Below are positions 1 to 59,736 of a stretch of 59,736 bases of DNA, one piece after another; the first letter of the stretch is position 1; every line of letters begins with the position of its first letter. A program made the position numbers and the translations under genes. This DNA is from Terrimonas sp. (GTDB taxonomy: Bacteria > Bacteroidota > Bacteroidia > Chitinophagales > Chitinophagaceae), in NCBI RefSeq assembly GCF_003075435.1, contig NZ_QCZJ01000033.1, forward strand, positions 1 to 59,736, read 5' to 3'. The notes beneath the pieces were generated by a model. The model ran no database searches. It was given only the letters and a program-made list of their open reading frames with translations, and was not told the DNA's origin.

Positions 1-355
1 TAACTCTCTGACTACTTTTTGCTTAAAGCTAATACTATACCGGATCACCGTTTGGACATCTCTTGTCATGGTATTACAGATTTTTTTGTTCTTAAATCTG
101 TCTACTTATGCTAGGACAAGACACTGAAACCTGATAGCTGATAGCCAACCGCTGATACCTGTAACCTTCACCCCACCAACCTTTTATAGCCTTTACCCGT
201 AATATATAAACTATCACATGTTTAAATAATGTTATAGTGTTTCAAAAAAGGGTCAATGCAATTGGTATGAAGCAATTTTATTTTTAAATTCAAGGTGAGC
301 AGTTTTTTGCCTGAGAGTAGGCTATAAATAAGCAGGTGATTAAACTAAACCATTT
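1..355. other. Intergenic region, no gene seen
   Basis: No open frame with coding character was seen on either strand. The stretch is AT-rich and ends at the start codon of the ECF sigma factor gene. No convincing TAnnTTTG promoter was found. Confidence 0.4.
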
Positions 356-901
356 TTGAGCAATACAGCAACAGATATTGACCTTATAAACGGGTGCATC
401 CGCAATGACCGCCGTGCGCAGGAATTGTTGTATAAGCAATTCTATGATGCGATGGCGTTAATCTGTATGCGATACACTCAAAATGAAGATGACGCTGTAG
501 AGGTATTGAACAATGGATTTTTGAAGGTTTTTAAAAACATGCGCCAGTTTGATAAAGAAAAAGCGGGCTTATATACCTGGATAAGGAAGATAATGATAAA
601 TACAGCTATCGATTTTATCCGCCAGAACCAAAAGCACCTTAACAAAGTTGAATTAAGCAGGGCAGCAGAACCTTATACGGATAGTGAAGCAATGCAGAAA
701 TTAGATGCCGAAGAGTTACTTGCATTAATAAGAAAATTACCTCCATCAACACAGCTTGTTTTTAACCTGTATGTTGTGGAAGGCTTTACGCATAAAGAAA
801 TAGGAGCAAAAATGGGTATAAGTGAGGGCACAAGCAAATGGCATCTTAGCGAAGCGAGGCGCTTATTACAGAAATCACTCAAAACGTTACAGGTGGCATA
901 A
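356..901 (+). CDS. ECF-family RNA polymerase sigma factor
   Basis: A 181-residue sigma-70 factor of the extracytoplasmic-function type. Region 2 spans about residues 24-92, with the usual aromatic/basic stretch (YTWIRKI, 73-79). Region 4 spans about 120-174, with a helix-turn-helix at 146-168 (THKEIGAKMGISEGTSKWHL). The start is TTG, because the only in-frame ATG codons lie inside region 2. The stop TAA overlaps the ATG of the next gene by one base, so the two are probably translationally coupled. In Bacteroidota such factors usually direct core polymerase to surface or stress genes and are held by a membrane partner, a role the next gene could fill. The exact regulon cannot be read from the sequence. 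Confidence 0.9.
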   Translation: MSNTATDIDLINGCIRNDRRAQELLYKQFYDAMALICMRYTQNEDDAVEVLNNGFLKVFKNMRQFDKEKAGLYTWIRKIMINTAIDFIRQNQKHLNKVELSRAAEPYTDSEAMQKLDAEELLALIRKLPPSTQLVFNLYVVEGFTHKEIGAKMGISEGTSKWHLSEARRLLQKSLKTLQVA

Positions 902-2517
902 TGAACCGGAAACTACCATACGAAGAACTGATTGCAGGAAAAATGCAGGAACTCCATCTTCCTGAAAAGGATGAAGCATGGCAAAAAATGCAGGATATGC
1001 TGAATAAGGAAATGCCACAAGAACCTGCAGGTAAAAAACGCTTTGACGGGAGATGGAAGCATATTGGCTGGCTTACGCTCTTGCTGATAGGGATTATTGG
1101 CTCAGGTGTATATTTTTCAGGCGCTGATAAACCCAACAATAATGCTACGGCAGAAATCAATTCCTCTACTACAGATAACAAGGAAGGCATTTTGCCTTCC
1201 AACGAAATAATCCTGCCGGTAGAAAAGGAAAATAAAACAGTATCATCGCCTGATAAAAATATTGCTTCATTACAAAAGGAAGAAACCAGTTTTACTGCTC
1301 CTCCTTCTATCCCGAAGCATAATAATAACCTAATAAACAATCAACCATCTCATACGCTGAATGAAGAACATGCTTTGTTTAATAATGTTCCTCCTGCAAA
1401 AAACGACAAAACAAAAAGCAATACCGCTGCTGATATTCCGGGTAAAGTTGTAACAAACAACCGGGAAGACAGTAAAGCAATAGCTAACAATTCAAAAGAT
1501 GAGGCATCGAAAAAAGAAGATATAGCTGCATCCATTGTTCAGCACAATCAATCACAAATAAATGCCATCAGCAGGGAAGAGGTAAATACTGCAAACAATG
1601 AGTTTACCGTTAGCAACAATGAAAACAATAGTATTGTTTCACCGCAATCTATAACAGCATCACCTGCAAAACTTGAAAATGATGCGCTTCCTGCGCCGGC
1701 ATCTGACATAACATTAACTGTGCCTGGCAATGTTTGGCAATTGCCTGATGTAACAGCAAAGAAAAAAACGATACTGAAGGAAATGAAACGCCTGGAAAGA
1801 AAGCAGGAAAGAGCGCTTGCAAAATCATATAAAAGTCATTGGAGCTTTTGGGGCAATGAAACCGAAAGGTGGTTTGCAGCAGGTATAGCGCCATATCAAA
1901 ACTTCGCTATCGCAGCTCAGCAAAGCTATAATTACAACTCAGGCGCGGGAAAAAATATGATTGCCGATTATATTCCTTCGCCATACCTTCAGTTGCACGT
2001 AACTGACAGAATATATCTTTTAAGTGAATTTCAGTTTAATGCTCCCCAGGCAACACCTAATCTGTTGCTGGCTCAGAACAACACAACCATTCCCATGAAC
2101 AATGTGGGATATACTGAAAACATATACCTTAAAAAATTGTACTATTTTAATATGCCACTGAGCTTTTACTATAGCCCGGTAAAAAATTTCTACCTGGGTA
2201 GTGGATTGCAATTTTCATCTTTCAACAGCGGATTGGCTTACAGGGAGCAGCTATCTAATAACAATACCATCTTAAATGCTCAAACCTTTAAAATTAAAGA
2301 CGACTCGCTTTCCTCAAAAATAAATGCATCTGAATGGCGCTACCTGTTTGATGCAAATTACTATGTGGACAGGTTTATGTTTGGGTTCCGCTATAACCAG
2401 GCGCTGAATAATTTTGTTAACCTGAAAGTGAATAATATTCTTCCGCCTACTCAGGCACGCAACCAGGCCTTTCAGTTTTATATAAGATACAACCTGGTGG
2501 TAAGTAAGAGGAATTAG
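901..2517 (+). CDS. Membrane-anchored protein with C-terminal barrel-like domain, candidate partner of the ECF sigma factor
   Basis: A 538-residue protein coupled to the sigma gene by a TAATG overlap. The N-terminus (1-50) is charged and helical, with a LPEKDEAWQKM segment similar in style to cytoplasmic anchors encoded next to ECF factors in Chitinophagaceae. One membrane segment lies at about 54-72. Residues 75-280 are low-complexity and rich in N, S, T and K, probably a periplasmic linker. From about 330 to the C-terminus, alternating hydrophobic/aromatic strands and a final aromatic strand resemble an outer-membrane beta-barrel. No standard zinc anti-sigma motif is visible. Linking it to sigma control is an inference from position; a bridge between inner and outer membrane is possible. 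Confidence 0.6.
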   Translation: MNRKLPYEELIAGKMQELHLPEKDEAWQKMQDMLNKEMPQEPAGKKRFDGRWKHIGWLTLLLIGIIGSGVYFSGADKPNNNATAEINSSTTDNKEGILPSNEIILPVEKENKTVSSPDKNIASLQKEETSFTAPPSIPKHNNNLINNQPSHTLNEEHALFNNVPPAKNDKTKSNTAADIPGKVVTNNREDSKAIANNSKDEASKKEDIAASIVQHNQSQINAISREEVNTANNEFTVSNNENNSIVSPQSITASPAKLENDALPAPASDITLTVPGNVWQLPDVTAKKKTILKEMKRLERKQERALAKSYKSHWSFWGNETERWFAAGIAPYQNFAIAAQQSYNYNSGAGKNMIADYIPSPYLQLHVTDRIYLLSEFQFNAPQATPNLLLAQNNTTIPMNNVGYTENIYLKKLYYFNMPLSFYYSPVKNFYLGSGLQFSSFNSGLAYREQLSNNNTILNAQTFKIKDDSLSSKINASEWRYLFDANYYVDRFMFGFRYNQALNNFVNLKVNNILPPTQARNQAFQFYIRYNLVVSKRN

Positions 2518-2531
2518 TGAATAGTCAATGG

Positions 2532-2574
2532 TGAGACGTCAGACGTGAAGATGGTGCTTATGTCTGACGTCTCA
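2532..2574. repeat. Inverted repeat, 13-bp perfect arms
   Basis: TGAGACGTCAGAC at 2532-2544 is the exact reverse complement of 2562-2574, with a 17-bp loop. No T-tract follows on either side, so it is not a typical intrinsic terminator. It sits just past the stop of the 538-aa gene and next to a second, longer palindrome. Confidence 0.75.
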
Positions 2575-2603
2575 TATCTCACGAATGCTCGTCCAGCCAG
2601 AGT

Positions 2604-2731
2604 GCAGATGCCTCGTGCCTCGGCATGACAGGCAGGAGAATGTATGTTGAACAATGGTACAAATGCTGAACAATAGCACAAACACCGAACATCGTAATGT
2701 CGCTTGTTATGCCGAGGCACGAGGCCTCTGC
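2604..2731. repeat. Long inverted repeat, MITE/REP-like
   Basis: The 17-bp GCCTCGTGCCTCGGCAT at 2610-2626 is perfectly inverted at 2709-2725. The arms extend to 23 bp with one mismatch (2604-2626 and 2709-2731). The ~82-bp interior contains short near-repeats of GAACAATNG. This fits a small non-autonomous palindromic element, but other copies cannot be checked here. Confidence 0.65.
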
Positions 2732-2848
2732 CGTAGCAGGAGCACCTATATGTGGAAAATTGAAATCTTCCAGCCTGCCATTTATTCATTAACACAAAAG
2801 CAACTTTCTTTAACCGGAATTTAAGGTGGTTATGCTTAAGTTTGAACT

Positions 2849-3823
2849 ATGAAAAGAGCTGCCAGGATTTTTTTGAGGATCGTTATTATATCGATCGCAC
2901 TCTTTATTATCTTTCTTCTAATTGCAGACAGGTTTGTTCAGTTTCGCATGACTGATGAGGAATACAACAAATATTTTGCTGATAAAGGATTAAAGGCAAA
3001 CATATCTTACTACAACAAACTAAACAGAACAATACGTTACGCTTCATCCGGCAACGACACATCTTCTGCCTCCATTTTATTTATACATGGAGCGCCCAGC
3101 TCGTTAAGCTATTACAGGGATTACATGACAGACAGTACACTGCTGCAACATGCTTCAATGTTTGCAGTTGACCGTGCCGGTTATGGATTCTCCGGATTTG
3201 GCCAGGCTGAACCTTCTCTTGAAAAACAGGTGCAACTGATCATGCCTGTTATTGACAGCCTGAATAAGATACATCATCCTTTGATTGTTGTTGGTGCATC
3301 TTATGGCACTTCTATAGCCTGCCGCCTTGCTATGGATCATCCTGATCTGGTAGACGGGTTGGTGTTGATTGCACCTGCACTTGCACCGGGCGAGGAAAAA
3401 ATATACTGGGTTACACCTTATATTGAATGGCCCATCTTTCATTGGTTTATTCCGCGGATGCTGCAAACTGCCAATAAAGAAAAAATCCGGCACAAAGAAG
3501 AATTGGCTAAAATGCTGCCTTACTGGAGCAATATTAAAGTGCCGGTTATTTATATACAGGGCGCCAACGATGACCTTGTGTATACTACCAATGCCAAATT
3601 CGCGAAAACACATTTAACCAGCGCGCCTTACCTTGATATTAATATGATCCCTCATCGTGGACACCTCATCGCTTTTTCTGAAAGACCAGCTATTAAAGCA
3701 TCTATTCTCAAAATGATTGACCTGGCTAATTTGAATATTGCAGGAAAACTGCAACGGGACAGCACTGTAAATTTAGCACAAATGGAGTATGCGGGTCAAG
3801 AGCGTAACGGCGATAAGTTTTAA
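2849..3823 (+). CDS. Alpha/beta-fold hydrolase, membrane-anchored
   Basis: A 324-residue serine hydrolase. An N-terminal hydrophobic helix (about 8-27) makes it a signal-anchored, probably periplasmic enzyme. The oxyanion loop HGAPSS lies near 80-85. The nucleophile elbow is GASYG with Ser151, the acid is likely Asp241 or Asp242 in GANDD, and the catalytic histidine is His272 in PHRGH. Length and order of motifs match the alpha/beta hydrolase (Abhydrolase_1) family, which includes esterases, lipases and haloperoxidase-like enzymes. The substrate cannot be told from the sequence. It stands alone between an inverted-repeat region and a gene-free stretch. Confidence 0.85.
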   Translation: MKRAARIFLRIVIISIALFIIFLLIADRFVQFRMTDEEYNKYFADKGLKANISYYNKLNRTIRYASSGNDTSSASILFIHGAPSSLSYYRDYMTDSTLLQHASMFAVDRAGYGFSGFGQAEPSLEKQVQLIMPVIDSLNKIHHPLIVVGASYGTSIACRLAMDHPDLVDGLVLIAPALAPGEEKIYWVTPYIEWPIFHWFIPRMLQTANKEKIRHKEELAKMLPYWSNIKVPVIYIQGANDDLVYTTNAKFAKTHLTSAPYLDINMIPHRGHLIAFSERPAIKASILKMIDLANLNIAGKLQRDSTVNLAQMEYAGQERNGDKF

Positions 3824-4291
3824 AGCTGTGGTTCCGGCAGCATGTTTATTTTTTATGCCAGGGTGTTCAAATATAGAATTATTATTTTCATTACTTAAGT
3901 GTAACCACAATGATTCAAAACATATTTGCTGAACATTATCCCTGCTTCTTTTACTCATCGGTATAGTGTTTATTTCGTTATCAATTCTTTGGAATCAAAA
4001 AAAGTAAACTCAGGCAAACAGGTATCCATACAGAAGGAATAGTGCTCGAACAAGAATTCAAAAATGAATTTCAATGGTCTGATAGTGATAATTATCAACC
4101 CGCAAAAATTTAACCGCAAAGCGTGCGAAGGAATTACGCAAAGGGAGCAAAGCCGTGCTAAAGAGTATATATAATTCAAAAGCTTTTTGGTAAGTTTATC
4201 CTGAATATTCATTAATATTTTTTAGCCAAGAGGAACTCCCGTAAAATTTTTCATTCATCTTTTGTGTATTTCAGGAATGAAAAATTTCATG
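3824..4291. other. Intergenic region with GCAAAG-type repeat
   Basis: No gene is supported in these ~470 bases. Around 4110-4160 there are three loose repeats of the form CGCAAAG (CCGCAAAG, CGCAAAGGG, GCAAAG), a pattern often seen as dispersed repeats between Bacteroidota genes. Nothing else stands out. Confidence 0.35.
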
Positions 4292-4299
4292 TACGTTTG
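4292..4299 (+). promoter_or_regulatory. Candidate -7 promoter element TACGTTTG
   Basis: TACGTTTG matches the Bacteroidota -7 consensus TAnnTTTG exactly. It lies 24 bp before the ATG of the small secreted protein, which would give a leader of roughly 15-20 nt. No -33 TTTG is seen at the usual 19-21 bp spacing, so confidence is moderate. Confidence 0.45.
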
Positions 4300-4323
4300 A
4301 AGTAAACTTTAATCAGAAAAACA

Positions 4324-4716
4324 ATGAAAACAATCCTTTTCCTTTTCAGCGCTTTGATCGTTTATGCCCTGCCTACATTTGCTTTGAACCCGTCTGTAAA
4401 TCCTCCTGCAGGAATGGAGGGGATATATGAATACAAATCGCCAGAGGCGCCTTCTGAATATCAGAAGGGTACCATTGAGCTTAAAAAAGCGGCAAATAAA
4501 TGGACTGCAAAAGTGACGGTTAACTACCAGACATTTACAGCACAGGAAATAAAAGTGGAGCATAATAAGGTGCAATTCAGGATCAATGTAGATGGGAATT
4601 CCGTATTAATAAAACTTCAGCATAAAGACAATGCACTAACAGGCACCGCCAGCAGTGATGCGGAAGGGGTAATGAATATAATAGCTGAAAGAAAAAAGGT
4701 GATATCAAAAAAATAA
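4324..4716 (+). CDS. Small secreted protein of unknown function
   Basis: A 130-residue protein with a clear signal peptide (1-20, ending in PTFA). The mature part is rich in beta-forming, alternating residues, with a PAGMEGIYEYKSPEAPSEYQ segment, and resembles small beta-sandwich or lipocalin-like periplasmic proteins. No family motif was recognised with confidence. It has its own likely promoter (4292-4299) and faces the convergent kinase gene across only 17 bp. Confidence 0.7.
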   Translation: MKTILFLFSALIVYALPTFALNPSVNPPAGMEGIYEYKSPEAPSEYQKGTIELKKAANKWTAKVTVNYQTFTAQEIKVEHNKVQFRINVDGNSVLIKLQHKDNALTGTASSDAEGVMNIIAERKKVISKK

Positions 4717-4733
4717 GGACAGGAAATCTGTAA

Positions 4734-6077
4734 TTATTGTATTGTATCAAAGCCCGGAACATAGTTGCCCCCTACTACAGCAGCAATGCATGCACCGAAA
4801 GCAGCATCTTCATCATGCCCGGATTTAACAACCCTGAAGTTAAAAGTTTCTTCAAGCACCCGGCAAAGAAGGTTGTTCTTTTTTATAGCGTTCCCAGATC
4901 CAATTACTATATGCTTATCCTTTTTCAGTTCGTAAGGCATTTTACTGTAAAAATCATATATTTCATTACAAATGCCCCGCATAAAACCGAGGATCAAATC
5001 TCTCGCAGTAAAATTTTTTGTTGAAATATTTGAAATACTTCCCCTGCCAAAAGGGTTAGAACGACTACCATTAAACAAGGTTGTAACGGTAAGCCCCGCC
5101 GGATCGCCTTTTGTATAATCAAGAGCATTGATCATTTCATAAAAGTCAGCAACCTCTGTTGTATTTCTGCTGCTTACCCTGATAACACTATCAAAAAATG
5201 ATTGCAAAACAGATAGCGATTGACCTCCTGACAATGCAGCCCCTACAAGGATATACCCTCCTCCGGGAAAAGGTCTGGTGTCTAACGAGCTTACCTTAAA
5301 AAACTCTTTTGAAAATATTGAGAGCTGGCTGCTGGTTCCAATGGTTACGTGTATCGATTTTTTCCTGTCTCTTACGGAACCGATAAAACCTGCCTGGTTA
5401 TCACCGATAGCAGAATATACAGGAATATTTGAATTGTAATAACCTGTAAGCGCAGCAGATTCACCAATTTCAGGTAACATAGAAATATCAATACCAATAC
5501 TGCCTAAAGATGAAAGGTCAAACTTTTTTTCCCGGGCATTAAAAAATCCCAGCCCGGCTGCATTTGTATGATCCGTTAAAGGTTCTGTTCTCCCGGTTAA
5601 TTTCATTACAGTGTAATCCATAATGGTGCAGAGCTTTACAGCACTTTGGGGTAACATTGAATTTTTAATATTATAAAAATGTGTCACCAATCCATATCCT
5701 GTAGAAAGATCGTACCCGGAATAATCCGTTAAAAATTCAGCATAGGTAATGTTATTATTTAAAATCAGGTTACCCCTGTTATCCTGCCAGGTATATAAAG
5801 GGCTTACCGCATTCCCGTTATTATCTACATAAACTATTCCATGCATTTGTCCCGTAATACCTATGCCCTTAATATCGCTGTATTTCGATTCAAATTTTTT
5901 AATTATCTGAATAACACATGCAACTATCCATTGAGGATCCTGTATCTTTTCCCAGGAGTTATCAACAGCGATCCCAGATTCATTTTCTACATTAATCGCT
6001 TCTGTTTTTTGATTTAAAAAGTCGTATATAACACCGCAAATAGAAGTTGTACCAATATCAATTCCAATAAAATGCAT
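4734..6077 (-). CDS. FGGY-family carbohydrate kinase (sedoheptulokinase-like)
   Basis: A 447-residue sugar kinase of the FGGY family. The N-terminal ATPase core starts with the phosphate-1 motif GIDIGTTS (5-12). ITGQMHG (74-80) and TWQDNRG (96-102) are typical of xylulokinase and sedoheptulokinase-like members. The catalytic Asp is probably D226 in IGDNQAG, and a C-terminal GSGNAIKKNN motif closes the ATP site. The length is slightly shorter than the ~500 aa of classical xylulokinases and fits the sedoheptulokinase-like group. It lies 12 bp behind the sugar porter gene and is probably the last gene of the fructan operon. It would phosphorylate the imported monosaccharide in the cytoplasm; whether that is fructose is an inference, since fructokinases are normally of the PfkB or ROK families. 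Confidence 0.85.
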   Translation of the reverse strand: MHFIGIDIGTTSICGVIYDFLNQKTEAINVENESGIAVDNSWEKIQDPQWIVACVIQIIKKFESKYSDIKGIGITGQMHGIVYVDNNGNAVSPLYTWQDNRGNLILNNNITYAEFLTDYSGYDLSTGYGLVTHFYNIKNSMLPQSAVKLCTIMDYTVMKLTGRTEPLTDHTNAAGLGFFNAREKKFDLSSLGSIGIDISMLPEIGESAALTGYYNSNIPVYSAIGDNQAGFIGSVRDRKKSIHVTIGTSSQLSIFSKEFFKVSSLDTRPFPGGGYILVGAALSGGQSLSVLQSFFDSVIRVSSRNTTEVADFYEMINALDYTKGDPAGLTVTTLFNGSRSNPFGRGSISNISTKNFTARDLILGFMRGICNEIYDFYSKMPYELKKDKHIVIGSGNAIKKNNLLCRVLEETFNFRVVKSGHDEDAAFGACIAAVVGGNYVPGFDTIQ

Positions 6078-6089
6078 AATCTTCTTTTA

Positions 6090-7472
6090 TTATTCTTTGG
6101 ATTTTACTCCCAATTTCTCTTCTAATTGTTCTAACGGAACACCTTTGGTTTCCACAAACCAAAACCACACAACAAAGAATTGTACAATCATCATAACTGC
6201 TCCTACAATAAAGGGAATTGATAAACCAATTGCAGGAATAGCTACAATCACCGGATATACCTGTGCCGCAATGGCTGCCAACGCCCAATGTGTAAAGCTG
6301 CCTAAAGCCAGGCCTTTACTTCTGACCTTGTTCGGAAATACTTCGCTTATATAAACCCATATCACTGCCCCCTGGGAGTATGAAAAAAATAAAATGAAAG
6401 TTGCTATACTCCATGGAAACAATTCAATCAAGTTTCTGCTCCATGCTATGTAGGCGCATAAAACCAGAGGAATCGCTGCTCCCCAGGAACCAATCAATAA
6501 GAGTTTTTTTCTGCCTACTTTATCTATAGTTAACAAAGCGATACTCACTGCAATTACATTTGCAACACCAATAATAACAGGTTGAAATTTACCGCCAAAC
6601 TTAGCGCCTATCTCGTTGAGCGTATCGTTTAAATAATATAAGAACCCGTTAACGAATGAAAACTGGTTAAAGGCTGCCACTGCAACTCCCAGGAAAATCG
6701 GATACAGATATTTTTTTTGAAACAGCTTTTCTTTAAACTGTCCCACATTTGATTTTAATGATGCTTTTATTTCTTCCATCTCCCGGTCTATCTGAACCTC
6801 ACCTATCTGCCCCAGCACTCTCCGGGCTTCATCATATTTATTAACCGATACCAGCCACCGCGGACTTCTTGGAATAGTATATAACATAATGGTAAAGATT
6901 AAAGCAGGCACGGCTCCAATGCCTAACATTACTCTCCACTGAACATGAAGCACATCAAGGTTTAATACTTCGATCAACGTATTTGATAAATAAGCAAGAA
7001 GGATGCCCAGGCATACATTAAACTGGAATAAAATAACCAACCGTCCACGGAGCTTTGCAGGAGAAATTTCTGCAATGTACATTGGCCCGAGTACAGAAGA
7101 GCCGCCGATGGCCAGTCCTCCGATAAATCTAAAAAAACAGAGCGACCAATAGTCCCATGCCAATGCGCAACCTACAGCAGATACAATAAATAAAAATCCT
7201 AAAACTTTTAAGCTTTGCCGCCTGCCCCATATATCGCCCGGTTTTGAAGATATAACCGTGCCAGTAATTGTTCCGATCAGGGCGGAAGACACAACAAATC
7301 CCATTGCCCAGTCAGAAAGCTGGAATAATCTTTCAATAGAAGCAGTTGTTCCGGCAATAACTGCGGTATCAAAACCAAATAACAAACCGCCTAATGATGC
7401 AACAATGGCTGCGCGTATGAGTGTTTTTGTAACAATGTAGTCTTTGTTTTCAGGATGGAGCAAATCTTTCAT
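6090..7472 (-). CDS. MFS sugar porter (inner-membrane monosaccharide/H+ symporter)
   Basis: A 460-residue, 12-helix transporter of the major facilitator superfamily, sugar-porter branch. Signatures in order are GGLLFGFDTAVIAG in helix 1, GDIWGRR in loop 2-3, PRSPRWLV before the central loop, DKVGRKK in loop 8-9, ISEVFPNKVRSKG after helix 10, and VETKGVPLEQLEE at the C-terminal end. All are hallmark motifs. It probably carries the monosaccharide released by the neighbouring GH32 enzymes from periplasm to cytoplasm, where the kinase encoded 12 bp downstream would phosphorylate it. It starts about 70 bp from the stop of the GH32-like gene and is likely co-transcribed with it. Confidence 0.92.
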   Translation of the reverse strand: MKDLLHPENKDYIVTKTLIRAAIVASLGGLLFGFDTAVIAGTTASIERLFQLSDWAMGFVVSSALIGTITGTVISSKPGDIWGRRQSLKVLGFLFIVSAVGCALAWDYWSLCFFRFIGGLAIGGSSVLGPMYIAEISPAKLRGRLVILFQFNVCLGILLAYLSNTLIEVLNLDVLHVQWRVMLGIGAVPALIFTIMLYTIPRSPRWLVSVNKYDEARRVLGQIGEVQIDREMEEIKASLKSNVGQFKEKLFQKKYLYPIFLGVAVAAFNQFSFVNGFLYYLNDTLNEIGAKFGGKFQPVIIGVANVIAVSIALLTIDKVGRKKLLLIGSWGAAIPLVLCAYIAWSRNLIELFPWSIATFILFFSYSQGAVIWVYISEVFPNKVRSKGLALGSFTHWALAAIAAQVYPVIVAIPAIGLSIPFIVGAVMMIVQFFVVWFWFVETKGVPLEQLEEKLGVKSKE

Positions 7473-7543
7473 GTAACGCTGTTAATAGTTTATTACTAAT
7501 AAAAGTATTTCAGGAGACCTTTTAAGCAAATATCAATACCAGG

Positions 7544-9604
7544 TCAATCAACAATTTTCATGATTTTGAGGTTATGTATATCCATCCGCTCCTGATTAAA
7601 AAGGATATTGTCAACATTTAATCCATTACGATAAGTAACCAGGGTATTCTGCCCGGCAATTTCTGTATCTATAATGGTGCCGCCCAGTTTAGTATTGCTT
7701 TTTACTAATATCCTTACGGTAAATGGTTTTTCAACACCCATTATATTTTCAATAGCGTAATTGCCTACCAGGCTCGGATTGCCACCATTTCGTATAGATT
7801 TTTGCATCTCGCCAAAGCCGTCTTTAACCGCATCGCTGTATTGAGCCGTAAATGCTGCGATATTGATTTGCATTTCGCAACCCTTTTTGTTGCTGCCGTC
7901 AGCAGGCAAAAACGAAAGCGCTACCTTACCATTCTTTTTCTTTTGAGGAACCACATCAAAAGTGAGGATGAAGTTTTCATCTTTAACCGGGAAAGCATTT
8001 TTCTGTTCTACATTTTTGGCCAACAGAACAGCATCAGTGGTGGCCGGTATCAACTCTTTCATCCATTTTGTTCCTATTCTTCCATCAGGATACTGGATCA
8101 GTTCATGAATCAGGAACGGACCACCCCACCCGGTAATGGGCATCCAACCGGCCATTATATAGCGACCATTACCAATCGGAGATACAGATGGAACGCCTAC
8201 ACCATTATAAAAATCTTTTCCTTCCGCTACTATATCTTTCCAGGGTTCATTTTTACCTATCGTTCTTCTCCATAAGCTTGTAAAACCACCTACCACGTAT
8301 TCATATTTGCCCCACCTGAAATCGAACGTACAATCACCACCCAATGGAAAATCCGGATCGGTACAATACCAGCCGCTGTCAAGCGAAGCTGATTCCCACG
8401 TACCTTTTGCCTTATAATTGGCGTACATTTTTAATTTACCTTCAGGAGTGGTGAACACACTGGGATTTTCGCTGTAGTGAAATAAAGCACCACTTTTTTT
8501 AAAATTACTGACATTATCCTGACTTACTGAGTAAGTAGCTCCTGAAGGATATGCTTCTTCAGGATTTGAAGAAAAGCTTCCAGATTTTTTATGTTGATTA
8601 AAGTACCTGAGCATATCCGGATATTCTGTAAGAGAATCAGGATAAATACGCGATGTGTGCAAACCGTAAGAGATACACAGCTTGTTATTATATACAAAAG
8701 GGCTACCGGTTCCGATAGTCTCCCATTGTTCTTCAATAGGAGTTGCTGCCTCATGCTCTGTCCATGTAATAAAATCTGTAGTAGAAAAATGTTCAAAGTA
8801 ATGTCCGCCTACTCCAAACTTGCTGGCATGATGTCGCCTGTCATAAAGATAAAAAACATGATAGCGTCCATCGTGATAAATGGTAGCCACATCGCCTACC
8901 CAACTATTATGTCCGCGGGGAGTCCAGTATTGCAGACCCGGCATCTGCTCAATATTTCTCTTGTTGTCACGCTCTACGTTCATGCCCGGCAAATACAGGC
9001 TGGCTTCACTCACCACCGCCGGATTAATTTGCCAGGAACGTTGATGCCACCAATGCGGATACCCTACAACAAAATCGTTATCCATAAGCTCATTGTCTAC
9101 ATATATGGTCCAGTGTGTTTTTGTAAAATGTACAATTACCTCATGTTTTCCCCATGGATTTTTTAATGAAGCCAACGGGTGTCCTATTTCCAACTGGCGC
9201 GTAAATAAATTTATTCCGGGAGAATTCAGCATGATGCCAGCCTCCAGAACCGGCAAGGATCCATCCTGCATTTTAGCAGCCGGATAATTTTGCCGGTTAC
9301 GATTTTCAGGATCAGCCTGGCGTAATTTAATGGTTATCATCCCCGGCACTTCCAGTAACGTTTGTTCCCCACTAAAAGGTTGAAAATTTACCAACATCTT
9401 TATGGTAAAGCTTTCCTGTCTGGTATTGTCTGTTGTGAAATCTCCCTTGGGCCGGCTGGTACTCAGCGTAGCAGATGGTGTGCCGGATGCAGTAAATAAA
9501 AAATAAGGACTTAGTGTGTGAAGCTTTGCTGACACAGCACCAGACTGGGCGAGCCCCGATTGCAAAAGATAAAAACTTGTTATAACCAGAATTATTTTCT
9601 TCAT
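7544..9604 (-). CDS. Secreted GH32-like (clan J) protein with altered catalytic motifs
   Basis: About 687 residues from the ATG at 9604 (an ATG three codons upstream is possible), with a signal peptide (LLQSGLAQS). Residues ~40-200 look like a lamin-G/concanavalin-type jelly roll. From ~220 a five-bladed propeller follows the layout of GH32: SWVGDVATIYHDGRYHVFYLYD aligns with the WINDPNG region of the next gene, so D238 corresponds to the nucleophile. The RDP motif is replaced by ENP (379-381), and the EC motif by DC (424-425). It sits in the operon between a canonical GH32 and the sugar porter. It may be a divergent fructanase, a related clan-J enzyme with a different substrate, or a binding protein. 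GH32 kinship is well supported; activity is not. Confidence 0.7.
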   Translation of the reverse strand: MKKIILVITSFYLLQSGLAQSGAVSAKLHTLSPYFLFTASGTPSATLSTSRPKGDFTTDNTRQESFTIKMLVNFQPFSGEQTLLEVPGMITIKLRQADPENRNRQNYPAAKMQDGSLPVLEAGIMLNSPGINLFTRQLEIGHPLASLKNPWGKHEVIVHFTKTHWTIYVDNELMDNDFVVGYPHWWHQRSWQINPAVVSEASLYLPGMNVERDNKRNIEQMPGLQYWTPRGHNSWVGDVATIYHDGRYHVFYLYDRRHHASKFGVGGHYFEHFSTTDFITWTEHEAATPIEEQWETIGTGSPFVYNNKLCISYGLHTSRIYPDSLTEYPDMLRYFNQHKKSGSFSSNPEEAYPSGATYSVSQDNVSNFKKSGALFHYSENPSVFTTPEGKLKMYANYKAKGTWESASLDSGWYCTDPDFPLGGDCTFDFRWGKYEYVVGGFTSLWRRTIGKNEPWKDIVAEGKDFYNGVGVPSVSPIGNGRYIMAGWMPITGWGGPFLIHELIQYPDGRIGTKWMKELIPATTDAVLLAKNVEQKNAFPVKDENFILTFDVVPQKKKNGKVALSFLPADGSNKKGCEMQINIAAFTAQYSDAVKDGFGEMQKSIRNGGNPSLVGNYAIENIMGVEKPFTVRILVKSNTKLGGTIIDTEIAGQNTLVTYRNGLNVDNILFNQERMDIHNLKIMKIVD

Positions 9605-9681
9605 ATAAGGCATATTAAACTGTCAAATAATAGATATTAAAACGAATGCTTTATCAGGCACACCTGCAAAGGGTGCTGTTG

Positions 9682-11904
9682 TTATTTTCGGTTTAGCGTC
9701 CATGCAGATTTTAAAGAGTGAATGGTTGCCTCAACATTTATTGTTTCATCTGCAGTTAACGCATAGTGTTTTGTTTCATCCGGCATAAAGCAGGAAGTCA
9801 TCACCACCAGCCCGTCATTAGCATATATTTCGAGTGTGGTACGATCTACCAGTACCCGCAATTTTATTTTTCCATTAACCGGCGCCAGTGGCGCTTCTCC
9901 CATATTGTTAAGCTGATCCGGATTTTTCCTGATATAAGCCTTCCAATTGTCCGGCGGGAAACCACTCCGTTCTGCAGTACCGCCACAACGAAGTGTTTGT
10001 TTGGCCACATCATACTTAATAGTTGCACCCCTGATACTAAAATCAAAAGAAGTAGCTTTTTTCAAATCAATTTCCATATCCATATCATACAAATCTCCTT
10101 TAAGTTCACTTAAAGGATTATCTCCCTGTGGAATAACCTGTCTTTGCCATTTGATTTCCGAATCGTACAGGTTTCTTATTTCTCTTACCGGCGTTCTAAG
10201 CAACCGGATCCCTCCAGGTGTAGTTTTTAATTCAAGTTCTGCAGGAAAATTCATCTGTTGTTCAAATGGCATATCGGGATACCTGTTTGTTGATAGCCAC
10301 GCTATCTGAATTTTGCGACCTTCAGGAGCATTATCCCATATCTGCGGTGCATATAAATTATTACCATAATCCCCAACAAGAGTACCTGTTTCCGGTTTAA
10401 ATGCTTTACCGTTAAAAGTTCCTACAACATAGTTGCCATTGGCGCCGGAAAACACCCATTTTTTATTATTCTTATTTCCATCCAATGGAAAAGGTTCAAA
10501 GCCCGGACACTCAGCAATACGATCTAAAGAAATAGTAGACAGTTGCTTCCAGTCAAGCAAATTAGAAGACGAAAACAGCGCAAACTCATACCCCCTGTCC
10601 ATGTAGATAGACATAATCCACTTCTTAGAATCTTCATCCCACACCACTTTAGGATCCCGGTTAGCTTCATGGATATTTTTGATTATTGGGTTTTGATCAT
10701 AATACGTAAATGATTTTCCACCATCAGTACTATAGGCAATATTTTGCGTACACTTTGGTCCCAAACCATCGTTAGGATTACCACCATTGGTGATGAATGC
10801 AACAATCGGGCTTTCATTTCCTTTTTTAAAGCCGGACACATTGTATTTATCCACCACTGCAGAACCAGACCAGCAACCTGCCCAAACTTTATGCGGCGTA
10901 ATGTGCGAAGGCAATTGCTCCCAATGCACCAGGTCTTTACTTACAGCATGTCCCCAATCCTTATAAGCCCCGGGCCGATGTGGAGGCATATACTGGAAAA
11001 ACAGATGATACATGCCATCATAATATACCAGGCCGTTGGGATCATTGATCCAGTTTTTCCTTGCAGAAAAATGAAACTGCGGCCTGTATTTTTCATTATA
11101 GTATTCGGGTAATCCGTCTTTTTTTAACGCCGCCACACCTGATAAAGATGCACCCCTTTCATCCGGCAGAAACTGATTCCAGATGGCTATACAATCAACC
11201 CATCCTCTAAAAGTAGCTTCAATGGTATTTTTTGCGCTATCTCCATTTGTATAAGGTTGCTCATACTGAGCGCCAATCAATGCTGGATGATTATTCCAAT
11301 CCCTTGTTTCACCAACGGTAACCTCGTTATCCCGTAAAATACCATCAATATATAATTCTGAAATTTTGCCATTGAAACGGAACAGGATGTTGTGCCAGTT
11401 TAATGATTCTTCTTTTGGCAATTTATACTTTAAAAGATGCGCCCCGCCAATATCATCACTTCCAAGCATTGCTTCAATATACACATCCTGCTCTATTTTA
11501 CGCAAAGCCACGCTGTAAGCAATGGTTTGATCGTTGCCGGATTTGGTCAGCAGCGGGTTATACTCCTTAATGGAATCCGATTTCATTCTTACAAACAGCG
11601 TTATTCCCTTACCGGTTATATTAAGTTCATCATTTATTCCCTGCCCTGCATCAAGCCATGAAGATCCATCGAGGTATACTGCTTTTCCATCGTTGCCACT
11701 TTCTATTGAGCTACGCTTTTCATCACCTTCCAGATTAAGAAACTTTACTGATCCCTGTTCCAATAACGAGCTGTTAAAACCAGCCTGATCGTTTTGATCG
11801 GCAAAAGACCAGGCTGCAACCGCATCCTGAACCAGCGATGTTTTGTAATTGCAGGATAAAAGCAACAGGGAGCAGACTGATAAATAACATAATACTCTTA
11901 ACAT
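9682..11904 (-). CDS. GH32 fructan hydrolase lipoprotein (levanase/inulinase type) with N-terminal LamG-like domain
   Basis: About 740 residues from the ATG at 11904. This start gives a lipoprotein signal with lipobox LLSC; a longer frame to 11961 would overlap the SusD gene and bury the signal. Residues ~30-250 form a concanavalin/LamG-like module. The GH32 propeller follows with all three catalytic motifs intact: NDPNG with nucleophile D288, RDP with D417, and AECPG with acid/base E465. A C-terminal beta-sandwich (~590-740) is typical of the family. It should hydrolyse beta-fructans such as levan or inulin to fructose at the cell surface or in the periplasm. It lies directly downstream of SusD/SusC and is the diagnostic enzyme of this locus. 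Confidence 0.92.
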   Translation of the reverse strand: MLRVLCYLSVCSLLLLSCNYKTSLVQDAVAAWSFADQNDQAGFNSSLLEQGSVKFLNLEGDEKRSSIESGNDGKAVYLDGSSWLDAGQGINDELNITGKGITLFVRMKSDSIKEYNPLLTKSGNDQTIAYSVALRKIEQDVYIEAMLGSDDIGGAHLLKYKLPKEESLNWHNILFRFNGKISELYIDGILRDNEVTVGETRDWNNHPALIGAQYEQPYTNGDSAKNTIEATFRGWVDCIAIWNQFLPDERGASLSGVAALKKDGLPEYYNEKYRPQFHFSARKNWINDPNGLVYYDGMYHLFFQYMPPHRPGAYKDWGHAVSKDLVHWEQLPSHITPHKVWAGCWSGSAVVDKYNVSGFKKGNESPIVAFITNGGNPNDGLGPKCTQNIAYSTDGGKSFTYYDQNPIIKNIHEANRDPKVVWDEDSKKWIMSIYMDRGYEFALFSSSNLLDWKQLSTISLDRIAECPGFEPFPLDGNKNNKKWVFSGANGNYVVGTFNGKAFKPETGTLVGDYGNNLYAPQIWDNAPEGRKIQIAWLSTNRYPDMPFEQQMNFPAELELKTTPGGIRLLRTPVREIRNLYDSEIKWQRQVIPQGDNPLSELKGDLYDMDMEIDLKKATSFDFSIRGATIKYDVAKQTLRCGGTAERSGFPPDNWKAYIRKNPDQLNNMGEAPLAPVNGKIKLRVLVDRTTLEIYANDGLVVMTSCFMPDETKHYALTADETINVEATIHSLKSAWTLNRK

Positions 11905-11954
11905 TAAAAATGGTTTGGGTTTTATGGAAAATACAGGTTTCCGTTTTAATGCAG

Positions 11955-13688
11955 TTACCACCCCGGGTTTTGCTTATACAATCCCTTTACATAATTAATC
12001 TGTTGTTGCGGAACCGGGAAATATTCATCCCGATTTTTGGTAAACTTCGCATCTTTTAAATAACTTTTTCTTGTTCTTTCTGTATTAAAATACGTATTCA
12101 TTTCCTCCGATGCAATTCCCCAACGTACCAGGTCGAAAAAGCGCTTACCCTCTGTAGCAAACTCAAGCAAACGTTCCCAGCGTAGTGCCTTAAAAGCAAA
12201 TTCCTGGTTCCATACCGGGCAATTTACGCCTGGTTGATATGGTTGCACAGAAAAATTTCCCGTAGGAGTACCATCTGAGAATTTTAACATACCTGTACTG
12301 CCGGCAGCCCGCGTCCTTATTTGGTTTATCAGTAAAAGTGCTTCATCAAGTTTTGCCTGGTCGCCCAATTGAATTAAGGCTTCCGCTCTCATCAGTATTA
12401 TTTCATCCAAACGCAATACATCCCAATTTAATCCACTGCCCATAAATGGATTTGTTTTTCTGAAGCTGGGATCTGTAGGCAATACAATCATTTTCTGGCT
12501 CATAGAATACCCGTATACTTCCGGGGTTCTTGCCCAGCTTTTTTGCATTATAAAATTTGGATCATATTTCCAGGGCATTTCAGGAACACATACCGTGTGC
12601 ATCAACCTCGGATCAATAGTGTGGCTTGTAAAGGCCGCTTTATTGTTCAGTACATCACCTGAATTGTAATGCTCAAAATCCGGAACACCATTAACTGTTT
12701 TATAGCTGTTCATTAAATTTTCTGAAGGTTGCAAAAAACCACAACAACCATATTCTGAGTTAACAGGGTATATTAACCATGCGTTAAGCCTTCCGGTTGG
12801 CGAATTGTCATCATTGGCAGAGTACTGAATAGCCCAGATAGATTCCTGGCCATTTTCATAAGCCGAGAGAAAATTTTTAGCAAAGTCGTTGTACAAAGAC
12901 TTGCCGGAGTTATCAATAATATCTTTACAAAGATCTGCAACTTCTGTAAGCTTGTCTCTGTTTACAGAGGTTACATTGTTTGTAGCGTCCTGTTCATATG
13001 CTGCAAAAAGTAAAACCTTTGCTAAATATGCCTCCGCTGCAAATTTTGTAGGTCTGCCTACTTCTTCCTGTGTTATTGGTAAAATACTAACAGCATATCT
13101 CAGGTCATCAATCAATTTGTTCCAAAGCTCCTGGTCACTTAATGCATCGTTACTTACTTTATCATATTCTTCCTCTGGTGTATCTTCATCAATGTAAGGG
13201 AAAAACTTAAAACACACTTTCATATAAAAGTAGATATGCGCACGCAGAAAGCGCAATTCCGCTATTCTCTCATTTTTTAAGGGATAAACTGATTCATCCA
13301 AATCCTTGGCTCTGCGTAAAGCATCATGAATTCTGCCTACAGCAACATAATGAACCCACCACAAATTGTCCAGATCGCCTGTTGTGGTAGGTTGCATAAA
13401 CACAAATGTTTCCCAAAGATTTCTCTCTGCATTATCATTAGTACCAGAGCCCCCTTTGTAAGCCTCACCGGCGCGAACTGAACCTTCCTCATAGGGCAGG
13501 CCCATTTGTTTATTAAAATGGTTTTGACCACAAAATGAATATGCAGCATTGATCATTTGCTCCACACCTTCCGGCGTATTCAAATCGGCACTGGAAATAG
13601 AACCCATTGGGGTTTGATCAAGATTTTTGTTACAGGCAATTGAAAATAACATCAGTAGCCCGATGCCTGAGTATATTATTGCTTTCAT
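11955..13688 (-). CDS. SusD/RagB-family glycan-binding outer-membrane lipoprotein
   Basis: 577 residues with a lipoprotein signal (FSIAC, lipidated Cys19) and the SusD-like N-terminal TPR region. RAHIYFYMKVCFKFFPYIDEDTP is the typical RAxxYFxL-type helix of the family. The C-terminal RagB/SusD domain ends with RWERLLEFATEGKRFFDLVRWG, another family hallmark. It caps the SusC channel encoded 12 bp upstream and binds oligosaccharide at the surface. Next to a GH32 lipoprotein, its ligand is probably a fructan. Confidence 0.95.
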   Translation of the reverse strand: MKAIIYSGIGLLMLFSIACNKNLDQTPMGSISSADLNTPEGVEQMINAAYSFCGQNHFNKQMGLPYEEGSVRAGEAYKGGSGTNDNAERNLWETFVFMQPTTTGDLDNLWWVHYVAVGRIHDALRRAKDLDESVYPLKNERIAELRFLRAHIYFYMKVCFKFFPYIDEDTPEEEYDKVSNDALSDQELWNKLIDDLRYAVSILPITQEEVGRPTKFAAEAYLAKVLLFAAYEQDATNNVTSVNRDKLTEVADLCKDIIDNSGKSLYNDFAKNFLSAYENGQESIWAIQYSANDDNSPTGRLNAWLIYPVNSEYGCCGFLQPSENLMNSYKTVNGVPDFEHYNSGDVLNNKAAFTSHTIDPRLMHTVCVPEMPWKYDPNFIMQKSWARTPEVYGYSMSQKMIVLPTDPSFRKTNPFMGSGLNWDVLRLDEIILMRAEALIQLGDQAKLDEALLLINQIRTRAAGSTGMLKFSDGTPTGNFSVQPYQPGVNCPVWNQEFAFKALRWERLLEFATEGKRFFDLVRWGIASEEMNTYFNTERTRKSYLKDAKFTKNRDEYFPVPQQQINYVKGLYKQNPGW

Positions 13689-13700
13689 TATATAAATAAT

Positions 13701-16700
13701 TTAAAGGGTTAATTTTATTCCTGCTGTAATTGAAAAAGGTAATGGATAGCTTGTGCCAGGCGTTTCGGGATCAAGACCTGTATATGCATTTTTACCCCGG
13801 GATTTCTTTATCGTTAAAATATTATCACACCTTAAATACGCTCTGAGGCTGGATGTTTTTATTGTATTCAACAGCGATTTTGAGAAGGTATAACCCAATT
13901 CTGCATTCCTGATTTTTAAGTAAGCTCCACTTTCAACATAATAAGTTGAAAACCGGTTCTCTTCATTATAGTTATTAACCGAAATGGCAGGTATTTTTGA
14001 GCCTGTATTTGTGGGGGTCCATGCATCAAGCAATCTAACATCGTAATTTTCTCCTACAGTTCCCAAAGAGTATATTGTCCAGCTTTTCCATGATTGAACG
14101 TTCAGGTCTTTACCCAATATTCCGTTGAAGAACAGGTTAAAGTCAAAGTTTTTCCATGTAAGCCCGATATTGAAGCCATACTCCAGTTTTGGATCCTGTA
14201 CACCTATCCAGGTTCTGTCGTAGTTGTCAATTTTTCCATCAGGTTTTCCATCAGGCCCGTTAATATCCCTGTATCTTATCCTGCCCGGCGCAGCCCCAAC
14301 CTGAGCGGGAGCGTTATCTATCTCTTCCTGTGTTTGAAATAGTCCGTCTGCAATATATCCGTACAATGAGTTTCTTGATCGTCCAAGTATATTATCATCC
14401 TTACCATCGCCGGCAAAATTGTTGATCACGACGTCAGGTACTTTAATAATCCTTTGTTTGTTATGCGCAAGCACTACGCCTATGTTGGTTCCAACTGTGC
14501 CGATATTGTTTTGATAATTGAGCGACAACTCAAATCCCCTGTTACGGATGTCTGCGCCATTTAACCACATTCCGGCACCCTCACCTAAAGTAGCAACATA
14601 GCCGGGCTTCATTAAAATATCTTTGGTGTACTTGAGATAATAATCAAATGATCCGTTTAATGTTGAATTTAAAAAACCAAAATCCACGCCTATATTATGT
14701 TGTGATGTGGCTTCCCATTTCAGATTCGGATTGCCTCTCTGAGTTCTTCTGAACCCGGAAGGTAAATTTCCCCCCTGTCCTGTAAAATCATATGCAGTTC
14801 CCCAATTCCAATCCCAAACACTGTTATAGTCATACAAAAACTCATACATCTGAAATGCTGCATAATTATCTATCTGGGAGTTTCCGTTTTGCCCCCATCC
14901 ATATCTTAGTTTTAAGTGCGATAAAGCTGGCGCCAGATTTCCGAGAAACTTCTCGTTGGAGAGCACCCATCCCAATGAAAATGCAGGGAAGGTAGACCAG
15001 CGGTTATTTTCCCCGAATACTGAAGAAGCATCGCGGCGTAAAGTAAATGAAGCGAGGTAGCGGCCGTCGTAATTGTAATTAATTTTTCCGAACCATGAGC
15101 TCATTGCATTCCTGCTTTCATTTCCTCCGTTATCTCTTTCAGTTTCTCCACGATCCAGTTGCATATAATTGGGTGTTTCCAACGCATACACTCTCCGGCT
15201 GGCCCAAAAACCGTTTCCCTGGTAGCCTATTGATTCCTGACCAAGCATTATATCAAAATTATTCCTGCTCTTATCAAACACATAACGCAGCACGTTACTG
15301 TTATTCCAACTGAAATCATAAGCAGATGTTTGCGTTACTTTACTTCTATCTTCGCTGAGAAAGCCGGATTGATAGGTGAGATCCATGGTCCTTTGCCAAC
15401 TGCCTGTTAAATCCAAACCGAGTGATGATTGAAATGTCAGTCCCTTTAATATTTCCACATTAGCATACACATTACCAAATAACCTCAGTAGATCCTGGTA
15501 GTTCTGAAGATTATCCTCAATTAACCTCACAGGGTTTTGCCTGTCGCTCATTCCTCCTATAGGGCCACCCCAGCCTATGCCGTCAACAGTGTGCACGGGC
15601 ACAATAGACATCAGGGATTTGGTAGAACCAAGATTGCCGTCACCTATATTGGTACTTCTCCGCCATTTTGAAATGCTCAGATTTTCGCCAATTTTTACCC
15701 GTTTATTGAGGAAAGTGTAATCGCTGTTAATTCTTGCGCTATAGCGGTTAAAAAAACTGCCCTTTATAGTACCCTGGTTATTATAATAATCAAGATCAAA
15801 GAAAACATGAGAATTTTCGTTGCCGTTTGATAAGCTAACATTATACTGTTGTACCTGTCCTCTTCTTAATATTTCTTTCTGCCAGTCTGTATCAGCGGAT
15901 TTCATGGTTTTTTCAACGGGATCGAGGTATTCTCTCCAGGTAACCTTATCTAATACAAAGTTTCCGTTAGCATCCTGGTGATCTGTATAGCTATAAATAC
16001 CGCCGATACCCACGGCAGTCGGATCTGCATTTGGGTTATCATTTTTAATTGCCCAATATTGTGCAATACCACGCTGCTCGGTATTCATAAGATTGAGTGG
16101 CTTTTTGCTGCTTACCGATGTATATGAAGCGCTGGCATTTATAACTGTACCTTTCTTACCTTTTTTTGTTGTTATAATAATAACACCGTTAGCAGCACGT
16201 GATCCGTAAATTGATGCGGAGGACGCATCCTTTAATACCTGTATTGATTCAATATCCATTAGTGCCAGCTCACCCATTGATCGTGTGGTGGGGGTTCCAT
16301 CAATTATATACAGCGGATTATTATTGTTTAAAGTCCCTTCTCCGCGTATTCTTATTGTTGCTGTTGGATCAGGCGAACCATTGGCGCTAACAGACATGCC
16401 GGCAACTTTTCCCTGCAGCGCTCTCATAGCGCTCCCCGAAGTATTTGATGCTATCTGGTTAACATTTACAACTGATACAGCGCCGGTAAGATCTGCCTTT
16501 TTCTGCGACACATAACCTGTTACTACTACTTCATCAAGATTTAATTTATCTCTTGCCATTGAAATTGCAGCGCCATCCAGTTTTGATGCAGGCATTTCAA
16601 TTGTTTTGTACCCCACATAACTTATAACTATGATGCTGCTTTTTGATGATATTTTAAACGAGAAAGAACCATTTTCATCCGTTAATGTGCTATGGTTTGC

Positions 16701-16901
16701 GGATCCTTTTTCAGAAACCGTTACCCCCGACAAGGGTTCGCCGTTTTCACCAAGCACTTTCCCACTGGCAAAAATGTCTGTTTGTTGATTAACCCGGGGT
16801 TTTATGTTCCCGATACCTGGCAGCGGATTTGATAACGTTGCAAGAGGCAGGAAGAAAAGCATAGCCGCAATCCTCATTCTTCCAAATGTAAACACAAGCA
16901 T
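13701..16901 (-). CDS. SusC/RagA-family TonB-dependent outer-membrane transporter
   Basis: 1,066 residues. After the signal sequence there is a CarboxypepD_reg-like domain (~45-125, with ISYVGYKTIEMPAS), then the plug (VVVTGYVSQKKADLTGAVSVV, and KDASSASIYGSRAANGVIII, the SusC signature), then a 22-strand barrel ending in SITAGIKLTL with a C-terminal hydrophobic residue. It imports oligosaccharide across the outer membrane using TonB energy, as a pair with the SusD just downstream. It is the first gene of the minus-strand operon, facing the regulator across a 350-bp AT-rich gap. Confidence 0.95.
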   Translation of the reverse strand: MLVFTFGRMRIAAMLFFLPLATLSNPLPGIGNIKPRVNQQTDIFASGKVLGENGEPLSGVTVSEKGSANHSTLTDENGSFSFKISSKSSIIVISYVGYKTIEMPASKLDGAAISMARDKLNLDEVVVTGYVSQKKADLTGAVSVVNVNQIASNTSGSAMRALQGKVAGMSVSANGSPDPTATIRIRGEGTLNNNNPLYIIDGTPTTRSMGELALMDIESIQVLKDASSASIYGSRAANGVIIITTKKGKKGTVINASASYTSVSSKKPLNLMNTEQRGIAQYWAIKNDNPNADPTAVGIGGIYSYTDHQDANGNFVLDKVTWREYLDPVEKTMKSADTDWQKEILRRGQVQQYNVSLSNGNENSHVFFDLDYYNNQGTIKGSFFNRYSARINSDYTFLNKRVKIGENLSISKWRRSTNIGDGNLGSTKSLMSIVPVHTVDGIGWGGPIGGMSDRQNPVRLIEDNLQNYQDLLRLFGNVYANVEILKGLTFQSSLGLDLTGSWQRTMDLTYQSGFLSEDRSKVTQTSAYDFSWNNSNVLRYVFDKSRNNFDIMLGQESIGYQGNGFWASRRVYALETPNYMQLDRGETERDNGGNESRNAMSSWFGKINYNYDGRYLASFTLRRDASSVFGENNRWSTFPAFSLGWVLSNEKFLGNLAPALSHLKLRYGWGQNGNSQIDNYAAFQMYEFLYDYNSVWDWNWGTAYDFTGQGGNLPSGFRRTQRGNPNLKWEATSQHNIGVDFGFLNSTLNGSFDYYLKYTKDILMKPGYVATLGEGAGMWLNGADIRNRGFELSLNYQNNIGTVGTNIGVVLAHNKQRIIKVPDVVINNFAGDGKDDNILGRSRNSLYGYIADGLFQTQEEIDNAPAQVGAAPGRIRYRDINGPDGKPDGKIDNYDRTWIGVQDPKLEYGFNIGLTWKNFDFNLFFNGILGKDLNVQSWKSWTIYSLGTVGENYDVRLLDAWTPTNTGSKIPAISVNNYNEENRFSTYYVESGAYLKIRNAELGYTFSKSLLNTIKTSSLRAYLRCDNILTIKKSRGKNAYTGLDPETPGTSYPLPFSITAGIKLTL

Positions 16902-17238
16902 GTCGTTAGATTTTGATTAGTAAAAAATAAGATAATTATATGTACAGTAAATGTAAATAAATATTAGTAAAATATCGTACAAATAGTTAACATATATTTA
17001 CAAAACAAAATTGTATTAACTTTTAATTAACAATAAAAGCTGCTTTTCAAATTCCAAAAAATCCATTAATAATGTTTTAATTTATTTATTAACAATAATT
17101 AAAATATTACATATAATAATAATTTTTAAAATCTATTATATCTTATTGCATAATTAAAATAAATAGTGAATTGTTTATAATGTTTACATTTAGTTATCAT
17201 TTAAAGTAAAGTTGAAATAATAATTATCTTTAAGCCAT
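16902..17238. other. AT-rich divergent intergenic region between susC and the regulator
   Basis: About 340 bp of very AT-rich sequence with divergent promoters expected on both sides. Repeated GTAAAT/TAAATA words occur (for example 16944-16960 and 17239-17253). No exact TAnnTTTG element was found on either strand, and no gene is supported. Confidence 0.4.
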
Positions 17239-17253
17239 ACTGTAAATAACAGT
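17239..17253. promoter_or_regulatory. Palindrome at the regulator start codon, candidate operator
   Basis: ACTGTAAATAACAGT (5-bp arms ACTGT/ACAGT, 5-bp spacer) runs into the GTG start codon of the regulator (17252). A related word, TACAGTAAATGTA, occurs near 16943 close to the susC side. This could be an autoregulatory operator for the GntR-type protein; the assignment is inferred from position and symmetry only. Confidence 0.3.
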
Positions 17254-18400
17254 GGATCTGCTTCAGTATATAGAAAAATTATATTTTTATCAATATAAAA
17301 GCTCACAACAATTGCGTAGAAAACAACTCAATATCCTGGAATCATTAGAGGAGGGTATTATTACAGGCGTCTATAAAAATGGAACACTGTTGCCTTCAGA
17401 AGATACACTTGCCAAACAATATGCAGTATCACGTCCTACTATTGCTAAAGTATATAACCAATTGCAGCATAAAGGATATATCAAGAAAACGAGAGGATAC
17501 GGATCCCAGGTTATACATAATAATGCCAGGTCAACATATACTATAGGGTTATTGCTTCCGGGTTCCGGTGAGTCAGAAATTTTTACAATAATCAATGATC
17601 AGATATTGAAATTGTCGAAAAAAAATCATTTGAATTGTTTATGGGAAGGCGCTACAGTAAGTAATGCAGAAATAAGAAGAACACAGATTGAGCATTATTG
17701 TGAACATTATATATCCCAAAAAGTTGATGCCATCCTCTTCTCACCACTTGAACGACTTCCAGATGCAGATGAAATAAATTTAAGAATATTCAATAAAATT
17801 ATTGACGCTGATATTCCGCTTATTTTAATTGATCGCGGCATTAAAACTCAACCAGACGTAGGAGGTTATGATATAATATGGTTAGATAACCTGTCTGCCG
17901 GGGGTGCAATGGCGCGCCATCTTATAAAAAACGGTTGTGAAACAATTCATTTTTTTTATAGACCAAACTCAGCTAACTCGGTAGACATCCGGTTATCGGG
18001 CATACGGGATACCGTATTAAAGCATCATTTAAAATTTACTGAAGAGAACATATATTGTGGAGACCCCTCTGACCTTAATTTTATAAAAACAATAAAGATC
18101 GTGCCTGGCAAAACCGGGATTATTTGCGCCAATGATTCTACTGCCGCGGTCTTACTCTCTTCATTAGAAAAAGCAAATATAAAGATCACTTCAGACTGCC
18201 TTATCTGCGGTTATGATAATATGAAGTATTCCCAATACTTAAAATATCCGCTTACCAGCTATCTTCAACCTTGTGAAGAAATGGCAAATATCAGTGTTGA
18301 GCTGGCCATAAGACGAATAAAAAACAAACATCACATTCCAATGATAGTGAATGTTAACGGGAAAATAATAGAGCGCGAATCTACAATGTTCAACAGGTAA
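17252..18400 (+). CDS. GntR-type transcriptional regulator with LacI-like sugar-binding domain
   Basis: 382 residues from a GTG start; no in-frame ATG precedes the DNA-binding domain. A GntR winged helix lies at about 25-88 (LPSEDTLAKQYAVSRPTIAKVYNQL). The rest is a periplasmic-binding-protein-like sugar sensor of the LacI/GalR type, with IGLLLPGSG at the start of the domain, DAILFSPLER, IPLILIDRGI, GAMARHLI and IICANDST. The layout matches AraR-like regulators of Gram-positives. Placed divergently to susC of the fructan locus, it most likely represses or activates that operon in response to a sugar or sugar phosphate. Fructan loci of Bacteroides usually use a hybrid two-component sensor instead. 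Confidence 0.88.
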   Translation: MDLLQYIEKLYFYQYKSSQQLRRKQLNILESLEEGIITGVYKNGTLLPSEDTLAKQYAVSRPTIAKVYNQLQHKGYIKKTRGYGSQVIHNNARSTYTIGLLLPGSGESEIFTIINDQILKLSKKNHLNCLWEGATVSNAEIRRTQIEHYCEHYISQKVDAILFSPLERLPDADEINLRIFNKIIDADIPLILIDRGIKTQPDVGGYDIIWLDNLSAGGAMARHLIKNGCETIHFFYRPNSANSVDIRLSGIRDTVLKHHLKFTEENIYCGDPSDLNFIKTIKIVPGKTGIICANDSTAAVLLSSLEKANIKITSDCLICGYDNMKYSQYLKYPLTSYLQPCEEMANISVELAIRRIKNKHHIPMIVNVNGKIIERESTMFNR

Positions 18401-18465
18401 ACAGACTTTGTAGTACACACTGATAAGCCAAAATAATGTTGAATGAATGCTATTATCAGACAATA

Positions 18466-19611
18466 TCAACCACCCATTATTTCAAGCATCCTGTTTATCG
18501 GATCTTCAGCATGAAGCATTTCAGTATTATGCAATGTAAAAGCAGTTACTTCCGAAGTTCTTTTCAGCATCTTGCTTTCATAATATGCAATGGCCTGCTG
18601 TGTATTTGCAAATTGATATCCTGTTAAACTATCTGCCAATTCATATGCATCCTGCATGGCCTGGTTTACACCTTCACCGGCATACGGCGGCATGCGATGC
18701 GCCGCATCGCCAAGCATTGTTACATCAGGCAAAGCAGCCCATTGCTGATTTAAAGGAAAATGATATTGTGGGCGCGGTATAAACCAAATGTCATCGCCAT
18801 TAAATAATCCCTGCCAAATATCATTCCATGTGCCAAATGCGGTTTTAAACCAGGTGAATACCTGCTGCTTATCGTTAAAATCAATACCGGTTTGCTGCAC
18901 CCAATTCTCCCTTACTTTACAGCCCGTACAAAATGATAAACTACCGTCACCCTTGGCGCTTAAAATCAAAGATTGCTCATCACCAAAAGCAAAAAGTTTT
19001 CCGCCTTTCACAAGCTTAAAAAGTTCCGGTGCATTTATTTCTGCATCATATACATTACCCTCCACAATGGTTACGCCTGAATATACAGGCTTAATACCGG
19101 TGATGTATGAACGAACTTTTGAGTTAGCGCCATCAGCAGCAACGATTATATCTGCATAAGCAGATGCACCATTTTTGAAATGTAATATCCAGCCTTTATC
19201 CTGCTTTTCCATAGAAACAAAATAACTGTTCCATACAACAGTGCCGGGCCGTAATGATTCAAGTAAAATATGCCGCAGCGGTGCCCGGTCAATTTCAGGA
19301 CGGGTCTCTGCATAAGCATTCTCAGCAGCATGATCGTCTAAATGAATAACAGCATGCTTATCTGTAATGCGCAGGCGTCCGGCATTGGGACGGTAGTTCG
19401 CATAAAAAGCATCAATCAGCCCGACACGCCTTAGTGCTTCAAGACCTGATTCTTCATGGAGGTCGAGCGTAGTACCCTGTACCCTCACATTTTTACTTTC
19501 ATCACGTTCATACAATTTTACTTCCGCGCCCTTTATTTGTAAAAGCTTTGCAAGCGTAAGTCCACCGGGACCACCGCCGATTATTGCAATTTTCTTTTGA
19601 TCAATCAACAT
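18466..19611 (-). CDS. FAD-dependent monooxygenase, TetX-like
   Basis: 381 residues of the PHBH-type flavoprotein family. The Rossmann FAD motif is IIGGGPGGLTLAKLL (10-24), GTTLDLHEESGLEALRRVGL follows the same pattern as the tetracycline-degrading TetX group, and the second FAD motif GDAAHRMPPYAGEGVNQAMQDA is complete. The length equals that of TetX (~380-390 aa). Such enzymes hydroxylate aromatic or polyketide substrates using NADPH and O2. Overall resemblance to TetX is clear by eye, but I cannot say whether tetracyclines are substrates. It is convergent with the regulator and has no visible link to the glycan loci on either side. Confidence 0.85.
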   Translation of the reverse strand: MLIDQKKIAIIGGGPGGLTLAKLLQIKGAEVKLYERDESKNVRVQGTTLDLHEESGLEALRRVGLIDAFYANYRPNAGRLRITDKHAVIHLDDHAAENAYAETRPEIDRAPLRHILLESLRPGTVVWNSYFVSMEKQDKGWILHFKNGASAYADIIVAADGANSKVRSYITGIKPVYSGVTIVEGNVYDAEINAPELFKLVKGGKLFAFGDEQSLILSAKGDGSLSFCTGCKVRENWVQQTGIDFNDKQQVFTWFKTAFGTWNDIWQGLFNGDDIWFIPRPQYHFPLNQQWAALPDVTMLGDAAHRMPPYAGEGVNQAMQDAYELADSLTGYQFANTQQAIAYYESKMLKRTSEVTAFTLHNTEMLHAEDPINRMLEIMGG

Positions 19612-19710
19612 GATACTGAAGACGAAGGAGCATTGATTTTACTTTATAAAACCGGAGATTTATTATTGGGTAATATATAATAACAGTTTTTCTGAAACCG
19701 CATTTGAGTT

Positions 19711-19832
19711 AACAGGGATTTCGCTTTTATAAAAATATAAAGCAATCTCAATTCCTTTATAAAACTTTTTTTATCGCTTAAGTAAGTGATTTATCTTTTG
19801 AAATATTAAACGTTATTCTAAAAGCAAAATCC
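19711..19832. repeat. Intergenic repeat, copy A
   Basis: This ~120-bp stretch begins with AACAGGGATTTCGCTTTTAT, continues over AAAGCAATCTCAATTCC, and ends in TTATTCTAAAAGCAAAATCC. It reappears in the same orientation, split by an extra ~200 bp, at 20865-21192. It lies just past the stop of the GH43 gene at 19856. Similarity is high but imperfect. Confidence 0.6.
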
Positions 19833-19855
19833 TCATGTTCTATCGTTACCTCGTT

Positions 19856-20827
19856 TCATTCATATTTCAAATACCTGAAAGAAGCTTCATCCACTCTTAT
19901 TTTCTCATAACCAGCTTTTCTTTCAAAAGAGATTTTTATGATGGCTGCTCTTCTTGGTGCAACTTTTTCGTTTGAATTATGGGTATGGAATACGTAATAC
20001 ATCGTCCCTTTATCGTCTGTAAAAATATCGCCATGCCCCGGGCCATTAATGCCTGTCATCTGCCTGCTAATAATGGGATTCTGTTCTGATTTTTTCCATG
20101 GACCCAACGGGTGATCTGCCGTAGCATAACCAACCGCATAACCAGGATTACGAAAATCATTAGCTGAATAGAACATGTAGTATTTTTTACCGCGCTTTAA
20201 AACCGTTGGACCTTCTGTAACCGTCCATTTTACATATTGGGTATTTTCCCAGGATTGAGGATCAACAACTGCGCTTATACATTCCCGTAAGGTTGAGGTG
20301 TCAATTGCAGAGAGATCGTCTTTTAAAGCCGCGCCAAAAATCCTGTTACCATCCTGCAGCCGCACATGATACAGGTACAGTTTGCCATCATCATCTTTAA
20401 ATATATAGGGGTCAATTTGTTTTACCGGTGCTGCAAGCCGGGTAAAAATATTTTGTTTGAATGGCCCTTCGGGAGCATCACTCTCTGCAATAGCAATATT
20501 TTCATTGGCTGTATATGCCATGTATATTTTGTTGTGATGCACAAACAACTGTGGCGCCCAGAAGCCCTTTGTGCCAAAGCTCTCTCCTTTGGATAAAACT
20601 CTTTTATTGCCTGTTGTTTTTTTCCAATGCTGCAGATCACCGGAAACCGCCATGTAAAACCCGGAATCTGAATTGAACCCGTTTGTGCCGCAGAGATAGA
20701 ATTTGTTTTTATGATGAAATATAGTGGGATCGGCAAAATAAATGGCATCATCCTGTGTGGTTTGCGCTTTTAATGTATTTGACAAAACAAGTATTAAAAC
20801 ACAACTGTATAAAAGTAATTTATTCAT
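19856..20827 (-). CDS. Secreted GH43-family glycosidase
   Basis: About 323 residues from the ATG at 20827, which gives a clean signal peptide (LLLYSCVLILVLSNTLKAQ). The longer frame to 20941 runs back through a repeat and is not credible. The five-bladed propeller begins with ADPTIFHHKNKFYL, whose Asp is the general base position of GH43. FWAPQLFVHHNKIYMAYT and IDPYIFKDDDGKLYLYH carry the second acidic position, and TEGPTVLKRGKKYYMFYS holds the catalytic Glu. The family acts on arabinan, arabinoxylan and related side chains; the sequence suggests an alpha-L-arabinofuranosidase or xylosidase, without certainty. It is bracketed by two related intergenic repeats. Confidence 0.88.
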   Translation of the reverse strand: MNKLLLYSCVLILVLSNTLKAQTTQDDAIYFADPTIFHHKNKFYLCGTNGFNSDSGFYMAVSGDLQHWKKTTGNKRVLSKGESFGTKGFWAPQLFVHHNKIYMAYTANENIAIAESDAPEGPFKQNIFTRLAAPVKQIDPYIFKDDDGKLYLYHVRLQDGNRIFGAALKDDLSAIDTSTLRECISAVVDPQSWENTQYVKWTVTEGPTVLKRGKKYYMFYSANDFRNPGYAVGYATADHPLGPWKKSEQNPIISRQMTGINGPGHGDIFTDDKGTMYYVFHTHNSNEKVAPRRAAIIKISFERKAGYEKIRVDEASFRYLKYE

Positions 20828-20864
20828 TGTTATATATTTCATTATTACGCAATAGCGGGAAGCC

Positions 20865-21192
20865 AACAGGGATTTTACTTTTAGAAAAAGCAAGGCAATC
20901 TCCATTGCAGCAACCACAGGAGATTGCCACACCCGCCGCAATATATCTTCAACTCAAATCTTCATGCCGGCGGGTTCGCAATGACGGAAAAAGTGCTTTA
21001 ATTGTACTATCAGTTTTGAATCAAAGTATATTACTATTCAACTTCCCGCACGTCATTGCGTGCCACTTGGGCAAACATATAACTTAGCCTCCTGCGCGGT
21101 AAATCAATCTCATTTCTATTATAAATTTTTTAATTGCTTGGCTAAGTAATTTTTCTTTTGAGATATAAAACATTATTCTAAAAGCAAAATCC
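20865..21192. repeat. Intergenic repeat, copy B, carrying an inserted ~200-bp palindromic element
   Basis: The outer parts (20865-20908 and about 21103-21192) match copy A at 19711-19832. The middle (about 20909-21102) is absent from copy A and carries CGCAATGACG at 20977-20986, inverted exactly at 21051-21060. The words GCAATCTCCATTGC (left) and TCAATCTCATTTC (right) flank it like a target-site duplication. Part of the middle (20931-20993) recurs at 31117-31180. This looks like a small transposed element in a repeat. Confidence 0.55.
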
Positions 21193-22221
21193 CTAAGGCA
21201 ACCAGAAATCGAAATCAGCTCCCGGATCGCAGGTAAGCCTGCCATTTTCTTCTTTTAGCTCTGCCACCTGTATGGAAGAGCGGCGCATACTATATGGAAC
21301 ATTTCCATTGCTGTCTAAAGGTGATGCTGTATGCTTTTTGCGGCCTGGATGTGTAAAGTAAAAAACATACGCTTTATCATTTACCACCACCACATCTCCA
21401 TGCGCTCCTGAAGGTGTGTCATCCGGGCGGTTACTCAGTCTGTCTAATATCACACCCTGCTTTTCCCAGGTTTTCATATCTTTTGATTTGTATACCCGCA
21501 TGCCTGCCCACTCATCGGTAAGCAACCAATAAAAATTTTTGAAGTAAAACAGTTTAGGCCCTTCCTGCCGGCTTCCGGGAAATACGGGCTTGTTATTGAT
21601 TTTCCATTGCACCAGGTCTTTGCTCTCTGCCATGAACATATTGCCATCGCTATTGTTGTGCTCGTCTTTATACATCATATGCCATACGCCATCAGGTGTT
21701 TTAATTAAAGACGGATCAATGATCTTATCAGAAGTGAGCGTAAGATCACCTATGCGTTTCCAGTTCCACAGATTGGTGCTTGTATAATGCACAAGCCTTG
21801 CCTGCCCGCCCCAATGATTACGCATCCCTTTAATATATGTAACGAACATATGATACAGTCCTTTATCAAACACAATATCAGGCGCCCAAAAAGTATTCTG
21901 ACCTTCCTCAAAATCCAGGGATAAAGCACCCTTATATACCCAGTCGTGGCCGTTATCAGCAGACACTGCAACACCAATTGAAGTGCCGTAGCAATAAGCC
22001 ACATCAGCACCTTCCATATTAGCCCGTCGCTGCGTGTAGAGCATCCACCAGTTTTTCTCTTCCCTGTTCCATATTAAAACAGGATCAGCAGGACCATCAT
22101 ATACCGGGTCGCGGTATAATGGTGCCGGCGCCTTACGGATTTGCTGTGCGAAGGAACCCTCACGGTAAAGTATAACCGAAATAAGCAATAATATTGTATG
22201 TAAGGCTTTTGATACTTTCAT
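21193..22221 (-). CDS. Secreted five-bladed propeller glycosidase (GH43/GH117-like)
   Basis: 342 residues with a signal peptide (LLLISVILYREGSFAQ). Propeller motifs are DGPADPVLIWNREEKNWWMLYT, FWAPDIVFDKGLYHMFVTY, IDPSLIKTPDGVWHMMYKDE, and QEGPKLFYFKNFYWLLTDEW with the likely catalytic Glu. The order of Asp, Asp and Glu matches clan-F enzymes. Which subfamily it belongs to is unclear, so GH43 or a GH117-like assignment are both possible. It is the neighbour of another GH43-type gene and probably trims arabinose- or galactose-containing side chains in the periplasm. Confidence 0.75.
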   Translation of the reverse strand: MKVSKALHTILLLISVILYREGSFAQQIRKAPAPLYRDPVYDGPADPVLIWNREEKNWWMLYTQRRANMEGADVAYCYGTSIGVAVSADNGHDWVYKGALSLDFEEGQNTFWAPDIVFDKGLYHMFVTYIKGMRNHWGGQARLVHYTSTNLWNWKRIGDLTLTSDKIIDPSLIKTPDGVWHMMYKDEHNNSDGNMFMAESKDLVQWKINNKPVFPGSRQEGPKLFYFKNFYWLLTDEWAGMRVYKSKDMKTWEKQGVILDRLSNRPDDTPSGAHGDVVVVNDKAYVFYFTHPGRKKHTASPLDSNGNVPYSMRRSSIQVAELKEENGRLTCDPGADFDFWLP

Positions 22222-22412
22222 TTTGATAATACAGCTTTATTTAACCGCTAGCAAGGAAGTATTACCGGGAAAAGCTGAGATAATTACAGTGCTGCTTCAT
22301 AATGCCGAATAGCGATATAAACGTACAAGAGTGCGATGCAACAGCAGCATAATAGCAGCAATTAAGCCCGGTTCACAAATATTATTCGGGAACCCGTGCG
22401 CCATTACAATTT

Positions 22413-23579
22413 TTATCTTCCGGTAAGTTGTTTTATCAAATCAACTTCCTCCTGCTTATATGGTTTGCCGTCTTTGTGGAAAATATCGTGAAACCATATA
22501 GGGGGTTCGCCGGTATATGCTTTTTTCCAGCTATCCCATGCATATTTGGTTTGTGATTTTCCATCAACCAGTCCCCAGTTGTATGCGGCAACATTGTACT
22601 TTTTTGCTACAGGCAATGAGCCCCGGAAAGTGCTTTTGTTTCCTCTTGCCATATACTCTGTGCAAAGCAATGGGCGACCATAGCGTTGTAATTCTTTGAT
22701 ATTTTTTTCGAATGATGCACTATCGTCATAGTTATGAAAAGAAATTACATCTGATTCTTCGACCATTAACGTCTCAATGGTTTTTAATTTTTCAGGTGCA
22801 GACCAATCGCCGGACCATAACCCTGCGGTAAGCGGTTGCCGCGGATTAACAGAGCGAGCCCACTCATATACTTTCTTCAATAGCATTTCAACAATCTGGG
22901 GTTTATTGGCGGGTTCCATTTTCCTGTAATATTCATTGTTCATATTCTCGGGTTCATTCCATACATCCCAGCCTAATACGCGATCATCTTTTGCAAACTT
23001 TGCTACCACTCCTTTTGCGTATTGCTCAAGGCGTGGATATTGTGTGCTATCCAGCAACGCATCTTTACCCGGATTTTGTACCCACCCGGAATTATGCACA
23101 CCTGGTTTTGGATCGCGTTGCTTACCCAATTTTGGATAGGGATCCCAAACAGAATCGAATAACACAAACAATGGTTTTATGCCATGCCTGGATGCAATCT
23201 GCAGAAATATATCCATGCGTTGTAAGAACCCTGCAGCATCCTGCTGGTATAATAAATCGTGCAGGTATACACGAACTGTATTCATGCCGATTGCCGCGGC
23301 CCAACCTAACTCACGGTTAATAGTAGTGGTATCAAATGTTTCTGCCTGCCACATTTCTAACTGGTTGATGGCTGTGCTGGGCAAAAAATCGCAGCCTACC
23401 AGCCAGCCCTGTTTTGCATACCAGGCATTGGCTTCTTCTTTCGTCCAAATGGTTCTTTCCTTTGCAGCAGGGATTGAGTCTGCATCAGTTTCTGCTTTTT
23501 TATCAGCATTGCCGGCATCGCAGTTTTGCAGCAGTATCGCCGCAGCACAGATAAAAGGCAGGTACAATAGTTTTTTCAT
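22413..23579 (-). CDS. GH5-like (clan A) glycosidase lipoprotein
   Basis: 388 residues with a lipoprotein signal (LLQNC, Cys20). The TIM-barrel fold is suggested by GMNTVRVYLHDL, GIKPLFVLFDSVWDP and VLGWDVWNEPENMN, the last holding the acid/base Glu after Asn as in clan A. YGRPLLCTEYMARGNKSTF carries the candidate nucleophile Glu near the end of strand 7. Similar Bacteroidota proteins are commonly annotated as 1,4-beta-xylanase or cellulase-family hydrolase, though the substrate is not established by sequence. It lies about 100 bp behind the KdgF-like cupin gene in the same orientation. Confidence 0.82.
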   Translation of the reverse strand: MKKLLYLPFICAAAILLQNCDAGNADKKAETDADSIPAAKERTIWTKEEANAWYAKQGWLVGCDFLPSTAINQLEMWQAETFDTTTINRELGWAAAIGMNTVRVYLHDLLYQQDAAGFLQRMDIFLQIASRHGIKPLFVLFDSVWDPYPKLGKQRDPKPGVHNSGWVQNPGKDALLDSTQYPRLEQYAKGVVAKFAKDDRVLGWDVWNEPENMNNEYYRKMEPANKPQIVEMLLKKVYEWARSVNPRQPLTAGLWSGDWSAPEKLKTIETLMVEESDVISFHNYDDSASFEKNIKELQRYGRPLLCTEYMARGNKSTFRGSLPVAKKYNVAAYNWGLVDGKSQTKYAWDSWKKAYTGEPPIWFHDIFHKDGKPYKQEEVDLIKQLTGR

Positions 23580-23677
23580 TGTTGTATTTGTTTAAGCTAT
23601 CAGCAATCAGGCATCAGCTATTAGCGCTGCAACCTTTTAGTTCTTTATTTTAGAAGTAATAGGTTTTAATATCTTCA

Positions 23678-24025
23678 TTATAAGAAATCCTGGCGTGCAG
23701 GAGAAAACACATCAATCAATATTCCATCTTCTTTACATACTACTCCATGCTCAATATCTGATGGTGCGAAATACACATCTCCTTCTTTTAGTTCACGTAT
23801 ATCACTCCCGATTTTTACTTCAAACACACCTTTACCTATATAGCTCATTTGCAAATGCGGGTGATGGTGCTCTGCCCCTATAGCTCCCTTATCAAACTTC
23901 ACCTTAACCAGCATTATATCATCAGTATAGCTCATTATTTTTCTTGATATACCTTTTTCAACCTCCTGCCAGTTTGTTTCCCCATCGGCAACCAGGGTTT
24001 TATTTCTAAGGAAGTCAATGTTCAT
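23678..24025 (-). CDS. Small cupin, KdgF-like
   Basis: 115 residues forming a single cupin barrel. The metal site is visible in motif 1, HHHPHLQMSYIGKGVFEV (H53-H55, Q59), and in motif 2, PSDIEHGV (H93). The pattern GISRKIM...VKVKFDKGAIG at the start and IDVFSPARQDFL at the end closely follows KdgF, which opens the ring of unsaturated uronates from pectin or alginate. This suggests that the locus handles uronic-acid-containing glycans, but no lyase gene is present in the window. A general sugar-binding cupin role cannot be excluded. Confidence 0.75.
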   Translation of the reverse strand: MNIDFLRNKTLVADGETNWQEVEKGISRKIMSYTDDIMLVKVKFDKGAIGAEHHHPHLQMSYIGKGVFEVKIGSDIRELKEGDVYFAPSDIEHGVVCKEDGILIDVFSPARQDFL

Positions 24026-24041
24026 TGCTGATAATTTTTTT

Positions 24042-24061
24042 CACCGCCCTGAAGGGCGGTG
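24042..24061. repeat. Perfect GC-rich hairpin upstream of the cupin gene
   Basis: CACCGCCCT and AGGGCGGTG form a 9-bp stem with a 2-base spacer. It lies 17 bp upstream of the cupin start, within its likely leader. The T-run is on the wrong side for a terminator of the minus-strand aldose epimerase gene. Confidence 0.55.
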
Positions 24062-24171
24062 TAATTCATGCCTGGTTCATTTTCCTTCTGCAAACTACTC
24101 TTTTGTCACTCTTGCTCATCTCTCACATCTATTTTCTCACCTCTCACCATTCCTCATTCACCATTGCCTAT

Positions 24172-25374
24172 TCACTTCTTCACTCCAAACTTATACACTG
24201 TTGTTGATGTATATTCCTTACCCGGTTCTATTACTATGGAAGGAAAATTTTTCTGATTGGGCGCATCAGGAAAATGCTGTGTTTCCATACAAAATGCCGT
24301 GCGGTAATCATCTTTAGCGCCACTCTTGAAGCTGTTTTTGCCACTCATGAAATTACCTATATAAAACTGTAACCCGGGTTCTGTTGTTAATACATTCATT
24401 ACAATACCAGACTGATCACCGGTTACTTCAGCGGCGTCATGCAAAGCCGGGCCGGCATTGGCAAGCGCAAAATTATGATCATACCCACCACCATTTTTTA
24501 ATTGAATATTATTAACCGTATCAATTCTTGAACCGATAGCGGTTGGTTTGGTAAAATCAAAGGGCGTGCCGGCCACCGGCTCCAGCTTTCCTGTAGGAAT
24601 TAATGTTGCATCAACCGGTGTATACTTATCTGCATTGATCTGCACCAAATGATTCAATATAGTGCCGCTACCCTCACCATTCAAATTAAAATAGGTATGG
24701 TTGGTAAGATTAACAACCGTTTTCTTATCGGTAGTTGCTTTGTAATCAATCCTGATTGAATTATCAGCACCGAGTGTGTAGGTTACATTAGCGGTAAGCG
24801 TTCCGGGATAACTCTCTTCACCATCTTCTGATACATAAGAAAGCGAAAGCGTTGTGTCGTTGGGTTGTGTTGCATCCCAAACTGCTGCGCTGAATCCTTT
24901 GTTTCCGCCGTGCAGTGAGTTGGGTCCGTTATTGGTTGCCAATGTATACTCCTTACCATCTAAAGTAAATTTGCCTTTTGCTATGCGGTTACCCACCCTG
25001 CCGATCAATGCGCCAAAATACGCATCGCCGGGACCCTGGTATTCCTTTACTGTTTTAAAGCCAACAGCAACATCCGTTGGATTGTTATTTTTATCAGGCA
25101 CTACAATACTAACAATCCTGCCGCCATAATTGGTGATGGCCACACAGGCTCCGTTATTATTCTTCAACACATATAAACCGGTAGTCTTGCCATCAATAGT
25201 TTCCTCAAACGATTTTTTCTCAAGAGCACTTACACATGTTGTAGCAGCATCTGCCGTGGTTTGTGATGCGGCGGCAGCATCTGAAAAATCTGTTTGCTGC
25301 GATGTATTGTTACATGCGAATAAACTTATGGCTGCCATCGCTATTAAACCATGATAATTAAACTTTTTACTCAT
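24172..25374 (-). CDS. Aldose 1-epimerase (mutarotase), lipoprotein
   Basis: About 400 residues, starting at the ATG at 25374 or at 25380 two codons upstream. A lipoprotein signal (AISLFAC) is followed by the galactose-mutarotase fold: NYGGRIVSIVVPDKN, GRVGNRIAKGKF, NGPNSLHGGNKGF with the conserved His, LTNHTYFNLNGEG with the second His, and GLQFYIGNFM plus CMETQHFPDAPNQKNFPS with the catalytic Glu. It interconverts anomers of hexoses or arabinose released in the periplasm. Its start overlaps the end of the LacI gene by 8 or 14 bases, so the two are translationally coupled. Confidence 0.93.
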   Translation of the reverse strand: MSKKFNYHGLIAMAAISLFACNNTSQQTDFSDAAAASQTTADAATTCVSALEKKSFEETIDGKTTGLYVLKNNNGACVAITNYGGRIVSIVVPDKNNNPTDVAVGFKTVKEYQGPGDAYFGALIGRVGNRIAKGKFTLDGKEYTLATNNGPNSLHGGNKGFSAAVWDATQPNDTTLSLSYVSEDGEESYPGTLTANVTYTLGADNSIRIDYKATTDKKTVVNLTNHTYFNLNGEGSGTILNHLVQINADKYTPVDATLIPTGKLEPVAGTPFDFTKPTAIGSRIDTVNNIQLKNGGGYDHNFALANAGPALHDAAEVTGDQSGIVMNVLTTEPGLQFYIGNFMSGKNSFKSGAKDDYRTAFCMETQHFPDAPNQKNFPSIVIEPGKEYTSTTVYKFGVKK

Positions 25375-26401
25375 CGTCATTGTTTTTTATTTTTAAACTC
25401 GATTCACGGGAAACGAGCTGTGGTTCCAATACCAGTTTACGGGCATACAGCGCATCTTTGTTTTTGCTGTTGAGTATTTCAAAAAAAAGTTTTGCTGCCT
25501 CTTCGCCCATACGGCCTGTTTGCTGGTTTACCGTGGTTAAAGAAGGTGTAATATACTCACCAAAAGCTTCATTGGCAAAACCTGCTACAGCAATATCATG
25601 GGGAATTTTTTTACCTGCCGCTTTAATTGCCTGGATAGCGCCCAATGCGGTAAAATCTTCTACGGCAAAAACAGCATCAGGATCTCTTTCCAGCAATACC
25701 TGCATACATTCTTTGCCAGACTGAATACTGACTTTCCCATATACGATCAGATCATCTTCAACAGGTATATTGTACACGTTTAATGCATCAATATAACCCC
25801 GCAACCGCTGGTTAAATATAGCAACATGCTGCTGTCCGCCAATATGCGCAATACGCCTGCAGCCCTGTTGAATTAAATGACTGGTTGCCGCGAATGCGCC
25901 GCGGTAATCATCTACTACCACACTCGGCACGCCAAGTGCATCATTGGCACGGTCAAACAATATCAACGGCACATTTCTCTTCTTTAATGCAGCGTAATGA
26001 TCAAGATTGATGGTTTCCTTTGAAATAGACGCCAGAACCCCTTCTACTCTTGATCTTAAAAAAGTTTCAATCCCTTTCTTCTCAAATTCATATAGCTCAT
26101 TGGATTGATAAATGAGTACATTATAACCATTATTACTCATTACCTTCTCAATACCGTGAATAACAGAGCCGAAAAAATTTATCTCCGCACTCGGAATAAG
26201 TACACCAATAATTTTAGAACGTCCGGAGCGAAGTGATGCCGCAATAGTATTAGGCTGATAATTAAGCCGCTTTGCAGTTTGTTTCACTGCTCTTCTGGTA
26301 GACTCTTTAACAGCAGGGTGATCATTCAATGCTCTTGAAACGGTAGCAACAGCTATCTTCAATTCTTTGGCAATATCATTAATGGTAACAGACTGCTGCA
26401 T
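25367..26401 (-). CDS. LacI-family transcriptional regulator
   Basis: 344 residues. The helix-turn-helix at the N-terminus reads VTINDIAKELKIAVATVSRALN, with hinge helix PNTIAASLRSGRS and the start of the sugar-binding domain at IIGVLIPSAEINFF. Further family features are GVLASISKET, VPLILFDRA, VVVDDYRGAF, AVAGFANEAFGEYITPSLTTVNQ and the closing ESSLKIKN. A LacI-type near-palindrome with a central CG, AATGGAATCGTTTCCATT, lies upstream of the second susC (40612-40629) and is a plausible operator, although it is 14 kb away. The gene overlaps the epimerase gene and sits in the middle of the arabinose-type locus. Confidence 0.93.
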   Translation of the reverse strand: MQQSVTINDIAKELKIAVATVSRALNDHPAVKESTRRAVKQTAKRLNYQPNTIAASLRSGRSKIIGVLIPSAEINFFGSVIHGIEKVMSNNGYNVLIYQSNELYEFEKKGIETFLRSRVEGVLASISKETINLDHYAALKKRNVPLILFDRANDALGVPSVVVDDYRGAFAATSHLIQQGCRRIAHIGGQQHVAIFNQRLRGYIDALNVYNIPVEDDLIVYGKVSIQSGKECMQVLLERDPDAVFAVEDFTALGAIQAIKAAGKKIPHDIAVAGFANEAFGEYITPSLTTVNQQTGRMGEEAAKLFFEILNSKNKDALYARKLVLEPQLVSRESSLKIKNNDDE

Positions 26402-26441
26402 ATTGGTACGATACTATATAGAATGAAACATTTATATAATT

Positions 26442-28484
26442 TTACCTGACCACCGGGAAAGCAACGATTCTTACCTTGGTACACCCAAAAGGAACAAGTG
26501 TAATTTTTTCTACCTGCGGATTTACTTTACCCATATATAAACCATCTCTTGCTGTTACAGGCTGCGGCGCTACATCATTCACAATTTTCCAATCAGGAAT
26601 TCTCTTTGCATTCAATTTTATTTCGACAGGTGCATTTACCAGGTTCCAGATAAAATTGCCGGAAACAGGTTTTACTTCAGTTACGTCAACATTTGCAGCA
26701 GGGTCTTTTACTATTTGTTCAACTATACCATAGTTCCAATCACCTTCCGAAAAAACATTAAAATAATCGCCTTCAACTTCCTCCTTTTGCTTTTCCCATC
26801 TTTCTCCAAGTTTTAAAGCATACACCAATGGTCCTCTTTCTATAGCCCTCGAGTTCTTTCCCCAATTGGAAGTTGTAACGGTCATGGGTAATTGTAATAC
26901 AATTTTATCACCATTCTTCCAAAGCCTGTTAATCGTTATTACCTGTCCGCCTTTTTCCTTTCCCAAAGGCTCTCCGTTCAATGTAATTATTGATTCATTG
27001 CACCAACCGGGAATACGTAACACAAACGGAAACTGTACTGCCTGCTTTGTATGCATGGTAAACTGAATATTATCACTAAAAGGATAATTTGTTTCTTCAT
27101 CAATCGTCACTTCTGTTTTTGAAGCACCTACTTTTGCCTTAACAGTATTAGGACTATAATGTAATGCAGCCAGTCCATTTGCAGGTGTAGCATACCATAA
27201 ATGTGTTGTAAACTTCGTCCACCCCTGGTGCATGTTTGCTAAACAGCATGTATAACCACTACGCATCCCCAATACATTATTCATTTCCCTGTTAAAGGGT
27301 AAAGAAAAGTTGAATACTCCTCTTTTGATATTCACCTGATTGGCAATCTGAAAATATTGTTTGTTATTATAATCGTCCGTTGTTTGAGGAGGTAAGGCAT
27401 TAAATGTCATTCTCTCCAATGCATCCATATAACGATGATCCCCGGTTACAGCAATAATATGCTCTAATGAAAACATGGCTTCAACGGTTGCACAAAGTTC
27501 TGTACCCTGGGTTGGATCGTTACCATGCAAATCTTCATCCGCTGAAAAAATACCCATTGGTAACCCATGCAGGGTCATCAGATCGTTAAAGCCGGTTTGC
27601 AGTGCTTTAATATATTTTGCATCACCGCTACGCTGGTATTGAACAGAGGGGTCTTTCAAAGCCATGGCAACATTCACTCCATGCCTTGTCATCCATCTAT
27701 CACCGTTCTGATAAGTTGCTGCATTAATCACCCAATCACGATTTCCCAACCATTCACTCCAGGCAAAACTTTGCTGGTGTACCTGCTCAGCGAGTGTCAA
27801 TAAATTCCTGTCTTTGGTAATATTATATAACCATTGAATGATCATTTCATTATCAGTGCCGCGAGAAGTTGCCCACTCTGTCCACTTGCCTATATTGCAG
27901 GCAGCGAGTGTTTGGCGTTGATAATTGAAATACAAATTCATTAATTTTATTACCCGCATGTCGTTAGTGGCAGTATAATATTGCTGCAATACTTTAAGCA
28001 TTACCATCTTTGGCCACCAATCCTCTCCTTTATCGCAATCATTCACAGAAATCTTATTTCCTGTTTCTCTCTCCCATTTGGTAACAGGTCCAAAATATCC
28101 TGAAGGTCTTTGATTTTCAATTGTCCAGTTAATGTATTGCAACACTTTTGTTTTCAAACGTTCATCATCCAACAGGTAAGCCAATGGCACAGCACCGTCA
28201 AGCCAGTATGGTGTTTCCTCCCATGCATCACCTTTGCCACCAAGCCATCCATTATCAATCTTAATTTTATCATGTACTTCATCAAGATGCCCGGTTGTAC
28301 CATTGTTCATTATCTGCAACTGGTGTAATAACCACCCCTTAGGCTTAATAGCGCCTACAGGTAACTCAATATATTTATCTGCTACCGGTGCAGGGGGTTT
28401 TGTGCCATTTGATCGTGCAGATACCATTAATACAAAAAAAGATAGCGTACAACTGTATATACATCTTACCATTAACTGTTTCAT
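26442..28484 (-). CDS. GH127-family beta-L-arabinofuranosidase
   Basis: 680 residues with a signal peptide. It has the (alpha/alpha)6 barrel pattern of the DUF1680/GH127 family: GKGDAWEETPYWLDGAVPLAYLL, SGYFGP and DWWPKMVMLKVLQQYY. The zinc/cysteine site of the founding enzyme can be matched: E329 and C331 in TELCATVEAMFSLEH, and C413-C414 in YTCCLANMHQG, the first of which would be the nucleophile. This enzyme releases beta-linked L-arabinofuranose. It is 23 bp behind the 817-aa gene and is probably co-transcribed with it. Confidence 0.9.
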   Translation of the reverse strand: MKQLMVRCIYSCTLSFFVLMVSARSNGTKPPAPVADKYIELPVGAIKPKGWLLHQLQIMNNGTTGHLDEVHDKIKIDNGWLGGKGDAWEETPYWLDGAVPLAYLLDDERLKTKVLQYINWTIENQRPSGYFGPVTKWERETGNKISVNDCDKGEDWWPKMVMLKVLQQYYTATNDMRVIKLMNLYFNYQRQTLAACNIGKWTEWATSRGTDNEMIIQWLYNITKDRNLLTLAEQVHQQSFAWSEWLGNRDWVINAATYQNGDRWMTRHGVNVAMALKDPSVQYQRSGDAKYIKALQTGFNDLMTLHGLPMGIFSADEDLHGNDPTQGTELCATVEAMFSLEHIIAVTGDHRYMDALERMTFNALPPQTTDDYNNKQYFQIANQVNIKRGVFNFSLPFNREMNNVLGMRSGYTCCLANMHQGWTKFTTHLWYATPANGLAALHYSPNTVKAKVGASKTEVTIDEETNYPFSDNIQFTMHTKQAVQFPFVLRIPGWCNESIITLNGEPLGKEKGGQVITINRLWKNGDKIVLQLPMTVTTSNWGKNSRAIERGPLVYALKLGERWEKQKEEVEGDYFNVFSEGDWNYGIVEQIVKDPAANVDVTEVKPVSGNFIWNLVNAPVEIKLNAKRIPDWKIVNDVAPQPVTARDGLYMGKVNPQVEKITLVPFGCTKVRIVAFPVVR

Positions 28485-28507
28485 TTGCTGCTACCAGTTT
28501 ATATTTA

Positions 28508-30958
28508 TTATTTATCTAACAATTTCATAAAATATCCTCCAACCACGCTCCTTGCCTGGAAACCCACCTGCTTACCATCAGTTGTTTCATGCCAATCGCT
28601 CAGCGGCACGCGTGTAGGCGTTTCTGTTATATACTGATATACTGGTTTTATCAATGCGTTAAAATCATTGCTGTTGTCTGCTAAAGTAGCAGTCCATATA
28701 ATCCAGTCTGACTTGGTATAGGTTTTACGGCTATCCAGCGGCAAACCATATTTGTTTTGTTTGGTGAGGTAGTATTTAATCTCCTTATTATATACTGCTT
28801 TCGGAAAAAGTTTTAGTCCAAGAATTTTATCCCATACTAAATTATACTTCTGGCTCCAGGTTCCTTTATTATCGAATGTAAGCGCATAGTGATCGCCATC
28901 ATTTGCAAGCTCCATCCATTTGGCTACCATTTCAGCAGCGCTTTTCCTGTAGAATTCAGCCGTATCTTTTTTACCCAATTGTTCTGCCAGCATTGCATAA
29001 GAGCCTAATGCAACAATGGCTTTTACAGAGAGATTGGCATTACGTGCCAAATGCCCTGCAAAATCATCAGTACACAATTGATTTGCCGGATCAAATCCTT
29101 CTTTCAGTAAATAATTTGCCCAGGTAGATAAAGTAGCCCAGTGTTTTTCTGCATATTTCGCATTCTTCTCTGCTTTAGCAATAGCCGCTGCAAGAATAAC
29201 CATATTACCGGCTTCTTCCACAGGCATATCTTCCGGGTATGTTTGGCCGTTTGCCAGGGGGTAGGTCCCCAGGTCGTGCGCTGCAAAAGGCTTTGCCCAT
29301 TTACCGCTTTCACTGTAATAAAAAATACCGTTCATCATCCCTTTCAACAAGTCCGGGTTATACGCAAGGTATAAAGGTGCGGAGGGATAGGTAAGATCAA
29401 CCGTATTGATTGATCCGTTGCTGTAATTTTCTTTCGACAGAAACAGCAGGTCTCCCTGCGGGCTTTTCACTAATTTATGTGCGGCTATACTTTGCCGGTA
29501 GGCAAGCACACAAAGGCGTGCATAATCTTCACCGCCGGCTTTCAGCGCATCATTATATAATTTAGTATTCCATTCTTTGCATTTTATAATTACCGGGCCG
29601 TAATCTGTAAAAGCTTTCGACAACTCCTTTTCAATGGTTGTGTTTTTTCCATCTTTCCACCAGGGCAAAAGATTTTGCCCGAAGTATTGTATGGAATACA
29701 GATCATCATACCCGATCATCACGATCTTATTCACTATTTCATTGCCTACTCTTCCAAGAGAAATAACGGAGTTCAGCATGAGTTGTGTTCCTTCTATTGA
29801 ACCTGTATTAGCACGATAGGTATCATTCAAAAAAGCATTGAACGCACTTTTAACCGGTGTAATATATTGTACAGCCCTGTCTTTTGCAGGTATTGCCACA
29901 TACATATACCCCCAGTCAATACGAAGATCATCTCCTTTCTTTTGCAGTACGGGTTGTTCTTTTGTTCCTGCTTTCAGGATATTCAGTTGCCCGGCAGTAT
30001 AACCATTGGCAACTACAGTTTGCGAATTATTATTTACCGCAAGCGCGGTAGAAGCGCCCAAATATAACGAGGTTGAATGCGCAGCCCCGTCATTTGATTT
30101 AACTTTTACTGACACATAAGAAACCGGTCTTGCCAGCAGATCAGGGTTTTTGATCAGCAATGGAGAAGTAAATGTCAGCTCAAGATCGGTAGCACCACAG
30201 GTAAAATTATATGTAGTTTGTGTAGCATCAATCGTTACTTTTTTTTGCTCAGCCTGCTGAAGCAATTTGCTGGTAATATTCTTAGCTTCTTTTACAATAC
30301 CTGCATCAAGCCAGGCACCGCCGGCTGTATTGGCCACATGTATTGCCAGTACATTCTTACCTTTCAACAGTTTATTTTTTATCTCATTGTCAATCGGCAG
30401 GTAAATGAATTTGTTCGTCCATCCGGAATGTTCATATACTTTTTGTCCGTTCAGGTATATTTCCACATTGTCGTCATGATGAAGTTTTAAGAAAAGCTTA
30501 TCTGCTGTCAGTTCGCTTATATTAAAGGTCCGGCGTGCCCATATATTGTGCGACTTCCATAAAGTTTTTACGCTTGATTCATCATCACCAAACGGTGCGG
30601 CGCCTTTCTGCCAGCTTTTATCATCATAGCTTATGTTAGTCCAGTCACCCTGCGGTTCTGTTTCGGTATACATCATATCATAAGCTTTTTCATCAGAAGC
30701 CGGAACAACAGCATCATATACTTTTTCAACATCTCCCAAAAACTTATAAAACTTTCCGTCAACTTTAAGAATACCTACCAGGGACTGATCCTTTCCTGTC
30801 CAATGTTTGGTAGGCGAGGCATTTATAGAATCAGTAAAAGACCATATACTCAGATAGGGATCATGTGTAATAAGCGGATAAGCGGGTGCCCGGAAATTTT
30901 GTGCAGACACATAAGACAGGAGAAGTGAAAAGGTGAAAAATAAAATATTTTTTTTCAT
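28508..30958 (-). CDS. Secreted glutaminase-like (DUF4964/DUF5127/DUF4965/DUF1793-type) protein
   Basis: About 816 residues from the ATG at 30958, which gives a signal peptide (LFFTFSLLLSYVSAQ). The N-terminus (RAPAYPLITHDPYLSIWS) is the DUF4964 signature. Residues ~80-220 are a jelly-roll insertion (WARRTFNISELTADKLFLKLHHDDNVEIYLNGQKVYEH), as in galactose-binding-like modules. The centre and C-terminus follow the DUF5127/DUF4965/DUF1793 architecture of fungal glutaminase A (EEAGNMVILAAAIAKAEKNA, FAGHLARNANLSVKAIVALGSYA). In Bacteroidota such proteins cluster with glycan loci, where the true activity is often not glutaminase. Its role here is unknown; the position before GH127 suggests glycan breakdown. 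Confidence 0.82.
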   Translation of the reverse strand: MKKNILFFTFSLLLSYVSAQNFRAPAYPLITHDPYLSIWSFTDSINASPTKHWTGKDQSLVGILKVDGKFYKFLGDVEKVYDAVVPASDEKAYDMMYTETEPQGDWTNISYDDKSWQKGAAPFGDDESSVKTLWKSHNIWARRTFNISELTADKLFLKLHHDDNVEIYLNGQKVYEHSGWTNKFIYLPIDNEIKNKLLKGKNVLAIHVANTAGGAWLDAGIVKEAKNITSKLLQQAEQKKVTIDATQTTYNFTCGATDLELTFTSPLLIKNPDLLARPVSYVSVKVKSNDGAAHSTSLYLGASTALAVNNNSQTVVANGYTAGQLNILKAGTKEQPVLQKKGDDLRIDWGYMYVAIPAKDRAVQYITPVKSAFNAFLNDTYRANTGSIEGTQLMLNSVISLGRVGNEIVNKIVMIGYDDLYSIQYFGQNLLPWWKDGKNTTIEKELSKAFTDYGPVIIKCKEWNTKLYNDALKAGGEDYARLCVLAYRQSIAAHKLVKSPQGDLLFLSKENYSNGSINTVDLTYPSAPLYLAYNPDLLKGMMNGIFYYSESGKWAKPFAAHDLGTYPLANGQTYPEDMPVEEAGNMVILAAAIAKAEKNAKYAEKHWATLSTWANYLLKEGFDPANQLCTDDFAGHLARNANLSVKAIVALGSYAMLAEQLGKKDTAEFYRKSAAEMVAKWMELANDGDHYALTFDNKGTWSQKYNLVWDKILGLKLFPKAVYNKEIKYYLTKQNKYGLPLDSRKTYTKSDWIIWTATLADNSNDFNALIKPVYQYITETPTRVPLSDWHETTDGKQVGFQARSVVGGYFMKLLDK

Positions 30959-30973
30959 ATAATAGTGTGCCAA

Positions 30974-31456
30974 TTAGTGTATATTTTTTTGAGACCGGCT
31001 GCAGATCACGCTTCAGCGTTCCTTGCCACGCTCGCTTGTACTACATATTTCTATGCAGCTTTTATCGAAGCGTGTAATGAGCTCATAAAACACTATCTGC
31101 TGCGAGGACTGCTTTTCCCGCCGCAGCATTCTTTCAACTCAAATTTCTATCCGGGTGGGATCGCCATGACGGCGATGGTGTCTAGCATCTTTAAACCTAT
31201 ACGGTTTGCCGGGCAGCATTGCAGCGCTGCAAACCTTACAGGTTTTAGAGTCCCTCCGCCGTAATCTTTTTAGCCGCCTCACCTCCCTTCCTCCTCAGCC
31301 TATCCCTCCTTCTCCCTTTCCCCGGGAAAGGGAGCGGTGCTGCATATCTTTAATGAACTATATATCTCCCATTTCAACTATGGTAATTCTATGCTGCAAC
31401 CGCTCTACAGGTTTTTGCTTTTTAGCATCTTCGAAAAACAGGCCTCCGTGCTTGGA
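30974..31456. repeat. Intergenic region packed with repeats
   Basis: No gene is supported. At 31117-31180 there is a copy of the inner part of the repeat at 20931-20993. At 31193-31246 lies a palindromic AAACCTATA...TTACAGGTTT element, also found behind cas2. At 31312-31405 a GCTCCCTTTC-type hairpin (CTCCCTTTCCC/GGGAAAGGGAG) is followed by GCTGCATATCTTTAAT, and this is repeated at 32641-32740 on the other side of the next GH43 gene. Confidence 0.55.
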
Positions 31457-32566
31457 TCACTTCCCTTTCGGAGCGGCGGGGAGGGGCTTCTTCTCTGATG
31501 GTATTGCTATCTCTGTTCCTGTTTTTCCAGGCTCACCAAACACCGGGAATCCATCACTGCTCCATGAAAATTTTTGTGCCCTGGGCGAACGGAATTTTCC
31601 GCAGCCCTGCCCGGGTTGATCATTGGCGTGGTATAATATCCAGTCTTCTGTACCATCAGGTGATTTAAAAAATGAATTATGCCCCGGGGCATATACACCA
31701 TTTTCCTTTGATTGTTTAAAAACAGGCTCAGCATGTTTCTTCCACGCTGACGCATCAAGCAAATCGTTTTTCCCTTCAAACGTTAAAACACCCAGTGCGT
31801 AAAAATCCGTCCAGCAACCGCTGGCGGAAAATATAATGAACAGCTTATCCTTGTTCATCAAAGCCTGCGGACCTTCATTCACATTTACATGCGGCGGATT
31901 ATTCGCGTCATTCAGATCTCCATGTGTTTCCCAATCGTAAGTTGGTTTGGAAATACAAACCCTGTTTCCCTCTATAGTCCATGGGTTTTTCAACTTCGCG
32001 ATATAAATATTCTGCTGCTCATTTACATCACCCTCCCATCCGCTCCATATCATATACCATTGCCCTTTGTATTCAAACACGTCGCCGTCAATCGCCCATT
32101 TATCAGAAGGATCAGCAACCTTTCCTTTGAACTTCCATTCACCTTTCATGGGATCAGGAGATTTATTTTCCAGCACATACATGCGATGATTGTTGTTATT
32201 ACCATCATCTGCCGCATAATAAGCATACCACCTGTTGTTAATGAAAATTATTTCCGGCGCCCATAACTCTTTTGAATACATAGTACCGGCAGGCGGAGTA
32301 TATATGGTTTTGTATTCAGCATTTTTCAAATCAGCAAGATGCCTGGTTTTCCATAATCCTATCCTGTTACCGAGCGTGTTAGTATAGTAATAGTATCCAT
32401 CTTTATAAAAAGAATAAGGATCTGCGCCAGAAGGAAGGAGTGGATTGGTGAAGGTTTGCTGTGCATGCAGATGCAAAGGGCAGAAGGATGCGAACATCAA
32501 AAGAAAAGAAAGCACGATGCACCATCTTAGCAGTAGAATATTTTTTTTCCTCTTCTCTATCGCCAT
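31457..32566 (-). CDS. Secreted GH43-family glycosidase (arabinofuranosidase-like)
   Basis: 369 residues with a long signal peptide (up to about 35, LHAQQ). Propeller motifs are NPLLPSGADPYSFYKDGYYYYT with the general-base Asp, ELWAPEIIFINNRWYAYY, WAIDGDVFEYKGQWYMIWSG with the second Asp, and NEGPQALMNKDKLFIIFS with the catalytic Glu. The C-terminal APGHNSFFKSPDGTEDWILYHA contains the His typical of GH43 enzymes that bind calcium. It probably releases arabinofuranose or xylose from side chains. The gene is bracketed by two copies of the same intergenic repeat. Confidence 0.9.
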   Translation of the reverse strand: MAIEKRKKNILLLRWCIVLSFLLMFASFCPLHLHAQQTFTNPLLPSGADPYSFYKDGYYYYTNTLGNRIGLWKTRHLADLKNAEYKTIYTPPAGTMYSKELWAPEIIFINNRWYAYYAADDGNNNNHRMYVLENKSPDPMKGEWKFKGKVADPSDKWAIDGDVFEYKGQWYMIWSGWEGDVNEQQNIYIAKLKNPWTIEGNRVCISKPTYDWETHGDLNDANNPPHVNVNEGPQALMNKDKLFIIFSASGCWTDFYALGVLTFEGKNDLLDASAWKKHAEPVFKQSKENGVYAPGHNSFFKSPDGTEDWILYHANDQPGQGCGKFRSPRAQKFSWSSDGFPVFGEPGKTGTEIAIPSEKKPLPAAPKGK

Positions 32567-32640
32567 AACAATCAGGTTAGAAAAAGTATTGTCATATATC
32601 TGTATTAAGCTTCATAGCCTTCAAATTTGTCCTCACCCAA

Positions 32641-32740
32641 CCCCTCTCCATACAATGGAGAGGGGCAACGCTGCATATCTTTAATAAGCTTTATACCTTC
32701 CAATTCATCTATAGTAGTGATATGACCAACATTCAGCAAC
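32641..32740. repeat. Hairpin-plus-tail repeat, second copy
   Basis: CCCCTCTCCAT (32641-32651) and ATGGAGAGGGG (32655-32665) form an 11-bp stem, followed by CAACGCTGCATATCTTTAAT and a tail similar to 31336-31405. It lies between the GH43 gene and the GH2 gene. Another short CCTCTCC/GGAGAGG palindrome occurs just before the GH2 stop, near 32792-32808. Confidence 0.55.
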
Positions 32741-32809
32741 TTTACTAATTACCAACACCTCACAGAGCCGGCCTTTCTGCTTTGGCCTCCTCTCCTTTGG
32801 AGAGGATTC

Positions 32810-34645
32810 TTACTGATACAACTGCCTGTGTACCTGTTGCGCTTTCTCCACAGGTATCTTCAACACTTTTCTGTCGTACGTAAAGAAACCATTGGTCTCA
32901 ATTTCCACATCCGTTGTTTGTGTATATACCGCGGCTGATAAGCCCATCTTTATCAGCTTAGGAAGCCTGTTTATAAATTCAGCATATTTGTTAAACAGCT
33001 CATCTTTATTTTTAAAGCTCTGGTATCCCCAGTTCTTGGTATCCTGCCAGGTATGTCCTTCCAGCGGCAATCCCAAGCCACCAAATTCGCCCAGTACCAA
33101 AGCCTGCGGTTTATCTCCAAATACTCTTGGATCAGGCATTTCGGGGTCAGGATAATGGTGGATATCGAGTATATGACCAGAGCCAAAAAAATTGCCCCCA
33201 CTTGATTCATTTACCAAACGTGACGGATCCATCTGCATAGTCCAGTCTACAATTTCTTTGGTTTTAAACTGTCCCCAGGCTTCATTAAACGGAACCCAGG
33301 CTACGATAGAAGGAAAATTATGGCATGCATCCATAATCGCTTTCCATTCTTTACGATAAATTTCTTCCGATACCGGCGTACGGTCTTTATCTAATTGCCG
33401 TCCTGTTATTTGTCCGGCACGCATATCCCATGCGTTACCACCCATATCACCACTCGGCATATCCTGCCATACCAGTATACCCTCTTTATCACAATGGTAA
33501 TACCAACGGGCGGGCTCTACCTTTACATGCTTGCGGATCATGTTAAAGCCAAGTTCTTTGGTTTTAACGATATCAAACTTTAAAGCTTCATCTGTAGGAG
33601 CGGTATATAATCCGTCAGGCCACCAGCCCTGGTCAAGCGGACCGTACTGAAACACAAACTGGTTATTCAGCATCATTCTTGAAATACCTTCTGCATCTTT
33701 TGCCAAAGATGATTTACGCATGGCAAAATAGCTGCCCACCTCATCCACCACCTTACCTTTACGTATAACCGCTATTTTAAGATTATACAAGAAAGGAGAT
33801 GCCGGTGACCATAATTTTGGGTTGGGAATATTCAGATCAATCAATGTATTTGCTGTACCGGAAACTTCCGCCACCAGTTGACTGCCATCCCAGGCACTAG
33901 CCTTCAATTCATCGCCTGCCGCCAGGTTCAATACATTTACTCCTAATGTAAGTTTTTTGCTGTCAATATCAGGTGTTTGCCTGGTGGCAGCAATATAGGT
34001 TTGTGGAACACTTTCAATCCAAACCGTTTGCCAGATACCTGTAACCGGTGTATACCAGATACCTTCCGGCTTTTTAACCTGCTTACCGCGTGGCTGTGGT
34101 CCTTCATCAGAAGGATCCCAAACCCTTACAGCTATTTCCTGGCTTGTTCCTTTTTTAAGAAGATCAGTAATATCAAATGAAAAAGGATCATAGCCTCCCT
34201 GGTGATTGCCGGCTTTTTTTCCGTTTACAAACACATCAGCTGCCCAGTCAACCGCACCAAAGTGTAATAACACCCGGCCTTTTCTATATGTCAACGGCAC
34301 ATCAATTTTTCTTTTATACCATAGCACATTATCTTTTCCCACAGTTTTGCCTACACCGGATAGGGATGACTCAACGGCAAAAGGCACTAAAATATTTCCC
34401 TGGAACGCCGAGGGGAATTCCTCCACATCCTGTCGCGGTTGTATATTATATTCCCATAGTCCGTTAAGATTAATCCAATTGTTACTACGGGTAAGTTGCG
34501 GACGGGGATATTCTGCCAGCACATTCGCCGGGTCAACTTTTGCAGCCCACTCTGTTGAAATTTTTCCTGCAACCGGCTGCCATTGAGATTGGGTAAAACC
34601 TGTTACACTCACAAAAAACATTAAAAACAAAAAGGAATACTTCAT
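32810..34645 (-). CDS. GH2-family glycosidase (beta-galactosidase-like)
   Basis: 611 residues with a signal peptide (LFLMFFVSVTGFTQS). The sugar-binding jelly roll comes first (YKRKIDVPLTYRKGRVLLHFGAVDWAADVFVNGKKAGNHQGGYDPF), then an immunoglobulin-like domain, then the TIM barrel with GFNMIRKHVKVEPARWYYHCDKEGILVWQDMP. The acid/base Glu is in VPFNEAWGQF, and the nucleophile is probably the Glu of LGEFGG. It is shorter than E. coli LacZ, as is common for GH2 enzymes of Bacteroidota. Specificity (galactose, arabinose or glucuronic acid) is not evident. It follows the SusC/SusD/DUF3823 group. Confidence 0.9.
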   Translation of the reverse strand: MKYSFLFLMFFVSVTGFTQSQWQPVAGKISTEWAAKVDPANVLAEYPRPQLTRSNNWINLNGLWEYNIQPRQDVEEFPSAFQGNILVPFAVESSLSGVGKTVGKDNVLWYKRKIDVPLTYRKGRVLLHFGAVDWAADVFVNGKKAGNHQGGYDPFSFDITDLLKKGTSQEIAVRVWDPSDEGPQPRGKQVKKPEGIWYTPVTGIWQTVWIESVPQTYIAATRQTPDIDSKKLTLGVNVLNLAAGDELKASAWDGSQLVAEVSGTANTLIDLNIPNPKLWSPASPFLYNLKIAVIRKGKVVDEVGSYFAMRKSSLAKDAEGISRMMLNNQFVFQYGPLDQGWWPDGLYTAPTDEALKFDIVKTKELGFNMIRKHVKVEPARWYYHCDKEGILVWQDMPSGDMGGNAWDMRAGQITGRQLDKDRTPVSEEIYRKEWKAIMDACHNFPSIVAWVPFNEAWGQFKTKEIVDWTMQMDPSRLVNESSGGNFFGSGHILDIHHYPDPEMPDPRVFGDKPQALVLGEFGGLGLPLEGHTWQDTKNWGYQSFKNKDELFNKYAEFINRLPKLIKMGLSAAVYTQTTDVEIETNGFFTYDRKVLKIPVEKAQQVHRQLYQ

Positions 34646-34748
34646 CAGTAAAATTTATATGTTTCAGAATAAAAATGTTACCCGTTCAAGATAAGAAGAA
34701 AACAGATGTAAGTGATTGATGACGGCGTTTACTTCTTTTATTTCTTCA

Positions 34749-35459
34749 TTAAAAATCCAGGCGCTGTATCCGGGAAAAAATCATATCTTCTATCCCCTCT
34801 ATCTTTAAGCCTATACGTGCAAAAACATAACTTTGAGTAGCCTGGTTAGCCGGCATCTCAATATTTACTTCCAGGTTTACGGAAGAAAGGTCGCTGATAT
34901 CTCCGCCATTTATACTTGCTGAACCAATATTGTTTGCACCTGAAACAAACTGTGTTTTATTGATGTACAGTGTAACTCTTTCAATATTTTTTGCGTCTGC
35001 ATCAGTAATGATCTTTTCTATACTGAATGATGCCTGCGTTTTACCACCCGAAACATTAAACTGTGCTCCTCTTATCATATAATAGGGCGTAACATCAATA
35101 TTAAGGCTGGTATTGCCCTTTACTGTAACAGCAATGCTATCCGGGGTTCCGGCAGATAATTCTTTCCAGCGGAAAGGTCCCTGCCCACCAGGGATTGTAA
35201 ATTTATAATCTCCGTCAAACAGCAAAGAAGAATATGTACCATCCTGCTTAAAAGAGCTGCCAATAGGACCTACTTTTCCAAAACCATACTGGAAGAGCTG
35301 ATACGGTACCCGGTCATATTCAACAAATACCGTATCCTTTACGTACAATAATGCACCGCTCAGCATGGAGGATGGCGCCTCATAATTATCTTTCTTGCAT
35401 GATAAAAACAACATACCTGCCAATGCAGCTATCGTTATATGTTTGAATAAATTTTTCAT
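34749..35459 (-). CDS. DUF3823-type surface lipoprotein, candidate glycan-binding protein
   Basis: 236 residues with a lipoprotein signal (GMLFLSC, Cys21) and KKDNYEAPSSMLSGALLY, the typical opening of the DUF3823 family. Members are encoded directly behind SusD and are thought to help with glycan capture at the cell surface, the place taken by SusE/F-type proteins in other loci. The body has two beta-sandwich-like halves (FKQDGTYSSLLFDGDYKFTIP, and a C-terminal SRIQRLDF). It is 11 bp behind SusD. Confidence 0.85.
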   Translation of the reverse strand: MKNLFKHITIAALAGMLFLSCKKDNYEAPSSMLSGALLYVKDTVFVEYDRVPYQLFQYGFGKVGPIGSSFKQDGTYSSLLFDGDYKFTIPGGQGPFRWKELSAGTPDSIAVTVKGNTSLNIDVTPYYMIRGAQFNVSGGKTQASFSIEKIITDADAKNIERVTLYINKTQFVSGANNIGSASINGGDISDLSSVNLEVNIEMPANQATQSYVFARIGLKIEGIEDMIFSRIQRLDF

Positions 35460-35470
35460 GTGTAATTTTT

Positions 35471-37372
35471 TTATTGATTAGGTTGTCTTACAATTTTCGG
35501 ATTGTTCGCTCTTACGTCATCACCAATAAATGTGTAATAATTACCCAGCTGAAAATTATTGGCGCCGGTAACAGAAGGCAGTAATACAATTTTATACAAC
35601 CATTTTTCATGATTAGGATTGCCGGGATTATAATATTTATACGGCCATAAAGAATATGGCTGTGTGCTTCTTTTTTCAGCATCGCCGATATTAGCCAGCA
35701 AATCAGCTTCCGTCATTTTATTCCCATCCCATCTTTTGGTAGCCAGCCTCCAGCGTTTCATATCAAAGAATATATGTCCTTCAAACGCAAGCTCTACACG
35801 ACGTTCATGCACAATTCTGTCGAATGTAATATCGCCGGCGGCAAGCGGAATTGTTAAGCCGGCTCTTGCCCTTACCTGGTTCATATAATCTGCTGCAACA
35901 CCCGCCTGTCCCAATTCGAATGCAGCCTCTGCAGCATTCAGTAATACTTCGGCATAGCGATACCGTTGAAAAGGCACTTCACTGTTTGTGCCTCTTGAAC
36001 CGGCTCCGGGCGTAGGATCAAGATATTTGCGGATATAAAATCCTGATTGCGCGGTAAATTCTTTTCCGGGCACTGGTCCGTCAAACCCTACTACCTGCAC
36101 CGGTGTAGTTCCACCTGGCAATGTTTTCTGAGCACCTCTGTCATCGCCGGTTACAATAGTTCCATCGGCAAGCTGGTAACCGGCCCATATATCTACAGCC
36201 CTGCCTTTAAAGGTTGAACCAGGTGTAATAACAGTTCCGGCCAAACGGGCATCTCTTCCCGAAAAAATTTCGGTAAGGTTATTATAGAATATTGGATTGC
36301 CGGAACCATCTTTTACCGGTAACGGTGCAAAAGTATTGTCTAGTTTTTCAAAAGCCTCTACCAGGTTGAGAGAGGGATTGATGCGTCCGCCTTCTTCTTC
36401 TTCAGCGCCATAGCGAGGCTGATTCCAACCTGTGAAATAATGTACTTTACCGCTTTTAAGTTTAAAGTCTTCAATGAAAATTGATTCAGGATTACTTGCC
36501 TTATCCAAAAATACACTTGCGAAGTTTTCTGCCAGGTCTGGTTTAAGTTTATACAGCGCATACCCCCCGGCTTCGCCATCAATAATTGCTTTAGCGGCAG
36601 TTAATGCTTTAGTATAGTAATCATTTGCCATTGAAGCAGGAATACCCACTTCACCACCGGGCAGTGATACCTGCGGCGTTGAAGCGCCGTATTTTGCTAT
36701 TGAACCTGCATATAATGCAGCTCTTGCTTCCATTGCCAGTGCAGCGCCTTTTGATGCACGGCTTTTTTCTGTAGCATTTGCCGGCAGATCATCTTTTATT
36801 GCTTCTGCTTCTGATATAATAAAGTCATACATTTCAGATTCCTTTGCGCGGGCATGTTGCAGGTAAGTGGGGTCACCTTTTAAATCATATATCAAAGGTT
36901 CTGTTATCAACGGTACACCACCTACTCTTTTTGTCATTTCAAAATAATAGTTCGCACGCAAAAATCTTGCTTCAGCCAAAAATCTTTTTTTATCCCCTTC
37001 CGTTAATGCAGGGGCTGCCGCACATCTTTGCAGGAACAGGTTAAGCTCTCTCATATAAGCATAAGCATCAAACCAGTTGAAGCCCCATTCGCCATAACCC
37101 CATCCATTACGTTGTACAATATTCACTCTTCCATTTTCAGAAGGGAAACTCTCACTGAAATCTGCCATAGTAGCCCAATCCTTAACAGTACTGAAATCCA
37201 TCTGCCTGTTATATAAATTGGCAAGAATAGACAGCACCTGTGCCGGGTCAGAAAATGCCTGCTCATTATCCAGTATAGATAGTGGCTGCACATTTATAAA
37301 ATCCTTATCTTTTTTACAACTGCTTATTGCCGTAGTTGCTGCAAGGGATAAATATATGATTAACTTTTTCAT
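35471..37372 (-). CDS. SusD/RagB-family glycan-binding outer-membrane lipoprotein
   Basis: 633 residues with a lipoprotein signal ending at Cys19 (AISSC). RFLRANYYFEMTKRVGGVPLITEPL is the canonical SusD helix and loop, and VERVELAFEGHIFFDMKRWRL is written here as RRVELAFEGHIFFDMKRWR near the C-terminal part, again a family hallmark. It pairs with the SusC gene 21 bp upstream. Given the surrounding GH43, GH127 and GH2 genes, it probably binds an arabinose-bearing plant polysaccharide. Confidence 0.95.
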   Translation of the reverse strand: MKKLIIYLSLAATTAISSCKKDKDFINVQPLSILDNEQAFSDPAQVLSILANLYNRQMDFSTVKDWATMADFSESFPSENGRVNIVQRNGWGYGEWGFNWFDAYAYMRELNLFLQRCAAAPALTEGDKKRFLAEARFLRANYYFEMTKRVGGVPLITEPLIYDLKGDPTYLQHARAKESEMYDFIISEAEAIKDDLPANATEKSRASKGAALAMEARAALYAGSIAKYGASTPQVSLPGGEVGIPASMANDYYTKALTAAKAIIDGEAGGYALYKLKPDLAENFASVFLDKASNPESIFIEDFKLKSGKVHYFTGWNQPRYGAEEEEGGRINPSLNLVEAFEKLDNTFAPLPVKDGSGNPIFYNNLTEIFSGRDARLAGTVITPGSTFKGRAVDIWAGYQLADGTIVTGDDRGAQKTLPGGTTPVQVVGFDGPVPGKEFTAQSGFYIRKYLDPTPGAGSRGTNSEVPFQRYRYAEVLLNAAEAAFELGQAGVAADYMNQVRARAGLTIPLAAGDITFDRIVHERRVELAFEGHIFFDMKRWRLATKRWDGNKMTEADLLANIGDAEKRSTQPYSLWPYKYYNPGNPNHEKWLYKIVLLPSVTGANNFQLGNYYTFIGDDVRANNPKIVRQPNQ

Positions 37373-37393
37373 ACGCTTTTGAGTTCGTTAGTT

Positions 37394-40300
37394 TTAAAAG
37401 GAAAGGTTAACGCCAAAATTGAAGACTGTACTTTGCGGGAACTGCAAGCCATTCTCGTCATTTACTTCAGGATCCAATTCAAACTCTTTCAGGTTGTCAA
37501 TCGAAAACAGGTTGTACACATTTGCATAAATGCGTGCACGCTGCATTTTTACTTTGCTTATCCAATGAGAAGGAAGCGAATAACCCAATTCAATAGTTCT
37601 GGCACGCAGGTATTTCAGGTTGTGTGCCCAATAGCTTGACATCCTGTTATTATTACTGTGCCCGGATTCATTAAACCTGTTGGCCGGATACTTGCCCGGT
37701 ATCCACTCGCTATTCAAATCATACATATCAGTCCTGTGCCAACGATCCGTAAAAATGGTATTAAGGTTTCCATCGTTCTGAAAAGCCCATCGGGTTTCCC
37801 AATCCTGATACCAGGAGTATCCTGCTCCACCGGAGAAATCAGCAGTAAAATCAAAACCTTTATAAGCCAGACCAATGCTCAATCCATAATTTATATTAGG
37901 CAGACTTCCTCCTGCATAACCAATAGGTCTTTGATCGTAATCATTGATCATTCCATCATTATTAAAATCTTTGTAGATCAGATCACCGGGAAGTAATGTG
38001 CGGTTACCCTGTCCGTCAATATTAACAGGGTATTTGTTGATCTCTTCAAAAGACTGGAACTGGCCAACCACTTCATACCCCCATGCAATTTTTGTATAGC
38101 GGTTTACGCTTGAGTTGCGGTACTGATCCCATGAGTTAAAGAAAAGAGGATTATACCGTTGAAGGAATTTAGATCTTGAGTAAGAAACATTACCGCCTAT
38201 TCTTATTGCAACATCCCTCACCTGTCCGTTATAGGCGAGTGAAAATTCCTGTCCATACTGCGCATCACTTTCCAGGTTTTCCATCGGTAATGTATAGCCG
38301 ATTTCAGAAGGAACCAGCACATCATTTTTTGCAGTGATCAGGCCTGAACGCTTGCGGTAGAAATAGTCAAAAGTACCTGTCAGCTTATTGTTAAACAGAG
38401 CAAAGTCAACACCAACATCTGTCATCCGGCTTTTTAACCAGGTTATATTGGTAGTAGGTACACCCCTGTCTCTTGAGCCTACAACAGCAATACCATCCAG
38501 TATAGCTATCCCCTGGTTATAATCATACCCTTCAATATACCTGAATGCACCAAGCCCCAGTCTCGTACCATCGTCACCCAATATACCATAAGATGCACGG
38601 AGTTTGATATCGCTTATCACCCTGGAATTGCCCAGCAGGTTTCTCACAAAAGATTCCTCTGTAATACGCCACCCGGCAGATACTGAAGGAAAATAACCTA
38701 CCCTGTTATCCGGAGGAAAGATATAAGACGCATCCCTTCTGCCTGCAACTTCCAGGAAGTATTTGTTATCATAGCCGTAATTAAATCTTCCAACATATCC
38801 AATTCTCGCTTCCTTGCTATCTTCATCTGTATATGTATCAGCAGTATTAAAATAAATCAATGGCAACGCGTTACTGCTGGGTACAGAGTGTATCCAGTTG
38901 CGTATCCTTGAGTTAGAGATCCTTTCATTCACGAACGTCACGGCTATATCATGTAAACCAAATGACCTTTTATAATTTACCTGTAACTGCGTGGTAATAT
39001 TATTTTGTTTTACCTGGTTTCTTTCGCGCCACGGGTTAGTGCTACCGCCGGTATGTTTGTAAACATCATCTACTGCATCATAGGTATAGGTTTTATAAGT
39101 AAATTCCTGGTTGTTCATTAAATTATCGGCAAGATAATAGGAATACATACCGTTTATTGATAACCCTTTTACCCAGGGAATGTCATATTCCGCGGTAAAG
39201 TTGGCCTGTAATACACGCCAGTCATCTTTTAATTTACCTGCATTTTTATAATTAAGATAAGCCCAGTTTGTTTCATTATGTTTGATGTCATTCAGGTATT
39301 CAGGATTATCATTAGCATACGGCCGCTCCAATGGTGTGTTACGCAGGATGGCAAAACGCGCCAGCCAGTAATCATCACCACCAGGCACACCCGGGTTTTC
39401 ACGGGTTTCTATTCTTCCATTGATCATCATACCTACTTTTAAGCCATTCGCTACTTTAGCATTTACATTACTCTGGATATTGGTTCTTTTAAACAGGTAT
39501 TCCCTTCCGAGCGGAGAGTTTTGATACAGGTTTGTTGCAGACAAATAATAGTTCAGTTTATCAGTACCACCTGTAGCATTCAGGTTAAATGAATTGATGG
39601 GCGCATTAGGTTTGATGATAAAATCTTTCCAGTTAAAACTCTGGTACCCGGGTTCTGTACCCTGTTTGTATTTCTCAATCTCTTCTGGTGTAATGGTAGT
39701 AGAGCCATAACGGTTAATTTCCGCTTCGGCCCTGTAGCGCATAAAATCATAAGAGTTGGTTAACACATCAGGAAAGCGCATCCAGTTCTGAAACCCTACA
39801 TACGAATCAAAATTGATGCGGTTGCCACTATTCAACCGCCCACGTTTGGTGGTAACTACAACAACACCATTTGCTGCACGTATACCATAAATAGCGGCAG
39901 AAGCATCTTTCAGCACAGAAATACTTTCAATATCATTTGGCGCCAGGTTATTAAACTGCCCGGCATCCTGCTGTATACCATCAATTACAAATAAGGCATC
40001 GCCCATACCACGTATCTGCACATTGGCAGAAGCGCCGGGTCTGCCATCAGGCATCCTGAAACTTACACCGGGTAATTTACCTGCAAGCACTGTACTCACA
40101 GTAGAGCCGCCATGTACCCTGCTGATATCATCAGCAGTTACCGTAGCTACGGAGCCTGTAAGCGATTGCTTTTTCCTGCTTCCATAGCCCACTACCACCA
40201 CTTCCTCCATACTGGTATTGGAAGCCTGGAGTGTAATGTTCAATGCAGCCTGATCTCCTACTTTTCTTTCCTGCGACACAAATCCTACAGAGGTAAATAC

Positions 40301-40585
40301 CAGCACCGAATTCTGAGAGGCCACCGCAATACTGAATAAACCTTCTCCGTCTGTAATAACAGAACGCTTCTTTCCTTTTTCGGTAACAGTAACATTGGCA
40401 ATACCATTGCCTGTGCTATCTGTTACCTTACCGGTAACATTAACCGGGTTGCTTTGAGAAAAAGAGATTTGAGAAAAACAAAAAAGGATTGCAAAAAGCA
40501 TTGTTATCCTTTTAATTGCCGATGCAACGTTATGTGAGGAGACATAAATCTGAGCGCATCGCCTGGCAAGGAAATTTTCACTCAT
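37394..40585 (-). CDS. SusC/RagA-family TonB-dependent outer-membrane transporter
   Basis: 1,063 residues. An N-terminal extension precedes the hydrophobic signal segment (MLFAILFCFSQISFSQS), so a start at 40501 is also possible. A CarboxypepD_reg-like domain (VNVTGKVTDSTGNGIANVTV, FTSVGFVSQERKV) is followed by the plug motif EEVVVVGYGSRKKQSLTGSV and the signature KDASAAIYGIRAANGVVVVTT. The C-terminus TVFNFGVNLSF is a typical final barrel strand. It heads the minus-strand arabinose-type locus and is preceded by a LacI-like operator 27 bp upstream. The two-component system is divergent from it. Confidence 0.95.
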   Translation of the reverse strand: MSENFLARRCAQIYVSSHNVASAIKRITMLFAILFCFSQISFSQSNPVNVTGKVTDSTGNGIANVTVTEKGKKRSVITDGEGLFSIAVASQNSVLVFTSVGFVSQERKVGDQAALNITLQASNTSMEEVVVVGYGSRKKQSLTGSVATVTADDISRVHGGSTVSTVLAGKLPGVSFRMPDGRPGASANVQIRGMGDALFVIDGIQQDAGQFNNLAPNDIESISVLKDASAAIYGIRAANGVVVVTTKRGRLNSGNRINFDSYVGFQNWMRFPDVLTNSYDFMRYRAEAEINRYGSTTITPEEIEKYKQGTEPGYQSFNWKDFIIKPNAPINSFNLNATGGTDKLNYYLSATNLYQNSPLGREYLFKRTNIQSNVNAKVANGLKVGMMINGRIETRENPGVPGGDDYWLARFAILRNTPLERPYANDNPEYLNDIKHNETNWAYLNYKNAGKLKDDWRVLQANFTAEYDIPWVKGLSINGMYSYYLADNLMNNQEFTYKTYTYDAVDDVYKHTGGSTNPWRERNQVKQNNITTQLQVNYKRSFGLHDIAVTFVNERISNSRIRNWIHSVPSSNALPLIYFNTADTYTDEDSKEARIGYVGRFNYGYDNKYFLEVAGRRDASYIFPPDNRVGYFPSVSAGWRITEESFVRNLLGNSRVISDIKLRASYGILGDDGTRLGLGAFRYIEGYDYNQGIAILDGIAVVGSRDRGVPTTNITWLKSRMTDVGVDFALFNNKLTGTFDYFYRKRSGLITAKNDVLVPSEIGYTLPMENLESDAQYGQEFSLAYNGQVRDVAIRIGGNVSYSRSKFLQRYNPLFFNSWDQYRNSSVNRYTKIAWGYEVVGQFQSFEEINKYPVNIDGQGNRTLLPGDLIYKDFNNDGMINDYDQRPIGYAGGSLPNINYGLSIGLAYKGFDFTADFSGGAGYSWYQDWETRWAFQNDGNLNTIFTDRWHRTDMYDLNSEWIPGKYPANRFNESGHSNNNRMSSYWAHNLKYLRARTIELGYSLPSHWISKVKMQRARIYANVYNLFSIDNLKEFELDPEVNDENGLQFPQSTVFNFGVNLSF

Positions 40586-40611
40586 ATGGCAGTTATTATT
40601 TTAAAAAATAA

Positions 40612-40629
40612 AATGGAATCGTTTCCATT
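40612..40629. promoter_or_regulatory. LacI-type operator candidate upstream of susC
   Basis: AATGGAATCGTTTCCATT is an 18-bp near-perfect palindrome (8 of 9 positions symmetric) with a central CG, the general form of LacI/GalR-family operators. It ends 27 bp before the susC start, in the divergent region shared with the sensor kinase. The LacI gene at 25367-26401 is the obvious candidate binder in this locus. Confidence 0.55.
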
Positions 40630-40768
40630 ATTTTGTCGATGTGAAGAAAAAAACATTTTACCTGTTATACTGTTTCATCTGTCTCATAATTTCTTCAATT
40701 TGTATCACCGGCAATATTTTATTTACAGGAATAAACATTTTCTCTTATACCATTTACCTGTATAATTC

Positions 40769-40776
40769 TATTTTTG
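40769..40776 (+). promoter_or_regulatory. Candidate -7 promoter element TATTTTTG
   Basis: It matches TAnnTTTG exactly and lies 23 bp before the GTG start of the sensor kinase, giving a leader of about 15 nt. No clear -33 TTTG is present at the usual spacing. Confidence 0.4.
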
Positions 40777-40798
40777 TTGAAACGACTGTTTACTATTT

Positions 40799-43700
40799 GT
40801 GAAAAAAGCAATTATTTTATTGGTAACGATTTCATTGCTGTTGCTTCAACATGTTTATGCCCAGGGTTATTACTTCAGGCATTACCAGGTAGAAGACGGA
40901 CTTTCGCACAACACTGTTTTTTGTGCTTTACAGGATCATAAAGGGTTTATGTGGTTTGGTACCAAAGACGGGCTGAATCGCTATGACGGCAATAATTTTA
41001 AAATTTTCAGGCATGCTGAAAATGACAGCGTGAGCATCGGCAACAATTTTGTACACCAGTTATTTGAGGATAGTAAGCAACAATTATGGATAGGAACTGA
41101 AAGCGGTATCTATGCTTATTTATCTGCAACGGAAAAATTTAAACAACTGCAAACGGATGATAGCGCTTCCGCGATCGTAAGCGGCATTGCGCAGGACAGC
41201 AAGAGCGTTATATGGTTTATTATGGGAGGGAGATTATACCGGTATACTTCCGGCACTCCAAAAGCAACACGTGTTGATATTACCGGCAATGCCAGTATAT
41301 CATCCTTATACATTGATAAAGATGATATAATATGGCTCGCCACGTATGAAACGCTGATCCGTTATAATATTGCAGGAGGAACCTCCTCTGCATATAATGT
41401 GTTCAATCATTCTCCTGCCGCATCTTCAGGCTGGATATTTAAAATTGTGCCTGCAGGTAAAGACAGCTTATTGTTAGGCACTATTCACCAGGGCTTAAAA
41501 TTATTCATCATCAGCACGGGTGAATATAAAGATGTACTGACCTGGAATAAAGACCGTTCTCCTATTTATATACGTGATTGCATTGCAATCAGTGAAGAGG
41601 AATTCTGGCTTGCAAGTGAGTCCGGCATTCACATATATAATACACGTACCGGCAGCCACACCAATCTCAATAAGCAATTCAACAACCCATATGCATTGTC
41701 TGATAATGCTACCTATTGCCTGTTTAAAGACAGGGAAGGCAGTATTTGGGCAGGCACTTATTTTGGTGGCGTAAATTATTTTTCAAAACAGTACAATTAT
41801 TTTCAAAAATATTTTCCGGATGGCAGCAGTAATAGTATAAGCGGGAATGCTGTGCGGGAGATTAAAGAAGATAAACAAGGCAATCTATGGATAGGTATTG
41901 AAGACGGTGGTTTGAATAAGCTTGATACACGCACCAATAAGATCACAAGGTTTTACCCTGATGGCACTCCGTCTACCTTATCACACTATAATATTCACGG
42001 CTTGGCCATTAATGATAATGAAATATGGGTAGGTACATTTGAACAGGGGCTTGATGTGATGGATATACATAGCGGGAAGATACTCAAACATTATAAGCGC
42101 GGACCTGATACTTTTCAAAGCGATTTTATTGTGAGCCTTTGTAAAATAAGCTCAGGAGAAATATTGATCGGCACTACGCTCGATCTTACAAGCTACGACC
42201 CCCGGAAAAAAACTTTTACTCATGTGCAGGAGTTGCCGGGCAACAATTTTGTTTACAATATTATTGAAGGCAAAGACAGCACGATATGGGTTGCCACGTT
42301 GAATAAAGGACTATATTATTACAACCGGTATAAAAATACATATGGCAATTTCCGGCACCAATCCAGTGACAGCAGCAGCATAAGCGGGGATATGCTGAAT
42401 ACTTTGTTTGAAGATAGTAAAGGTGTGTTGTGGGTTGGCACAGAAGGCAATGGATTATGCAGGTTTAACAAAGCAACCCAAACTTTTACAAGGTATAATA
42501 TCACCAATGGGTTACCCAGTAACTATATTTTTAAAATACAGGAAGATGATGAAGGCAATATATGGGTGAGCACAAGCCGGGGAGTGGTGCGCATGAATGC
42601 TTCTGCGGGAAGCATCCGGGTATATACAGCATCCAGCGGATTATTAAATGACCAGTTTAATTATAATTCAGGTTGTAAAACCAGGGATGGCAGGCTATAC
42701 TTTGGAAGCGTTAAAGGTATGATCAGCTTTAATCCCGCAACCTTTGTTACCAACACGCAAATACCTTCTGTATATATAACAGGACTGCAGGTAAACGGCC
42801 GCGAAATAGAAGCGGGCGATCAATCCGGGTTACTTTCCGAATCTATACTGCAAACAGAACAGATCACACTGAATTACCTGCAATCCTCCTTCAGTATTGA
42901 TTTTGCCGCATTAAGTTTTATTTCTCCTGAAATGACACAATATGCATACATCATGCACGGGCTTGATAAAGAATGGACAGCATTAAAAACCAACAGAAAA
43001 GCGTATTTCACCAATCTTGCTGCAGGTACATATGTATTTAATGTAAAAGCCAATACAGGAAACGGAGCATGGAGCACAATACCGGCACAGCTTACCATCA
43101 AGGTATTACCTCCACCATGGGAATCTGCCTGGGCATATGCTTTGTATACGCTAACGGCAATGGGCATCGCTTTTTATTTTATAAGAAGATATCACTTTCG
43201 CCAGCAGGAAAAACATCAGCGCAGAATAGAATTAATGCAGCATGAAAAAGAAAAAGAATTGTATAAAGCCAAAATAGATTTTTTTACCAATGTGGCTCAT
43301 GAAATTAAAACACCATTAACGCTGATTAAAGGACCGCTCGAAAAAATAGTTCAACAAACAGAAAATATACCTGATGTGCAAAAGAACATTCACATCATGG
43401 AGAGAAACACCGGCAGGCTCGTAGACCTCACCAATCAACTGCTTGATTTCAGGCAAACAGAAGAAAATGCATTCACCCTCAGCTTCACCCGTTGTAACAT
43501 AAACGCTATACTTATTGAAACCAATAATGATTTCCGCCTGCTGGCAGAAAAAAGAAATATTACCTGCATGCTTGATTTGCCCACCCCGGATATTATAGCA
43601 TGGGTAGATGAAGATGCCTTTAATAAAATAATCACTAACCTTTTAAGCAATGCCATAAAATATGCAGCGCGGGCTGTTACAATACGCCTGTACGCACAGG

Positions 43701-43951
43701 AAAATAATTTTATTATGGAGATGACCAACGATGGTAACCTGGTTCCGGATGATAAGAGCGAAAAAATTTTTGAACCGTTTTACAGGCTGAAAGAAACCGA
43801 ACGGTCAAAAGGAACTGGTATAGGGCTGGCGCTCTCCCGCTCACTAACACAATTGCACAAGGGAAGGCTTTACCTGAAACCAAGGATGAATGAAAAAGTA
43901 AATACCTTCGTTTTAATGCTGCCGTTGCACCACACAAAACCTATACTATAA
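40799..43951 (+). CDS. Sensor histidine kinase with periplasmic Reg_prop/Y_Y_Y domain (HTCS-like, without fused regulator)
   Basis: 1,050 residues from a GTG start, chosen because it gives a signal peptide (LLVTISLLLLQHVYAQ). Residues ~25-640 are repeated Reg_prop blades (GFMWFGTKDGLNRYDG, GNLWIGIEDGGLNKLD, GVLWVGTEGNGLCRF), and a Y_Y_Y domain follows to ~765. One membrane helix lies at ~775-795. The HisKA box is HEIKTP with phosphorylated H834. The HATPase domain ends with GTGIGLALSRSL. It senses oligosaccharide in the periplasm. Bacteroides hybrid sensors carry receiver and AraC domains on the same chain; here they are a separate gene 15 bp downstream. Divergent to susC, it very likely activates the arabinose-type locus. 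Confidence 0.93.
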   Translation: MKKAIILLVTISLLLLQHVYAQGYYFRHYQVEDGLSHNTVFCALQDHKGFMWFGTKDGLNRYDGNNFKIFRHAENDSVSIGNNFVHQLFEDSKQQLWIGTESGIYAYLSATEKFKQLQTDDSASAIVSGIAQDSKSVIWFIMGGRLYRYTSGTPKATRVDITGNASISSLYIDKDDIIWLATYETLIRYNIAGGTSSAYNVFNHSPAASSGWIFKIVPAGKDSLLLGTIHQGLKLFIISTGEYKDVLTWNKDRSPIYIRDCIAISEEEFWLASESGIHIYNTRTGSHTNLNKQFNNPYALSDNATYCLFKDREGSIWAGTYFGGVNYFSKQYNYFQKYFPDGSSNSISGNAVREIKEDKQGNLWIGIEDGGLNKLDTRTNKITRFYPDGTPSTLSHYNIHGLAINDNEIWVGTFEQGLDVMDIHSGKILKHYKRGPDTFQSDFIVSLCKISSGEILIGTTLDLTSYDPRKKTFTHVQELPGNNFVYNIIEGKDSTIWVATLNKGLYYYNRYKNTYGNFRHQSSDSSSISGDMLNTLFEDSKGVLWVGTEGNGLCRFNKATQTFTRYNITNGLPSNYIFKIQEDDEGNIWVSTSRGVVRMNASAGSIRVYTASSGLLNDQFNYNSGCKTRDGRLYFGSVKGMISFNPATFVTNTQIPSVYITGLQVNGREIEAGDQSGLLSESILQTEQITLNYLQSSFSIDFAALSFISPEMTQYAYIMHGLDKEWTALKTNRKAYFTNLAAGTYVFNVKANTGNGAWSTIPAQLTIKVLPPPWESAWAYALYTLTAMGIAFYFIRRYHFRQQEKHQRRIELMQHEKEKELYKAKIDFFTNVAHEIKTPLTLIKGPLEKIVQQTENIPDVQKNIHIMERNTGRLVDLTNQLLDFRQTEENAFTLSFTRCNINAILIETNNDFRLLAEKRNITCMLDLPTPDIIAWVDEDAFNKIITNLLSNAIKYAARAVTIRLYAQENNFIMEMTNDGNLVPDDKSEKIFEPFYRLKETERSKGTGIGLALSRSLTQLHKGRLYLKPRMNEKVNTFVLMLPLHHTKPIL

Positions 43952-43966
43952 AAAAATAGTACTGCT

Positions 43967-44731
43967 ATGCTGCCCTCTATATTGTTGATTGATGACGATG
44001 AAGAAATCCTGGATTTTCTGAAAGACGAGCTGCAGGAAAAATATTCCATTCATACTGCACTTAACGGAATAAGCGCCATGGAAATGCTAAAACATGAAAC
44101 CGTTCAGTTGATTGTAAGTGATGTGATGATGCCACAGATGGACGGCTTTGAACTATGCAGGTTAATAAAAACCAATATTGATCATTGCCATATACCTGTA
44201 ATATTACTAACGGCAAGAAATACACTTCAATCAAAAATTGAGGGATTGGAAATTGGCGCTGACGCATATATCGAAAAGCCTTTTTCACCTGCTCATCTCC
44301 AGGCACAGATTGCCAGCCTGCTCAATAACCGCAGCAGGGTAAAAGAATATTTCGCTAATTCTCCACTTGCGCATATCAACAGTATAGCGCACTCAAAATC
44401 AGATGAAGCATTTCTTGAACAACTGCACAGCATTATTTTACAATACCTGGAAGACACTATGCTTGATGTAGAAAAGCTCGCAGCAGCCATGAATATGAGC
44501 CGCCCCACACTGTATAGAAAGATCAAAGGCATATCAAACCTTACGCCTCATGAATTGATCAATATAACCCGGCTTAAAAAGGCAGCGGAGCTACTGGCGG
44601 AAGGCAGGTACAGAATTGCGGAAATAGCTGACATGGCAGGTTTTCAGTCGCAAAATAATTTTGGGAGAAATTTTTTGAAACAATTTGGCATGACGCCTAC
44701 GCAGTATATACATATGAAACAGGCAGAATAA
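43967..44731 (+). CDS. Response regulator with AraC-type DNA-binding domain
   Basis: 254 residues. The receiver domain is at 1-125, with the acidic pocket DDDEE (9-13), phospho-acceptor D52 in LIVSDVMMPQMDG, conserved Thr in LLTARN and Lys in IEKPFSP. The AraC HTH is at ~150-252: LDVEKLAAAMNMSRPTLYRKIKGISNLTP and RIAEIADMAGFQSQNNFGRNFLKQFGMTPTQYI. Together with the kinase directly upstream it makes a complete but unfused version of a Bacteroidota hybrid two-component system. It is expected to switch on the divergent SusC locus. Confidence 0.95.
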   Translation: MLPSILLIDDDEEILDFLKDELQEKYSIHTALNGISAMEMLKHETVQLIVSDVMMPQMDGFELCRLIKTNIDHCHIPVILLTARNTLQSKIEGLEIGADAYIEKPFSPAHLQAQIASLLNNRSRVKEYFANSPLAHINSIAHSKSDEAFLEQLHSIILQYLEDTMLDVEKLAAAMNMSRPTLYRKIKGISNLTPHELINITRLKKAAELLAEGRYRIAEIADMAGFQSQNNFGRNFLKQFGMTPTQYIHMKQAE

Positions 44732-44814
44732 AGGTGAGGGGTATCAGCAGTCAGCCTTCAGCTATCAGCAGTTGGTGTTTCAGCATAGCCGTCAACTTAA
44801 AAAATATGAGCAAC

Positions 44815-44985
44815 AAAAGACCCCGAATGGGGTTCAATTTGAATAGCCATCGGTGCAACCGGTGGTCGAATGAAACGGTTTTTACATTGAACCCCTGCGG
44901 GGTTCAACAAAAACTCCGCCATTTTACCGTGAGTTCCACTCACGGCTATTCAAATTCAAGCCCTTTGGGCTTGAATTGACGGTTA
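44815..44985. repeat. Multi-hairpin element, MITE-like or structured
   Basis: Outer arms AATTTGAATAGCC (44836-44848) and GGCTATTCAAATT (44944-44956) pair perfectly. Inside or beside them are GAACCCCTGCGGGGTTC (44889-44905), CCGTGAGT/ACTCACGG (44927-44945) and AATTCAAGCCC/GGGCTTGAATT (44953-44977). There is no reading frame. It lies between the convergent response regulator and GH3 genes. The CCCC/GGGG hairpins with GTTCAA are variations on one theme, suggesting a repetitive palindromic family. Confidence 0.6.
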
Positions 44986-45055
44986 TGGTGTTTCAGCCAC
45001 CCGTTTTCTTTATACACTTCACCCTACGCCATACACCTTCCTCCTTATCCCTTCC

Positions 45056-47995
45056 TCACTTCAATTCCAGCACCTTATAAATCGCGTCCTGTATATCAGA
45101 CCGTATGTTCAGCTTCGACAATCTTCCATTGCTTCCTCCTTCCGGATTTACGCGGTTGCTGAGAAAAATGTAGATCAGGTCGTACTTAGGATCTACCCAC
45201 ACACAGGTGCCGGTAAAACCGGTATGCCCGAAAGTTTGGGGAGATGCATATTTGCTGGGGTAGGGTTCTTTTCTTGTTGCATTATCTTTTTCAGGCTTAT
45301 CAAAACCTAAACCGCGTCGGCTGATCTTACTACTATATGCTGTAAATAATTTAATTGTTTCGGGAGAGAAAAAATAATAACCATTATATGTTCCACCATT
45401 CAGCACCATCTGCATTAATACGGCAAGATCATAAGCATCGCTATATAAACCCGCATGTCCTGCAACGCCGCCAAACATTGCGGCGCCGGGGTCGTGCACA
45501 TACCCGCGCAACAATTGCCTCCTGAAAGCCTGTTCATTCTCTGTTGGCGAAATACGGTCTGCGGCAAAATGTTTCAATGGCAGAAAACCGGTAGTGGTCA
45601 GCCCGAGCTTCCGGTAAAATTCTTTATATACATATTCCTCTAAAGGCATACCGCTGATGGCCTCTACTATTTTACCGAGAAAAATAAAATCGTTATCACT
45701 ATATATATATTTTTTCCCCGGAGGAATCACTTCACTTTGCAGGATTCTTTTATAAATGGTATCACCCCAATCCTTGCGCATAAACATACTATCGGCAACA
45801 GGTACACTGTATTGCAGTGATTGTGTTTTGCTATAAAAACCATTAAAAGGAATGCCGGTTGCTGTATCTATTGTTTCCCTGTAAAAAGGAATAAACGCTT
45901 TTAGCCCTGCCTGGTGCAACAATATATCGTCAATTTTCAGGTTAGCTTTATTCGTTCCCCGTACAGAAGGAATATAATATCCAAGTGTTTTGTTCAGGTC
46001 AAGCCTGCCCTGATCGTATAAACGCATAACCGACATAGTGGTTGCGCAAATTTTGGTAACAGATGCCAGGTCGTACAGTGTTTCAAGCTTTACTTTCTCT
46101 GTACTATCATAACTGTAATAACCATACGCCTTATGATAAACTATACGTCCGCTCTTTACCACCATCACTTCCATACCTGGTGCTGCACGCTGGGTAATAG
46201 CTACTGTTGCTATTGAATCAATAGCTGCAAATTTCAACTGGTTATTATCTGCATTTACTGTTTGTGCAAAGGGCAAGGGCTTTGTTTCAATACCAGAGCC
46301 ATAAGGAAAATTTTCACAAACCGTAACCGGCAATTTTCCCTTTGCAACTATTACACCCCTCAAAACATCAGCGGCGGCAGTTTGTGTAATAGCATCATCC
46401 TGGTAACAGGCTACCAGGTTTTTTGCATCACACATATTTTTTACCGCGTAAGGATTACCGAATACAAATGTTATGGCTTTATTACCGGACTGCACCTGCT
46501 TAAGTAATTGTACAGATGATGCGCTGATGCCAAAATTATTTGCCGGGAAACGATTAAAATTATGCAGCCCGATCACTACCACATCATATCTTGTCTGAAG
46601 CAGGGAGGCAAGTGTGGCAATGCGTGTTCCGTCTTCCTTATAGTTAAAATAAAACGCGTCTGCATTATAATCCGCTCTTATTCTCCGGGCAAAGGCATTA
46701 TCTGTACCAATACCAATTCCCAGGTAAGCCACCTTATAATCCTTATCTGTTTTTTTAATTTTTTGAGGAACAACCAGCGGAATGATATTATCATCATTCT
46801 TTAATGTTGTTATGGCATTCTCTGCGATGCTTTTACTGATCTGCGGCGTTTGAGCATTTAAATCATCTGCAAGCCTTGTTATATTTACGGGTTGTATATT
46901 GCTTAGTCCATATTGATATTTTGCACGCAATACCTTCTTTACCCTCTCATCTATCTGTGCCCAGGTCAGGTCTTTTTTACGGATGGCTTTTTTTATTTCT
47001 TCAATACTTCCGGGTATATCGCCGGGCAAACAAAGCATATCATTACCGGCAATCAATGATTCTGCCGAAGCTTTTCCATCAGGGAAGAACTTTTTTACGC
47101 CCTGCATTTCCAGCGCGTCGGTAAATGAAAGTCCGTTATAACCCATTTGTTCCCGCATCAATTTGGTTACATTATTATAAGAGATGGAAGTTGCCCTGTT
47201 GGCGGTATTATCTATTGCCGGAATAAACAAATGAGCGATCATTACACTGCCTACACCTGCCTTAAACATTTCGCGGAAAGGGTATAGTTCCAGCGAATCA
47301 AGTTGTTCTGTTGTTTTATTAATTACCGGTAAATCATAATGCGAATCTACAGCCACATCCCCATGCCCGGGAAAATGCTTTGCGCAAGCCATAACGCCAA
47401 CATCCTGCATACCCTTCATATACGCAACACCATATTCCGCTACTTTATATTTGTTCTCACCAAAGGAACGGTCGTTGATGACCGGGTTAGCAGGATTATT
47501 ATTGATATCAACCACCGGCGCATAATTCACCTGTATGCCCATACGTTTACATTGCTGCCCTACCCATTTGCCATACTGGTAAATCAATTGCGCATCCTGC
47601 ACAGCGCCCATCATCATCTGTCTTGGCAGGGCTTGCACACTATCCATGCGCATGCCTAAACCATTTTCGCCATCAATACAAACCAGCAAGGGTGTTTTTG
47701 CCAGAGCCTGAAATTCATTCAAATAATTTGCCTGCAGCACCGGCCCTCCCTGGAATAAACAGATGCCACCGATATTGTAGGTATTGATTGCCTGCTTTAC
47801 TTCGTCGCCATAAAAAGTTACTTTACCATTACTGATTGAAGAGACACGCACCACCATCAGCTGTGCAATTTTTTCGTTTTCACTGAGTGTTGCAAAAACA
47901 CTATCCACCCATGCCTGTTCGGGCAAACTACTACTGCGCTGTGCAAATATGGAGAGAGACTGTAACGCGAATAATGTAAGAAAAATATACTTCAT
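45056..47995 (-). CDS. GH3 glycosidase fused to a beta-lactamase-type serine hydrolase
   Basis: 979 residues with a signal peptide (LFALQSLSIFAQ). The N-terminal half is a GH3 domain of the NagZ-like type: CIDGENGLGMRMD, KHFPGHGD (~205-212) with the His used as acid/base in NagZ, and LSFTDALEMQGV carrying the nucleophile Asp. A second GH3 domain runs to ~580. The C-terminal ~370 residues are a class C beta-lactamase/esterase domain with SVTK (catalytic Ser645, Lys648), YSDND and HTGFTG. The combination is known in Bacteroidota and is thought to act on peptidoglycan fragments or amino sugars. It is divergent to mutL and unrelated to the SusC loci. Confidence 0.92.
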   Translation of the reverse strand: MKYIFLTLFALQSLSIFAQRSSSLPEQAWVDSVFATLSENEKIAQLMVVRVSSISNGKVTFYGDEVKQAINTYNIGGICLFQGGPVLQANYLNEFQALAKTPLLVCIDGENGLGMRMDSVQALPRQMMMGAVQDAQLIYQYGKWVGQQCKRMGIQVNYAPVVDINNNPANPVINDRSFGENKYKVAEYGVAYMKGMQDVGVMACAKHFPGHGDVAVDSHYDLPVINKTTEQLDSLELYPFREMFKAGVGSVMIAHLFIPAIDNTANRATSISYNNVTKLMREQMGYNGLSFTDALEMQGVKKFFPDGKASAESLIAGNDMLCLPGDIPGSIEEIKKAIRKKDLTWAQIDERVKKVLRAKYQYGLSNIQPVNITRLADDLNAQTPQISKSIAENAITTLKNDDNIIPLVVPQKIKKTDKDYKVAYLGIGIGTDNAFARRIRADYNADAFYFNYKEDGTRIATLASLLQTRYDVVVIGLHNFNRFPANNFGISASSVQLLKQVQSGNKAITFVFGNPYAVKNMCDAKNLVACYQDDAITQTAAADVLRGVIVAKGKLPVTVCENFPYGSGIETKPLPFAQTVNADNNQLKFAAIDSIATVAITQRAAPGMEVMVVKSGRIVYHKAYGYYSYDSTEKVKLETLYDLASVTKICATTMSVMRLYDQGRLDLNKTLGYYIPSVRGTNKANLKIDDILLHQAGLKAFIPFYRETIDTATGIPFNGFYSKTQSLQYSVPVADSMFMRKDWGDTIYKRILQSEVIPPGKKYIYSDNDFIFLGKIVEAISGMPLEEYVYKEFYRKLGLTTTGFLPLKHFAADRISPTENEQAFRRQLLRGYVHDPGAAMFGGVAGHAGLYSDAYDLAVLMQMVLNGGTYNGYYFFSPETIKLFTAYSSKISRRGLGFDKPEKDNATRKEPYPSKYASPQTFGHTGFTGTCVWVDPKYDLIYIFLSNRVNPEGGSNGRLSKLNIRSDIQDAIYKVLELK

Positions 47996-48374
47996 AATGA
48001 AGCGAATTTAAAGAAATACGGGAATATGGAAATGTGGGAATGAATTTGAAAATCTGTTGATTTGAAAATTTGAAAATTCCTCACTCCCGGACCCTCTTTA
48101 CGAGTGTAGAGGGGTGCTCCAACTCAAAGCAGGTTGATGAAATGCAGTACACGGATGGTTATGAATACCAAAGTGTAAGCAAATACCAGAAAACGTTTTA
48201 TCTGGATATATTAAAATGCGGATGTGGTAGTTATAGCGTTTGATATTATTCTATAGCTGCTGCTCCCTTTCCCAGTGAAAGGGAGCAGCAGCTCACCTAC
48301 CGGCAGCCAGGAGCAGGCAGTAATAGGCTTTTATCCTCAATTTCACATATTTTTGCCGCTTAAACTTTCAGCAT
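47996..48374. other. Divergent gap with a 17-bp perfect hairpin
   Basis: No gene is seen between the GH3 and mutL starts. AGCTGCTGCTCCCTTTC (48255-48271) and its exact complement at 48277-48293 form a 17-bp stem with a 5-base loop, about 80 bp before mutL. No T-tract follows. The core CTCCCTTTC/GAAAGGGAG is the same as in the hairpin at 31312-31334, so it belongs to a repeat family. Confidence 0.6.
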
Positions 48375-50258
48375 TTGTCAGATAAGATTCAATTACTGCC
48401 GGATAATATTGCCAACCAGATAGCTGCGGGTGAAGTGATTCAGCGGCCGGCAAGCGCGGTAAAGGAATTGCTTGAAAACGCGGTGGATGCAGGTGCAACA
48501 GAGATCAAACTGATTGTGGCTGATGCAGGCAAATCATTGATACAGGTGATAGATAATGGCAGCGGCATGAGCGAAACCGATGCGAGAATGAGTTTTGAAC
48601 GCCATGCCACTTCCAAAATAAATAATATAGACGACCTGTTCCGCATACGTACCATGGGCTTTCGCGGCGAAGCGCTTGCTTCCATAGCCGCTGTGGCGCA
48701 GGTGGAACTCAAAACACGGAAAACGGAAGACGAAACCGGCACATTAATAGAAATAGAGAACAGCGTTGTAAAAAACCAGGAGATGATCGCTTTTCCGAAA
48801 GGAACAAGCATTGCCATGAAAAATGTTTTTTTCAACGTGCCGGCAAGAAGGAATTTTTTGAAAAGCAATCCCGTGGAAATGCGCCATATCGTGGATGAGT
48901 TCATCCGTGTGGCAATGGCCTTTCCTGAAATATTTTTCTCGCTCACTGCCAACGGGCAGGAAATTTTTCATCTGGAAAAAGGCACACTCAAGCAGCGCAT
49001 TGTTCATTTGCTTGGTGCAAGCTATAATGCCAAACTGGTAACCGTGCAGGAAAAAACGGATTACCTTACCATATATGGTTTTGCAGGAAAGCCTGATACC
49101 GCCAAGAAAACGAGAGGCGACCAGTATTTCTTTGTAAACAATCGTTTTATCCGCAGCGCATATCTGAATCACGCGGTAATGAGCGCCTACCAGGCAATGA
49201 TACCGGCAGACAGTTTCCCGATGTATGTGCTGTTTATTGATCTTGACCCTGCGCAGATTGATATTAATGTGCACCCTACCAAGCAGGAAATAAAATTTGA
49301 AGATGAAAAGATCATATATGCTTTTGTGCAGGCAGCCGTAAAACACGCGCTGGCGCAATTCAGCATTATGCCCACACTAAATTTTGATCTTGATCCCGGC
49401 ATACAAAAGCTGGATGCCGTGGAAAAGCCTTTTACCGAAGAAAAGAAAACAAATGCCGAAGCATCCTCGCTCTACAATACGTTCACGCAAAAAAACCAGG
49501 CGCATTTTATTGACAGCAAAAGTGAGCTGAAGCACTGGAAAGATTTTTATCCTGAACCCAAACAACAAAGCGGCTTTAAAAGCCTGCTTGCCGCTCATAC
49601 TGAACCGGTGTCTGACAAATTAGAATACGAACAAACGGTTACGGCTAACCGAAGCCTGCAGGGAAGCGGCGATCAAAAATTGCAATTACTGGAAGATGTG
49701 CCCATGCTGCAATTGCACAATACCTATATAGTGGCTTCCACCAACACCGGTTATATACTCATACACCAGCAATCAGCGCATGAAAGAATTTTGTATGAGC
49801 GATATATTATTGCAGCAAAGGGTAAACCTATTCCAATACAACGAAGTTTGTTTCCATTAACCGTGCCGCTTGCTGCAGCAGATGCAGCATTATTGCAGGA
49901 GCTTTTACCGGATCTTGCCGTATTAGGTTATGAAATAGCGCTTTTTGGGAAAGACACATTTGTAATACACGGCACTCCTGCCGATGTGGAAACCGGTAAT
50001 GAAAAAACCGCCATCGAGCAAATGCTGGAACAGTTCAAGCATTTTAACAGCGAGGTAAAATTTTCAAGAAGAGAAAAACTGATCCGCAGTCTTTCATGGC
50101 AGCACGCTGTAAAACCCGGCCGCTCACTCTCCCAACAGGAAATGAAAACATTAGGCGAAGAGCTGTTTGCCACCGCGCAACCGAATATCACGCCATCCGG
50201 TAACCCCACCTATATTGCGTTTAAGAAGGATTATCTGGAGAGGATGTTTGGGAAATAG
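48375..50258 (+). CDS. DNA mismatch repair protein MutL
   Basis: 627 residues from a TTG start (SDKIQLLPDNIANQIAAGEV follows at once, the usual MutL N-terminus). The GHKL ATPase motifs are ENAVDAGATEIKL, DNGSGM, FRGEALASI and the VNVHPTKQEIKF loop (as INVHPTKQEIKF). The N-terminal domain ends near 330, a linker follows, and the dimerisation domain covers ~430-627. The region matching the endonuclease motif DQHA reads HQQS (464-467), followed by AHERI. The protein links MutS recognition to downstream repair. It is the last ordinary chromosomal gene before the CRISPR locus. Confidence 0.95.
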   Translation: MSDKIQLLPDNIANQIAAGEVIQRPASAVKELLENAVDAGATEIKLIVADAGKSLIQVIDNGSGMSETDARMSFERHATSKINNIDDLFRIRTMGFRGEALASIAAVAQVELKTRKTEDETGTLIEIENSVVKNQEMIAFPKGTSIAMKNVFFNVPARRNFLKSNPVEMRHIVDEFIRVAMAFPEIFFSLTANGQEIFHLEKGTLKQRIVHLLGASYNAKLVTVQEKTDYLTIYGFAGKPDTAKKTRGDQYFFVNNRFIRSAYLNHAVMSAYQAMIPADSFPMYVLFIDLDPAQIDINVHPTKQEIKFEDEKIIYAFVQAAVKHALAQFSIMPTLNFDLDPGIQKLDAVEKPFTEEKKTNAEASSLYNTFTQKNQAHFIDSKSELKHWKDFYPEPKQQSGFKSLLAAHTEPVSDKLEYEQTVTANRSLQGSGDQKLQLLEDVPMLQLHNTYIVASTNTGYILIHQQSAHERILYERYIIAAKGKPIPIQRSLFPLTVPLAAADAALLQELLPDLAVLGYEIALFGKDTFVIHGTPADVETGNEKTAIEQMLEQFKHFNSEVKFSRREKLIRSLSWQHAVKPGRSLSQQEMKTLGEELFATAQPNITPSGNPTYIAFKKDYLERMFGK

Positions 50259-50394
50259 GATTGTGCCTTCAATGTTTGCGGTTTTTTTGATTGAAAGTTT
50301 GTAACTTAACTCTTCAACCCGTTGCTTGCATTACCTGCAATATCATCTACATGAACCCTTGTCCGTAATTTCAAGTAAGAGAGTTTCGGGGAAT

Positions 50395-50423
50395 AAAAAA
50401 GGCGGCACTTTGATAGTGCCACC
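50395..50423 (-). terminator. Intrinsic terminator of the minus-strand crRNA-like RNA
   Basis: Read on the minus strand, GGTGGCACT and AGTGCCGCC form a 9-bp stem (one G-T pair) with loop ATCAA, followed by TTTTTT. On the plus strand no T-run follows, so it is not the terminator of mutL. It shows that a minus-strand transcript ends here. Confidence 0.85.
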
Positions 50424-50475
50424 AATAAAAGCAATTCACAACACTTAAACAACATATTTAGATTGTAACACGTGT
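50395..50475 (-). ncRNA. Candidate crRNA-like regulatory RNA (solo partial repeat plus 12-nt self-matching seed)
   Basis: On the minus strand, 50442-50427 reads GTTGTGAATTGCTTTT. The first 15 bases equal the 5' end of the CRISPR repeat as transcribed, the part that pairs with the tracrRNA anti-repeat. The rest of the repeat is missing and a strong terminator follows after a few bases. In guide position directly before it stands TGTTGTTTAAGT (50454-50443), identical to plus-strand DNA at 50607-50618 upstream of cas9; beyond these 12 bases the match is poor. The 5' end is unknown and no consensus promoter was found. By analogy with scaRNA and tracr-L, it could direct Cas9 to bind without cutting and repress cas9. 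This role is inferred. Confidence 0.6.
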
Positions 50476-50606
50476 ATAAGAGGAGCAGTCAATATATAAT
50501 CCTTGGGGGAAATTATAGGCAAGGCTTGGAGACTTGCCCTAAAAATTTGCAACTTTTTATCTACTGCCTTCACAATAATATGAAAAAATTAATACAAAAC
50601 GAATTT

Positions 50607-50618
50607 TGTTGTTTAAGT
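50607..50618 (+). promoter_or_regulatory. Predicted target of the crRNA-like guide, in the cas9 upstream region
   Basis: TGTTGTTTAAGT matches the 12 seed bases of the crRNA-like RNA, ending exactly at its guide/repeat boundary. The 3' flank on this strand, in PAM position, is ATGTCCTC. The site lies about 125 bp before the cas9 ATG. The best -7-like element is TTATTTTG at 50636-50643 (one mismatch to TAnnTTTG), and the 12-nt site would fall where its -33 element belongs. Confidence 0.5.
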
Positions 50619-50647
50619 ATGTCCTCATTTCTTTATTATTTTGCAAA

Positions 50648-50715
50648 TAAAAAAGCTCCACCGAGGCAGAGCTAAGAATTTCTTCGGCTTATAGCCTTAT
50701 TGTGAATTGTCTTTC
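50648..50715 (-). ncRNA. tracrRNA
   Basis: The minus strand from 50715 reads GAAAGACAATTCACAAT, an anti-repeat that pairs with the crRNA 5' repeat end GTTGTGAATTGCTTTC over 16 positions with one bulged A and one G-U. A nexus hairpin GGCT-ATA-AGCC follows, then a small AAGAA/TTCTT stem, then the terminator AGCTC...GAGCT (50654-50673) with a TTTTTT tail. This is the standard order of anti-repeat, nexus and terminator. An upstream promoter fits a start at about 50714-50716, so the RNA would begin directly with the anti-repeat and be about 68 nt long. It is transcribed against the cas9 leader. Confidence 0.88.
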
Positions 50716-50720
50716 GACTG

Positions 50721-50752
50721 CAAATCTAAAATAAGTATAGATATGAGCAAAA
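50721..50752 (-). promoter_or_regulatory. tracrRNA promoter overlapping the cas9 start codon
   Basis: On the minus strand, TTTTG (50752-50748), a 19-bp spacer and TAGATTTG (50728-50721) match the Bacteroidota -33 TTTG and -7 TAnnTTTG elements with correct spacing. The -33 element lies inside codons 2-4 of cas9, so tracrRNA and cas9 transcription compete for the same DNA. Confidence 0.75.
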
Positions 50753-53700
50753 TTTTAGGATTGGATTTAGGTACAAATAGTGTTGGATGGTCTATCAGAA
50801 ATACACAATTACCTGATAATCAGATAGAAAAAGCTGGTGTAATAACCTACACCAAAGGTGTTGGCAACAGCAAAACCGGAGAATACTCCTATGCTGCGGA
50901 ACGCACCAAAAAGCGTTCAACCCGTCGCTTGTACCAATCAAGAAAATACAGGCTATGGGCAACGCTTGATGTTTTAATTAAGGAAGGCTATTGCCCGTTG
51001 TCATTAGACGGTTTAAATAAATGGAGACATTACTCAAAAGAAGAAGCAAGAAAAAATAAAAATGCCGGAAGGGTTTATCCCAAAGATCAAATTCTTTTTG
51101 AGCAATGGATAAAGATGGATTTTGATGGCGATGGAATTCCCAACTACAAAAGTCCTTATCAATTAAGGAGAAATTTAGTGGAAGAGAAATTTGATTTTTC
51201 GAAAGAAGCAAACCGATATAGATTAGGCAGGGCATTATATCACATTGCCCAACGAAGAGGGTTTAAAAGTAGCCGAAAAGGTAGTGATGATGTAAAAGAA
51301 AATACCGAAGGTGCAGATATTGACTTGCAGTATTCTGAAAAGAAAAAAAATAAAGAACTAGTAACTCAGTTTCAAAAATATCCACAAGCAAAAACCATCG
51401 GTTCGTTGTTTGCATATTTGGAAGATGATGGAGTGCGTATTCGGGAAAATATGGCGCAATATGCAATTCGTGAAAATTTTAAAGAGGAAATCAACGAAAT
51501 TTTCAAGTTTCAAAACATTTCTTTAGATAGTGATTTATATAAAGGATTGGTTGAAACCGGCAAAAACAAAAATGACGGTGCTATTTTTTATAAACGTCCA
51601 TTGCGCTCACAAAAAGGATTGATTGGGCTTTGTACACTGGAACAGGAAACACGTATAGACCCAAAAACAAATAAATCTTTTCAGGTTGGTAAATATCGGG
51701 CGCCGATAAGTCACCCAAGTTTTGAATTGTTCAGAGCGTGGCAGTTTTTAAACAATATAAAATTCAAAGAAGAAAATAATAAAAATTCGATTTGGAAACC
51801 GATTTCATTGGAATTAAAAGTAGAAATACTCAATGAAAAGTTTTTCAGAAAATCTAAAGCCTATTTTCCGTTTTCTGAAATTGCCGACTTCATAAAAAAG
51901 AAGGGTTATAAGTGGATTTTAAATTACAAATCAAAACAAACGGTTACAGCCTGTCCGGTTTCTGCAAGGTTGAAGGATATTTTTGGCGATGATTACCTGG
52001 ATATAAAAATAGAAAAAGTACCATCACCCAAAGAAAATAAAAGCCATTACGACATTTATGATATTTGGCATGTTCTGTTTTCGTTTGAAGACCAGGAGTT
52101 TGTTTCAGCGTTTGCATTAGAGAAATTAAAATTAGATGAAGAAAAGACCAAGCAATTCGTATATGCATGGAACGCACTGCCTGTTGGCTATGGAATGCTG
52201 AGCATTAATGCTATTGATAAAATTAATCGCTTTTTGTTTAAAGGATTGCAATACACCGAATCGGTATTGCTTGCTAACTTACCTTCACTAGTTGGTGAAG
52301 AATTGTGGAGTAAAAGTGAAGCTTTATTTATACAAAACATTGGTGATGTCATTAAAGAAAATCGGGACGAAAAACACATTATTCAAATCATCAATGGCCT
52401 TGTTGCCAAATACAAAAATTTGGATCAGAAATTTGGCTTCAAAAATGAAGGCTATATACTTGATGAAAGCGATGTACAAGACATAACAGATGCTATTATT
52501 GACCATTATGGAGAAAGCGTTTGGCTATCCAAAACAAAAGAAGAAGCTGATATGACTTTTTTAACCGTAAAAGATTGTTATCAGTCATTTTTCAAAACAA
52601 AGGAATTGGAGCGTGTGGATATTGATGGAGAAAGATATTTTTTGATTACTTCAAATGGCAAAAATTATTACAAAGCGGACTCCGGCTTCTACAAACAACC
52701 TAAGTTAAAAGACACCTTAGCTGAATATGCTTCAAAGACCTTAAAAATTGACGTTTTAAAACTAAAAAAGATTTATCATCATTCCGACATTAGCATTTAT
52801 CCACCTGCAATGCCCGATGAAAATGGTGAGGTAAAAATGGGTAGCCCCAAAACGGGTTCGTTCAAGAACCCAATGGCAATGCGTACTTTGCAGGAACTGA
52901 AAAAATTATTGAACTACCTGATTGAAACCAACCAAATAGATTCAGATACAAGAGTAGTGGTTGAAGTTGCCAGACAATTAAGCGATTCAAATAAGCGTTG
53001 GGCTATCGAGGCTTGGCAGCGGCAAAGAGAAGCAGAAAATATGGAGTTTGCAGCGGCGATAGATGAATTAGTGAAGCAGGAAAAAGTGAGCGCCGATAGC
53101 AAAAAAGAAGCTGATATTGATAAAATGCGGCTTTGGTACGAACAGAACAAAGAAGAATCCGTACCGGAAATTTCAGAGGTAAAAAAGGAAATTAAAGGCA
53201 TCCGATGGAATGAAAACAAAAAACAATCATACAAAGATATTACTGCAAAGAAAACAGATATTGAAAAATATCGCTTGTGGCGTGAACAAAAATGTATCTG
53301 CATTTATACCGGAAAAATTATCAGTATAAGCGATTTGTTTAACACCAACGTAATTGACTTTGAGCATACCTTACCTCGCAGCAAGTCTTTTGATAATTCG
53401 TTAGCGAATAAAACAGTTGCATTTATGCAGTTCAACCGAACGGTTAAGAAGAATAAAATCCCATCACAGTTGCCTGAAAAGGACTATGAATTAGTTTTAG
53501 AAAATATAAAACCCTGGGAAGAAAAAATTGAACGCATAAAACAACAAATAGATTTCTGGCAAACCAAATCGAAAAAGGCAGCAGACAAACAATGGAAAGA
53601 TGAAGCTATCAGGCAAAAGCATCTTTGGAAGATGGAACTGGAATATTGGAGCAGTAAAGTTGAACGATTTAAAGTACAGGAAATCACTTCCGGCTTTAAA

Positions 53701-55077
53701 AACAGTCAATTAGTAGATACGCAATTAATCTCAAAATATGCTTTACACTATCTTAAAACTTATTTCGAAAAAGTGGATGTGCAAAAAGGAGAAGTAACTG
53801 CCATTTTTAGAAAAATTTATGCTATTCAACCACAGAATTTCGATGGGAAAAAAGACAGGAACAAACATTCACATCATGCAAAAGATGCAACCGTTTTGAC
53901 CTTAATTCCGCAAGCAGCCAAGCGGGAAGAAATGCTGAAAGCGTATTTTGAAGATTTGGAACAAGGCAGAAACTTCCAAACATTAAAACCATTTCCTGCA
54001 TTCAATGTCAGTTCTATTTTTGAAATTGATGATAATGTACTTATTAATAGCCTGAACAATATTCAGTTCCTTTCCAGGGCAAAAAGAGTGATTCGCAAAA
54101 GAGGAAAGATTCAATTTATAGAAGACACCGATAAGGTGAAAATAGCAACCGGCGATAGCATCCGTGGGCAATTGCATCAGGAAACATTCTACGGGGCAAT
54201 GAAACCTGCCAAACTTGACGAAAATGGAAGAATGCAAAAAGATGAAAACGGTAATTTTATGCAGGAAGACAAGTTGAAGTTTACCATCCGTGTACCATTT
54301 CAATACAAATCGAAACCTGATGCACCTGGGTTTAAAACTTGGGAAGAAATCGAAAAACAAGTTGTTGATAATGGATTGAAAGCCCAAATAAAAAAGCAAA
54401 TTGATAAAGCTGGAGGTTTGAAAGAAGCCTTTGAAGCAGGTATTCATTTATTAGATAAAAACGGTGATCCTCATGGTAGCAAAATTCGCCATATCCGTGT
54501 GTGGGCAAGCGTTTCCGAACCATTGCAAATCAAGAAGCAAACCTATCTTTCTTCAAAAGTATACAAGCAACATTATTACGCTGCAAATGCAACCAACAGT
54601 TATTTTGCATTGTATCAGGATAAAGAAAAAACGAAAAAAGATTTTGATTTCAGAAACCTAATGGAGGTAGCACAGGCACTTTCGGTAGAGAATATTGAAA
54701 CCGAGAATGATTTATTTACGCCATTTATTTCCATCAAGAAAGGAAAAACAGAGAAGCAATTAGATTTAAAATACATTTTAACACCTGGGGCAAGGGTAAT
54801 TTTTGTAAAAGACGAAGAAATAAGGGAAGATCTAAGCCATGCTGATATTTTTAATCGACTTTATGTATATACTAATTTTGAAAAGGACGGAAGATTGAAT
54901 TTTAAATATCACTTAGAAGCAAGAAATAAAATAGAGGAAAAGTATTTAGAATCAGAAATTGATTGGGAAAATCCAAAACCAACATTGAGGTTTAGCTATA
55001 GCAAATATGATTTTTTAGTTGAAGGTGAAGAATATGATTTCGTGGTTAATATGGACGGTACAATTCAATGGAAATAG
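50743..55077 (+). CDS. CRISPR-associated endonuclease Cas9, type II-C
   Basis: 1,444 residues from the ATG at 50743, giving MSKILGLDLGTNSVGW; a TTG 12 codons upstream falls in the tracrRNA anti-repeat and is rejected. RuvC-I has D8. The Arg-rich bridge helix (ERTKKRSTRRLYQSRKYRLW) follows, then a long REC lobe. RuvC-II has E741 in VVVEVARQLS. The HNH domain has EHTLPRS with H875 and FDNSLANKTV with the metal-site Asn. RuvC-III reads HSHHAKDA, with H1044/H1045 and D1048. All catalytic residues are present. It is on the large side for II-C, as is usual in Bacteroidota. The gene is markedly AT-rich compared with mutL and cas1. It uses crRNA plus tracrRNA to cleave foreign DNA. Confidence 0.97.
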   Translation: MSKILGLDLGTNSVGWSIRNTQLPDNQIEKAGVITYTKGVGNSKTGEYSYAAERTKKRSTRRLYQSRKYRLWATLDVLIKEGYCPLSLDGLNKWRHYSKEEARKNKNAGRVYPKDQILFEQWIKMDFDGDGIPNYKSPYQLRRNLVEEKFDFSKEANRYRLGRALYHIAQRRGFKSSRKGSDDVKENTEGADIDLQYSEKKKNKELVTQFQKYPQAKTIGSLFAYLEDDGVRIRENMAQYAIRENFKEEINEIFKFQNISLDSDLYKGLVETGKNKNDGAIFYKRPLRSQKGLIGLCTLEQETRIDPKTNKSFQVGKYRAPISHPSFELFRAWQFLNNIKFKEENNKNSIWKPISLELKVEILNEKFFRKSKAYFPFSEIADFIKKKGYKWILNYKSKQTVTACPVSARLKDIFGDDYLDIKIEKVPSPKENKSHYDIYDIWHVLFSFEDQEFVSAFALEKLKLDEEKTKQFVYAWNALPVGYGMLSINAIDKINRFLFKGLQYTESVLLANLPSLVGEELWSKSEALFIQNIGDVIKENRDEKHIIQIINGLVAKYKNLDQKFGFKNEGYILDESDVQDITDAIIDHYGESVWLSKTKEEADMTFLTVKDCYQSFFKTKELERVDIDGERYFLITSNGKNYYKADSGFYKQPKLKDTLAEYASKTLKIDVLKLKKIYHHSDISIYPPAMPDENGEVKMGSPKTGSFKNPMAMRTLQELKKLLNYLIETNQIDSDTRVVVEVARQLSDSNKRWAIEAWQRQREAENMEFAAAIDELVKQEKVSADSKKEADIDKMRLWYEQNKEESVPEISEVKKEIKGIRWNENKKQSYKDITAKKTDIEKYRLWREQKCICIYTGKIISISDLFNTNVIDFEHTLPRSKSFDNSLANKTVAFMQFNRTVKKNKIPSQLPEKDYELVLENIKPWEEKIERIKQQIDFWQTKSKKAADKQWKDEAIRQKHLWKMELEYWSSKVERFKVQEITSGFKNSQLVDTQLISKYALHYLKTYFEKVDVQKGEVTAIFRKIYAIQPQNFDGKKDRNKHSHHAKDATVLTLIPQAAKREEMLKAYFEDLEQGRNFQTLKPFPAFNVSSIFEIDDNVLINSLNNIQFLSRAKRVIRKRGKIQFIEDTDKVKIATGDSIRGQLHQETFYGAMKPAKLDENGRMQKDENGNFMQEDKLKFTIRVPFQYKSKPDAPGFKTWEEIEKQVVDNGLKAQIKKQIDKAGGLKEAFEAGIHLLDKNGDPHGSKIRHIRVWASVSEPLQIKKQTYLSSKVYKQHYYAANATNSYFALYQDKEKTKKDFDFRNLMEVAQALSVENIETENDLFTPFISIKKGKTEKQLDLKYILTPGARVIFVKDEEIREDLSHADIFNRLYVYTNFEKDGRLNFKYHLEARNKIEEKYLESEIDWENPKPTLRFSYSKYDFLVEGEEYDFVVNMDGTIQWK

Positions 55078-55078
55078 T

Positions 55079-55230
55079 ATGATCAAATGAACTCTTTACT
55101 TCACCAATCCTGCTTTTCTTAAAACCAATAACAATCCGTGATTATTGAGATGTAGGACAGCGGCGAAACCAAATCGGCGCTGACTGAAGATATAGGATTA
55201 TTGATTGGTCGCATAGGCAATATATCACCA
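55079..55230 (+). pseudogene. Decayed 5' fragment of a second cas1
   Basis: It starts with ATG one base after the cas9 stop and follows the first ~50 codons of the intact cas1 at 56069: MIK-stop-TLYFTNPAFLKT against MIKRTLYFGNPAYLKT, and then ATTGAGATG-TAGGACAG against ATTGAGATGCAGGACAG. It has a stop in place of R4, frame-shifting indels and a further TAG. Identity is roughly 70-90% along its length. Many differences are at third codon positions, which indicates divergence as a working gene before decay, not a recent duplication. The ancestral order was probably cas9 followed at once by this cas1. Confidence 0.85.
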
Positions 55231-55269
55231 TATAAAAATTCGATGAACAACTAAAAAACCATCTTTGTT

Positions 55270-55470
55270 ATGGCTAAATCTAAAAGCTCATACTCTAACT
55301 ATAGAATCAAACAATTTTCATCTTTTGAAGAAATGGATGAGGACAAAGCCAAACAAATGGCAGTAATTCTCCCAGTTGAGCATCTAAAAAACACTACGAA
55401 ACTTATAAAAAATATATATGACGAAAAGCTTAAACAACCCATGAGCAAGCGAATAAAATTTAAGAAATAA
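55270..55470 (+). CDS. Small protein paired with a nucleotidyltransferase
   Basis: 66 residues, charged and helical, with SSFEEMDEDKAKQMAVILPVEHLKNTTKLIKNIYDEKL, a pattern seen in small Bacteroidota proteins encoded just before nucleotidyltransferases. Its stop overlaps the next start by one base (TAATG), so the two are a unit. It could be the antitoxin or partner of a toxin-antitoxin-like pair. It lies between the cas1 remnant and the intact cas1. Function is not known. Confidence 0.7.
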   Translation: MAKSKSSYSNYRIKQFSSFEEMDEDKAKQMAVILPVEHLKNTTKLIKNIYDEKLKQPMSKRIKFKK

Positions 55471-55949
55471 TGAATATTCTCATAGAAGAACACCAGGAAT
55501 TATTATTATGTTTAGCCAAACATAGGGTTGATTTTATGGTGGTAGGTGGCTATGCTGTCATATATTATGGTTATGAACGAATTACAGGAGATCTGGATAT
55601 TTGGCTGAAATCGAGCAATGCCAATAAAGAAAGATTAGCAAATGCGTTAATTGATTTTGGCATAGAGAAAACAGATATAGCATCACTCCATGGTATGGAT
55701 TTCAACAACCCATTATCTGTATTCTGCATTGGAGAAAAGCCACGCAGAACTGATTTTCATACTTTAATCGACAACCTAAAGTTTGAGGAAATAATAAACT
55801 ATGTAAATTATTTTCCGTTGAAGAATAAAAACATTCCTGTAATACACTATAATCATTTGATCCTGTCAAAGCTAACCACCGGCAGAATGAAAGACAAAGC
55901 TGATATAGAAGAGCTGGAAAGAATCAATAAATACAGAAAAAAACAATAA
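55470..55949 (+). CDS. MNT/AbiEii-like nucleotidyltransferase
   Basis: 159 residues. The nucleotidyltransferase signature is VVGGYAVIYYGYERITGDLDIWL (about 24-46): the GG motif followed by DLD, whose two Asp bind metal. A third acidic position is likely in RRTDFHTL (about 91-98). The size and motif fit minimal nucleotidyltransferases of toxin-antitoxin or abortive-infection pairs (MNT, AbiEii, DUF6036-type). With the 66-aa gene it forms a coupled two-gene module within the cas operon. Such a module may be a passenger, or may add an abortive defence layer; neither can be decided here. Confidence 0.8.
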   Translation: MNILIEEHQELLLCLAKHRVDFMVVGGYAVIYYGYERITGDLDIWLKSSNANKERLANALIDFGIEKTDIASLHGMDFNNPLSVFCIGEKPRRTDFHTLIDNLKFEEIINYVNYFPLKNKNIPVIHYNHLILSKLTTGRMKDKADIEELERINKYRKKQ

Positions 55950-56068
55950 ATTAGAATACTTTGAGTTACTGATAAATATTTACTCTCCGGCAATACCCCT
56001 TAGAAGACTGCACAGCTAACCCCGGCAATGTAAAGCATACAATCCATTTACTATAAACCCTGCTTCCC

Positions 56069-57452
<1,384 letters not shown>

Positions 57453-57463
57453 AGCGCTTCAAA

Positions 57464-57515
57464 AAACCTATAAAGCTTGCAGCCTGCTATACAGCCCTGC
57501 AAACCTTATAGGTTT
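57464..57515. repeat. Palindromic repeat behind cas2
   Basis: AAACCTATAA (57464-57473) is perfectly inverted as TTATAGGTTT (57506-57515), with CTTGCAG...CTGCAAA inside. The same element occurs at 31193-31246 in a glycan locus, and half of it in the cas1-cas2 gap. It may also act as a terminator-like stem for the cas operon, although no T-tract follows directly. Between it and the array (57516-57625) nothing else was recognised. Confidence 0.6.
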
Positions 57516-57625
57516 ATCAAGCAGCTTTTTGGAAGGCCAGGATTGAAAAAATCGAAGTTAAAACCATTTTTCCCATCCCGGAAATCCGTTGAAACAGTTC
57601 AGAAACAAGCACTTACCAAATTTCT

Positions 57626-59593
57626 GTTGTAAAAGAACTAAGCTACTTAATAATTTGAAAGCAATTCACAACGATTGGTAAATGGCATAATCCCAGCTCA
57701 CAGTTGTAAAAGAACTAAGCTACTTAATAATTTGAAAGCAATTCACAACGGTACGCCTTTTACATTAACAGATCCTAAGTTGTAAAAGAACTAAGCTACT
57801 TAATAATTTGAAAGCAATTCACAACAAGTAGGATATTGCATTCTTTACTGATTGAGTTGTAAAAGAACTAAGCTACTTAATAATTTGAAAGCAATTCACA
57901 ACGGTACGCGCTTATATAAAACCTAAACGCAGTTGTAAAAGAACTAAGCTACTTAATAATTTGAAAGCAATTCACAACAGTGAGTATGACTTAACGGCAA
58001 CCGGCGGCGTTGTAAAAGAACTAAGCTACTTAATAATTTGAAAGCAATTCACAACTATGATGATGAAAACCTGAATGAAACAGGGTTGTAAAAGAACTAA
58101 GCTACTTAATAATTTGAAAGCAATTCACAACTGGATGATAGTGGCTCTTACTACTTACTTGGTTGTAAAAGAACTAAGCTACTTAATAATTTGAAAGCAA
58201 TTCACAACAGCTATCCCTAGCCATGCATTACTATTTCAGTTGTAAAAGAACTAAGCTACTTAATAATTTGAAAGCAATTCACAACAACGTAGATAATATG
58301 TTTGACATTAAAAAGGTTGTAAAAGAACTAAGCTACTTAATAATTTGAAAGCAATTCACAACCTGTTATTGTATGAATCGTTAATGTCAGGGGTTGTAAA
58401 AGAACTAAGCTACTTAATAATTTGAAAGCAATTCACAACTCTTTAGCTTTCATCTTTAAAAGAAAAAATGTTGTAAAAGAACTAAGCTACTTAATAATTT
58501 GAAAGCAATTCACAACTCATAGGTTAGCATTGTTAAAACTTGTTGTGTTGTAAAAGAACTAAGCTACTTAATAATTTGAAAGCAATTCACAACTTCACGG
58601 TGACGATGCGGCAACGCCAACCCCGTTGTAAAAGAACTAAGCTACTTAATAATTTGAAAGCAATTCACAACCCCCCTGTTGTTGACTTGGAGCAAACCGA
58701 AGTTGTAAAAGAACTAAGCTACTTAATAATTTGAAAGCAATTCACAACAACACCGAAGCCCGCGTAATGGCTTTCCTTGTTGTAAAAGAACTAAGCTACT
58801 TAATAATTTGAAAGCAATTCACAACCATTACCTGTTGAACGGTCGCGAAGCAACGGTTGTAAAAGAACTAAGCTACTTAATAATTTGAAAGCAATTCACA
58901 ACCAGATTCAAGACGGGTTAAAGCGTCGATTTGTTGTAAAAGAACTAAGCTACTTAATAATTTGAAAGCAATTCACAACCCTAGTGATTCAAGATACATT
59001 AACGCGTCGGTTGTAAAAGAACTAAGCTACTTAATAATTTGAAAGCAATTCACAACAAATTGCCTGATGGATGGTTATGGGCTAAAGTTGTAAAAGAACT
59101 AAGCTACTTAATAATTTGAAAGCAATTCACAACATGGCAGCTGGGAAGCTGCTGAACATGCGGTTGTAAAAGAACTAAGCTACTTAATAATTTGAAAGCA
59201 ATTCACAACTCCTACGGCTTACAGTAGTGCATCATATAGTTGTAAAAGAACTAAGCTACTTAATAATTTGAAAGCAATTCACAACTTGTTTCAATTGGGT
59301 TTTACAAAAACATCAGTTGTAAAAGAACTAAGCTACTTAATAATTTGAAAGCAATTCACAACGTTAACAGGATAGCAAGTCAGGCGGTCGAGGTTGTAAA
59401 AGAACTAAGCTACTTAATAATTTGAAAGCAATTCACAACTATACCCGCATGAATCGTAAGCGAGATGCCGTTGTAAAAGAACTAAGCTACTTAATAATTT
59501 GAAAGCAATTCACAACTAATGGGCAAGGGTAAGATGACGATAGAATGTTGTAAAAGAACTAAGCTACTTAATAATTTGAAAGCAATTCACAAC
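57626..59593 (-). CRISPR. Type II-C CRISPR array, 26 repeats and 25 spacers
   Basis: A 47-bp repeat occurs 26 times without a visible change. On the plus strand it runs from GTTGTAAAAGAACTAAGC to AAAGCAATTCACAAC. Spacers are 30 bp, except five of 29 (numbers 2, 4, 6, 20, 21 from the left) and one of 31 (number 13). The tracrRNA anti-repeat pairs with GTTGTGAATTGCTTTC, so crRNAs are made from the minus strand, right to left, and the leader end should be at the right. With no degenerate end repeat, repeat decay cannot confirm polarity. Spacers 2 and 4 share their first seven plus-strand bases, GGTACGC. No spacer was found to match the rest of the window by eye. Confidence 0.98.
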
Positions 59594-59609
59594 TTCCGCT
59601 TCTCAGAGT

Positions 59610-59736
59610 TGTATATTCCTGCACATGCTGACCCACTATTCCTGCACATGCTGACCCATCATTCCTGATCATGTTGACCCACTCTGATTAGGGATGGTCA
59701 TGTATTGTCAAAGTACATTCTTGCATGTTGACCCAC
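59610..59736. mobile_element. Probable end of an IS element (IS21-like terminal repeats), cut by the window edge
   Basis: Four direct copies of a ~22-bp unit with core ATTCCTG..CATG(C/T)TGACCCA occur at 59615-59636, 59638-59659, 59661-59682 and, slightly shorter, 59717-59736. Repeated transposase-binding sites near a TG terminus are a feature of IS21-family ends, and TGTATATTCC at 59610 could be the tip. No transposase gene is within the window, so the family is a guess. It begins about 16 bp from the last CRISPR repeat. Confidence 0.5.

What the first reader, a model, noticed from the sequence alone, without database searches (positions are those of the whole stretch)
50395..50618. A crRNA-like RNA with a 12-nt seed matching the cas9 upstream region: candidate self-repressing guide in a II-C system
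Seen: on the minus strand a solitary repeat piece (50442-50427) keeps only the bases that pair with the tracrRNA and is followed at once by an intrinsic terminator. The 12 bases in seed position (50454-50443) equal plus-strand DNA at 50607-50618, and the identity stops exactly at the guide/repeat junction. Known: Francisella scaRNA and S. pyogenes tracr-L use about 11-15 matching bases so that Cas9 binds but does not cut, repressing transcription; repeat-like CreR RNAs repress cas genes in other CRISPR types. Inference: this RNA with tracrRNA and Cas9 occupies the cas9 promoter region and sets Cas9 levels. The guide has the same sense as cas9 mRNA, so simple antisense pairing with that mRNA is excluded.
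Basis: partly seen in the sequence, partly recalled or inferred. Interest (0 to 1): 0.93.

Follow-up and report, generated by a model that had tools for sequence, protein, structure and literature searches.

The report
Cas9 guide RNA aimed at cas9
Next to a bacterial CRISPR-Cas9 gene lies what looks like a tiny guide RNA whose short guide matches DNA just ahead of cas9 itself, so Cas9 probably parks there and limits its own production; related genomes show the same design with different, matching letters.

Summary
Minus strand 50454-50395 reads as a 12-nt guide, a 16-nt repeat piece able to pair with the local tracrRNA, and an intrinsic terminator. In the whole 6.18-Mb genome the 12-mer occurs only as this guide and at 50607-50618 upstream of cas9; this is the only exact repeat core outside the arrays. 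Among 68 cas9 loci examined, six exact repeat cores lie on the tracrRNA strand upstream of cas9. In five of them (window, L037, L045, L133, L134) the last 10-12 guide bases recur on the plus strand 29-136 bp before the cas9 start, with different sequences. Two same-genus loci with 81%-identical Cas9s differ by one seed base, and guide and target differ together. Two carriers have the repeat directly before the tracrRNA, like S. pyogenes tracr-L; three have a separate, scaRNA-like unit. Best reading: a guide too short for cutting parks Cas9-tracrRNA upstream of cas9 and limits its transcription. Not shown: transcription, PAM, promoter position, repression. The window has no consensus promoter for the RNA or for cas9. 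New variant of a known kind.

The parts
50443..50454 (-). guide (seed) TGTTGTTTAAGT of the crRNA-like RNA
50427..50442 (-). solitary repeat piece GTTGTGAATTGCTTTT; 15 of 16 bases as in the array repeat; pairs with the anti-repeat of the tracrRNA
50395..50423 (-). intrinsic terminator: hairpin 50423-50401 and T6
50460..50492 (-). weak candidate promoter: TTG 50492-50490, 22 nt, TACAATCT; far from the Bacteroidota consensus
   Evidence: read; not found by the consensus scans
50607..50618 (+). target: 12-mer identical to the guide, 125-136 bp before the cas9 start codon
50619..50626 (+). PAM side of the target, ATGTCCTC (PAM not established)
50649..50715 (-). tracrRNA: anti-repeat 50715-50699, nexus, terminator
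50721..50728 (-). -7 box TAGATTTG of the tracrRNA promoter, with TTG 19 nt upstream
50743..55077 (+). cas9 (1444 aa; HNH and RuvC motifs present)
56069..56965 (+). cas1 (type II model TIGR03639)
56883..57452 (+). ORF holding cas2 (domain in its last 101 residues)
57626..59594 (-). CRISPR array, 26 repeats of 47 nt

Best explanation
The minus-strand RNA from about 50454 to 50395 is a crRNA-like guide with its own terminator. Its repeat piece pairs with tracrRNA and loads into Cas9. The about 12-nt guide is too short for cutting but long enough for stable binding, so Cas9 sits at 50607-50618, upstream of cas9, and lowers cas9 transcription: a negative feedback loop. Shown by sequence: the repeat piece, its pairing potential, the terminator, the genome-unique guide/target match, and the same arrangement with different matching letters in four other loci. 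Inferred: that the RNA is made, that it loads Cas9, that the PAM fits, that the site is in or near the cas9 promoter, and that binding represses. The guide equals the coding strand of cas9, so it pairs with the template strand; from recalled CRISPRi work that orientation blocks elongation poorly, so interference with initiation is the likelier mode.
For: Genome-unique 12-nt match beside the only exact solitary repeat core of the genome. 6 exact repeat cores on the tracrRNA strand in 68 loci; 5 have a 10-12-nt match on the plus strand upstream of cas9: window 12, L045 11, L037 10, L133 10, L134 10. Shuffles of each locus's own region give the match in 3, 0, 23, 40 and 14 of 5000. At arbitrary junctions in 63 loci, matches of at least 10, 11 and 12 nt occur at 209, 107 and 60 of 44,552. 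Five one-mismatch cores on the tracrRNA strand in the 63 loci have no match of 8 nt or more. L133 and L134: seed ATATTAGTAT against AGATTAGTAT, each with its own matching target, in an intergenic stretch 141 of 168 identical. Pairing with tracrRNA: 16 pairs with one bulged base, -20.8 kcal/mol against a mean of -10.0 and a minimum of -18.5 for 200 shuffles. In L037 and L045 the repeat directly precedes the anti-repeat and folds with it.
Against: No expression data. No consensus promoter (score 8 or more) for the RNA or for cas9 in the window, while the tracrRNA promoter matches fully. PAM unknown; the sequences after the targets (ATGTCCTC, GACCCCTC, ACAACCAA, GAGTTTTT twice) share no motif across all five, though three of them share CC at positions 5-6. 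One exact core, in L134 near its tracrRNA, has no match. In L037 the identity runs one base into the repeat. One plus-strand one-mismatch core (L050) has a 10-nt match that I take as chance. The closest Cas9 relatives, L034 (79%) and L002 (70%), lack the element.
Confidence: 0.8

Rival explanations
1. The two 12-mers are the arms of an inverted repeat that acts without Cas9, as an RNA stem in a long leader or as two operator half-sites for a regulator.
For: In all five carriers guide and target are in inverted orientation, and the paired change in L133/L134 would also keep an RNA stem.
Against: The arms abut the CRISPR repeat core in all five, with different sequences; an operator or stem has no reason to do so. 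The gap between the arms varies from about 60 to about 150 bp.
Confidence: 0.06
2. The RNA is a decoy: it occupies tracrRNA and Cas9 and dampens immunity without needing the DNA target.
For: The repeat piece can pair with tracrRNA; repeat mimicry that inhibits CRISPR is known for phage Racrs (PMC10651486, passages).
Against: Does not explain the guide/target match in five loci or the paired seed change.
Confidence: 0.05
3. Dead remnant of an old array end with a chance 12-nt match.
For: Single, shortened repeat; no consensus promoter.
Against: 3 of 5000 shuffles; genome-unique; recurs in four other loci.
Confidence: 0.05
4. The guide binds upstream of cas9 but activates, or acts mainly on another nearby transcription unit (in L133/L134 the element lies between cas9 and a divergent DUF3800 gene).
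For: Position of the element in L133/L134; direction of the effect is untested everywhere here.
Against: In all five the target is on the cas9 side, 29-136 bp before its start; the closest studied case, tracr-L, represses (PMC11417352, passages).
Confidence: 0.04

Closest known systems
tracr-L, the natural single-guide RNA of Streptococcus pyogenes type II-A (Workman 2021; primary paper not held, described in PMC8616872 section 20, and in passages of PMC11417352 and PMC8730458)
   Same: A short (about 9-11 nt in those reviews) match beside the cas promoter directs active Cas9 to bind there; negative feedback on its own genes. L037 and L045 also share the anatomy: repeat-like piece directly upstream of the anti-repeat in one possible transcript.
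   Different: Type II-C gene content in the window, not II-A; in the window, L133 and L134 guide and tracrRNA are separate units. PMC8616872 states that tracr-L is not found outside II-A.
scaRNA of Francisella novicida (type II-B) and scaRNA-like units predicted in II-A/II-C by Guzina 2018 (PMC6199352, abstract and passages)
   Same: Solitary repeat piece outside the array, pairing with tracrRNA, own terminator, short guide match.
   Different: The Francisella scaRNA targets lipoprotein genes; here the match is upstream of cas9 itself. Guzina 2018 says that targets could not be recognised computationally.
scaRNA of Neisseria meningitidis (type II-C; PMC13431127, abstract and passages)
   Same: Cas9-associated small RNA in a II-C locus.
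   Different: Reported to act after transcription on efeO mRNA with no detectable Cas9 part; no evidence found there for sequence-guided regulation of protein expression.
crRNA-like mini-arrays and CreR RNAs that repress cas genes in other types (Shmakov 2023 and others; not held, recalled)
   Same: Repeat-derived RNA with partial match to cas promoters.
   Different: From recall mostly type I and V-A; here type II with a single 3' repeat piece and tracrRNA.

Membership tests
tracr-L (natural single-guide RNA) | guide, repeat-like piece and anti-repeat in one RNA | tested here: not met
   In the window the solitary repeat lies 250 bp beyond the tracrRNA terminator and has its own terminator. 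Met by sequence and fold in relatives L037 and L045.
tracr-L (natural single-guide RNA) | short guide match upstream of the cas genes | tested here: met
   12 nt at 50607-50618.
tracr-L (natural single-guide RNA) | functional PAM beside the match | tested here: inconclusive
   No usable spacer-protospacer match in two phage searches with both arrays and in eight viral scans covering 9 of 62 spacers.
tracr-L (natural single-guide RNA) | Cas9-dependent repression of the cas promoter | not testable with these tools
   Needs expression data.
tracr-L (natural single-guide RNA) | subtype II-A locus | tested here: not met
   cas9-cas1-cas2 with no ORF of 100 aa or more between cas2 and the array on the plus strand; II-C by gene content.
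scaRNA | repeat-homologous unit outside the array, complementary to tracrRNA | tested here: met
scaRNA | own terminator | tested here: met
scaRNA | own promoter / transcription start | tested here: inconclusive
   No consensus promoter; best scores 7 with ties.
scaRNA | Cas9- and tracrRNA-dependent control of an endogenous gene | not testable with these tools
   Needs experiments.
cas-regulating mini-array (CRL/CreR, recalled) | two repeat-like sequences flanking a spacer | tested here: not met
   Only one repeat core on this strand in the intergenic region.

The most novel reading that the evidence does not exclude
Bacteroidota type II-C systems use short self-aimed guides as a Cas9 thermostat, built in two ways: a separate scaRNA-like guide (window, L133, L134) and a tracr-L-like single guide (L037, L045). 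It recurs in at least three diverged Cas9 groups, with seed and target changing together, so that Cas9 autorepression by guide is a recurrent solution in type II and not a streptococcal speciality.
Probability: 0.65. Interest if true: 0.85.

Novelty: new variant of a known kind. Interest (0 to 1): 0.76.

Why it matters
If true, Cas9 self-repression by short guides is not confined to II-A tracr-L. The II-C cases pair scaRNA anatomy with tracr-L logic, give scaRNA-like units in II-C a named target, and show seed-target pairs that change together, which makes the mechanism directly testable with small reporters. It also warns that solitary repeats near cas9 can be functional guides, not array debris.

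Tried and rejected
PAM inference: blastn of both array stretches against phages gave repeat-driven and low-score hits; 17 and 1 further records were not listed and not looked at. Eight exact viral scans covered 9 of 62 spacers; three 17-18-nt hits had 22, 19 and 18 of 30 bases matching and are chance. A shared N4CC (window, L037, L045) was considered and dropped as a general PAM because L133/L134 have GAGTTTTT; their Cas9s are another lineage (29% identity to the window's), so a lineage-specific PAM stays open.

Sampling limits: the family search used E <= 1e-100 and the class and other family searches E <= 1e-60, so other Cas9 lineages were missed there; L133/L134 came from weak hits of the genus search. 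The carrier count is a lower bound. Of the family search's 24 non-window genomes, 20 were fetched at first; of the other four, G308 and G393 were scanned later and have no element, while G215 and G137 stretches lacked the cas9 start. Some loci had short upstream stretches (L038 66 bp) and L120 has a run of N, left out of the null. A search for the tracr-L layout in 395 genomes of the phylum found none. Rfam: no match in the window. An earlier fold left out G50715 and gave equal energies for array and solitary repeats; one search replaces it. My first null counted N runs; one search replaces it.

A second tracrRNA-like unit seen in several loci was first thought part of the story; L133-L135 show it as their only tracrRNA-like unit, so I read it as a leftover of another Cas9 lineage.

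Full report
Observation. The window carries a II-C type locus by gene content: cas9 (50743-55077, +), cas1, cas2 and an array of 26 47-nt repeats read on the minus strand, with a tracrRNA on the minus strand whose promoter fits TTG-N19-TAGATTTG. On the same strand, 250 bp beyond the tracrRNA terminator, stands one solitary repeat piece (50442-50427) preceded by TGTTGTTTAAGT and followed by an intrinsic terminator. TGTTGTTTAAGT occurs again on the plus strand at 50607-50618. In the 6,175,289-base genome the 12-mer has exactly these two copies; the pattern read backwards has seven. The 15-nt repeat core has 64 exact copies: 63 in two array stretches, one here.

Chance. The 12-mer appears in 3 of 5000 dinucleotide shuffles of the -700..+60 region of cas9. 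At 44,552 arbitrary junctions of 63 cas9 upstream regions, a non-local match of at least 10, 11 or 12 nt in this orientation is found at 209, 107 and 60 (these counts include the real cases).

Relatives. Cas9 loci were gathered with the window's Cas9 or a tracrRNA pattern: genus 5 of 12 genomes, family 25 of 394, order 10 of 396 by tracrRNA pattern, class 14 of 395, further genera and families 2 of 8, 1 of 4, 8 of 64, 3 of 87 and 17 of 190, and three named records. 68 loci with a readable cas9 start were scanned for the repeat core within 1.5 kb upstream, as far as the stretch allowed (39, 8, 16, 5). Three further stretches lacked the cas9 start.

Six exact cores lie on the tracrRNA strand. 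Five have a guide match on the plus strand upstream of cas9. Window: 12 nt, -136..-125, then ATGTCCTC. L037 (G220): 10 nt TTCAGTATAT, -53..-44, then GACCCCTC; the identity runs one base into the repeat. L045 (G360): 11 nt GTAGTGTGTAT, -39..-29, then ACAACCAA. L133 (G010): 10 nt ATATTAGTAT, -61..-52, then GAGTTTTT. L134 (G004): 10 nt AGATTAGTAT, -60..-51, then GAGTTTTT. The shuffles of each own region give 3, 23, 0, 40 and 14 of 5000. The sixth, in L134 near its tracrRNA, is half of a palindrome and has no match of 8 nt or more. Five one-mismatch cores on that strand in the 63 loci have none either; one plus-strand one-mismatch core (L050) has a 10-nt match.

Co-variation. G010 and G004 belong to the window's genus; their Cas9s are 81.1% identical to each other and about 29% to the window's. 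Their intergenic stretches agree at 141 of 168 aligned columns. The seeds differ at one base, and the targets differ at the same base in the same way. That is one paired change; it supports base pairing between the two elements. Across the five loci the seeds are otherwise unlike while each matches its own target.

Two anatomies. In L037 and L045 the repeat stands directly before the anti-repeat and the stretch folds into a repeat/anti-repeat hairpin like an artificial single guide; the short tracrRNA has a full consensus promoter whose TTG lies inside the repeat core, and L037 has a further exact -7 box (TAGCTTTG) that would give a guide of about 22-24 nt. This is the two-promoter layout described for tracr-L and tracr-S. 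In the window, L133 and L134 the guide is a separate unit. In L133 and L134 it lies between cas9 and a divergent DUF3800 gene and is framed by an inverted repeat TGTGGGGA/TCCCCACA.

Pairing and activity. The solitary 16-nt piece pairs with the anti-repeat in 16 pairs with one bulged A: -20.8 kcal/mol, against -22.4 for the array repeat and a mean of -10.0, minimum -18.5, for 200 shuffles. Cas9 keeps its HNH and RuvC regions, so a short guide, not a dead nuclease, would be what prevents cutting (established for tracr-L and scaRNA; PMC8616872 and PMC8730458, passages).

Weak points. The consensus scan found no promoter with score 8 or more for the RNA or for cas9 in the window. By eye there is TTG-N22-TACAATCT upstream of the guide; TTG-to-guide distance (35 nt) is close to TTG-to-spacer distance in the array repeat (36 nt), and a TTG about 35 bp upstream of spacers is described as the promoter element of Flavobacterium II-C repeats (PMC10309648, passages). 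That is suggestive only. The PAM could not be inferred. The guide equals the cas9 coding strand in all five, so blocking initiation is likelier than blocking elongation (recalled CRISPRi rule).

Literature. Ten searches in a library of open papers showed no report of Cas9 autorepression by a guide in II-C; the primary tracr-L paper and Shmakov 2023 are not held, so this is not a statement about all print. PMC8616872 (section 20) says tracr-L is not found outside II-A. PMC6199352 (abstract, passages) predicted scaRNA-like units in II-C but could not assign targets. PMC13431127 (abstract, passages) reports a II-C scaRNA acting on mRNA.

Verdict. A guide RNA aimed at cas9's own upstream region is by far the best reading; that it represses is inferred from close precedents. 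It works like tracr-L; by anatomy the window unit is scaRNA-like; it is filed as a new variant of that kind, not as a member of either. The checking calls (90-97) raised the carriers from three to five and added the paired seed change; confidence is set with these included.

Noticed in passing
L034, L042, L045, L080, L082, L098, L118; also L133, L134, L135: A second kind of tracrRNA (AAGGATTATTCCGTTGTGAAAACA...) stands in 7 of the 63 first loci; in L133-L135 it is the only tracrRNA-like unit found. Loci holding both kinds may have had their cas9 replaced while the old tracrRNA stayed.
   Followed up: partly
L107 (Riemerella phage CRP19) and L129 (Riemerella phage RAP44), upstream of a dinD gene: Riemerella phages carry a mini-array (three repeats with two identical spacers, or one spacer with a shortened upstream repeat) of the same repeat family; it could be an RNA anti-CRISPR or a guide against rivals or the host. 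Two of the listed records were read.
   Followed up: partly
window 55139-55205 and 55470-55949: A 67-bp copy (87%) of the start of cas1 (56130-56196) lies between cas9 and a DUF6036/DUF2204 nucleotidyltransferase-like ORF, as if that gene came in with a partial duplication of cas1.
   Followed up: no
G000 contig C15:1-3100 (L128): 38 further repeats, probably the rest of the array cut by contig ends; 62 spacers in all. Both contig ends carry GTTGACCCA-type short repeats.
   Followed up: partly
L133 and L134, between the DUF3800 gene and cas9: The guide unit is framed by an inverted repeat TGTGGGGA/TCCCCACA followed by T-rich DNA, so guide and repeat lie in the loop of a possible terminator hairpin.
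   Followed up: partly
L134:2320-2345: A palindromic double repeat core GTTGTGAATTGctttCAATTCACAAC about 150 nt upstream of the tracrRNA; a diverged copy is in L133.
   Followed up: no
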